Below, piece after piece: positions 1 through 39,310 of a stretch of 39,310 nucleotides of DNA (positions are counted from its first letter, which is position 1; each line of letters begins with the position of its first letter). Position numbers and translations under genes: made by a program. Source of the DNA: an uncultured Gammaproteobacteria bacterium. GTDB taxonomy: Bacteria > Pseudomonadota > Gammaproteobacteria > Immundisolibacterales > Immundisolibacteraceae. The stretch covers positions 1 through 39,310 of the forward strand of contig CAJXVN010000004.1 of assembly GCA_913060775.1 (NCBI GenBank). The letters run 5' to 3'. The notes beneath the pieces are model-generated. The model was not told the origin of the DNA. It was given only the letters and a program-made list of their open reading frames with translations, and searched no databases.

Positions 1-21
1 GGAGATGTGTATAAGAGACAG
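1..21. other. Untrimmed Nextera/Tn5 adapter at left contig end
   Basis: Bases 3-21 are AGATGTGTATAAGAGACAG, the 19-base Tn5 mosaic end used in tagmentation libraries, preceded by GG as in the read-2 adapter. The reverse complement is found at the other end of the window. This is library sequence, not genome, and it cuts the rodZ reading frame. Confidence 0.97.
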
Positions 22-909
22 ATCATAGAGTGCACCATTATAAAAAATCTTCACGTCCGGGGCATTGCCAAGGAATATCTTGATTGGCAGCACTACCGAG
101 AGGGATATTTCGCTGCCGGCGGGTTGCAGGTTATAGAGTAGTTTGGTGCCATCGCTGGCCCGAATATCGGCCCAGCTTTCGGCAGCAAATTGCAGTAGCA
201 GTACGCTTTTACCCGGTTGGTTCGGCGGATTTTCGTTGGCTGGTGCGGCTCCCGGAGATTCAATCGAACTCCCATCGCTCCGATCGGCTGCCGACGAAGT
301 TGTCGGGACCACAGCAGGATTGGTGTCACGGCGGGGTGGCCCGGTCTGATCGGCAGGTTCATTTAACGAAGTATTGGCCTCGTTATTAGCGGGAGGTGAG
401 ACCAGCATACCGTTTGGCGCGGTTGATAATGACCGTGTAGCGGTGTCTTCTGGAGCAATCAAGGGGGGCGCCGTGTCGGCGACACCAGCGAGTCGATCCC
501 AGAAAATGTAGGTGGCAGCAACAATGATCAGCGTTAATAAAAGGAATAACCCTGACCGGGGAAAACCCCCACTTTTGGCAAAACTGGAATCGGATTTTAG
601 CCGTTGAAAATGCTTTTCAGGGCTGTTCACGGGGGGGTAAATAGAAGCAAATGCCCGGTCGATCTGGGAAGTATCCAACGATAGATATCGGGCGTAGCTG
701 ACCAGATAGCCCCGCACATAAGTACGCCCGGGGAAATTAGCGTAGTTATCCCGTTCGAGCGCAGCAACGGTTGTAGCCGGAAGGTTCAGGGCATCGGCGA
801 TCTCTTCAAGTGAAACTTTGCGGGCTTCTCTGGCCGATCGCAGCAATCCACCGGGACTGGCTGACTGTGTAGTCTCCGTTTCTGGGTCGGTCACGTCGGA
901 ACTGGTCAC
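22..909 (-). CDS. rodZ: Cytoskeletal protein RodZ (3' end cut off)
   Basis: RodZ links the MreB cytoskeleton to the elongation machinery and helps set rod shape. The 296 residues present show the family layout: an acidic linker, a Xre/Cro-like helix-turn-helix at about residues 20-85 (with SLEEIADAL and TYVRGYLVSYARYL), one transmembrane segment at about 114-135 (LFLLLTLIIVAATYIFW), a Ser/Pro/Asn-rich linker, and the start of the periplasmic beta domain (DUF4115) with LQFAAESWADIR. The last few dozen residues are lost at the adapter. The start is GTG at 909-907, overlapping the pilW stop as GTGA, so the two are translationally coupled. The frame has no early stop; it is incomplete only because the contig ends. 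Gene order after pilW agrees with gammaproteobacterial rodZ. Confidence 0.9.
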
Positions 910-1784
910 TGGGTGTATAAATCCTGCGCCTGGTCTGAATCGGGGAAAAGGTTTTTCAGCGAAAGCAGGTAGCTGGCTTCCATGTCAGCATCGTCGAGTT
1001 TGCGGGCGATGAGTACCCCCAGCCAGAGGTCTTCGGGACGAGGATCGGCTCCCTCTCGGTAACGTTTGAGGTAATCGGCGGCCTGCAGATAGCTCTGGCG
1101 TTTATAAGCAAGATCCGCCAGGTGAAAAAGGGTTTGCTGCACGTTGGGTGCGAGCTGGCGCGTCGTGCGAAGGTAAATATCCGCCTGCTTCAGCTCTCCG
1201 GCTTTTAAAGCGCAGATACCCGCGTTGTAATAAGCCCGCCACGGGGTGTTGTAAAGCGGGTTAGCCAGGGCGCATTGAAAACGTTTGTCGGCGGCTAGAA
1301 ACTCCCCCTGCTGACATAAAAAGTAACCATAATTATTGTTCGTGTCCGGATTGCCAGGGGCAATTCGTAATGCTCGCTCGTAACTCTTGCGGGCTTCGTC
1401 GGTGCGTTTCATGCGCTGGTTGAGCAGGGCCATGGCCGAGTGTGCATCCACCGACGAAGGTGACAGCTGGACCGCTTTTTTAAGTTGCGATAGTGCGGTC
1501 TCATATTTGCCCTGTTGCAGATAGCCCATGCCCAGCTGCAGGTGAATATCGCCGCGGTCTTTTTTGTCGGACAGGCTGGTGCGTTTGTCCGTGCTCGGTT
1601 CGCCGCAAATAGCCGGGACATCTTTGTTGCCAAATTTCCCGTCAGATCCACTCATGCGAGCCGATGAATTTGGGGATTGGCCGGAGCCACTACTGCTGCA
1701 ACCACTGATTGCTGTGAAGCAGAGCAGGGTGAGGATGAGCAGGGCTGGTTTCCCGCGGAAATGGAGCAGTTGGCTAATTGTCAC
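906..1784 (-). CDS. pilW: Type IV pilus biogenesis/stability lipoprotein PilW (PilF)
   Basis: This outer-membrane pilotin lipoprotein carries TPR repeats and is needed for assembly of the PilQ secretin in type IV pilus systems. The 292-residue product starts with a basic n-region, a hydrophobic stretch ([10 protein letters not shown]) and the lipobox TAISGC, so Cys29 is the predicted lipidation site. TPR repeats fill residues ~75 to 270, recognisable from phrases such as [21 protein letters not shown] and [16 protein letters not shown] at 1784 overlaps the rlmN stop as ATGA, and its own TGA overlaps the rodZ GTG, so rlmN-pilW-rodZ form a tight operon. No other pilus gene lies in the window. 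The family assignment is firm; the biological use of pili here is inferred. Confidence 0.88.
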
Positions 1785-2881
1785 GCAGTCATCCCCTGGC
1801 GAGTTTCCCGGCTGTTTCGACGGCCCTGGCGGGGGATTACCTTGCCCACCAGCTGGCCACAGGCCGCATCAATGTCGTCACCGCGAGTGCGGCGGACGGT
1901 GGTAATCAGGCCGGCCTTTATCAGAATGTTTTGAAACGCCTGAATGGTCTGATCGTCCGAGCGTTCGTAGGGCGCCTCGGGAAACGGGTTAAACGGAATC
2001 AGGTTGATTTTCGACGGGACATTTTTAAGCAGTTTTGCCAGCGCGCGTGCGTGTTCAGGCTGATCATTAACGCCTTTGAGCATGGCATATTCAAAGGTGA
2101 CCTTCTGACGGGCTTCGTCCTTGACGTAGGTTCTACAGGCAGCCAGTAATTCTTTGATTGGATATTTGCGGTTAAGTGGCACCAGTTGATTACGCAGTTC
2201 GTCCGTGGGCGCGTGGAGAGAGACGGCGAGGCTGACGGGCACCCGTGAGCGTAACGGTTCAAAGGCTGGTATTACGCCAGCAGTGCTCACCGTTACCCGA
2301 CGGCGCGACAGGCCGTAGGCGTGATCGTCGAGCATGATATCGATGGCATCGGTGACTGGCTCGAGATTGAGCAGGGGTTCACCCATGCCCATAAAGACCA
2401 CGTTGGTAACTGCCTGCAGACGGCTATCGGGTTTGTCCAGCAGCCGTCTGGCGGTCCAGACCTGACCAATGATTTCGGCCGTGGAGAGATTGCGATTAAA
2501 CCCCTGGCGCGCCGTCGAGCAGAAGCTGCAGTTGAGCTGGCAGCCGACCTGGGAGGATATACAGAGAGTTCCGCGGTTTCCGTCAGGGATGTACACCGTC
2601 TCAATATCGCTGCCACCGGCCATGCGCAGCACCCATTTTCGGGTGCCGTCGCTGGCGGTGTGGTCCGAGATGATTTCCGGGCCTTCAATGGTTGCTCGCT
2701 CAGCGATAGCCGAGCGAAGTGCTTTACTGATATTTGTCATGGCATCAAGGTCATCAACACCAAACTGGTGGAGCCACTGCAGCACCTGAGCGGCCCGAAA
2801 GCGCTTTTCACCCATTTCGGCAAAAAACGTTTCGAGCCCTTTCAGGTTAAGGCCCAGCAGGTTAGTGTGATTAACGGTCAT
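1781..2881 (-). CDS. rlmN: Dual-specificity RNA methyltransferase RlmN
   Basis: RlmN is a radical SAM enzyme that methylates C2 of A2503 in 23S rRNA and of A37 in a subset of tRNAs. The 366-residue product has the radical SAM cluster motif CxxxCxxC as C114, C118 and C121 (CQLNCSFC), a GEPLLN SAM-binding motif, and the C-terminal catalytic cysteine in [12 protein letters not shown] (C341). Length is in the usual range. It begins 13 bases after the ndk stop and overlaps pilW by four bases, matching the common ndk-rlmN-pilW-rodZ operon. The C-terminal tail after C341 is short and basic. All catalytic residues are present, so it is expected to be active. Confidence 0.97.
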
Positions 2882-2893
2882 GACGCAGTGTAA

Positions 2894-3325
2894 TTACCGG
2901 GTGCGGGGACAGATTTCGAGGTTGCTGAAAAAGAAACTGATTTCGCGTGCGGCTGAGTCCGTGGAGTCGGAGCCGTGGCAGGCGTTTTCGTCAATACTGG
3001 ATGCGAAGTCCGCGCGGATGGTTCCGGCAGCCGCTTCGGCCGGATTGGTGGCACCCATCAGATCGCGATGGGCCAGTACTGCATTTTCACCCTCAAGCAC
3101 ACTAATAACGACCGGACCAGAGGTCATAAAGCCAACCAGGTCCTTATAGAATGGGCGTTCGCTATGTTCTGCATAAAACTGGCCAGCCTGGCTATCACTG
3201 AGGTGGATCATCTTTGCAGCAATGATCTTTAATCCAGCTTTTTCGAAGCGGCTGTATATGTTGCCGATGTTGTTGCTGCCAACCGCGTCGGGCTTAATGA
3301 TGGAAAGTGTACGTTCAATAGCCAT
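2894..3325 (-). CDS. ndk: Nucleoside diphosphate kinase
   Basis: Ndk transfers the gamma phosphate of ATP to nucleoside diphosphates through a phosphohistidine, balancing NTP and dNTP pools in the cytoplasm. The product is 143 residues, the normal bacterial length. It begins [15 protein letters not shown], contains the P-loop-like GTIRADFA segment, and has the active-site motif NACHGSDS with the phosphorylated His at 117. It is the first gene of the leftward operon with rlmN, pilW and rodZ. The 287-base gap to the SUF regulator, which reads the other way, must hold both promoters. No unusual feature is seen. Confidence 0.97.
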
Positions 3326-3473
3326 TTTAAAGTTCGTTCCTTACACAGGTTTAGGTTGATCCCGGAATCGAGAAGCGCGCAGTTTACTGGATTGACAGGG
3401 GTTTCAGCCAGCGGCAACGCCTTAATTTATAGCGATTTAAGGGAAAATCGACCACTTCATCCGTAATCACTAA

Positions 3474-3506
3474 TTGCGGTTTGCTGGGCAATAGCACTAA
3501 AATAGT
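3474..3506 (+). promoter_or_regulatory. Candidate promoter and Rrf2-type operator of the SUF regulator
   Basis: A -35-like TTGCGG (3474-3479) and a -10-like TAAAAT (3498-3503) are separated by 18 bases. Overlapping the -10 is ACTAAAATAGT (3496-3506), which fits the palindromic core ACTRWWWYAGT of IscR type 1 sites, although the flanks do not fit the longer consensus. Its position would let a bound Rrf2 protein block transcription. This supports autoregulation as a hypothesis only. Confidence 0.4.
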
Positions 3507-3612
3507 CCCCTTCAAGGCGGTCGTGGCGAGTGATGGCTGTCTGGTCAGCCATGAGCTGGTGTCCAGTGGACCTTCTCCGACCTGCCGTCTCTATTTAATT
3601 AACTGTCTGCTT

Positions 3613-4092
3613 ATGCTGAAAATTAGCAAGTTAACCGATTATGGCACCCTGGTAATGGGCGGCCTGGCTGAGCGTGGCAATGAATTTGTCAGCACTGCAG
3701 AACTGGCGGAAGCCATTGGGGTTGCACAGCCGACGGTTGCCAAATTACTTAAAATGTTTACTCGCGCGGGACTGGTGGAGTCTTTGCGGGGGCAGCAGGG
3801 TGGTTATCGCCTTGGGGTAGCACCGGAGCAGATATCGGTGGCGGAGATCATTCAGGCCGTCGACGGACCGCTGGGGTTAACCGAGTGCAGTACCGAAAGC
3901 GGTATCTGCGATCAGGAAGAACACTGTAGTGTCAAAGTGAACTGGCAGAAGATAAGCCGGGTAGTCGCGGGCGCACTACAACAGGTGAGTCTGGCTGAGT
4001 TGCTACGACCAGCCGAGCAACCATTGCATTACGTCCCCGGTGCCGGAGCGTCCGGATCCGCCGCAATTGATTTAAGGCAGGAGTCTCCCTGA
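3613..4092 (+). CDS. Rrf2-family SUF system Fe-S assembly regulator
   Basis: This 159-residue protein is a winged-helix Rrf2/IscR-type repressor that probably senses Fe-S status and controls the suf genes downstream. It opens MLKISKLTDYGTLVM and has the HTH with VAQPTVAKLLK, a QQGGYRL wing, and three cysteines at 92, 99 and 105 that match the spacing of cluster ligands in IscR-like proteins. I use ATG 3613, where homology to the family begins. The frame is open upstream to a TTG at 3481, but that stretch is not conserved-looking and overlaps the candidate promoter. No clear Shine-Dalgarno precedes 3613. The C-terminal 25 residues are Pro/Gly/Ala rich. The gene leads the suf operon, 67 bases before sufB. 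Confidence 0.85.
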   Translation: MLKISKLTDYGTLVMGGLAERGNEFVSTAELAEAIGVAQPTVAKLLKMFTRAGLVESLRGQQGGYRLGVAPEQISVAEIIQAVDGPLGLTECSTESGICDQEEHCSVKVNWQKISRVVAGALQQVSLAELLRPAEQPLHYVPGAGASGSAAIDLRQESP

Positions 4093-4159
4093 GCTTTTTG
4101 TGAAAACAACCAGCAATCTGGCGATGCTCCCCTAAGTTGAAATAAGAGAACAGTAAATT

Positions 4160-5608
4160 ATGGCTACCGAATCAGAAGAAATTGACCGGTATATCAGTCG
4201 TGAATACGAGCACGGCTTTGTTACCGATATCGAACAGGATACGTTTCCCCCGGGTCTCGATGAGAGTGTCGTGCGGGCTATTTCAGCGAAAAAGAACGAG
4301 CCAGAGTTTATGCTCGAGTGGCGGCTGGAAGCGTTTAAGATCTGGCAGCAGATGGATGTGCCGGAGTGGGCCCATGTTCACTACCCGGACATCGATTTCA
4401 ACTCGATTAGCTACTTTTCTTCGCCCAAGGCTGATTCGGATAAGCCGCAGAGTCTGGCCGATGTCGATCCCGAGCTGTTAGAAACTTACGAAAAACTCGG
4501 TATTCCGCTGCACGAAAGGGCGGCGCTGGCTGGTGTGGCGGTCGATGCGGTGTTCGATAGCGTCTCCGTGGCCACTACCTTTAAAGACAAGCTTGCGGAA
4601 GTTGGCGTGATTTTCTGCCCGCTTTCCGAGGCGGTCCATGATCACCCTGAACTGGTAAAAAAGTATCTGGGTAGCGTGGTGCCGCTGGCGGACAATTTCT
4701 ATTCCGCGCTTAATGCTGCGGTCTTCTCCGACGGTTCGTTTGTGTACATTCCGAAAGGGGTGCGCTGTCCGATGGAGCTTTCCACCTATTTTCGTATTAA
4801 TGCTCTCAATACCGGACAGTTTGAACGCACTCTGATCATTGCTGATGAGGGTTCACATGTCAGCTATCTTGAAGGCTGCACCGCGCCGATGCGTGACGAA
4901 AATCAACTGCACGCGGCCGTGGTTGAGCTGGTGGCGATGGACGATGCACAGATTAAATATTCCACCGTTCAGAACTGGTACCCCGGCGATAAGGATGGCA
5001 AAGGCGGTATCTACAATTTCGTTACTAAACGGGGCGATTGTCGGGGTGAGCGTTCAAAAATCTCCTGGACCCAGGTGGAAACCGGTTCCGCGATCACCTG
5101 GAAATACCCGAGTGTGGTGCTGACCGGTGATAACAGCGTGGGTGAGTTCTACTCGGTGGCGCTAACCAATAATTACCAGCAGGCCGACACCGGTAGCAAG
5201 ATGGTACACATTGGCAAGAACAGCCGTAGCACCATTATCTCCAAGGGTATTTCTGCCGGGAAAGCCGAGAATGCATACCGCGGCCTGGTGAAGATGCTGC
5301 GCGGCGCGAACGGGGCGCGCAACTACACCCAATGCGACTCCCTGTTAATCGGTAGCCAGTGCGGCGCCCATACTTTCCCTTATGTGGAGGTACAGGAACC
5401 TACTGCTCAGGTAGAGCACGAGGCGACCACCTCTAAAATTGGCGACGATCAACTGTTTTATTGTCGTCAGCGGGGCATCGCCGAAGAAGAAGCGGTTTCG
5501 ATGATCGTTAACGGCTTCTGTAAAGAAGTATTCACCGAATTACCGATGGAGTTCGCCGTTGAAGTACAGCGCCTCCTCGGTGTCAGTCTAGAAGGAAGTG
5601 TCGGGTAA
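4160..5608 (+). CDS. sufB: Fe-S cluster assembly scaffold protein SufB
   Basis: SufB is the core scaffold subunit of the SufBC2D complex on which sulfur from SufS and iron are assembled. The 482-residue product shows family segments throughout: [65 protein letters not shown], and the C-terminal core [24 protein letters not shown] with conserved cysteines at 392 and 401. The length is typical for the gammaproteobacterial form. Start ATG 4160 is followed at once by the acidic helix of the family. It is the first enzyme gene after the regulator and lies 25 bases before sufC. No defects are seen. Confidence 0.97.
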
Positions 5609-5633
5609 ATTCGACCATAAATGGCATAAATAA

Positions 5634-6389
5634 ATGTTAATAGTCAAAGATTTAAAAGTAGAAGTTGAAGGAAAATCCATACTAAAAGGGCTGACCATGG
5701 AAGTCGGCGCTGGCGAGGTCCATGCCATCATGGGTCCAAATGGTTCCGGTAAAAGTACCCTGTCTCACGTGCTCTCTGGCCGCGAAGGTTATGAAGTAGT
5801 TGGCGGTTCGATAACACTGGATGGCGAAGACCTGCTCGCCCTGTCGCCGGAAGAGCGGGCCTGGAAGGGGCTGTTTTTAGGCTTCCAGTACCCGGTGGCG
5901 ATTCCAGGGCTGAACAGCTCGGTATTTATGCGCGAAGCGGTTAATGCCCAGCGCCGTAGCCGTGGCGAAAATGAATACGATGCGATGGATTTTCTCGCCA
6001 TTGCTCGCGAGAAAATGAAGCTGCTGAAAATGGACGAGAGCTTCATGACTCGGGCGGTCAACGACGGCTTTTCCGGCGGTGAAAAGAAACGTAATGAGAT
6101 CTATCAGATGGCGCTGCTGGAGCCGCGTCTGGCCATCCTCGATGAAATAGATTCTGGCCTCGATATCGATGCCCTGAGAGTTGTTTCGGACGGAATCAAC
6201 AAACTGCGAAGCGCTGACCGCTCCCTGATCATGGTCACCCACTATCAGCGATTGCTCGATTACGTGGTGCCTGATTATGTACACGTCCTGTCCGGCGGGG
6301 AGATTGTCCGTTCCGGCGGGCGCGAGCTGGCACTGGAGCTGGAGTCGAGTGGCTATGGCTGGCTAGAAAAAGAACCGGCGGCAGTATAG
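5634..6389 (+). CDS. sufC: Fe-S assembly ATPase SufC
   Basis: SufC is the ABC-type ATPase that binds SufB and SufD and drives the conformational change exposing the assembly site. The 251-residue protein has Walker A GPNGSGKST (34-42), a Q-loop in LGFQYP, the signature FSGGEKKR (146-153), Walker B RLAILDEIDSGLD and the switch His in MVTHYQRLL. It is soluble and lacks transport membrane segments, as expected. It lies 25 bases after sufB and ends just before the sufD start, so the three are co-expressed. Confidence 0.97.
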   Translation: MLIVKDLKVEVEGKSILKGLTMEVGAGEVHAIMGPNGSGKSTLSHVLSGREGYEVVGGSITLDGEDLLALSPEERAWKGLFLGFQYPVAIPGLNSSVFMREAVNAQRRSRGENEYDAMDFLAIAREKMKLLKMDESFMTRAVNDGFSGGEKKRNEIYQMALLEPRLAILDEIDSGLDIDALRVVSDGINKLRSADRSLIMVTHYQRLLDYVVPDYVHVLSGGEIVRSGGRELALELESSGYGWLEKEPAAV

Positions 6390-6391
6390 CG

Positions 6392-7711
6392 ATGGTTGCC
6401 ACCCAAGCCAGCGCGGATAACCGCACCGCGTTTCAACAGCAGTTTGAGAATCGTAAACCCCACTTGCCGGGAGATGCTGAAGTGCGCGAGCGCGCCATGC
6501 AGCAGCTGCTGACCACGGGCCTGCCAGATCGCAAAACTGAGCGCTGGCGGTATACCCGCATAAACAGCCTCCTCAAACAGCCTCTTGAGCCGGCACAGAA
6601 GCCTGCCACGACAACGGCGACTGATCGACAGCCGTTACTGGATTCGCTGAATAGTGGCTCTGGCGCTCCGCTTCTGGTTTTTCAACAGGGCTATTTCTGT
6701 GCCGAACTGTCTCGGCTCGAAGGTCTCGGCGAGATTCAGTTTAAACCCCTGGCCGCAGCATTAGAATCCGGTGCGGTAATGCTACCGGAAGCGGCTGATG
6801 GCCGTGATCGGGCGTTTGATCAGCTCAATACAGCCCTAGTGGCTGACGGTGGCTGGTTGCAACTGCCCGCCGGTAAACATCCGTTGATTACTATTGTTGT
6901 GCTATCCGGCAGTGCGGCCGAGACAAGCTACTGGCGGTTGCTGGTGACGGCGGCAAGTCACTGCGAGGCGGAACTTGCGATTATCTACGCGGATAGCGAG
7001 GCCGACCAGGAAACCGACGGTAAGGCATATCAACTGAACAGTTCGATTGATCTCGATCTGGCGCCGAACGCGCAGGTCTCCCTGAGCCAGTTACAGCAGC
7101 AGGGTGAGCAGGCGTTTCAGGTGAGTTCTCTGCGTGCCAACTTACAGCGCGACAGCTCATTCAAATCCCATGTCCTGACGCTGGGTGGTGCCATTAGTCG
7201 CGACGATGTCGACATTGATCTGGCCGAAGCCGGTGCTCATGTTGAGTTTGATGGTCTGCAACTGACTAATGGTCGCCAGCATGCCGACCTGCACCTCACC
7301 CTTGAGCATGCGGCACCGAACTGCACCAGTCAGGTGAGTCACCACGGTCTGTTCGGTGATCACGGCAGGGGTGTTTTTAACGGCCGGGTGCATGTGCACC
7401 CCGGCGCCGACGGCACTGATTCACAGATGTCGAGTAAAAACCTGCTGCTATCTGACCGAGCAGAAATCGACGCCAAGCCGGAGCTGGAGATCTACGCCGA
7501 CGACGTAAAATGCGCCCACGGTTGCACGGTGGGTGATCTAAATCGCGACGAACTCTTTTACCTGCGCAGTCGTGGACTAACCGAGCAGGACGCGCGGGCG
7601 CTGCTGTTGAGCGCCTTTGCTGCCGCCAGTTTTGCCACGCTGGGTGGCCACTGGGGTGAGTACGTTGCCAACGCCGTTACCAAAAAAATGGAACAACTCA
7701 GCCATGAATAG
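6392..7711 (+). CDS. sufD: Fe-S cluster assembly protein SufD
   Basis: SufD pairs with SufB and SufC in the SUF scaffold and is linked to iron acquisition. The 439-residue product has a variable helical N-terminus (residues 1-110 with ERWRYTRINSLL) and the SufB/SufD beta-helix core at the C-terminal half: HHGLFGDHGRGVFNGRVHVHPGADG, KPELEIYADDVKCAHGCTVGDL and LFYLRSRGL. The conserved His-containing segment and the C-x3-C motif typical of SufD are present. It starts two bases after sufC stops, and its last codons overlap sufS by eight bases. The N-terminal half is divergent, as usual in this family. Confidence 0.95.
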   Translation: MVATQASADNRTAFQQQFENRKPHLPGDAEVRERAMQQLLTTGLPDRKTERWRYTRINSLLKQPLEPAQKPATTTATDRQPLLDSLNSGSGAPLLVFQQGYFCAELSRLEGLGEIQFKPLAAALESGAVMLPEAADGRDRAFDQLNTALVADGGWLQLPAGKHPLITIVVLSGSAAETSYWRLLVTAASHCEAELAIIYADSEADQETDGKAYQLNSSIDLDLAPNAQVSLSQLQQQGEQAFQVSSLRANLQRDSSFKSHVLTLGGAISRDDVDIDLAEAGAHVEFDGLQLTNGRQHADLHLTLEHAAPNCTSQVSHHGLFGDHGRGVFNGRVHVHPGADGTDSQMSSKNLLLSDRAEIDAKPELEIYADDVKCAHGCTVGDLNRDELFYLRSRGLTEQDARALLLSAFAAASFATLGGHWGEYVANAVTKKMEQLSHE

Positions 7712-8954
7712 TACTGCCGTTACTGATTTAAATAGCGACGATCAGGTCGCCCAGTGGCGGGCCGATTTCCCTATCCTGAAAACTCAGGTAAATGGCCACC
7801 CGCTGGTCTATCTGGATAACGGTGCCACCACACAGAAACCCCAGGTGGTGATCGATGCGGTGAGCCATTATTACGAGAACACCAACTCCAATATTCATCG
7901 TGGGGTTCATCAATTAAGTGAACTGGCCACGGCGGCTTATGAAAATGGCCGAGAACAGGTGCGCCGTTTTATTGGCGCAGCTTCCGTGAAGGAAGTGGTA
8001 TTCACTCGCGGCACTACCGAGTCGATCAACCTGGTGGCTAATAGCTGGGGAATGGCAAACCTTAAAGCCGGCGATGAAGTGCTGGTCACCGAAATGGAAC
8101 ACCACTCCAACATTGTTCCCTGGCAGATGGTGACCGAACGTACCGGGGCGCTGTTAAAAGTTGTTCCAATTAACGATGCCGGCGAGATATCCCTTGATGA
8201 CGTTCGTGGGCTGATCAATGATCGCACCAGGATGGTGGCGATCAGTCAGCTTTCTAATGCGTTGGGTACGATTAATCCGGTGAAGGAAGTGATCGAGATG
8301 GCCCACCAGGCCGGGGCGATCGTGCTGGTTGATGGTGCCCAGGCGATCGCCCATATTCCGGTCGATATGGCTGATCTGAATTGCGATTTTTATGCTTTTT
8401 CCGGCCATAAGATTTTTGGCCCCACCGGCACGGGTGTGCTTTATGGCAAAGAGGCACTGCTCGAGGCAATGCCGCCGTGGCAGGGCGGTGGCGACATGAT
8501 TCGCATTGTTCGTTTTGAAAAAAGCACCTGGAATGATCTGCCCTATAAATTTGAAGCCGGCACCCCGAACATTGCCGGCGGCATCGGTTTGGGGGTCGCG
8601 CTCGATTACGTGTCCGACGTTGGTCTGGAGAAGATCGCTGCTCACGAAACGGAACTGCTGAATTACGCCAGTCGTAAATTGCAGGAGTTACCCGGCTTAA
8701 AATTAATCGGTACAGCTAAAAACCGCGCGAGTATTGCGTCTTTCGTGCTTGACCAGCTCCACGCTCATGATCTGGGCACAATCCTCGATAGCGAAGGCAT
8801 TGCGATCCGTGCTGGTCATCACTGCGCTATGCCGGTGATGCAACATTACGGTGTTGCGGCCACGGCGCGGGCTTCATTTGCGTTTTACAACACTTTTTCA
8901 GAGGTTGATCGACTCATGGATGGACTTAACAAAGCCGTGGAGATGTTTGGCTGA
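7704..8954 (+). CDS. sufS: Cysteine desulfurase SufS
   Basis: SufS is a PLP-dependent type II cysteine desulfurase that forms a persulfide and hands sulfur to SufU or SufE. The 416-residue protein has the PLP lysine in FSGHKIFGPTG (K236), the ring-stacking His in MEHHSNIVPW, the PLP-binding VDGAQ, and the catalytic cysteine in RAGHHCAMP (C374). The active-site loop is the short, ordered type II form. The start is ATG 7704, overlapping the sufD end by eight bases; an upstream in-frame start at 7617 would give a tail that is only sufD sequence in another frame. Its TGA overlaps the next gene's ATG. Confidence 0.96.
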   Translation: MNSTAVTDLNSDDQVAQWRADFPILKTQVNGHPLVYLDNGATTQKPQVVIDAVSHYYENTNSNIHRGVHQLSELATAAYENGREQVRRFIGAASVKEVVFTRGTTESINLVANSWGMANLKAGDEVLVTEMEHHSNIVPWQMVTERTGALLKVVPINDAGEISLDDVRGLINDRTRMVAISQLSNALGTINPVKEVIEMAHQAGAIVLVDGAQAIAHIPVDMADLNCDFYAFSGHKIFGPTGTGVLYGKEALLEAMPPWQGGGDMIRIVRFEKSTWNDLPYKFEAGTPNIAGGIGLGVALDYVSDVGLEKIAAHETELLNYASRKLQELPGLKLIGTAKNRASIASFVLDQLHAHDLGTILDSEGIAIRAGHHCAMPVMQHYGVAATARASFAFYNTFSEVDRLMDGLNKAVEMFG

Positions 8955-9409
8955 TGATGGACCTACGAGAGCTCTATCAGGACCTGATCGTTGATCACAA
9001 CAAGCGGCCGCGCAATTTTGGCAAAATCGACGATACTACCTACTATGCTGAAGGATTTAATCCCCTCTGCGGTGACCAGCTCACGGTATACCTGAACCTG
9101 GACGGTGACCGCATTAGCAAGGTTACCTTTGAAGGTGAAGGCTGCGCGATCTCCACCGCCTCAGCGTCGATGATGACTGAAATTCTTACCGGCAAGACGA
9201 TGGCGGAAGCAGACGAACTATTCGAGCTGTTTCACCAGGTGCTCGTAGGAGAAATTGAACTCGACGATGACACTACACTTCAGCTTGGCAAACTGGCGGT
9301 GCTCACCGGCGTTCGTGCTTACCCCTCGCGGGTCAAATGCGCAACGCTGGCCTGGCATACCTGTCAGGGGGCGCTGCATAAACAGCACGACGGCATCAGT
9401 ACCGAGTAA
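8954..9409 (+). CDS. sufU: SufU-type sulfur transfer/scaffold protein
   Basis: SufU is an IscU-like zinc protein that accepts sulfur from SufS in SUF systems that use it in place of SufE. The 151-residue product has all the ligand motifs: NPLCGD (C39, D41), GEGCAIS (C64) and RVKCATLAW (C129). The longer segment between the second and third motifs, with LVGEIELDDD, is the insertion that separates SufU from IscU. Start A8954 overlaps the sufS TGA; a second ATG at 8957 is equally possible. No sufE is present in the window, so SufU is the likely SufS partner. Confidence 0.93.
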   Translation: MMDLRELYQDLIVDHNKRPRNFGKIDDTTYYAEGFNPLCGDQLTVYLNLDGDRISKVTFEGEGCAISTASASMMTEILTGKTMAEADELFELFHQVLVGEIELDDDTTLQLGKLAVLTGVRAYPSRVKCATLAWHTCQGALHKQHDGISTE

Positions 9410-9450
9410 TTCCCGGAACAGACGACGGCAAACAACGGAAACATATAAAA

Positions 9451-9999
9451 ATGGAAGAGCGTGAAAAGGTTGTACTAACCCGAGATTGCAAAGCGATATT
9501 CGTACCTCTTGGACTGCGGGTTAACGCCAAAGAGGGCCGCGAAGTAGAGATACTTCAGGAGCTCGGTGGTTCTTTCACGGTGCTGCTCGATGGTCAGATG
9601 GCTCGGATTGATGCCGCAGACGCCGATGTGCTGGGTCGCGAACGGGAACCCCTGCCGGTGGAGCTTTTTGAGGGCAAATTAACTCGTGAGAAAACCGAAG
9701 AGTTCTGTTGGGAACACATGCGTACCGTGTTCGATCCGGAGATACCGGTTAATGTCGTTGATTTAGGGCTGATCTACGAATTTGAGCTTTCCGGGGCCAA
9801 CGACAAATACCGAGCCGATGTAAAAATGACGCTGACTGCCCCCGGCTGTGGCATGGGTGACGTGCTAGTGGAAGATGTTAAATATAAACTGGAGCAGATT
9901 CCGAGCATCGTTGCCGCCCAGGTTGAGCTGGTACTCGACCCACCCTGGGGTATGGAGATGATGTCCGAAGCAGCGCGGCTGCAAACCGGCATGATGTAA
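9451..9999 (+). CDS. sufT: Fe-S maturation protein SufT (MIP18/DUF59 family)
   Basis: SufT is an accessory factor in Fe-S protein maturation. The 182-residue product has an N-terminal beta domain (residues 1-80) and a C-terminal MIP18/DUF59 domain with DPEIPVNVVDLGLIYEF, the TAPGCGMGD cysteine motif, and DPPWGMEMMSEAAR. This two-part layout is that of SUF-associated SufT and not of the NTPase ApbC/Mrp. It follows sufU by 41 bases and is the last rightward gene of the operon, ending just before a strong hairpin terminator. Function in this organism is inferred from family and context. Confidence 0.92.
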   Translation: MEEREKVVLTRDCKAIFVPLGLRVNAKEGREVEILQELGGSFTVLLDGQMARIDAADADVLGREREPLPVELFEGKLTREKTEEFCWEHMRTVFDPEIPVNVVDLGLIYEFELSGANDKYRADVKMTLTAPGCGMGDVLVEDVKYKLEQIPSIVAAQVELVLDPPWGMEMMSEAARLQTGMM

Positions 10000-10020
10000 C
10001 CTCAGAGTCGAGACAAAAAA

Positions 10021-10049
10021 GGCCGTGGACAGTCTGGCTGTCCACGGCC
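10021..10049. terminator. Bidirectional terminator between sufT and sufA-like gene
   Basis: A perfect 12-bp stem, GGCCGTGGACAG against CTGTCCACGGCC, encloses a five-base loop. It is preceded by a run of A (10015-10020) and followed by TTTCTGGTTTT, so it can act as an intrinsic terminator for both converging genes. Confidence 0.88.
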
Positions 10050-10077
10050 TTTCTGGTTTTACAACCCGATTGTTTGA

Positions 10078-10398
10078 TTAAACGGTAAAACTTTCTCCAC
10101 AGCCGCAGGTTTCTTTCGCCTGTGGGTTTTTAAAAGCAAAGGCCGAATTGATGCCATCCTGGCGATAATCCAGTTCGATGCCCTCGAGCATCGGCAGATC
10201 ATCTTTTGCCACCACCACCTCGACGCCGTCCTGATCAAACCGCAGATCATCGTCAGCAATTGATTGGGCCTGTTCTACTACGTAGCTAAAACCCGAACAG
10301 CCGGACTCCTTAACGCCGACCCGAATCGCCATGACACCTTCGGCACGGGCCAGCACCTTATTGACACGTTCAATGGCGGAGGGGGTGAGTGTAATCAT
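10078..10398 (-). CDS. sufA: A-type Fe-S carrier protein (SufA/IscA/HesB family)
   Basis: A-type carriers pass Fe-S clusters from the scaffold to target proteins. The 106-residue product has the three family cysteines: C34 in ESGCSGFSY, and C98 and C100 in CGCGESF near the C-terminus. Length is normal for SufA or IscA. It faces the suf operon and ends close to the shared terminator, so it is expressed separately from sufB-T. The symbol sufA is chosen from its position beside suf; sequence alone does not separate SufA from IscA or ErpA. ATG 10398 is the only sensible start. Confidence 0.9.
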   Translation of the reverse strand: MITLTPSAIERVNKVLARAEGVMAIRVGVKESGCSGFSYVVEQAQSIADDDLRFDQDGVEVVVAKDDLPMLEGIELDYRQDGINSAFAFKNPQAKETCGCGESFTV

Positions 10399-10791
10399 TT
10401 CAGTGTTCCCGAAAGTTAAGTATTTGGGTGGGATGGAAAGCCGCTCAGACTGGTGTTTTGAGCTTCGAAACCCCTAAAAGTTCCTGCAAGTTTACCATTC
10501 AAGCTGGCGGCGCCCATGGCTGTCTGGATCAGCTGGATTAGCCGGCCAACGCGGCCGCTAGCGGGTATTCGCTGTAACTGTCGAACTCAGACTGTTGTCC
10601 AGCATTTGGTGAATCTCAATATGCTTCTGCCATTACGCGGCGGCCACGCCTAACCATATTAAAGATTTATTTTTTCTGACCGATAAAGTCATACAAGTTC
10701 AGAGCGTTTTGCTTTTATTCAACCCTGATAGGAAATCAAAAACTATCGTGATGTCGGTCTGGTTAGCTGACGGAGGTTAATCCATATCCCC
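10399..10791. other. 393-base gap between sufA-like gene and hybrid kinase
   Basis: This stretch has no convincing gene in any frame. It must hold the sufA-like promoter on the minus strand, for which I see no strong hexamers. Toward the right it holds the sigma-28-type promoter at 10660-10686 and the kinase leader, with GGAGG at 10772-10776, 15 bases from the ATG at 10792, a rather long spacing. Confidence 0.6.
10660..10686 (+). promoter_or_regulatory. Sigma-28 (FliA)-type promoter of the kinase/cyclase unit
   Basis: TAAAGATT (10660-10667), exactly 11 bases, then ACCGATAA (10679-10686). The enterobacterial FliA consensus is TAAAGTTT-N11-GCCGATAA, so 14 of 16 positions match with the correct spacing. 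A start site a few bases further on would leave a leader of about 100 bases before the kinase ATG. This would place the unit among late flagellar or motility genes. Confidence 0.7.
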
Positions 10792-12837
10792 ATGCTCATG
10801 CAATCAGAAGAATTAACGCCGGCACGCGTTAAATGCTCCTTCCGTCCCACGGCTTTGATTACCCAGAGTCGCCTGGGCAGCACTATCCTCAGCTGGTTTC
10901 TGTTATTAGCGCTAGTGCCACTGGCGCTTGCCAGTTTTCTGGCCTATCACAAAGCCCGAGAAGTTCTGGTCAGGGAGGCCATTGAGGATTTGCATACATC
11001 TGCAAATGCCAAGGTCGATCAGATGCAGGCGTGGTTTGATTATCGATTGATGGACCTGAATAGTCAGGCTGACAATCCAGTGAACGCACGGCTATTAGGC
11101 CAGCTAAATGAGGGGTTAGCGCGCAGTGGCCAAAGTGCTGGCGAATACGTTAAGGGAACCGACTGGTCGACTCGTTTGCAGGAAAATGATGGCCATTTAA
11201 AGGCAATGCAGCAGAATTATGACTACATCGAAGATATTTATCTGATCACGAAGGACGGCGCTATTTTGTATAGCGCCGTTGACAGCGACAAACCCGGTCT
11301 GGCGCTTTTTAGCGGTGAGGCAGCGCAGAGCCGACTGGCAGCCAGTGTTAGATATTCACTGGATACGGGCAACGCCGGATTCTCTGATCTTGAATTTAGC
11401 GCCCCGACTGATCCGCTACCGACGGGCTATCTCACCGCCCCTCTGAAAAGCGCGACGGATGAGGAGGCCGGAATCATTGCGATTCAGGTTCAATTAAATC
11501 GCATTTTTCAGGCGGCTACTGGCGGCATGGATCAGCAGGCCAAGGTTCATTACCTGGTTGGCAGTGATAATTTGCTCCGGACACCCCTAACACCGGGCAG
11601 AACCGACGAAATTCTCAAGCGGCGAAGGAAAATCGACCAACTGCCTGGTGACATTGATTCGTCAGCACATCGCCATCCTGAACTCGGTGCTGAGACTGGA
11701 CTGGTGACTTATACGGGTTCGGAGGGGCAACCGGTATTCCGCATGCAACACGCGGTACCGGCGGTTAATAAAAAATGGAAGCTGATTAGCGAAATAGATC
11801 AGGCGAAAGCGCTTCAGGGTGCCAATAACCTTGCCATTACAACGCTAATATTTGTCCTGGTGACGGCAGTCATTGCGATGATAGCCGCGGTCAGGCAGGC
11901 CCGGCGCATTGTCCAGCCGATCACGAAACTAACCAGAATTACGCGTGAGTTAGCGACCGGTATCTCCCACCATCATTTCGATGTTGAAAGCGATAACGAA
12001 ATCGGTGAACTCGCTGACAGTTTTAATGAAATGCTGGCGGTGCGGCGCCATAAAGACGCAATGCTGGCCCGTAGCGATAGGGAAAGCGCAGAAGCCTTCA
12101 GCAAATTGACTGAACAGAAAACCGCCCTTGATCACCACGCGATTGTGACCACGACTGACCTGGCAGGTACGATCAAATCGGTTAATGAAAAATTTTGCGA
12201 AATCAGTGGCTACACCGCAGAAGAGTTGATTGGCAACAATCATCGTCTGGTCAATTCGGGTCACCACACCACAGAATTCTGGGCAGATATGTTTGCATCG
12301 CTGTCCAACGGAAAAGCCTGGCACGGTGAAATCTGTAACCGGGCGAAAAATGGGCATCTCTACTGGGTGGCAAGCACGATTGTCCCGATCAAGGATAGCG
12401 ATGGCACTCCTCAGAGTTACATTGCTATTCGCACGGACATTAGTGCGCAGAAGCACCTGGAAAGAACATTGGTGGCTGCCAGAGAAGCGGCCGAAGCGGC
12501 TTCGTTTGCCAAAAGTGAATTTCTAGCGAACATGAGCCATGAGATTCGTACGCCGATGAATGGGATTATCGGTATGACTAATCTCCTGCTGGATACGCCC
12601 CTCTCTGATGAACAGTTGCAGGATGGGTTAGTGATTCAACGCAGTGCCAACTCCCTGCTGGGGATCATCAACGATATCCTGGATTATTCGAAGATGGAGG
12701 CGGGCAAGCTTGATCTGGAGCCGGTTGATCTCGAGCTCGGTGAACTTCTCTCGGATATTGCCAGTACGTTAGCGTTTTCTGCGGAAGAAAAAGGCCTGGA
12801 GCTGGTGTGTCCCGCTACGGTCATCCCGATTCAGTGA
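10792..12837 (+). pseudogene. Hybrid sensor histidine kinase, N-terminal part (ends at premature TGA)
   Basis: The upstream 681 codons of a large hybrid kinase. Order: TM1 at ~32-51, extracytoplasmic sensor region at ~52-345 (dCache-like by size and position), TM2 at ~348-368, HAMP at ~367-420, PAS with PAC at ~440-553, and HisKA with FLANMSHEIRTPMNGI, where His583 is the phosphorylation site. The frame stops at TGA 12835-12837 just before the HATPase N box, after residues VIPIQ. Translation resumes in the same frame with YRADPGRIRQILNNL. Related kinases have Trp before Tyr at this place, so a single TGG to TGA change explains the break. If the stop is real, this fragment lacks the ATP-binding domain and cannot autophosphorylate. 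The start has a second in-frame ATG at codon 3. Confidence 0.85.
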
Positions 12838-12870
12838 TATCGCGCGGACCCGGGCCGTATCCGGCAGATA

Positions 12871-14496
12871 TTGAACAACCTGATTGGTAACGCCATTAAA
12901 TTCACTGAACAGGGCGAGGTGGCCGTGCATTTCAGCAAACGACCCCTGGCGAACAATCATGTTGAGATTCGGTTCGATGTCGTCGACACCGGTATTGGCC
13001 TTAGCGAAGACCAGCAGGAAAAATTATTTGATCGTTTTATTCAGGCGGATACGTCCACCACCCGAAAGTACGGTGGGACCGGACTGGGGCTGTCCATAAG
13101 TAAACAGCTGGTCGAGTTAATGGGCGGGGAAATTGGCGTGACCAGCGAACTGGGGAAAGGCTCCCGGTTCTGGTTTACGCTGCAATTACCCACCGCTGAA
13201 TTTTCGCCTGCGATGCCGGACCCCGAAGATATCAAGGGGTTACGCGTCCTGGTGGTTGATGACAACCTCACCAGCCGCAAGTTGTTTGATGAACTTCTCA
13301 CTGTCTGGAATATCGACCACTATTCGGTAGAAAGCGGTGTTCAGGCACTGGAGCGACTCAACCAGGCGGCAGCAGAAAAACGACCCTACCAGATAGCCCT
13401 GATCGATATGAAAATGCCGGGTATGGACGGCGTGCAACTTGCGCGTAAGATTATCGAGGATGGTTGTCTGGCATCCACCAAGCTCCTGCTGATGAGCGCG
13501 CAACTGCATAAGGGTGATGTCAGAAATATGTCGGAGATGGGGTTTATGGGCTATTTTCCCAAACCAATAAACCAGTCGGATATATACAACACGCTGCACC
13601 ATCTGGCCGGTATGGACGGTGCCGTTCCGGCAAAAACCAGTAGTTTGATGTTGCCCGGCAGACGAGTTAAAAAACTACCGCAGTTCAATGCTCGGGTGCT
13701 GGTTGTTGAAGACAATCCCAGTAACCAGAAAGTAGCCGCAGGGGTGCTGGAAAAACTGGGCATAGCAGTCGACATTGTTAACAACGGTGAGCTTGCTGTT
13801 TCGGCGCTGGAAACCGACGAATACGACCTGGTGCTGATGGATTGTCAGATGCCGGTTATGGATGGTTACGAAGCAGCGCGGATTATTCGTAGCGACCGCT
13901 CAAACGTGCTCAACCATGAGGTGCCAGTCGTTGCGGTTACCGCTAACGCTATGCGTGAAGATCAGCAGCGCTGTATCGACGCCGGCATGGATGGCTACCT
14001 GATTAAACCCATTGATCCGGCCAGGCTCACTGAAGCCTTTTTCCAGTTTTTGCCCGAGTCCTGTCATCCGCTGGCAACCGAGATGCAAACCGAAGGCCAT
14101 CAGCCTTCCGCCGAATCCGATGGACCGCAGACTGTGGCGGACCTGGAGGAGCATCCAGACCTGCCAGTGTTTGACCGTGGCACGATGAGTCGGCGGATGC
14201 TGGATGATGAGGAACTGGTTCGAAGCGTCGCCGAAACTTTTCTCGAAGACATGACGGATCAGTTGAATCAACTCAAGGCGCTGGTCAACGCTGAAGATTT
14301 GTCAGGAATTACTGCTTTGGCACACCGAATGAAGGGAGCATCCGCCACCGTGAGTGGGATGATGCTCAGCGAACTAGCCCGCAGACTGGAAGTCTTGGGG
14401 AAGGCGGAAGACCTGGCGGCGATTATCCGGCAGTTACCGCTGTTAGAAGTGGGATTTGCTGACCTCAAAAAGGCGATGCAGGAGCAGGTGTTATGA
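12871..14496 (+). pseudogene. Hybrid sensor histidine kinase, C-terminal part (HATPase-REC-REC-Hpt)
   Basis: This is the continuation, in the same frame, of the preceding kinase after the premature TGA. It is listed from the only nearby start-like codon, TTG 12871, which has no clear ribosome site. Domains: HATPase with the N box NNLIGNAIKF, G1 DTGIGL and G2 [13 protein letters not shown]1 with LVVDDN and phospho-acceptor Asp179 (IDMKMPGMDG); REC2 with LVVEDN and Asp324 (MDCQMPVMDG) plus Lys379; and Hpt with His485 in AHRMKGAS. All relay residues are intact, so decay is recent or the stop is an error. With the stop read through, the whole protein would be about 1,234 residues. It overlaps the next gene as ATGA. 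Confidence 0.85.
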
Positions 14497-15449
14497 ATTT
14501 ACTCATTGCAGATGACGATCCCTTATTTCGTGTGATGCTAGCGGGGATAACCAGAAAGTGGGGGTTTGAACCCACCGTCACTGGCGATGGTGTCGAAGCG
14601 CTAAAATTGCTGCAGCAGGATTTTCCGCCGAGGCTATTATTGATCGACTGGGAAATGCCTCGATTGAATGGGCTGGAGCTGTGTAAACGGGTCCGTTTAA
14701 TGCCGGGTAATGACCCGCCATACATTATTCTGCTGACCAGCCGAAACGATAGTAGCGACGTTGCCATCGGCCTGGATGCAGGTGCTAATGATTATGTTCG
14801 CAAACCGTTTGAACCGGTTGAATTCAAAGCTCGGTTGCAGGTCGGCAGACGAATGCTGGATCTGCAGACCGAGGCAATAGCAGCTCGCGCACAGCTAGTG
14901 CATCAGGCCAAGCACGATGCGCTCACCGGCTTACCGAATCGGCGAGCAATCATGAATGCGTTTGAACGAGAAATTGATCGAGCAGGCCGCCAGCAAATAC
15001 CTCTGGCGGTCGGTATGTGTGACATCGATCACTTTAAAAAAATCAACGACACCCATGGCCACCTGGTCGGTGACGCGGTATTGCATGAGGTTGCCCAGCG
15101 TATTAACTCGACACTGCGGAGTTACGACAACTGTGGTCGTTACGGTGGCGAAGAATTTCTGATTCTGGTCAATTCTGAGGAAGAAGAGGCCAAGGAAGTG
15201 TTTGAACGGCTTCGTCAGGCAGTATCGGCGTGCCCGATTGTTGTGGGTGACGTGAGTTGTCTGGTGACCATCAGTTGTGGGGTCACTGTTCTCGGTGGGG
15301 AAATTCGGGATAACAACACGATACTGGCGGCGGCTGATTCGGCGCTTTACCAGGCAAAAAATAATGGCCGTAATCGTATTGTGTTTCTGCAGGAAGCCTC
15401 ATTACCATCAAAGTCAGATAGTCTGGATGCGATCGGGCATGCCCTTTAA
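14493..15449 (+). CDS. Response regulator with GGDEF domain (diguanylate cyclase)
   Basis: This is a REC-GGDEF protein that probably makes c-di-GMP when phosphorylated. In its 318 residues, REC spans ~1-120 with acidic DDD at 7-9, phospho-acceptor Asp52 (LIDWEMP) and Lys104 (VRKPFEP). A short coiled linker leads to GGDEF at ~140-300, with the active motif GGEEF at 218-222 and an RxxD inhibitory site, RSYD (209-212), five residues before it. Both catalysis and product inhibition should therefore work. The layout matches WspR/PleD-type outputs. ATG 14493 overlaps the kinase stop by four bases, so the kinase is its likely partner. If the kinase is truly broken, activation may depend on another donor. 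Confidence 0.93.
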   Translation: MNLLIADDDPLFRVMLAGITRKWGFEPTVTGDGVEALKLLQQDFPPRLLLIDWEMPRLNGLELCKRVRLMPGNDPPYIILLTSRNDSSDVAIGLDAGANDYVRKPFEPVEFKARLQVGRRMLDLQTEAIAARAQLVHQAKHDALTGLPNRRAIMNAFEREIDRAGRQQIPLAVGMCDIDHFKKINDTHGHLVGDAVLHEVAQRINSTLRSYDNCGRYGGEEFLILVNSEEEEAKEVFERLRQAVSACPIVVGDVSCLVTISCGVTVLGGEIRDNNTILAAADSALYQAKNNGRNRIVFLQEASLPSKSDSLDAIGHAL

Positions 15450-15562
15450 TGGGGTTGGACGAGTTGCCATTCGTAAACCTGCGATACCTGGAGCACTGCC
15501 CATAAACGCTCAGTCACAGGTTTTTGACAACCGTTAGTGATAGCTGCCAGCGCAGGCGCCTG

Positions 15563-16363
15563 TTAACTATCCGTTAGGAATTCGATCACGGCCCGGTTGA
15601 ACTCCGCTGGCTTTTCCAGATTCACCACGTGGCCGCATGCTGCCAGTTCAACGGTTCGACAACCGTTAATTTTTTCACTCATATAGGTGCCGGCGCGCAC
15701 CAGCCCAGCCATTTCCTGATCACCCGTGACGATCAGGGTCGGGGCGGTAATTTCGGTTAAACGGTCGGCAGGCATGGTTTCCGGCCAGATTTCCGGGTCG
15801 CGGTGTTGCCAGTGCCAGCCATCGTAATCCTCGATCATGGTATCGAGCAGGGACGACCATTCCGATGAGCTGGGAAGGGTGCTGAACAGCGGCAGAGTCG
15901 CCCATGCGGCGCGAGCCGCCTCAATGCCCTGTTCCCGCGCAATGCCCCAGACGCTTTTTAATGCCTGCATAAAGTCTGGCGCATCTGAAAATCCCTGCAG
16001 GACTGGGCCGGCAATGATTAATGACCGTGTCATCGCTGGATAGGAGAGGGCAAATCGGGTGGCAACGGAACTCCCTAATGAAAGCCCGACAAGATTTGCC
16101 GTTGATATTTCCAGTTGCTGGAGTAGCTGGGCCAGGTCGTCCTCGGCTCGATAGGGTCCGTCTGGCCGGGATGATCGGCCAAATCCACGCATGTCGTAGC
16201 TGATCACCTGAAATTGAGCTGCCAGGGCTTCTATCTGCGGGGTCCACAGGCGATGATCAGTGGCCATGCCATGGATCAGCACCAGGGCTTTCCCCGAGCC
16301 GTAGACCCGCGTGAAGAGCGTGCCGCTTTCGATCTCGACTAATTTTTCAGTCGTGGGTGTCAT
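15563..16363 (-). CDS. Alpha/beta hydrolase
   Basis: A 266-residue alpha/beta-hydrolase-fold enzyme of the type grouped with 3-oxoadipate enol-lactonase-like esterases; the substrate is not evident. The oxyanion loop is LIHGMATDHRLW, the nucleophile elbow is GLSLGS with Ser95, the likely acid is Asp215 in VTGDQE, and the catalytic His is His245 in CGHVVNLEKP. No signal peptide is seen, so it is cytoplasmic. It starts 13 bases after idi stops, so the two are probably co-transcribed, but no functional link is known to me. It converges on the diguanylate cyclase gene across 113 bases with no clear terminator. Confidence 0.88.
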   Translation of the reverse strand: MTPTTEKLVEIESGTLFTRVYGSGKALVLIHGMATDHRLWTPQIEALAAQFQVISYDMRGFGRSSRPDGPYRAEDDLAQLLQQLEISTANLVGLSLGSSVATRFALSYPAMTRSLIIAGPVLQGFSDAPDFMQALKSVWGIAREQGIEAARAAWATLPLFSTLPSSSEWSSLLDTMIEDYDGWHWQHRDPEIWPETMPADRLTEITAPTLIVTGDQEMAGLVRAGTYMSEKINGCRTVELAACGHVVNLEKPAEFNRAVIEFLTDS

Positions 16364-16376
16364 GGTTAGTTACCGA

Positions 16377-16919
16377 TTATTTATCCGTGGGCCGGGTCTG
16401 GAGATAGTGGCGTAGTGGCTGTTGCAGGTGTTCCAGAATTAGCGGAAACCAGGCAGTAAACTCAGTGGGCCGTTTCGTGATGGCTTCGGCAACCTGATCT
16501 AGTGACAGGGTTTGCCAGTCACTCACCTCCGTCGGGTCCGGATTCACCGGTTCATCGCTGGTGCCGCAGAACAGGTGATTGAATTCATATTCAAACAGGT
16601 TGTCGGCAAGCTGTAGCTCGTAGCGGAGCGTACCGATTTTTTCCAGGTCGGCGGTCAATCCCATTTCCTGTTGCAGGCGCTCGACAGCATAGGCCGGCAG
16701 GTGGGCATTGGGGGCAGGGTGGCTACAGCAGGTGTTGCTCCATAGACCGGCGGAATGATATTTGCCAGCGGCACGGCGCTGTAAAATGAGCTGTCCATCC
16801 GAACGAAAAAGCAGGATAGAAAAGGCCCGGTGTAATAATGGTGATGTGTGGGCGAGCTGCTTTGATTCAGTGCCCAGCGGGCGGTCGTTTTGGTCTACCA
16901 GAATGACTGAAGGTTGCAT
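16377..16919 (-). CDS. idi: Isopentenyl-diphosphate delta-isomerase, type I
   Basis: Idi interconverts isopentenyl and dimethylallyl diphosphate, balancing the two isoprenoid building blocks. The 180-residue Nudix-fold protein has the catalytic cysteine region WSNTCCSHP (C65 aligns with the E. coli active Cys), the Nudix-like helix AVERLQQEMG, and the acidic YEFNHLF that provides the catalytic Glu and metal ligands. Length matches type I enzymes. In bacteria with the MEP pathway this enzyme is helpful but not essential. It is the upstream gene of a two-gene unit with the alpha/beta hydrolase. Confidence 0.93.
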   Translation of the reverse strand: MQPSVILVDQNDRPLGTESKQLAHTSPLLHRAFSILLFRSDGQLILQRRAAGKYHSAGLWSNTCCSHPAPNAHLPAYAVERLQQEMGLTADLEKIGTLRYELQLADNLFEYEFNHLFCGTSDEPVNPDPTEVSDWQTLSLDQVAEAITKRPTEFTAWFPLILEHLQQPLRHYLQTRPTDK

Positions 16920-17013
16920 CGCTAACTTCTTTTTTTACCGGCCAGCGGAGAAGCTTGCCATTTTATGGTCTTTTTACCAACAACGAGTGTTAACTAATTG
17001 TTAAGTGGAATGC

Positions 17014-17277
17014 ATGGCTAATCCAACCCTGAAAACGCCCCAGTTAAGGCTTTACACGACTCTGGGCTGCCACCTGTGTGAGGACGCCTATGCCTTGTTA
17101 AAGCAGCAGGGCGTGGGAGTAGAGACGGTGGAAATTGCCGACGATGACGAGCTCTTTGAGCGTTATTGCCTGCGTATCCCTGTGGTGGGCCATCGGGCAG
17201 GGTGTGAAGAGGGTGATGAGCTGGACTGGCCTTTTGATGCCAGCCAGCTGGCTCACTGGTTAAACCAGCAACCATAA
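17014..17277 (+). CDS. Glutaredoxin-like family protein (DUF836 type)
   Basis: A small (87-residue) thioredoxin-fold protein with a CxxC redox motif, CHLC at residues 19-22, following the first beta strand (LRLYTTLGC). The cis-Pro is in LRIPVVG. Length and the TTLGCHLCEDA opening fit the glutaredoxin-like DUF836 group found in Proteobacteria, often annotated as thioredoxin family. ATG 17014 is preferred over GTG 17005, which would add three residues. The gene ends at a strong hairpin terminator. The redox partner is unknown. Confidence 0.8.
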   Translation: MANPTLKTPQLRLYTTLGCHLCEDAYALLKQQGVGVETVEIADDDELFERYCLRIPVVGHRAGCEEGDELDWPFDASQLAHWLNQQP

Positions 17278-17304
17278 AAAAACCCCGCCGGAGCGGGGTT
17301 TTTT
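17278..17304. terminator. Bidirectional terminator between glutaredoxin-like gene and yccA
   Basis: AAACCCCGC, a CGGA loop and GCGGGGTTTTTT form a GC-rich stem extended by A/T pairs, with T runs on both strands. It lies between two converging genes. Confidence 0.9.
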
Positions 17305-17324
17305 ATTGCCTGAATACTTATCGC

Positions 17325-18005
17325 CTAATCATCACCGGCAAAAGCAGACAACAGGCTCAACAGATGGATGAACAGGTTATAGATGTTCAGATACAACCCG
17401 ACCGTGGCCAGGATGTAGTTGGTCTGATAGCCATGAATAATGTTGCTGGTGTCGTAGAGAATAAAGCCGGACATTAACAGTACGACCACCGCACTGATTG
17501 CCAGCGACGCAGCAGGGACCGGGAAGAACAGCAGCCCAATCATCGCCAGTACTGCCACAATCATGCCGGCCATCAGCATTCCGCGCATAAAACTGAAGTC
17601 CTTGCGGGTGGTCAGTACGTAACCTGACAGCCCGATAAAGGTGACCCCAGTGCCGCCCATGGCCATCATGATGAGTTCATGACCATTGCTGTACATGTTC
17701 AGGTACATGTTCAGCATTGGGCCAAGTGTCATGCCCAGGAACCCGGTCCAGGCAAACAGTACCGGCAGTGCCCAGACACTGTTTCTTAACGCCTGAATGG
17801 CGAAGAGTCCACCGAACATCACCACCAGTGAAATGATCAGGCCGGGGTGGGGCAGGTTGAGGGTCATCGCCATGGCAGCGGTGCCTGCACTGAATAACAA
17901 GGTCATTGCCAGCAGAGCATAGGTGTTACGGAGCACCTTGTTAGTAGCAAGTACAGACTGTTCGCTGCGCGTTGCGACTGAGTCAAAGGAGTAATCTTGA
18001 GCCAT
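17325..18005 (-). CDS. yccA: BI-1 family inner membrane protein YccA
   Basis: YccA is a Bax-inhibitor-1 family membrane protein; in E. coli it binds and modulates the FtsH protease. The 226-residue product has seven hydrophobic segments and close likeness to E. coli YccA in the motifs KVLRNTY, FTGFLGMTLGPMLN-like, YVLTTRKDFSF, GGMLMAG-like and TSNIIHGYQTNYI. The C-terminal Asp-Asp is typical. A GAGG ribosome site precedes ATG 18005. It is single, flanked by the terminator on one side and the tRNA-Ser region on the other. Confidence 0.92.
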   Translation of the reverse strand: MAQDYSFDSVATRSEQSVLATNKVLRNTYALLAMTLLFSAGTAAMAMTLNLPHPGLIISLVVMFGGLFAIQALRNSVWALPVLFAWTGFLGMTLGPMLNMYLNMYSNGHELIMMAMGGTGVTFIGLSGYVLTTRKDFSFMRGMLMAGMIVAVLAMIGLLFFPVPAASLAISAVVVLLMSGFILYDTSNIIHGYQTNYILATVGLYLNIYNLFIHLLSLLSAFAGDD

Positions 18006-18121
18006 GGAATATCCTCGTCATTCAATTAGTTGATTCAGTGAAACCGGTCTATATGACCGCACTGATGGAGATAAGTTTACATTGTTTAATACCGTGGGGT
18101 TGTCCGGAGTAATTGGCAACA

Positions 18122-18154
18122 GATACTGGCATAGTCCAGGGGTAATCCAGTATC
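18122..18154. repeat. Inverted repeat upstream of tRNA-Ser and yccA
   Basis: GATACTGG (18122-18129) and CCAGTATC (18147-18154) form perfect 8-bp arms around 17 bases. The match extends outward (ACAG and CTGT) if one bulged base is allowed. It lies between the divergent yccA and tRNA genes and could be a regulator site or a transcript hairpin. Confidence 0.45.
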
Positions 18155-18198
18155 CTGTGCGCCCCAAACTCATTGGGCACTCGCTGTCACAAGCTTTC

Positions 18199-18286
18199 GG
18201 AGAGGTGGCTGAGTGGTCGAAAGCACTGGTCTTGAAAACCAGCGACGGGCAACCGTCCCAGGGTTCGAATCCCTGCCTCTCCGCCA
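18199..18286 (+). tRNA. tRNA-Ser (anticodon UGA)
   Basis: An 88-base tRNA with acceptor stem GGAGAGG/CCTCTCC, discriminator G and encoded CCA at 18284-18286. The anticodon stem CTGGT/ACCAG encloses the loop CTTGAAA, giving anticodon TGA, which reads UCA serine codons. A long variable arm (CGACGGGCAACCGTCC) is typical of tRNA-Ser, and the T arm is CAGGG-TTCGAAT-CCCTG. Confidence 0.97.
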
Positions 18287-18482
18287 TCTATCGGGTTAAC
18301 CGTTCCTGAAACGGATTACCGTCGGGTTCCAGACACCCATTTCAACCGATTAGTCCAGGTTCTGTTGCCTGTGACGTGTGGACCTGTCGCTGGATTTCAT
18401 CGGGTCCAGGGCAGTACCAGGCACCCTACGACCGGCGCTTTTGTTGATTTCCTCTTTAGCCAATTTTGCCATTAGCCAGCGA

Positions 18483-18510
18483 TTGTTTTAACGTGGCAAG
18501 TTCATAAAAT
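18483..18510 (+). promoter_or_regulatory. Candidate sigma-70 promoter of the Rieske oxygenase gene
   Basis: TTGTTT (18483-18488), 16 bases, then TAAAAT (18505-18510), followed by a palindromic GGTCGACC at 18514-18521 near the expected start site. The gene begins at 18576. Spacing and hexamers are acceptable but not strong. Confidence 0.4.
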
Positions 18511-18575
18511 AATGGTCGACCGAGTATTGGGTCGCCAAGGTGGTTGTGTGGGCTTTTTGGGAGAGGAGAGCAACG

Positions 18576-19913
18576 ATGGATCAACGTACCGACACAGGGT
18601 CGCTTGCCGCGGCCGAACTACGAGACCTGGTAGTCGACAATGCGGACGAGCAACGCTTTGACGTTTCGCGGCGTATTTTTCAGGATCCAGAAATTTTTGA
18701 ACTGGAACTGGAGCGTATTTTTGAATCCAACTGGGTTTATCTGGCCCACGAATCGCAGCTGCCCAACGAGCACGATTATTTTTCCACCCAGATTGGTCGT
18801 CAGCCGGTACTGGTGACCCGGGGGGCGGACGGCAAAATTCACGCCTTTCTCAATGCCTGTAGCCACCGTGGTGCCCAGCTAGCCAACACCAAACGTGGCA
18901 ATAAACCGACCATGATGTGTCCCTACCATGGCTGGGTTTACGATTCGACAGGCGCCTGTATCGATGTCAATGACCACGATGCTGGTGACTATCCGGAGTA
19001 CTTCGATAAACAGAGTCACGACCTGATCAAGCTTGGCCAGCTAGGGGTTTATCGTGGCTTTATTTTTGGCAGCATCAAGGCCGAGGTGGAGCCGCTGGAA
19101 GTCTGGATGGGTGAGTCCACGGCTTTCATTGATATGTTTGTCGACCAGTCGCCGGAAGGGCTGGAGGTGCTCAGGGGTGGCGTCCATTACACCTGTGATT
19201 CGAACTGGAAGCTGCAAATTGAAAACGTCGACGGTTACCACTTTTTTCCGGTACATACCGGGTATATCGCGCTTGGCGCTCGACGCGGTGAGGCAAAAAA
19301 AGAAACGTTAAAAACCATCGATGTCAGCCAGATGAAGGAGCTACCTGGTGCTGTCTATGACCTTGACCGGGGGCATGCGTCAGCCTGGGCCTGGATGCCT
19401 AATGGTGACCAACGGCCGCTGGCTAAATCCCGTGAGGCGCTGGAAAAGAGTCATGGGCAGGAGCGTGCTAACTGGTTAATCGACTGTGTTCGCTTTCAGC
19501 TCATGTTCCCCAATCTCTGGCTGATGGATCAATCGTCGACCACCTTGCGGGTGATGCACCCCGTCGCGGTCGACAAAACCCGGGTTGAGGTTTACTGCAT
19601 CGCACCTAAAGGCGAACCGGCAGAGGCAAGAGCGCTCCGATTGCGGCAGTTTGAGGATTTTCTGGGCCCCGCCGGTCTGGCGACGCCCGACGATCAGGTA
19701 GTCATGGAGTCCTGTCAGCGAGGATTCCAGGCAACTCAGGCTAAATGGCAGCAGGGTTACGCACGGGGTAATGCCAGTGTTGTTTACGGCCCGGATGAGG
19801 ATGCCAGAAAAATGGGAATTAATCCGTCCGTCAGTGGCAAGGGCGATGCGGAAACCGGTGTTCATGGCCCGTTACGCCGCTGGCGCGAGTTGATGGGACT
19901 GGTTGATGAATAA
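18576..19913 (+). CDS. Rieske non-haem iron oxygenase alpha subunit (BenA/AntA-like)
   Basis: A 445-residue large subunit of a ring-hydroxylating oxygenase. The Rieske [2Fe-2S] ligands are C95/H97 (CSHRG) and C115/H118 (CPYHGW). The mononuclear iron site is in NVDGYHFFPVH, with His222 and His227. Shared phrases such as WVYLAHESQLP, IDMFVDQSPEGLEVLRGG, YPNLYLMDQ-like FPNLWLMDQ and IYCIAPKGE-like YCIAPKGEP place it close to benzoate/anthranilate/toluate 1,2-dioxygenase alpha subunits. ATG 18576 follows the ribosome site GAGAGGAG; the longer in-frame start at 18540 is less likely. No beta subunit or ferredoxin reductase gene lies nearby, which is unusual for this class. The true substrate is unknown. 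Confidence 0.9.
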   Translation: MDQRTDTGSLAAAELRDLVVDNADEQRFDVSRRIFQDPEIFELELERIFESNWVYLAHESQLPNEHDYFSTQIGRQPVLVTRGADGKIHAFLNACSHRGAQLANTKRGNKPTMMCPYHGWVYDSTGACIDVNDHDAGDYPEYFDKQSHDLIKLGQLGVYRGFIFGSIKAEVEPLEVWMGESTAFIDMFVDQSPEGLEVLRGGVHYTCDSNWKLQIENVDGYHFFPVHTGYIALGARRGEAKKETLKTIDVSQMKELPGAVYDLDRGHASAWAWMPNGDQRPLAKSREALEKSHGQERANWLIDCVRFQLMFPNLWLMDQSSTTLRVMHPVAVDKTRVEVYCIAPKGEPAEARALRLRQFEDFLGPAGLATPDDQVVMESCQRGFQATQAKWQQGYARGNASVVYGPDEDARKMGINPSVSGKGDAETGVHGPLRRWRELMGLVDE

Positions 19914-19945
19914 CCAGTCTCCCTTGAGTAAAGGATGGCGTAAAG

Positions 19946-20389
19946 ATGGCTGAAATCTCCCACGAAGGTGGCTGTTTCTGTGGTGCGGTGCGCTACCGGG
20001 TGACCGGCGAGCCATTTCGAACCAATATCTGCCACTGCACGAATTGCCAGAAGCGCACGGGTAGCTCCTTTGGTATCTCCACCTATTTCAAAGAAGAGCA
20101 GGTGGAGCTAAACGACGGCGAACGAAAAACCTATCGTTTTCAGTCTGATGAAAGTGGCCGCTTTGGCAACATGGAGTTTTGTGCCAACTGCGGTACGACC
20201 GTGACCTGGACGGCAGATTTTTTTGCCGGTGCTCGCGGCATCGCCGGTGGTAGTTTTGATGACCCGGACTGGTTCGAGATTCGCAATCACGGCTGGGCCA
20301 GGTCGGCCCAGCAACGCACCTGTTTTCCGGACGATGTCGAGGTTTTCCAGAAAGCCATACCGCCGCCAGCTCCACTGGATGATCGCTAA
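19946..20389 (+). CDS. GFA family zinc protein (glutathione-dependent formaldehyde-activating/CENP-V type)
   Basis: A 147-residue protein of the GFA/CENP-V fold. The expected zinc-binding cysteines are all visible: C10 and C12 (CFCGAVRY), C29, C31 and C34 (CHCTNC), and C79 and C82 (CANCG). The family includes Gfa, proposed to help glutathione react with formaldehyde, but most members have no known reaction, so this is a family call only. It begins 32 bases after the Rieske oxygenase gene in the same direction, making co-transcription likely; a role in handling a small aldehyde released by the oxygenase is a guess. Confidence 0.87.
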   Translation: MAEISHEGGCFCGAVRYRVTGEPFRTNICHCTNCQKRTGSSFGISTYFKEEQVELNDGERKTYRFQSDESGRFGNMEFCANCGTTVTWTADFFAGARGIAGGSFDDPDWFEIRNHGWARSAQQRTCFPDDVEVFQKAIPPPAPLDDR

Positions 20390-20467
20390 TCTGGCAAAGT
20401 TCGCTAGCTGAAAGTCACCCCGTGGAATTTTATTGGATGTTTTTCAGGGAGTTCTTATATGCCGCCC

Positions 20468-21265
20468 TTAGTTGAACACTCCCTGGGTAGACGCGCCATC
20501 CACGGTAATTATCGTGCCAGAGATGTAAGAGGCGCGGGCAGACGCCATAAAACAGATGACATCGCCAAGCTCTTCGGGTTGGGCCATCCGTCCCAGCGGC
20601 AGCGTGGCGTCTATCTCGGCCTGTAACTGTTCCTGAGTTTTGCCTTCGCCTTCGGCGCGGCCTTTGGTGAGCCGTTCCCAGCGCCCGGTGCGCACTCCGG
20701 AGGGGGCCACTCCCACCACCAGCACCTTGTCCTGCGCACTGCGATCGGCCAGGCTTTTGTTGAAATTGATCAGTGCGGCGTTGCTCATGCCTACCGCCAT
20801 ATAAGAGGCCTTCGGGTTTCGCGCTGCGGTGCCCACCACGTTAACGATGCGTCCGCCATCTCCCTGCTTTAACAGGGGGTAAAAAGCCTGTACCGTCCGC
20901 ACGTAGCATTGCAGTTTCTGGTTCCAGCCGTTCAGCCAGGCGGCACTGTCGATGTTTAAAAAATCACCGGTAGGTAGTTTCCCGGCGGCGTTATTCACCA
21001 GTACGTCCAGGTCGCCATATTTCTCGTCAAGGGTAGCGGCGAGACTTGTGACCGCCTCGTCGCTGGTGACATCGCACCGATAACAGTCGGGCTGGTTATT
21101 GGTTGCCTGCTGGATTTGTGCCGCCGCCTCCTGCAGAGACTCCTCGGTGCTGGCGGTAATAATCAGCCGGGCGCCTTCCTCCGCAAAAGCCCTGGCGGCT
21201 GCAAGGCCAATTCCCTTGGTGCCACCGGTAACCAGTACAACTTTGTCTTTTAGCCCTAGATCCAT
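20468..21265 (-). CDS. Short-chain dehydrogenase/reductase family protein, atypical active site
   Basis: A 265-residue Rossmann-fold SDR. The nucleotide-binding TGGTKGIG (13-20), CDVTSDEA, VNNAAG (90-95) and the C-terminal GxxITVDGA segment are normal. The catalytic region is not: Tyr155 is followed by MAVG, so position +4 is Gly159 where classical SDRs have Lys, and the upstream Ser is replaced by a VVGTAARNP stretch. The adjoining SNAALINFNKSLA helix is conserved-looking, so this seems to be a settled variant and not decay. The substrate is unknown. It converges on the GFA gene; its promoter faces that of the DASS transporter. Confidence 0.85.
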   Translation of the reverse strand: MDLGLKDKVVLVTGGTKGIGLAAARAFAEEGARLIITASTEESLQEAAAQIQQATNNQPDCYRCDVTSDEAVTSLAATLDEKYGDLDVLVNNAAGKLPTGDFLNIDSAAWLNGWNQKLQCYVRTVQAFYPLLKQGDGGRIVNVVGTAARNPKASYMAVGMSNAALINFNKSLADRSAQDKVLVVGVAPSGVRTGRWERLTKGRAEGEGKTQEQLQAEIDATLPLGRMAQPEELGDVICFMASARASYISGTIITVDGASTQGVFN

Positions 21266-21460
21266 TCCCTGCTCCTCTTGATGTTGATTCTGTCTGTTAT
21301 AAATTTCTGTCGAAATTTGAAACTATTATTAATGCTTCCGGCGAGCGGTCCACGAGGTCACAATTAATGATCAGTGGATTAAGATCAGCTGCCGTTCCGG
21401 CATAGTCACCTAAAATGTTTGAAACGCCGGCTAGTTTATCCAGCGGGCTGCGTAGCCTTC

Positions 21461-21498
21461 TATAATAAACAGCCATCTGGTAGTGACGATGCTACCAG
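21461..21498 (+). promoter_or_regulatory. Candidate -10 element and inverted repeat before the DASS transporter gene
   Basis: A perfect TATAAT (21461-21466) without a clear -35 is followed by the inverted repeat CTGGTAG (21477-21483) and CTACCAG (21492-21498), separated by 8 bases. The repeat would cover the first transcribed bases, so it may be an operator or a leader hairpin. The gene starts at 21529. Confidence 0.4.
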
Positions 21499-21528
21499 CT
21501 CGCACTCAACTTTCGAAAGCCGAGTCAC

Positions 21529-23055
21529 GTGACCCATCCAGTTAATTCAGCTGCAGCGCCCGAATCGGGCACGACTGAACCCGAATCCTATAGCCGCCTT
21601 AAACGAATCGGGTTTTTCGCCGGTCCCCTGGGGGCGTTACTGCTCATGGTCGTCGGTCACTGGCTGGTTGTCGGTGAGCCGGACGCAATCAGTGCGCCGG
21701 CCCTGCACACCCTGGCCCTGGCCTGGTGGATGGCCTGCTGGTGGCTAACCGAGGCCGTGCCGATCGCGGTCACCGCATTGTTACCGATTCTGTTGATTCC
21801 GCTGTTAGGGGTGTCGCCGATCAAAACAGCCGCCGCGCCCTATGCTCATCCACTGGTCATGCTATTCATGGGCGGTTTCATTATTGGCATTGCCATGCAG
21901 CGCCATCAACTGCACCGGCGTATTGCTCTGCATATTGTTCATCGGGCGGGCCACAGTGACGTGCTGCTGGTCGGTGGAGTCATGCTAGCCGCGGCCTTCT
22001 TGAGCATGTGGATGATGAATACCGCCACCTGCATGATGCTGCTGCCCATCGGTATTGCCTTGATCGATTATCAACAGAGCCGGGGAGTCGATGAGCAACA
22101 GCTGCGCAACTTCAGCCTCTGTTTGCTGCTGGGGATTGCCTACGGCTCAACCCTGGGAGGGGTCGCGACTCTGATCGGTACCGCACCCAACGGATTCATT
22201 GCTGCTTTTATGCTGGAAACCTATGGCCTGGAGATCAGTTTTTTGCAGTGGTTGCAGGTGGGTCTGCCGATTTCGATCCTGTTACTGATAGCGACCTGGT
22301 TACTGCTTACTCTGGTGGTCTACCCGCCTCGGGTCGAGGGCGGTATGGGCGAGAGTAACTATATCCGTGACGAGCTGGAAAGTCTGGGGGCCATGAGTCA
22401 CGCCGAGAAAATGGTCGCGACCGTTTTTGCCTCCGCAGCGATTCTCTGGGTGGCCCGTGGTTCGATTAGTAGCTGGATGCCCGCGCTGCAGCTTACCGAT
22501 GCCGGGATTGCCATTGCCTGCGCGCTGGCGTTGTTTCTAATCCCGCTGGATTGGCGGGCGGGGCGCTTTGTGCTGCACTGGGAAGACCTTAAAGAGCTGC
22601 CCTGGGGCGTATTGATTCTGTTTGGCGGCGGTCTCAGCCTGGCCGCTGCGGTGAGTGATAGTGGCTTATCGCTCTGGTTTGGTGAACAGCTGGCCGGGCT
22701 TGGTGGCTGGTCGCTACCGCTGCTGACCTTGTCAGTGGTCGGTGTGGTCATACTACTCACGGAGCTCAGCAGTAATATGGCCACCACGGCGATTCTGTTG
22801 CCCCTGATTGCGGCCCTGGCGGTCGCTAATGGCTACCATCCGCTGCTACTGGCTGCACCGGCGACGGTAGCCGCCAGTTGCGCTTTTATGCTGCCGGTGG
22901 CGACGCCGCCAAACGCGATTGTTTTTGGTAGTGGTCGGTTGACCATACCGCAGATGTCAAAGGCGGGCATCTGGATCAACCTGACGGCCCTGGTGCTGGT
23001 GGCGCTGGTAGTGCAGTGGCGGGTGATTCAGGTGTTTGAGATTAATCCGGGTTGA
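21529..23055 (+). CDS. DASS/SLC13 family sodium:anion symporter
   Basis: An inner membrane transporter of the divalent anion:sodium symporter family, which moves dicarboxylates, sulfate or related anions. The 508 residues contain about 11-12 hydrophobic segments. The two Ser-Asn-Thr-like substrate/sodium motifs are visible as [11 protein letters not shown] and [13 protein letters not shown], along with the [16 protein letters not shown] opening and the [14 protein letters not shown] signature. The start is GTG 21529; no better start is seen. It lies 17 bases before cysG, and that tight link hints at sulfate or another sulfur oxyanion as substrate, but sequence alone cannot separate sulfate from dicarboxylate transport. 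Confidence 0.88.
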
Positions 23056-23072
23056 CCCGACAAGAGACTGAA

Positions 23073-24473
23073 ATGGACTATTTTCCTATCTTCATGAACC
23101 TGCGCGATCAGCACTGTCTGGTCGTGGGCGGCGGCAGCGTTGCTCGGCGTAAGGCAGAAGCACTTGCTAAAAGCGGTGCACGTATTCGACTGGTGGCACC
23201 CCAGGTTAATGCCGATCTACTCGAGATGGCCGACGCTAATGGATTTGAGGTTCACCAGAGACCCTTTCAACCCGCCGATCTGGAGGGGGTGGTGCTCGCC
23301 ATTGCCGCCACCGACGACGAGCAGACCAATCGTCAGGTCGCCCAGCTGGCGAATTCGCATAACCTGCCGATCAACGTCGTCGATCGAGCAGACCTTTCCA
23401 GTTTTATTACCCCAGCGGTTGTCGATCGTTCACCGGTGATAGTGGCAGTGAGTTCTGGCGGCAGGGCTCCGGTGTTAACACGTCTGTTAAAAGCCAGGCT
23501 TGAAACACTAATCCCCTCGGCCTGGGGACAACTGGCGGCGCTGGTGGCCCGGTACCGCGACCGAGTTAAAACAGCGCTACCGACGCTTTCGCAGCGCAAT
23601 CGGTTCTGGTCTGACGCCTTGCAGGGGCCGGTCGCGGAACTCGCGCTAAATGGCCAGCTGGAGCAGGCCGAGTCGCTGCTCGAACAGATGGTTGACGGCG
23701 AGACCGGCGACGCACCGGGGGCAGTCTACCTGGTTGGGGCCGGGCCGGGCGATCCTGACCTGCTCACCTTCAGGGCTTTACGCCTGCTACAGCAGGCCGA
23801 CCTGGTAGTTTACGACCGGCTGGTTTCTGCGCCGATTCTTGACCTTGTGCGCAAGGATGCAGAACGAATTTATGTGGGTAAGCAGCGCTCAGTTCATAGC
23901 GTGCCACAGACAAAAATCAACGAGTTGCTCGCCGAGCAGGCGCTCGCCGGCAAACGAGTGGTGCGATTAAAAGGTGGAGACCCCTTTATCTTCGGGCGCG
24001 GCGGCGAGGAGATCGCCACCCTGGCCGAGCAGGGTATTCCCTTTCAGGTGGTTCCCGGTATTACCGCCGCCAATGGCTGTGCGGCCTACGCCGGAATACC
24101 GCTGACTCACCGGGACCACACCCAGATGGCGGTATTTGTTACCGGTCATTTACAGGACGACACAGTCAATCTTGCCTGGCAGCCGCTGGCCGATCTTGAT
24201 GCCACCCTGGTGATCTATATGGGATTGATGGGGTTACCCATTATCTGCCGGGAATTAATTGCCCACGGCAAGCCGGCAGATACTCCGATTGCACTGGTCG
24301 AGTCTGGCACACTAGCCGGGCAACGAGTGTTCTCGGGTACGCTGGCAACGCTGCCGGTTGAGATTGGTCAACATCAGGTGAAAGCACCGACGCTTATCAT
24401 TGTTGGCGAGGTTGTTAACCTTCGAGAGCAGCTGAAGTGGTTTCACGCTGATGAGTCCACTTCTGCAGATTAA
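23073..24473 (+). CDS. cysG: Siroheme synthase CysG (multifunctional)
   Basis: CysG makes siroheme from uroporphyrinogen III, combining precorrin-2 dehydrogenase/ferrochelatase and SAM-dependent methyltransferase activities; siroheme serves sulfite and nitrite reductases. The 466-residue protein has the N-terminal NAD site [12 protein letters not shown] (~18-28), a [22 protein letters not shown] core, and from ~216 the methyltransferase with [32 protein letters not shown] and [20 protein letters not shown]. Start ATG 23073 gives the MDYFPIF opening seen in other CysG; the frame is open seven codons further to a TTG. Length is close to the E. coli enzyme. It is followed by a terminator-like hairpin. 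Confidence 0.96.
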
Positions 24474-24503
24474 TGAACCAACGGCGGTTCACCCCCTTTT
24501 TTT
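24474..24503 (+). terminator. Terminator after cysG
   Basis: TGAACC (24474-24479) pairs with GGTTCA (24486-24491) around a six-base loop, followed by CCCCC and seven T (24497-24503). The stem is short but the T run is good. Confidence 0.55.
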
Positions 24504-24533
24504 GAATTACTAGCCAACTGACGAGAGGCCGTT

Positions 24534-25451
24534 ATGCAGCTTTCTTATTTCACCGCCGATGCGTTTACCAGCGAAATTTTTCAGGGTGCACAGATTGCCG
24601 TGCTGCCCCAGGCTAATGGATTGACGGCTGCGCAAATGCAGACGATTGCCGCGGAATTTAATCTTACCGAGACCGTATTTATCACCGCCGCTGACGATTC
24701 ACAGGGGCTCCAGGCGCGGGCTTTTTCGCCTCGAGAAGAAGTACCGGTTATCGGGCATCCCCTGATTGCCGCGGCCCACGTAGCAGCGGCCAGTGGCGTG
24801 TTAACGCTGCAGGAGGGTGTTCATGATCTGCAGGTTCACTGCGACGACCGTAGCAGTGCACTGGCGATAACCGTGACTAACGGTCGACCGGTAAAAGCAC
24901 AGTATGCGGTCACGGTTACGCCAAGGGTGGATCGGTTTGTGCCGACCCGCTCCGAGCTGGCAGCGATATTGAGTCTGTCGGTGGATGATCTGGAAGCACC
25001 GGATGACCTGCGGCCGCTACTGGTGGCCTGTCCCCGGCCTTACCTGGTGCTGGCACTGAAAAACCGCGATGCCGTGCGCCGTGCAAGGTTTGATTTTGGT
25101 GGCTGGAGTAACTCCTCTGCTCCTTCCATGCTGGCCCAGGAAATATTGCTGGTGGCGAAGGATGCAGAAGAGGCAGGCGCTAATTTTCATGCCCGACTCG
25201 TCAGTCCAGACATTGGCATCAATGAAGATCCGCCGGTGGGTGGTGCGGTGCCGGCGCTGGCGGCCTGGTTATGTGACCATGACCATATTCGCCGAGGCAC
25301 CTATCCGTTTACGGTGGAACGGGGCAGTCGTGCCACTCGCCACAGTCTGCTCCACGTTGAGATGGACAATCAGGGTAAAGAGACCTTGCAACTGCGTATT
25401 GGAGGCCATGCCGTGCTGGTTAGCGAAGGACAGATAACCCTGCCGGACTGA
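24534..25451 (+). CDS. PhzF family isomerase/epimerase-like protein
   Basis: A 305-residue protein of the PhzF/diaminopimelate-epimerase-like fold. PhzF isomerises dihydro-3-hydroxyanthranilate in phenazine synthesis, but most family members are outside such clusters and their reaction is unknown. The catalytic acid of PhzF corresponds to Glu46 in AEFNLTETVFI. Other family phrases are ARAFSPREEVPVIGHPLIAAAHV and the C-terminal DPPVGGAVPALAAWL. No phenazine genes are present here, so a biosynthetic role is not supported. The start ATG 24534 has GAGAGG upstream. It is a single gene, or weakly linked to mnmC 55 bases downstream. Confidence 0.88.
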   Translation: MQLSYFTADAFTSEIFQGAQIAVLPQANGLTAAQMQTIAAEFNLTETVFITAADDSQGLQARAFSPREEVPVIGHPLIAAAHVAAASGVLTLQEGVHDLQVHCDDRSSALAITVTNGRPVKAQYAVTVTPRVDRFVPTRSELAAILSLSVDDLEAPDDLRPLLVACPRPYLVLALKNRDAVRRARFDFGGWSNSSAPSMLAQEILLVAKDAEEAGANFHARLVSPDIGINEDPPVGGAVPALAAWLCDHDHIRRGTYPFTVERGSRATRHSLLHVEMDNQGKETLQLRIGGHAVLVSEGQITLPD

Positions 25452-25506
25452 GTCAGCCATCATCGAACCGATTCGTTATAGTCGGCCGGAGTTTGACAAG
25501 GGCCGA

Positions 25507-27423
25507 TTGCAATCGCCCTTCTATGCCGATCATTACTTTGGCGCCACGGATGCAGCGGCTGAGTCTCGTCACCACTACCTGGTTGCTAATGATCTACCAA
25601 CGCGTTTTGGTCACTGTCGCCATTTTGCGGTGGGGGAGTTGGGGTTTGGCACCGGGCTGAATTTTCTCCTCACCTGGCAGGCGTGGCGACAAAACGCGCC
25701 AGCCGACGCCACCCTCGATTACCTGGCAATCGAGAAACACCCGATTGCACCGGAGGTTCTGGCGCAGCTGCATCGTCAGTGGCCGCAATTTGCCTCCTTT
25801 AGCAACCTTCTTGTCAGGGACTATCCGGCCCCGCTACCGGGCTGTCATCGACTGACCCTGGACGATGGGCGAGTAAACCTGACACTCGTATGGGGTGACG
25901 CTGCCCAGCAGCTTGCCAATCTAAGCGGCCAGTTTGATGCCTGGTACCTGGACGGCTTTTCCCCCCGGACTAACCCGGCACTCTGGAGCGAAGAGGTGAT
26001 CACCCAAGTTGCGCGGTTAACCCGGCAAGGTGGGACATTCTCCACCTTCAGCGTGGCCGGTGCGGTGCGGGAGCGCTTGCAGAAAGCCGGCTTTGACTGG
26101 CGAAAAATTCCGGGCTTCGGCAGCAAAAGTGAAATGCTGGCCGGGGAGTTAAACGACCCGCCCTCCGTTATTAGCCGTGCTCCCTGGTTTCAGTGGCCAG
26201 CGCCCGCAAACGGTCGCCGAGTCGCCGTGATCGGTGGCGGTATCGCCGGTGCCGCCACCGCTTATGCGCTGGCCCGAAAAGGGTTTCAGGTCACGTTGCT
26301 TGAACAGGGCGAGGGACTGGCTGTCGGTGCCAGTGGTAATGCGGCCGGCGTGATTAGCCCCTTTTTAACGGCTGATCACGGTCTGGCCAGCCGCTTCTCC
26401 AGCGCGGCCTTTGCTTATGCGCGAGCGAATATTAAAAACCTGCAGGAATTACGGCCTGAACAGTCCCCATGGTTCCATCCCGTCGGCGAGGTAAAGCTGG
26501 CGATTGATCCCCGCAGCCTGAGCCGTCAACAGCGGCTGATGGAGTCGGGCTGGTTTTCTGAGTCGCTGATCACCCCGGTAGATGCCCCGCAAGCGTCGAC
26601 CCTGGCGGGTATAAAGATCGGTCATTCCGGGCTGTTTTCGGCCCAATCAGGGTGGGTCAACCCGGTCGCCTGGTGTGCCGCCCTGACCGAGGCCGCCGGT
26701 GACGCGCTAATCATCTGGACATCCACTCACGTCGCCGCGATTGGGCACCAGCGTGGGCGTTGGCAACTATTCGATAGCCATGAAAATCTAATCGACGAGG
26801 CCGATCAGCTGGTGTTGGCCAATGCAGCTGATGCAGCACGCCTGCTGCCCGCCGCCCGGTTACCTTTGCAGGCGATGCGTGGCCAATTGGCTGAGCTGTC
26901 TGCGACTGAACAGTCGAGTCAGCTGCGCCGGGTGGTGAGTTTTGGTCACTACCTGTTACCGGCGGTGGCCGGCAGGCATCTACTCGGCGCGAGCTACCAG
27001 CAGAGCGACCGGGCAGAGGTTGATGCGGATCAGCATCGACAGATGATCGAAGCCGTCTCCAGCGCCTTGCCGGGACTGGTTGATCAGGCAATCGGTGCTG
27101 ATCCAGCAGGCCGGGTGGCCTGGCGGGCAGTGACCCCGGATCGGTTGCCACTGGTTGGGCCGGTGTCCGATGCGTTGCATTGTCAGTCGCTTTATCAACG
27201 GCTGAATTTGGGCCAACCGGCGGGTCAGTATCCGCCAGCGGAGCCCCTGCCCAATCTTTACCTGAATGTGGGTCACGGTTCGCGCGGACTGGTAACCGCC
27301 AGTTTGTCTGCGGAGTTGATTGCCGCTGGGCTGGCGGGTGAGGTTGCCCCCATTGAGTGCGACCTGGTGGAGGCGTTGCACCCCGACCGGTTTGTCATTC
27401 GTCAAGTGCGCAGGCAGCCCTGA
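25507..27423 (+). CDS. mnmC: tRNA 5-methylaminomethyl-2-thiouridine synthesis bifunctional protein MnmC
   Basis: MnmC completes mnm5s2U at the tRNA wobble position: a C-terminal FAD domain removes carboxymethyl from cmnm5, and an N-terminal SAM domain methylates the product. The SAM domain shows GELGFGTGLNFLLTWQAW and WYLDGFSPRTNPALWSEEV. The FAD domain begins at ~239 with RRVAVIGGGIAGAATAYALARKG and GNAAGVISP. The only listed start, TTG 25507 with AAGGG just upstream, drops about 15-20 residues that look homologous to the normal MnmC N-terminus (ESAIIEPIRYSRPEFDKGR, from 25450). That stretch is open back to a TAA at 25435 but has no ATG, GTG or TTG, so the true start may be a rare ATC/ATT codon. 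The product is otherwise complete. Confidence 0.9.
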   Translation: MQSPFYADHYFGATDAAAESRHHYLVANDLPTRFGHCRHFAVGELGFGTGLNFLLTWQAWRQNAPADATLDYLAIEKHPIAPEVLAQLHRQWPQFASFSNLLVRDYPAPLPGCHRLTLDDGRVNLTLVWGDAAQQLANLSGQFDAWYLDGFSPRTNPALWSEEVITQVARLTRQGGTFSTFSVAGAVRERLQKAGFDWRKIPGFGSKSEMLAGELNDPPSVISRAPWFQWPAPANGRRVAVIGGGIAGAATAYALARKGFQVTLLEQGEGLAVGASGNAAGVISPFLTADHGLASRFSSAAFAYARANIKNLQELRPEQSPWFHPVGEVKLAIDPRSLSRQQRLMESGWFSESLITPVDAPQASTLAGIKIGHSGLFSAQSGWVNPVAWCAALTEAAGDALIIWTSTHVAAIGHQRGRWQLFDSHENLIDEADQLVLANAADAARLLPAARLPLQAMRGQLAELSATEQSSQLRRVVSFGHYLLPAVAGRHLLGASYQQSDRAEVDADQHRQMIEAVSSALPGLVDQAIGADPAGRVAWRAVTPDRLPLVGPVSDALHCQSLYQRLNLGQPAGQYPPAEPLPNLYLNVGHGSRGLVTASLSAELIAAGLAGEVAPIECDLVEALHPDRFVIRQVRRQP

Positions 27424-27485
27424 ATTCGTCTGTTAAAGTGATACAGACACGAACGTTATTGAGCCAGATCAGTCTTATGGCACAA

Positions 27486-27509
27486 CCCCGCCTGCGAGTG
27501 CGGGGCTTT
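27486..27509 (+). terminator. Possible terminator after mnmC
   Basis: CCCCGC (27486-27491) pairs with GCGGGG (27500-27505), followed by CTTTCGTT. The stem is six GC pairs and the T tract is poor, so this is only a likely terminator. Confidence 0.5.
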
Positions 27510-27556
27510 CGTTATGCTGTAGGAGTAACGTCAATTAACCCGCAAGGAGGCAATAA

Positions 27557-27946
27557 ATGTCGCGTAGATTAGAACTGAAAGACCTGATGGATATCGACGG
27601 TGTCATCGGTGCGGTGCGCTGGAAAGAAGCCGTTAGTGGCCGCGCGGTGGCCGCCAAACCGATCGTTGTAGAGTTTTATGGTTTCGAGAGCGAAGAGGCG
27701 GCGCGACGCAGTATGCTGGCAGTGGATGCGATCGGCCTCGGGGTTAAAGGCACCGCGCAGCTCAGTTACGAATACCGTCCTGATTTTCGTGAGTTAGCCA
27801 GTCCCGTTGATTCCTTCTACGTTCACGGCTACAAGCGTAGCGTGTTGGCCACCCTGAATAAGGTCATGGTGCTGCTGGACAATGAGGTGAAAATTGATAT
27901 CCAGGCCCTGCCGTTGCAGTTGGTTTTGGTCGATAATCGCGAGTGA
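27557..27946 (+). CDS. Small conserved-looking protein of unknown function
   Basis: I do not recognise this 129-residue protein. It has an excellent ribosome site, AAGGAGG at 27543-27549, eight bases before ATG 27557, and codon use like its neighbours, so it is very probably a real gene. It lacks cysteines, signal peptide and membrane segments. The opening, LELKDLMDIDGVIGAVRWKE, loosely recalls the first helix and strand of small Roadblock/LC7-like proteins, followed by strands such as KPIVVEFYGFES and a C-terminal hydrophobic strand pair (LPLQLVLVDN). That resemblance is weak. It sits between mnmC and a flavin monooxygenase gene on the same strand. Confidence 0.75.
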   Translation: MSRRLELKDLMDIDGVIGAVRWKEAVSGRAVAAKPIVVEFYGFESEEAARRSMLAVDAIGLGVKGTAQLSYEYRPDFRELASPVDSFYVHGYKRSVLATLNKVMVLLDNEVKIDIQALPLQLVLVDNRE

Positions 27947-28015
27947 TTTCAAAATGCAGCGAGTTGATAGCCATTAACCGCTGCGATCCTGATTAAATAA
28001 AAACGAGGAGCCAGG

Positions 28016-29191
28016 ATGACTGCCGTGACCCATGCAGAGATTATCGAACGGGCCGAATTAATCGGCCAGAAAGCGCTTACCGAAGTGGCGGAGGCTGAGC
28101 GTAACGGCTGTTTTTCCGACGACTTACGAGCCGCCGTGCACGCGGCAGAAATCCATAAATTGCTGCGCCCAAAACGTTACGGTGGGTTTGGCATGGGTGC
28201 GCGTACCTTTTCAGAAATGGTGCGTGTCGTGGCCCAGTACAACGCCTCTGCTGCGTGGCTGGTCTACTTCACGGCGCTGCATGAGCAGTGGGTCGCTTTT
28301 CTGCCACCAGAAGGGCGACAGGAAATTTATGATAGCGATGGGTTTACCGCCGATATTTTTTTCCCGATCGGGAAAGTTGAGTATGTCGAAGGGGGCGTCA
28401 AACTCTCTGGTGAATGGTTATACGGCAGCGGTGTTGGATGGGATGAGTGGATAGGCCTCGGTGCCTTCGTCGAAGTTCCGGGTTTTGATCAACGCCAGCC
28501 CTGCCTGGTCACGGTCAACACCTCCGAAGTTGAGATTACCCGCGAATGGGCGCCTTTTGGCCTGCGCGGTACCGGTAGTTATCCGGTAAAAGCCGACGGA
28601 GTTTTTGTTCCCTGGCGGCGGGTATTGCCGCTGGCCCACGTCAAAGCAACCGGCGAGCCGACCGGCGGTGAATTTGACCCGGAAGAACCCATCTATCGCG
28701 CGCCCTTTATGCCGTTCTTCACGTTGGGGTTTACCGCCATCGCCGTCGGTGTCACTCAGACCGTGGTTAAGAGTCTGCGTCAGCGCATCCACGACCGCGA
28801 ACGGGTGCTATACGGAATGAAAGAGTGGGAGTCCCCGGTTGCCCAGCGCAATCTGGCGGAAATCATGGTTCAGCTCGACACCATCGAGGCCCTGAACGAG
28901 CGCTACATCCGTCAGATAGAAGAATGGACAGAGGCGGGTACGCCGGTCGTGCCGGATGAAGACAGCAATCGCATGAACGCGTGGCGTTCCTCCATCTGCA
29001 AAACAGCGTCGGACATCGCATTTCGGTCGCTGGAGTTACTGGGCGGTACGGCGGCTAATGTCGGTGATCCGCTGGAAATTGCCGCCCGAGACCTGTTCAT
29101 GATCCTGATTCACGTTGGCCAGATTTATGAAGACAATATGCTGGCTTATGGTCGAACCCAGTATGGGTTAAGCGGCCACCCACTGCTGTAA
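28016..29191 (+). CDS. Acyl-CoA dehydrogenase-fold flavin monooxygenase (group D, HsaA-like)
   Basis: A 391-residue protein of the acyl-CoA dehydrogenase fold that resembles two-component monooxygenase oxygenases such as HsaA and HpaH-like group D enzymes, which use reduced flavin from a partner reductase to hydroxylate phenols. Visible features are LLRPKRYGGFGMGARTFSEMVRVVAQYNASAAWLVYF, the central SGEWLYGSGVGW substrate-loop region, and WAPFGLRGTGSYPVKADGVFVPWRRV; the helical C-terminal domain ends with FRSLELLGGTAANV and RDLFMILIHVGQIYEDN. No small flavin reductase gene is nearby. An actual acyl-CoA dehydrogenase is less likely because the usual catalytic-base region is not apparent. Substrate unknown. 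Confidence 0.83.
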   Translation: MTAVTHAEIIERAELIGQKALTEVAEAERNGCFSDDLRAAVHAAEIHKLLRPKRYGGFGMGARTFSEMVRVVAQYNASAAWLVYFTALHEQWVAFLPPEGRQEIYDSDGFTADIFFPIGKVEYVEGGVKLSGEWLYGSGVGWDEWIGLGAFVEVPGFDQRQPCLVTVNTSEVEITREWAPFGLRGTGSYPVKADGVFVPWRRVLPLAHVKATGEPTGGEFDPEEPIYRAPFMPFFTLGFTAIAVGVTQTVVKSLRQRIHDRERVLYGMKEWESPVAQRNLAEIMVQLDTIEALNERYIRQIEEWTEAGTPVVPDEDSNRMNAWRSSICKTASDIAFRSLELLGGTAANVGDPLEIAARDLFMILIHVGQIYEDNMLAYGRTQYGLSGHPLL

Positions 29192-29206
29192 CGCTGTGGC
29201 GAGATT

Positions 29207-29230
29207 CCCGCCACCGGGTCAGGTGGCGGG
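29207..29230. terminator. Hairpin between converging genes, possible terminator
   Basis: CCCGCCACC (29207-29215) and GGTGGCGGG (29222-29230) form a perfect nine-base stem with a six-base loop. The loop contains the stop codon of the leftward glutamate-synthase-like gene. Neither side has a long T run, so termination is uncertain. Confidence 0.45.
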
Positions 29231-30829
29231 TTCAACTTCCTGCCAGCTCGTGGATGTCGCCCGTTGCCAGTCGCGTTGCCAGTTGTCCGGGGCCTGATTA
29301 TCGACCAACAGGCAGCCTTCCGTAATCGGTGGAAAGAGTTCTGCGTAATTACTGATCTCGGTGCCAGCAACACGGCAGTTGATGTGCCGCGGGTGTAACT
29401 GCTCCAGGTCCGTCAGCCCGGCGGCCGCGATTAACTCTTTCAAATTATCGATGACTGCCGCGTGGTACCGAGCAACACGGGTCGATTTATGGTCCACATC
29501 CAGTGCTTTGTAACGGGTCGGGTTCTGGGTGGCAATGCCGGTCGGGCAGGTGCCCTCATTGCACAGGCGCGACTGAATGCAACCCAGGGCAAACATCATT
29601 GATCGCGCCGCGCTAACGGCGTCTGCGCCCAGTGCCAGCAGCCTCATCAGGTGGAAGGCGGATATCACCTTGCCGGAGGCAATCACCCGAATTTTCTTGC
29701 GTAATCCGGTGCCGATCAGGGCGTTGTGCACGAAAATCAGGCCGTCACGCAGGGGTGTTCCCACGGAATTCGTCAATTCAATCGGCGCCGCTCCCGATCC
29801 GCCTTCGCCCCCGTCTACGGCAATGAAATCCGGCGTGATGCCGGTTTCGAGCATCGCTTTGCAGATGGCCAGGAATTCAACACGACTACCAATACAGAGT
29901 TTAAACCCAACCGGTTTTCCACCGGATAGTTCCCGCAACTGGGCGACAAATTCGAGTAGTCCGACGGGGGTGGAAAAGGCGCTGTGGGCAGCCGGTGAAA
30001 CAATGTCCTTGCCCATGGGAACGTGGCGAATATCGGCGATCTCCTGGGTTAGTTTTACGGCCGGCAGTATGCCGCCATGACCCGGTTTCGCGCCTTGAGA
30101 GAGTTTGATTTCAATCATTTTGACGGTCGGCTGGGTCGCCTGTTCTGTAAACAGCGCCGGGTCAAACTCACCGTTGGCATTGCGGCAACCAAAATAACCG
30201 GTACCGATCTGCCAGATCAGATCGCCACCGTGTTGCAGGTGGTAGGGGCTGATACCCCCTTCGCCAGTATTGTGTGCAAATCCGCCGGATTTCGCCCCTT
30301 TATTGAGGGCAAGGATCGCGGTCTCGCTGAGCGCGCCAAAACTCATGGCGGATATATTCAGCGGCGAGGCGTCATAAGGTTGAGTGCAATCGGCGCCGCC
30401 AAAGCGAACCCTGGGATCGCTATCCTGAATCGGTAGAGGTGCCAGCGAATGATTAACCCACTCGTAGCCTTCCTGGTAGACATCAAACAGCGTACCAAAC
30501 GGGCGGGTATCCATTTCTCCTTTGGCGCGTTGGTAAACCAGCGCCCGGTATTCACGATTGATCGGCTGGCCGTTGGTATCCGATTCGACAAAATACTGCT
30601 GTATTTGTGGCCGGATAAACTCGAACAGATAACGTAGATGGCCGATCACCGGATAGATTCGCAACATGGTGTGGTTTTTCTGCCAGATGTCGTGGATCCC
30701 CAGAAAAATTACTGGGATCACGACCGCAAATAGCCAGTAACCGGGTGACCAGAGCAGACCAATCACCAGCGCTAACAACAACAGAAGCACGGCGAAGGAT
30801 GCAAACAATCTGCGTAGATTCATTCTCAA
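29219..30829 (-). CDS. Membrane-anchored FMN-binding glutamate synthase family protein
   Basis: A 536-residue protein with the FMN/glutamate-synthase barrel of GltB but no amidotransferase domain. Two hydrophobic helices at ~8-26 and ~29-47 anchor it to the inner membrane with the barrel presumably cytoplasmic. Family motifs include LNISAMSFGALS, HNTGEGGISPYHLQHGGDLIWQIGTGYFGCR, KLSQGAKPGHGGILPAVK, DFIAVDGGEGGSGAAP, and the Fe-S cysteines in CIQSRLCNEGTCPTGIATQ. Stand-alone proteins of this kind are common in bacteria, with no settled reaction; glutamate synthesis should not be assumed. It is preceded by its own leader and has no operon partners on its strand. Confidence 0.88.
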   Translation of the reverse strand: MRMNLRRLFASFAVLLLLLALVIGLLWSPGYWLFAVVIPVIFLGIHDIWQKNHTMLRIYPVIGHLRYLFEFIRPQIQQYFVESDTNGQPINREYRALVYQRAKGEMDTRPFGTLFDVYQEGYEWVNHSLAPLPIQDSDPRVRFGGADCTQPYDASPLNISAMSFGALSETAILALNKGAKSGGFAHNTGEGGISPYHLQHGGDLIWQIGTGYFGCRNANGEFDPALFTEQATQPTVKMIEIKLSQGAKPGHGGILPAVKLTQEIADIRHVPMGKDIVSPAAHSAFSTPVGLLEFVAQLRELSGGKPVGFKLCIGSRVEFLAICKAMLETGITPDFIAVDGGEGGSGAAPIELTNSVGTPLRDGLIFVHNALIGTGLRKKIRVIASGKVISAFHLMRLLALGADAVSAARSMMFALGCIQSRLCNEGTCPTGIATQNPTRYKALDVDHKSTRVARYHAAVIDNLKELIAAAGLTDLEQLHPRHINCRVAGTEISNYAELFPPITEGCLLVDNQAPDNWQRDWQRATSTSWQEVEPAT

Positions 30830-31084
30830 TCTGCCTTAAATGAGTATGAGTAGGGGTGAATCTAGAATACGTCAGTTGAGTGTTATGCCACCACCGTAGA
30901 ACGCGGGGTGGAGCAGCGTGGTTGCAGGGTGGCTAACCCGGGTGGCTCGGGGTCTTCACGAAGGAGGCCTGACGATATCAATTGACGTGGAAAAATCCAT
31001 CCGTCGCGATCTTTCCAGGCTTCGCCTCAGACGGCAGAGTAGCGGGACGGTTTGCCACCGATCGTGGCTGCTTTGTCGGGTCGA

Positions 31085-31948
31085 CTACCGAAGCAGCAGA
31101 GTCGGCGATTTGGACGCGCGTAACAGGTCCGATGTTTTGCTACCAAACAGGGCGCTGCGCAGCGGCGAATGGTGATAAGCACCCATGACCAGTATGTCGA
31201 TCTGTCGGTCGCTAACCGCCTGGGCGATCACGCTCTCGGCATCGCCGGGCACTAGCTCACTGGTTGCGTTGAATCCGGCCGAGGTGAGTCGGTCAACCGC
31301 CCATTCCAGCTGCCTGGGTGCGTCGGCTTTCGGTTTGCCAGACATCAGGATATGAATGGGCAATCCCGCGAACAGGGGGCTGGTTGCAATTCTTTCAATC
31401 CCCCGCCTCGTAGTGATCCCGCCATCAAAGGCGATTAATACCCGTTCCGGTACCTTGAAACTATCGGTGGTGGTCAAGATGGGCCGGTGCAGGGCGCGGA
31501 CTACCCGTTCCACGTTACGGCCCAGATCGCGTTGGGTAGATTGTGCGGATTTTCCGCGGCGACCAATCACGAACAGGCGCACACCTTCCTGTTGTTCAAC
31601 CAGGGTCTCTTCGAGCTCGCCAAGGCGCTGTCGCACGTCGACGGATGGCGCGCCGGCGGTAACCGCTTGTTGACGCAGCTCGTTCAGAAATAACCGACCC
31701 TGCTCACGAGCTGCTTTGCTACGGGTTTCATCTTCGTCGGAGAGTTGCGAGAGCAGGTTCTCCTGGGCATTGGGGCCGAGGGCGCCGCTGTGGTCATCGC
31801 TGCTGCTGATCTCCGGGTGGCGATCGATGATGTGTAACAACTCCAGCGGAGCATTGATGCGTTTGGCCGCCCAGGCCGCGTAGTCAGTGACGTAGCGGGC
31901 AAATTCTGATTGATCAACGCAGGCGACTATTTTCTGTTCGTTAGTCAT
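31085..31948 (-). CDS. Universal stress protein with two UspA domains
   Basis: A 287-residue cytoplasmic protein with tandem UspA folds at ~5-155 and ~165-287. Domain 1 ends with VIGRRGKSAQS and a later GRN; domain 2 ends with VMGAYHHSPLRSALFGS, a variant of the G-x2-G-x9-GS nucleotide motif with His in place of the second Gly. Nucleotide binding may therefore differ between the halves. It begins 14 bases after the SulP transporter stops, so the two form an operon. Such SulP-Usp pairs suggest the Usp modulates transporter activity, which is an inference from position. Confidence 0.88.
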   Translation of the reverse strand: MTNEQKIVACVDQSEFARYVTDYAAWAAKRINAPLELLHIIDRHPEISSSDDHSGALGPNAQENLLSQLSDEDETRSKAAREQGRLFLNELRQQAVTAGAPSVDVRQRLGELEETLVEQQEGVRLFVIGRRGKSAQSTQRDLGRNVERVVRALHRPILTTTDSFKVPERVLIAFDGGITTRRGIERIATSPLFAGLPIHILMSGKPKADAPRQLEWAVDRLTSAGFNATSELVPGDAESVIAQAVSDRQIDILVMGAYHHSPLRSALFGSKTSDLLRASKSPTLLLR

Positions 31949-31962
31949 GATTAGTCTCCGAC

Positions 31963-33438
31963 TCAGTGGCCCATCAACTGTTCTACCGCGTCCGGTTTGT
32001 CGTGAACGGCAAACCGGTCGACCATGGTTGCACTGGCTTCGTTGAGGCCAATGACCTCCACCTCGGTACCTTCACGACGGAATTTGACCACCGCCTTATC
32101 GAGCACGCTGACGGCAGTGATGTCCCAGAAATGAGCGCGGCTCACGTCAATTCGGACCTTCTCAATGACCTCTCTGAAATCAAAAGCGGCGATAAAAGCT
32201 TCCGCCGAGGCAAAAAACACCTGACCCGTCACCCGGTAGGTGCGCACCCGGCCTTCATCCTCGGCCATGGAGCCAATGTGCAGGATTCTGCCCACCTTGC
32301 TGGCAAAAAAGACACCGGAAAGCAGCACCCCGATGAGCACCCCTTTGGCGAGATCGTGGGTGGAGACGGTTACCACCACAGTCGCGAGCATGACCACGCT
32401 GGAACTTTTCGGGTGCTCGCGAAGATTGCGAATCGACTCCCAGTTAAAGGTGCCGATGGAGACCATAATCATCACCGCCACCAGCGCCGCCATCGGGATT
32501 TGCGCGACCCAGTCGCCGATAAACACAATCAAAATTAACAGGAAAATCCCCGCTGCCAGGGCGGACAGGCGACCACGCCCCCCCGATTTAACATTAATGA
32601 CTGATTGACCAATCATGGCGCAACCGGCCATGCCGCCGAGAAAACCGGCAGTGATGTTAGCCACGCCCTGACCCACACACTCGCGGTTTTTATTGCTGGA
32701 GGTGTCGGTTAATTCATCAACGATCGATGCGGTCATCATCGATTCCAGCAGACCGACCACCGCCAGGGTGGCGGACACCGGCAGGATGATCCAGAGGGTT
32801 TCTAAATTGAAGGGCACATCCGGTAGCAGAAAGATGGGCAGGCTATCGGGTAGTTCGCCCATGTCACCAACGGTGCGAATATCCAGTCCCATGCTAATGG
32901 CCACTGCCGAGAGCACCAGGATCGCCACCAGCGGCGAAGGCACCGCCCGGGTGATGTAGGGAAACAGATAGATAATGCCGAGCCCGGCAGCCACCATGGC
33001 ATAGACCACCCAGGTGACGTTGGTCAGTTCCGGTAGTTGCGCCATAAAGATAAGAATAGCCAGCGCGTTGACGAACCCGGTAACGACCGAGCGCGACACG
33101 AACCGCATCAGTGTCCCAAGCTGTAACCAGCCTGCCAGAATCTGTAACAGGCCGGTGAGCACGGTGGCGGCGAGCAGGTATTGCAGGCCGTGGTCCTTGA
33201 CCAGCGTCACCATCACCAGCGCCATGGCGCCGGTTGCGGCGGAGATCATGCCTGGCCGGCCACCGGCAAAGGCAATGACGGTGGCAATACAGAAGGAGGC
33301 ATAGAGCCCTACCTTGGGGTCAACACCGGCAATGATCGAAAACGCGATTGCCTCGGGGATTAATGCGAGCGCCACCACCAGGCCGGCCAGCAGGTCGTTG
33401 CGGACATTGGCGAGCCAGTCCTGACGTAGAGATTTCAT
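31963..33438 (-). CDS. SulP family anion transporter with STAS domain
   Basis: A 491-residue SulP/SLC26-type transporter, which moves sulfate, bicarbonate or related anions. The membrane part has about 10-12 segments, with the family region [28 protein letters not shown] near the start and [25 protein letters not shown] in the middle. The C-terminal STAS domain follows from about residue 395, with [13 protein letters not shown] and [15 protein letters not shown] choose ATG 33438 ([15 protein letters not shown]), where the family normally begins; the frame extends 31 codons to 33531 without a clear ribosome site. Downstream is the paired universal stress gene. Bicarbonate (BicA-like) or sulfate use cannot be told apart here. 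Confidence 0.87.
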
Positions 33439-33854
33439 TCTAAATTCGGTTCCAGTGTTGGTAGGTTGTGCAAAGGGTCTGCCGATCAGCGAACCAGAAA
33501 TTCTGTCGGCCTGCGTGAACGTCGCCATCAATTAAATTGACCGAGCAGGGCTGGTAGCGAGAAAGGTGCGCTGCCTGGAAGACAATCAGGCATAAAACAG
33601 CCTAACGGTTCTGAGCGGGTTTCCTTGAGCCGAGCCAGTGCTCGATAGACTCGGAAACAGGCACGGAGGCGGCCTGCTGTAACGGCGTTCAGCGGAGCAA
33701 TCGGCATCGCTGAGGCGGCGAATTTTAGGCGATTGGCGGCCAGTCAGCAATGGCGTTGGGTTGATGGCGGTGGAGGCTGGCTTTCTGCTGGCAATGGCCT
33801 TAACCTGCTGCGCCTGATTCAGACAGCGATTGATTCCCGTAACGGAGCCCATGG
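33439..33854. other. Intergenic stretch between SulP and NAT genes, nothing firm
   Basis: About 416 bases separating divergent genes. It must contain two promoters, but I see no strong sigma-70 hexamers. Short open frames on both strands here have unusual composition and no family likeness. The first ~90 bases could code an N-terminal extension of the SulP protein if the 33531 start is used. Confidence 0.55.
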
Positions 33855-34697
33855 ATGCCCTATACCGCTGACCTTGAGGCCTATTTTTCTCGCATTGGCG
33901 ACCAGGGTTCACGGCAACCTACGTTAACGACCCTGAACCGTCTGATCGCTGCCCATGTGCGCGCCATTCCGTTCGAGAATCTCTCCATCCTGTTGGGCCA
34001 GCCGATCTCCATGGAGCTGGATCAGATCGAGGCGAAACTGGTCCACGGCGGGCGAGGGGGCTACTGTTTTGAGCAGAACACGCTTTTTCAACAGGTTCTG
34101 CAGGGGCTGGGATATAGCGTCCTGCCAATCAGCGCTCGGGTCCGACTGCAGCGGCCACGCTCCTTCATGCCGGCACGGACTCATCTGTTCCTGCGGGTAG
34201 AAATTGATCAGCAGTCCTGGCTGGTCGATGTCGGTGTGGGCGCATTGTCACCCACCGCTGCGCTGCGACTGGAGCTGGATACCCCGCAGCCAACTCCCCA
34301 CGAAACACGCCGAATTGTCTCGACCGGCGACTGGCAGGGCTTTGGGCAGCGAGCGCCCGATGCGGCGCTGTTTCATCAGGTGCAACTAAACGGGCAATGG
34401 GAAGACGTGTGTGAATTTACCCTGGAGCCGATGCACCCGATTGATCGAGAACTCGGTAACTGGTTTACCAGCACCCACCCCGATTCCCATTTCCGTAATC
34501 GTCTGGTGGTTGCGCTAGCCACCGAAACCGGGCGCAAAACATTGCTGAACAGCGAGTTCAAGTATCGCGATGCCGATGGCCAGGCCCAATCACGACAACT
34601 GGAAACCGATCAGGAAATACTGGCGCTGCTGGCGTCGGAGTTTGGTCTTGAATTCCCGCCAGGAACCCGATTCGACTGGCAGGCGAATCCAGCCTGA
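33855..34697 (+). CDS. Arylamine N-acetyltransferase
   Basis: NAT enzymes transfer acetyl from acetyl-CoA to aromatic amines or hydrazines through a cysteine. The 280-residue product has the complete catalytic triad: Cys71 in RGGYCFEQN, His110 in ARTHLFL and Asp125 in LVDVGVG, with spacing normal for bacterial NAT. The N-terminal helical part has IPFENLSILLG, typical of the family. The gene is followed 47 bases later by an enoyl-CoA hydratase/isomerase gene on the same strand. In some actinobacteria NAT belongs to a sterol catabolism operon; here such a link is only a possibility. Confidence 0.92.
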   Translation: MPYTADLEAYFSRIGDQGSRQPTLTTLNRLIAAHVRAIPFENLSILLGQPISMELDQIEAKLVHGGRGGYCFEQNTLFQQVLQGLGYSVLPISARVRLQRPRSFMPARTHLFLRVEIDQQSWLVDVGVGALSPTAALRLELDTPQPTPHETRRIVSTGDWQGFGQRAPDAALFHQVQLNGQWEDVCEFTLEPMHPIDRELGNWFTSTHPDSHFRNRLVVALATETGRKTLLNSEFKYRDADGQAQSRQLETDQEILALLASEFGLEFPPGTRFDWQANPA

Positions 34698-34744
34698 GGC
34701 ACCATAAATGGTTAACCCGCCGAGACAATGAGTAAGCCAATATT

Positions 34745-35527
34745 ATGAGTCAATCAATCCTAAGTGAAGGTCGAGACGGCATTCAGGTAATCACCCTGAA
34801 CCGTCCGGAAAAGAAAAACGCCTTTACCCAGGCGATGTACACCCGGATTCGGGAGGAGATGATTGCGGCCGCGGATAACCCGAAAGTGCGGGTGGTGCTG
34901 TTGCGCGGTGCTGGTGGGGTGTTTAGCGCCGGTAACGACATGCACGATTTCTCCGCCCAGCCGGTAGACGGTGCACCGGTATCTGACTCACCGGCTACCC
35001 AGCTAATGAAGGTCTGGGTTGCGATGGAAAAACCGGTTGTCGCCGCCGTGGCCGGAGTGGCCGTGGGCATTGGCTCCACCTGCCTGCCACATTGCGACGC
35101 GGTTATTGCCGGTAGTTCGACGGTTTTTCGGCTGCCGTTTACCAGTCTTGGTCTGGTGCCGGAATTCGGTAGCACCCTGACCTTGCTAAGCGCAGCCGGT
35201 AAGGTGAAGGCGAGTCATTTTCTGCTCACCGGTGAGCCTTTTGATGCCGAGGTGGCCTACGAGCTCGGCATGGTCAGCCAGATTTGTGACGATGACCAGG
35301 TAGATAAAAGAGCCATGCAACTCTGTATAAAATTAGCAGCCCTGTCGCCGACGGCGGTGCGGGCCACCAAACGGCTGCTCAACAGCGGGGCTGACCAGCA
35401 GCAGACGCTCCAGGTCATCGATGACGAAATGGTGCTGTTTCGGCAGGGTCGGGAGTCAGCAGAACACCGGGAAGCGGTCGCCGCGTTTATCGAGAAACGC
35501 CCGGCAGATTTCTCACAATTTGAATGA
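34745..35527 (+). CDS. Enoyl-CoA hydratase/isomerase family protein
   Basis: A 260-residue crotonase-fold enzyme acting on acyl-CoA thioesters. The oxyanion loop is SAGNDMHDF (61-69) with AGVAVGIGST. Only one of the two classical hydratase acids is apparent: Glu140 in GLVPEFGST, where delta3,delta2-enoyl-CoA isomerases carry their single catalytic Glu, while the earlier position reads RLPFTSLG. This favours isomerase over hydratase activity, by inference. It is cytoplasmic, begins after a weak spacing from the NAT gene, and is followed by a methyltransferase gene 36 bases on, so the three probably form an operon. Confidence 0.88.
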   Translation: MSQSILSEGRDGIQVITLNRPEKKNAFTQAMYTRIREEMIAAADNPKVRVVLLRGAGGVFSAGNDMHDFSAQPVDGAPVSDSPATQLMKVWVAMEKPVVAAVAGVAVGIGSTCLPHCDAVIAGSSTVFRLPFTSLGLVPEFGSTLTLLSAAGKVKASHFLLTGEPFDAEVAYELGMVSQICDDDQVDKRAMQLCIKLAALSPTAVRATKRLLNSGADQQQTLQVIDDEMVLFRQGRESAEHREAVAAFIEKRPADFSQFE

Positions 35528-35563
35528 TCAGGAAATCATCGGGAATTAATCAGGGAGCAGGCA

Positions 35564-36424
35564 GTGACTAAAACCTCAAAACCGGTCGAGATGAGCGACG
35601 GAGACTCTTTCTGGATCGGCGCAGGCGGCGATGTCTGGGCGCGGACCATGGACGTCTCGGAGCGCAACTTCGCAACCATGTCCCAGGCATTAATGGCCGC
35701 CGCAGCACCACAGCCCGGCGAACGAGTGCTGGACGTCGGTTGTGGCGGTGGCGTCACTAGCCGAGTGCTTGCCCAGCAGGTCCTGCCGGAAGGTGACGTG
35801 GTGGGTATGGACATATCGCCAACCCTGCTTGAGTCGGCGCAGCAGCACCACGGCGAGGTGGATAACCTGAGTTTCAAGTTGGCGGATGTGGGCGCCGAAG
35901 CGCTGCCAGACGAACATTTCGATCTGATCTATTCCCGCTTTGGGGTGATGTTTTTTAACCAGCCACCGGCGGCATTTGCCAACCTGCGACAGTCATTAAA
36001 GCCGGGTGGCCGAATGGTGTTCATGTGCTGGCGCGGCATTAAAGACAATCCCTGGATTTACCAGACAACCGCTGCTGCGGTGGCTCAACTACCCGAAGAA
36101 CATCGTCCTCCCGCACCGGCCGACCCGTTTGCCCCGGGCCCGTTTGCCATGGCCGACCCTGATCACGCCCGCGCGCTCATCACCGCCGGTGGGTTTAGCG
36201 ACGTAACAATCGAACCGCTGGACGACGTGATGCGCATGACCGACGAGCAGACCGCCATGACTTATCTGCTGGACCTGGGTCCGGTCGGTAAGGCGTTGCA
36301 ACAGGTCTCCGCGGATCAGGCTAGTTCGGCGAGAGAGGCCATGAGGGAAGTGTTACGTAGCTATGCCACGCCGGGTGAACTCAACGTGCCGAGTGCTACC
36401 TGGATAGTGACTGCACGGCGGTAG
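35564..36424 (+). CDS. Class I SAM-dependent methyltransferase
   Basis: A 286-residue Rossmann-fold methyltransferase of the Methyltransf_11/25 type. Motif I is VLDVGCGGG (55-63), the acidic end of strand two is GMDIS, and the post-motif IV region reads FDLIYSRFGVMFFNQP followed by LKPGGRMVFMCWR. The C-terminal part has helices around the substrate site but does not indicate one. A small-molecule substrate is more likely than RNA or protein from the overall pattern. It is the last gene of the NAT-isomerase-methyltransferase set and converges on a small membrane protein gene 26 bases away. Confidence 0.87.
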   Translation: MTKTSKPVEMSDGDSFWIGAGGDVWARTMDVSERNFATMSQALMAAAAPQPGERVLDVGCGGGVTSRVLAQQVLPEGDVVGMDISPTLLESAQQHHGEVDNLSFKLADVGAEALPDEHFDLIYSRFGVMFFNQPPAAFANLRQSLKPGGRMVFMCWRGIKDNPWIYQTTAAAVAQLPEEHRPPAPADPFAPGPFAMADPDHARALITAGGFSDVTIEPLDDVMRMTDEQTAMTYLLDLGPVGKALQQVSADQASSAREAMREVLRSYATPGELNVPSATWIVTARR

Positions 36425-36450
36425 CGGCAGGCCACGCCGGTTCGTTCAAA

Positions 36451-36897
36451 TCATTCTGTCTGCCGGTCGGCTTCCCATAATCGATACCGTTGGTAGATGT
36501 AACCGGCGATGATCAGGTCGTAAACAAAGCAAAACGCCGCGTAACCCGGCGGCACGTCGGTCCAGGGAAAAGGCAGGCCAGCACCGGTAACAAAAATTTC
36601 GTGAAGCAGATCCCAAAACGCATGGGCAACGTAACCCACCGCCAGTATCCAGGCGGTTGAAAACTGGGCCCACAGCGCAAAAACAGTGAACAGCAAAACC
36701 CCGGCGATTTCCGCATACAGCGCATCAAGATCGCCGTAGTGGTAGACAAAACCGATGTAGATCATTGCGATTGGGATGAGCGTGAGCGAATAAAAGGCTC
36801 TTTCATGCCGAGGCCGCAAGAAACGCCGGGTTGGCACGATGGTCAGCGGAATCGATACGATTATTCCAATCACTGCACCTATCAGTATGCTGGTCAT
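36451..36897 (-). CDS. Small integral membrane protein, DUF6010-like
   Basis: A 148-residue protein with about four hydrophobic helices (ILIGAVIGIIVSIPLTIV; LTLIPIAMIYIGFVY; IAGVLLFTVFALWAQF; AAFCFVYDLIIAGYIY). The conserved-looking VGYVAHAFWDLLHE segment, with polar His, Asp, His and Glu inside a helix, resembles DUF6010-type proteins; I hold that family call loosely. The function is unknown. It has no operon partner on its strand. Confidence 0.7.
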   Translation of the reverse strand: MTSILIGAVIGIIVSIPLTIVPTRRFLRPRHERAFYSLTLIPIAMIYIGFVYHYGDLDALYAEIAGVLLFTVFALWAQFSTAWILAVGYVAHAFWDLLHEIFVTGAGLPFPWTDVPPGYAAFCFVYDLIIAGYIYQRYRLWEADRQTE

Positions 36898-37278
36898 TCG
36901 CTAATGCCCTCTGAGGCGAAATGGGAAAGCGGCTGTCTTTTGATGGTCGGTTTCAGGCCAACGCCGAACGCGATTCCAATCCCTGGTCTGTCACGAATGG
37001 CACTAAGTTAAGAGTTTTTGTCATGCGTTCACAGCGCGTCAGGTCATGACCGAAGTGATTGGTTAAATGTTGTGTATCAGCGTGACCTTATAGAACCCCC
37101 GTTCGTCCTGAGCTTGTCGAAGGACGCCCTTCGACAAGCTCAGGACGAACGGGGGAGGCTTGCTGGATCAAAAAACCGACTCCATAGGGCCAAACTTAAA
37201 ACCATTCTGGTCAGTCGTTCTGTTTTTTCTTTTCTTTTTTCTGTTTGTTATTCCCTTTGCGAACTTAATTTTTGAACG
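36898..37278. other. 381-base gap with palindrome and pyrimidine-rich tract
   Basis: No believable gene is seen. The stretch holds the long palindrome at 37096-37155 and a T/C-rich run at 37216-37256. A weak inverted repeat, GCGAACT (37259-37265) with AGTTCGC (37281-37287), touches the end of the PAS gene and might help end its transcript. Confidence 0.6.
37096..37155. repeat. 60-bp palindrome with 28-bp perfect arms
   Basis: Two perfect 28-base arms (37096-37123 and 37128-37155) flank a four-base loop, ACGC. The core of the right arm is TTCGACAAGCTCAGGACGAA. This core is a familiar intergenic palindrome found in many unrelated environmental bacteria, probably an REP-like or small mobile hairpin element. 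The element lies between the small membrane protein and the PAS gene, and could act as a terminator or be inert. Only this one copy is in the window. Confidence 0.9.
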
Positions 37279-37710
37279 TTAGTTCGCGTCTTTTCCCAGC
37301 TCTGCCAGCCGCTTGCGGTTTTTTCGATCCTGTTCAAACCGTTCGGTGATGTCCCTGGCCATCGATAGCGCCCCGAGAGCCTCATCCGCTGCGTCGAGAA
37401 GAATAGAAAAGCTCAGCTCCACGTATATCGTCGATCCATCGGACCGGACCGTTTTGGTCGGCAGAGACTGCCCCACGTATTTAGTTAATCGATCTGCAAT
37501 CGCACGGTCGAACCCCTGCCAATGCGCCTGGCGAAAAGGTTCTGGAATGATGATGTCCAGGCTTGCGCCAAGCGCATCCTCTTTAGAAAAACCAAAAATC
37601 CGTTCGGCCGCGGTGTTCCATACGCCAATAATTCCCTTCAGATCCGCAAAAATTACGGCATCCGGGCACTGTTCGATGATCGCTTCATTCATTTCAGGGA
37701 GGTTGTCCAT
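37279..37710 (-). CDS. Stand-alone PAS domain protein
   Basis: A 143-residue protein made of one PAS domain with its PAC end (PDAVIFADLKGIIGVWNTAAERIFGF at ~16-41; ARDITERFEQDRKNRKRL at the C-terminus). Nothing follows the PAS domain except a short basic helix, so there is no kinase, cyclase or DNA-binding output in the same chain. It may act as a sensor partner for a separate protein, or be a leftover of a larger one. ATG 37710 has GAGAGG just upstream, supporting a genuine start. The ligand or cofactor cannot be told from the sequence. Confidence 0.82.
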   Translation of the reverse strand: MDNLPEMNEAIIEQCPDAVIFADLKGIIGVWNTAAERIFGFSKEDALGASLDIIIPEPFRQAHWQGFDRAIADRLTKYVGQSLPTKTVRSDGSTIYVELSFSILLDAADEALGALSMARDITERFEQDRKNRKRLAELGKDAN

Positions 37711-37768
37711 AATCCTCTCGATGATTACTGGTGGCCTGGCAGTGTTCGCACCCGCACAAATAGCCTAA

Positions 37769-38383
37769 TTAAGCCGCTGCGCGAAGCTCGGTCAGGGCGG
37801 ATGCAATCACGCGAATCGATGATCGGGTTAACAGCCAAACGAGACCGAGTGCCACCAGAATGTCGGGCCAGCCTGAACCGGTGAGCCAAACCGCCCCCGC
37901 CGCGATAAAAACGGACAGATTGGAGGCGATATCATTACGAGAGCACTTCCAGACCGGACTCATGTTCACGTCTTCCTGGCGATGCTGCTAAAGCAGATAA
38001 AGACAGACCGAATTGGCTAGAAGGCCCAACAGGCTGAAGGCACCCATCACCTCAAAAATAGGCGTGGTGGGCACCCAGATTCGGTAGACAAGCTGCCCAA
38101 CCACCACACACGCGGCTAATAGAATCAAACCACCCTTGAACAGCGCAACCTTAGCCTTACCCGCGGTGCCCCAGGCCACCGCGTAAAAGCTGATGCCATA
38201 GGTCAACGCATCCCCAAGGTTATCAAGGCTATCCGCGAGCAGGGCGGTTGAGCTGCCTTAAATCGAAGCCAGTGCGACCACCAGAAACATCACCGCATTA
38301 ATGCCCAGCACAATTTTTAGCGTCCCCCGCTGCCGGTCTTGTAGGGCTTCAATTGCTGGACTGTTATCGCAACAACCACTCAT
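37769..38383 (-). pseudogene. Cation diffusion facilitator family transporter, broken by two nonsense codons
   Basis: Read in a single frame from ATG 38383, with GAGG before it, this gives MSGCCDNSPAIEALQDRQ and then a CDF-type cation efflux protein with metal-site motifs ADSLDNLGDAL and CSRNDIASNLSV. It contains TAA at 38258-38260 (codon 42) and TAG at 37988-37990; there is no frameshift, and the sequence between the stops is well preserved. Each could be a one-base change, TAT/TAC or similar for the first and TGG or CAG for the second. The intact gene would be about 204 codons, the size of short CDF proteins with a Cys-rich N-terminus. It is likely a recent pseudogene. It lies between a PAS protein gene and an amidase gene. 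Confidence 0.82.
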
Positions 38384-38547
38384 TAAATGAACCTCAGTGG
38401 TGGTTTATCAGGAGGTTAAAGGGCACAGCTCTCTGGTGCTTCGGGCCAGCGGCAAAAATGTGCGAATTTCAGCCACTATGTCGGACCACCGTGCCTGGTA
38501 ATACGGATTTTCCCACAGGACGGGGTTAGGAAGGCAAATTGAGCTGG

Positions 38548-39281
38548 TTACATCGTCTTCCACTCGGTGGCCGATTCGAATGCAGAAGCGGCGCGATAAA
38601 TCGTGCTCTCTTCAAAATGCCGGCCCACCAGCATCATTCCAATGGGTAGACCGTCGGCCATGCCGCAGGGCAAGGAGATTGCCGGATGATGAGTGTAGTT
38701 AAACGCCTGGGTATTCCCTAAAGGGGCGAAAGAGGCGTAAAGACTCTCCTTTATGCTGGCATCAGCGGCAGGTAATGGCAGCGGAAGTTTTGGTGTGGTG
38801 GGCATCAGCAGCAGGTCAACGTCGTTGAGAGCATTGTCATAGGCGCCACGCAGGGTGCTAACGGCGTTGGCGCCTTTGGCATAGAGGCTATAACCTGCCT
38901 GACTCTCCATTTGCTGGGCGAGCAACATCAGTATTACGGCGGAGACTGGCAGTTCGTCGGCACGATCACGCCAGCGTCGGTGAGTAGCGAGAAAGTCTGG
39001 TGCCATCAGATCACGGCGACCGCTGCCATAGCCGTCCGTGCTGAACATGGTCTCGACCATGGATTGCACCAGCAGAAAGGTGAGGGCGCCCGCGCTTTTA
39101 TGCGCGGCGATTGAGATATCCGTTACCTCTGCGCCGAGCTCCCTAAACCGCTCAGCCGCCAGACGAACTTTCTGGTTCACCACAGGGTCGCCATCCGGAT
39201 GCGAGAAGCCCTCTTCAAGCACTCCAATGCGTAAACCATTGATATCGCTACCGAGGGCCACGGTATAGCGCTCCACTGCAA
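38548..39281 (-). CDS. Amidase signature family enzyme, C-terminal part (5' end cut off)
   Basis: The last ~244 residues of an amidase-signature enzyme, which hydrolyses amide bonds. The family C-terminal pattern is clear: INGLRIGVLEEGFSHPDGDPVV, then DVDLLLMPTTPKLPLPLP, FNYTHHPAISLPCGMADGLPIGMMLVGRHFEE. The catalytic Ser-cisSer-Lys region lies upstream and is missing because the contig ends in adapter at 39282. The GTG at 39276 is only an in-frame internal codon, not a start. The substrate is unknown; GatA itself is less likely given the non-GatA C-terminus and lack of gatB/gatC. It is the upstream gene of a leftward set with the broken cation transporter. Confidence 0.88.
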
Positions 39282-39310
39282 CTGTCTCTTATACACATCT
39301 CCGAGCCCAC
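39282..39310. other. Untrimmed Nextera/Tn5 adapter at right contig end
   Basis: CTGTCTCTTATACACATCT (39282-39300) is the reverse complement of the Tn5 mosaic end, followed by CCGAGCCCAC, the start of the read-2 adapter tail. The genome ends at base 39281 in the amidase gene. Confidence 0.98.

Follow-up and report, generated by a model that had tools for sequence, protein, structure and literature searches.

FliA (sigma-28) control of c-di-GMP genes is already known from Pseudomonas, Legionella and E. coli, and the locus described here probably adds a different gene pair to these cases. In E. coli, yhjH and ycgR are c-di-GMP genes of the class 3 regulon under FliA, and 30 of the organism's 52 FliA binding sites are intragenic, only 5 of those 30 being accompanied by detectable RNA changes, according to the part of PMC4183435 used here. 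The portions of the Pseudomonas putida reports that we draw on describe FliA control of bifA, which encodes the phosphodiesterase BifA (PMC5300878), and of pp1144, pp3711 and morA, which depend on FliA only in part (PMC5026340), and a further report, also cited in part, describes the Legionella pneumophila GGDEF/EAL gene lpp0952 as FliA-dependent (PMC5655016). The FliA consensus is given as TAAAGTTT-N11-GCCGATAA in the cited parts of PMC4866697 and PMC2859248, the latter of which reports mutation of the T, A and G of TAAAG and of the CGA of the -10 element.

The present locus lies in a window of 39,310 nucleotides (the whole stretch of DNA that was analysed) from an uncultured member of the Immundisolibacterales, whose genome, G000, is a MAG of 3.06 Mb in 351 contigs and is 90% complete. 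The motif claimed in the original prediction was recovered with its coordinates, letters and exact 11-nt spacing: positions 10660-10686 read TAAAGATT-N11-ACCGATAA, which carries the consensus base at 14/16 positions and departs from it at two, and combines a TAAAG-type -35 element with a CGA-containing -10 element. All of the bases mutated in the cited part of PMC2859248 are present. The site is found in a 393-nt intergenic region between a divergent Fe-S_biosyn gene and the ORF beginning at 10792, on the correct strand and 105 nt upstream of that ORF's ATG, and the GC content of this intergenic stretch is 47%, versus 55% for the window. No other site in the window has three or fewer mismatches to the consensus (0.23 expected from shuffles). 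The possible ribosome binding site ends 15 nt before the ATG at 10792, a distance above the usual, and a second ATG follows at 10798. No sigma-70 promoter was recognised in a simple scan of 10390-10900 for this promoter type only.

Table 1. Features of the putative FliA-driven operon and its upstream boundary; positions are those of the window.
Feature	Position	Strand	Basis or remark
Divergent Fe-S_biosyn (IscA/ErpA-type) gene	10078..10398	-	Delimits the 393-nt intergenic region on its upstream side
-35 element TAAAGATT of proposed FliA (sigma-28) promoter	10660..10667	+	Sequence
11-nt spacer TATTTTTTCTG	10668..10678	+	Length as in lineage flgM, fliC and cheV sites
-10 element ACCGATAA of proposed promoter	10679..10686	+	CGA core kept; departs from consensus at first base
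GGAGG, possible ribosome binding site	10772..10776	+	Sequence reading
Hybrid histidine kinase, first half (weak dCache, HAMP, PAS, HisKA)	10792..12837	+	ORF and domain matches
Hybrid kinase, second half, same frame (HATPase_c, two REC, Hpt)	12838..14496	+	ORF and domain matches
Response-regulator diguanylate cyclase (REC-GGDEF), intact	14493..15449	+	GGEEF active-site motif, RSYD I-site-like motif

The likeness to the P. putida genes lies in the control of c-di-GMP enzyme genes by a flagellar sigma factor, reported there in the cited parts and proposed here; the P. putida genes encode GGDEF/EAL proteins or BifA, with partial dependence measured, whereas the window holds a kinase and REC-GGDEF operon known from its sequence alone. 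The resemblance to the E. coli yhjH and ycgR system, as partly sourced above, is that YcgR-type genes of the lineage also have FliA-type sites. The product of yhjH degrades c-di-GMP, whereas that of the window gene would make it. With lpp0952 the window shares a putatively FliA-dependent GGDEF gene, but lpp0952 is a dual-domain protein with no kinase gene mentioned in the portion of the report used, and the window pairs a kinase with a cyclase. Like PleD, WspR and DgcR, the window cyclase joins REC to a GGDEF domain with a GGEEF motif, its best solved-structure relatives being PleD (1w25) and a GGDEF/receiver protein (6zxb), but it falls under the cut-off of every equivalog model among the matches listed. 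A FliA-driven operon of a hybrid kinase and a REC-GGDEF protein was not found among the titles and abstracts listed by the literature searches, in which subscription journals were thinly covered.

A genome without fliA had been named as grounds for giving up the promoter; G000 does encode fliA (TIGR02479, 255.9 bits against a cut-off of 189.6), as well as flagellin and FlgM. Of the eight genomes of the order that were searched, six bear flgM, and in 6/6 of them it is preceded by a FliA-type site with an 11-nt spacer. TAAAG-type sites were found upstream of 4/7 flagellin copies in the lineage genomes, and a FliA-type site precedes cheV (identified by eye, without a family search) in the relatives G005 and G006. 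We built a lineage matrix from nine such sites of flgM, fliC and cheV in the own and related genomes, with the window site excluded. Eight came from 20 scanned upstream regions (5/6 flgM, 3/7 flagellin) and one from G005 cheV; the flgM site of G002 was omitted as a near copy of that of G001, as were the weak-site flagellin copies (L060, L061, L062 and L063) and all seven flgL regions, one of which has a site at five or fewer mismatches. A first matrix had also contained a site between flgA and flgB and a poor G001 fliC site (leave-one-out 1.8 bits).

With the nine-site matrix the window site scores 19.6 bits; the training sites themselves, each left out in turn, span 14.1-22.3 bits (3/9 higher), and in this the window site resembles late flagellar promoters of the lineage. 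In 365,631 bases, 18 forward sites scored at least 17 bits, 9 of them training sites and four others (L113, L114, L115 and L129) preselected by pattern match, versus 0 in the backward control, whose maximum was 16.4. The resemblance is weaker against genus sites alone: a genus-only matrix of eight sites gives the window site 17.0 bits versus 16.3-23.2 (1/8 lower), and in 8/8 genus sites the -10 element opens with G and its position 5 is C or T, where the window site has A at both. Per genome, simulated background is expected to reach 19.6 bits 0.77 times under a whole-sequence model and 1.79 times under an intergenic model; if promoters are taken to occupy 250 nt at each of 2500 genes, or 0.625 Mb, the expectation there is about 0.08-0.18. 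Because the score falls within the leave-one-out range and above all backward controls, we consider a FliA promoter at 10660-10686 likely on the strength of its sequence, although it is not proven.

Two of the preselected sites with high scores lie in G005, one (L114 3386-3412, 22.6 bits) ahead of an ORF truncated at the end of its contig, the other (L115 1046-1072, 22.2 bits) ahead of a STAS-domain gene. The window itself contains another FliA-type site of 19.2 bits, at 4557-4583 on the - strand, which was not preselected, lies antisense within the ORF 4160-5608 and is probably a chance match. The score of the proposed promoter fits flagellar sites, but with this antisense twin a high score is insufficient, and score alone cannot separate true from false sites.

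The same antisense site favours the main rival, namely that an AT-rich intergenic stretch resembles a FliA site by chance and that transcription of the kinase starts at a housekeeping promoter that escaped recognition, which we regard as possible but doubtful. Pattern counts lean the same way, since backward-pattern controls yield nearly as many matches as the motif itself. G000 contains 38 sites with three or fewer mismatches to the consensus versus 30 for the backward control; three of the 38 have two mismatches, two of these being within ORFs and only the window site intergenic, and for sites with at most two mismatches a Markov model predicts 2.3 per genome, versus 3 seen. With a degenerate pattern at up to one mismatch there were 7 genome-wide matches versus 11 for the control; the window site had contributed to the design of this pattern, and its three exact matches are circular. 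A strict pattern, whose R was likewise picked so that the window site is admitted, gave 20 matches over eight genomes versus 23 for the backward control, and therefore most strict-pattern matches at that level are chance. Enrichment over chance, which does not strictly define such a promoter, is thus not seen genome-wide, and the idea that the motif stands out by bare consensus was dropped, forward counts being close to those of the backward controls. Several points argue against a chance origin: only 0.0004 matches of this kind are expected in the 393-nt intergenic region alone, the strand and the distance to the ORF are right, the matrix score lies in the range of flagellar sites and exceeds every backward control, and the simple scan of the region gave no sigma-70 candidate.

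Homologues of the window kinase sensor (E < 1e-10) were found in 2/7 other genomes of the order, G005 and G006, with identities of 41% and 44-45% for the sensor and 59-60% for REC-GGDEF. The operon in these relatives, assembled from separate contigs (G005 C14 and C197; G006 C210 and C266), runs binding protein, kinase 1, REC, CheC-like, kinase 2, binding protein, kinase 3, REC-GGDEF, where "CheC-like" and "binding protein" are names given by eye. It thus contains three related hybrid kinases and two binding-protein genes and ends in REC-GGDEF (L045, L046, L047, L111 and L112). The kinase-cyclase overlap is common to the relatives and the window, but the relatives have six further genes, and in gene content the window operon is, as we read it, a short form of theirs with a different upstream region. 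The window kinase matches kinase 1 over most of its length, kinases 2 and 3 being better only at the Hpt end, and may represent the ancestral form or may have arisen when kinase 1 was fused to a later kinase.

Conservation of the motif before orthologues, proposed as a check in the original prediction, was not borne out: upstream of the first operon gene in G005 there is no FliA-type site, the best at that spacing having 6 mismatches, and only two relatives have the operon. This bare operon head also speaks for a chance match. The original prediction as a whole is partly upheld. Its FliA part holds up fairly well, with fliA in the genome, a lineage-like score and no sigma-70 candidate in the simple scan; on the other side are a site unconserved in G005 and, as set out next, a kinase that is interrupted.

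The promoter had been placed in front of a kinase/diguanylate cyclase unit, of which the cyclase stands and the kinase does not stand as one frame. The REC-GGDEF gene is intact, with a GGDEF domain (PF00990, 158.9 bits) and a GGEEF motif that RSYD precedes by five residues, and its start (14493) is overlapped by the stop of the kinase second half (14496). All domains of the HisKA-HATPase-REC-Hpt chain are present in the kinase, but the chain is interrupted between HisKA and HATPase by an in-frame TGA at 12835-12837, codon 682 of 1234. TGA ends 12/30 window genes and is therefore an ordinary stop here, and stop-codon reassignment was rejected as its cause. In another GGDEF match with a counted TGA (L099), the TGA is an ordinary gene end. 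The kinase homologues in the relatives are uninterrupted by a stop. In the 552 codons after the TGA the HATPase, both REC and the Hpt domains are intact, and therefore the change is either a very recent break in this strain or an assembly error; the kinase of the sequenced strain is thus probably split or truncated, or the stop an assembly error, and the REC-GGDEF cyclase may be without its own kinase. Several G000 contig-end ORFs, SLIHISEPTR (L044 start), VSYTHLRAHETSLHL (L043 end) and VGSEMCIRD (L026), are presumably translated sequencing-adapter artefacts, which suggests that the assembly is not clean.

These observations bear on a second rival, in which the FliA promoter works but the operon is decaying, the TGA being real, the cyclase uncoupled or poorly translated and the feedback to attachment nonexistent. 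We hold this to be no more probable than a chance match: an ordinary stop in a frame that the relatives' homologues read through fits decay, but the intact domains behind it point to a very recent change or an assembly error, and the adapter-like translations point to an unclean assembly. A third possibility, that the FliA-type site is a minor second promoter with the main control elsewhere, follows the partly FliA-dependent P. putida promoters of pp1144, pp3711 and morA with their high basal expression, as given in the cited part of PMC5026340, but is rather unlikely, no other promoter having been recognised in 10390-10900 by the sigma-70 scan.

Returning to the FliA promoter as the preferred reading, we inspected the genomic contexts of 19 sites in the lineage (18/20 strict-pattern matches and one degenerate-pattern match). 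Intergenic matches in the sense direction precede a REC-GGDEF-EAL gene in G005 and G006 and YcgR-type PilZN-PilZ, GGDEF and STAS genes in G005. The REC-GGDEF-EAL site, TAAAGATA-N11-GCCGAAAA, lies within a strongly conserved upstream block (L081/L130 in G006; L083 in G005) that is nearly identical between the two genomes. In G000 the YcgR-type PilZN-PilZ gene has TAAAGAAC-N11-GCCGATTC close upstream of its start (L011), and its G005 counterpart likewise has a FliA-type site (L086); the sequences ahead of the two genes show no block-wise alignment. A weak lead comes from a G000 GGDEF gene (C23), with a FliA-type site about 41 nt upstream of its second ATG, and from the G005 orthologue, whose FliA-type site is 92 nt upstream of the start; the two sites do not align. 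Other strict-pattern matches fall within genes, as in fliA of G004, are antisense to genes, or precede a pilin-like gene or a CBS-domain-like gene (both named by eye). The c-di-GMP genes with sites were selected after the matches were seen and without a base rate, and therefore these sites are support, not a test. Given the sites at YcgR-type, GGDEF and GGDEF-EAL genes, a link from FliA to c-di-GMP in the lineage is nevertheless plausible.

Gene order around fliA differs within the lineage. Downstream of fliA in G005 come cheY, cheZ, cheA, parA, cheW and a DUF2802 gene (L119 4898-11035); in G000 the DUF2802 gene comes directly after fliA and the cheY-cheZ-cheA-parA-cheW block is absent there (L044 7426-8963), and a G004 contig has the same fliA-DUF2802 order (L123 5029-6561). 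No MCP match was found in G000, and because this genome is only 90% complete, absence of chemotaxis elsewhere in it is unproved; the lineage seems to have kept a flagellum and lost chemotaxis. Between flgA and flgB of G000 there is a FliA-type site, TAAAGATT-N11-GCCGTTAT (L043 6839-6865), in which the -35 octamer of the window site recurs (6839-6846). Its position is similar to that of cheV in G005, but a cheV remnant was not found, and we do not take the site as a proven remnant of a cheV promoter. From the FliA and flagellin genes of G000, the missing MCP match and the missing block after fliA, one could imagine a FliA regulon turned over to c-di-GMP signalling in a flagellated lineage without chemotaxis, with a YcgR-type brake and diguanylate cyclases including the window operon, such that completion of the flagellum also sets a stopping program; we consider this improbable.

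If the promoter functions as read here, completion of the hook and export of FlgM would let FliA-RNA polymerase initiate slightly downstream of 10686; the transcript, whose untranslated leader would measure about 95-100 nt, would cover the sensor-kinase frame or frames and the REC-GGDEF gene (14493-15449). Late flagellar expression would then also load the cell with a signal-gated c-di-GMP synthase, and FliA dependence, phosphotransfer, c-di-GMP output and an effect on motility or attachment would be predicted. The motility-to-attachment feedback that we and the original prediction would infer is weakened because the kinase frame is broken and the site unconserved.

The outcome is a testable promoter and a lineage matrix, with the link between FliA and c-di-GMP unproven. 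If a c-di-GMP synthase does belong to the late genes driven by FliA, cells that swim would be primed for the sessile switch while building their flagellum. The sign would be opposite to that in E. coli and P. putida, where the FliA-driven genes in question encode phosphodiesterases. Given that the lineage has seemingly lost chemotaxis, the operon would then count among the few routes left by which the environment could act on the flagellum.
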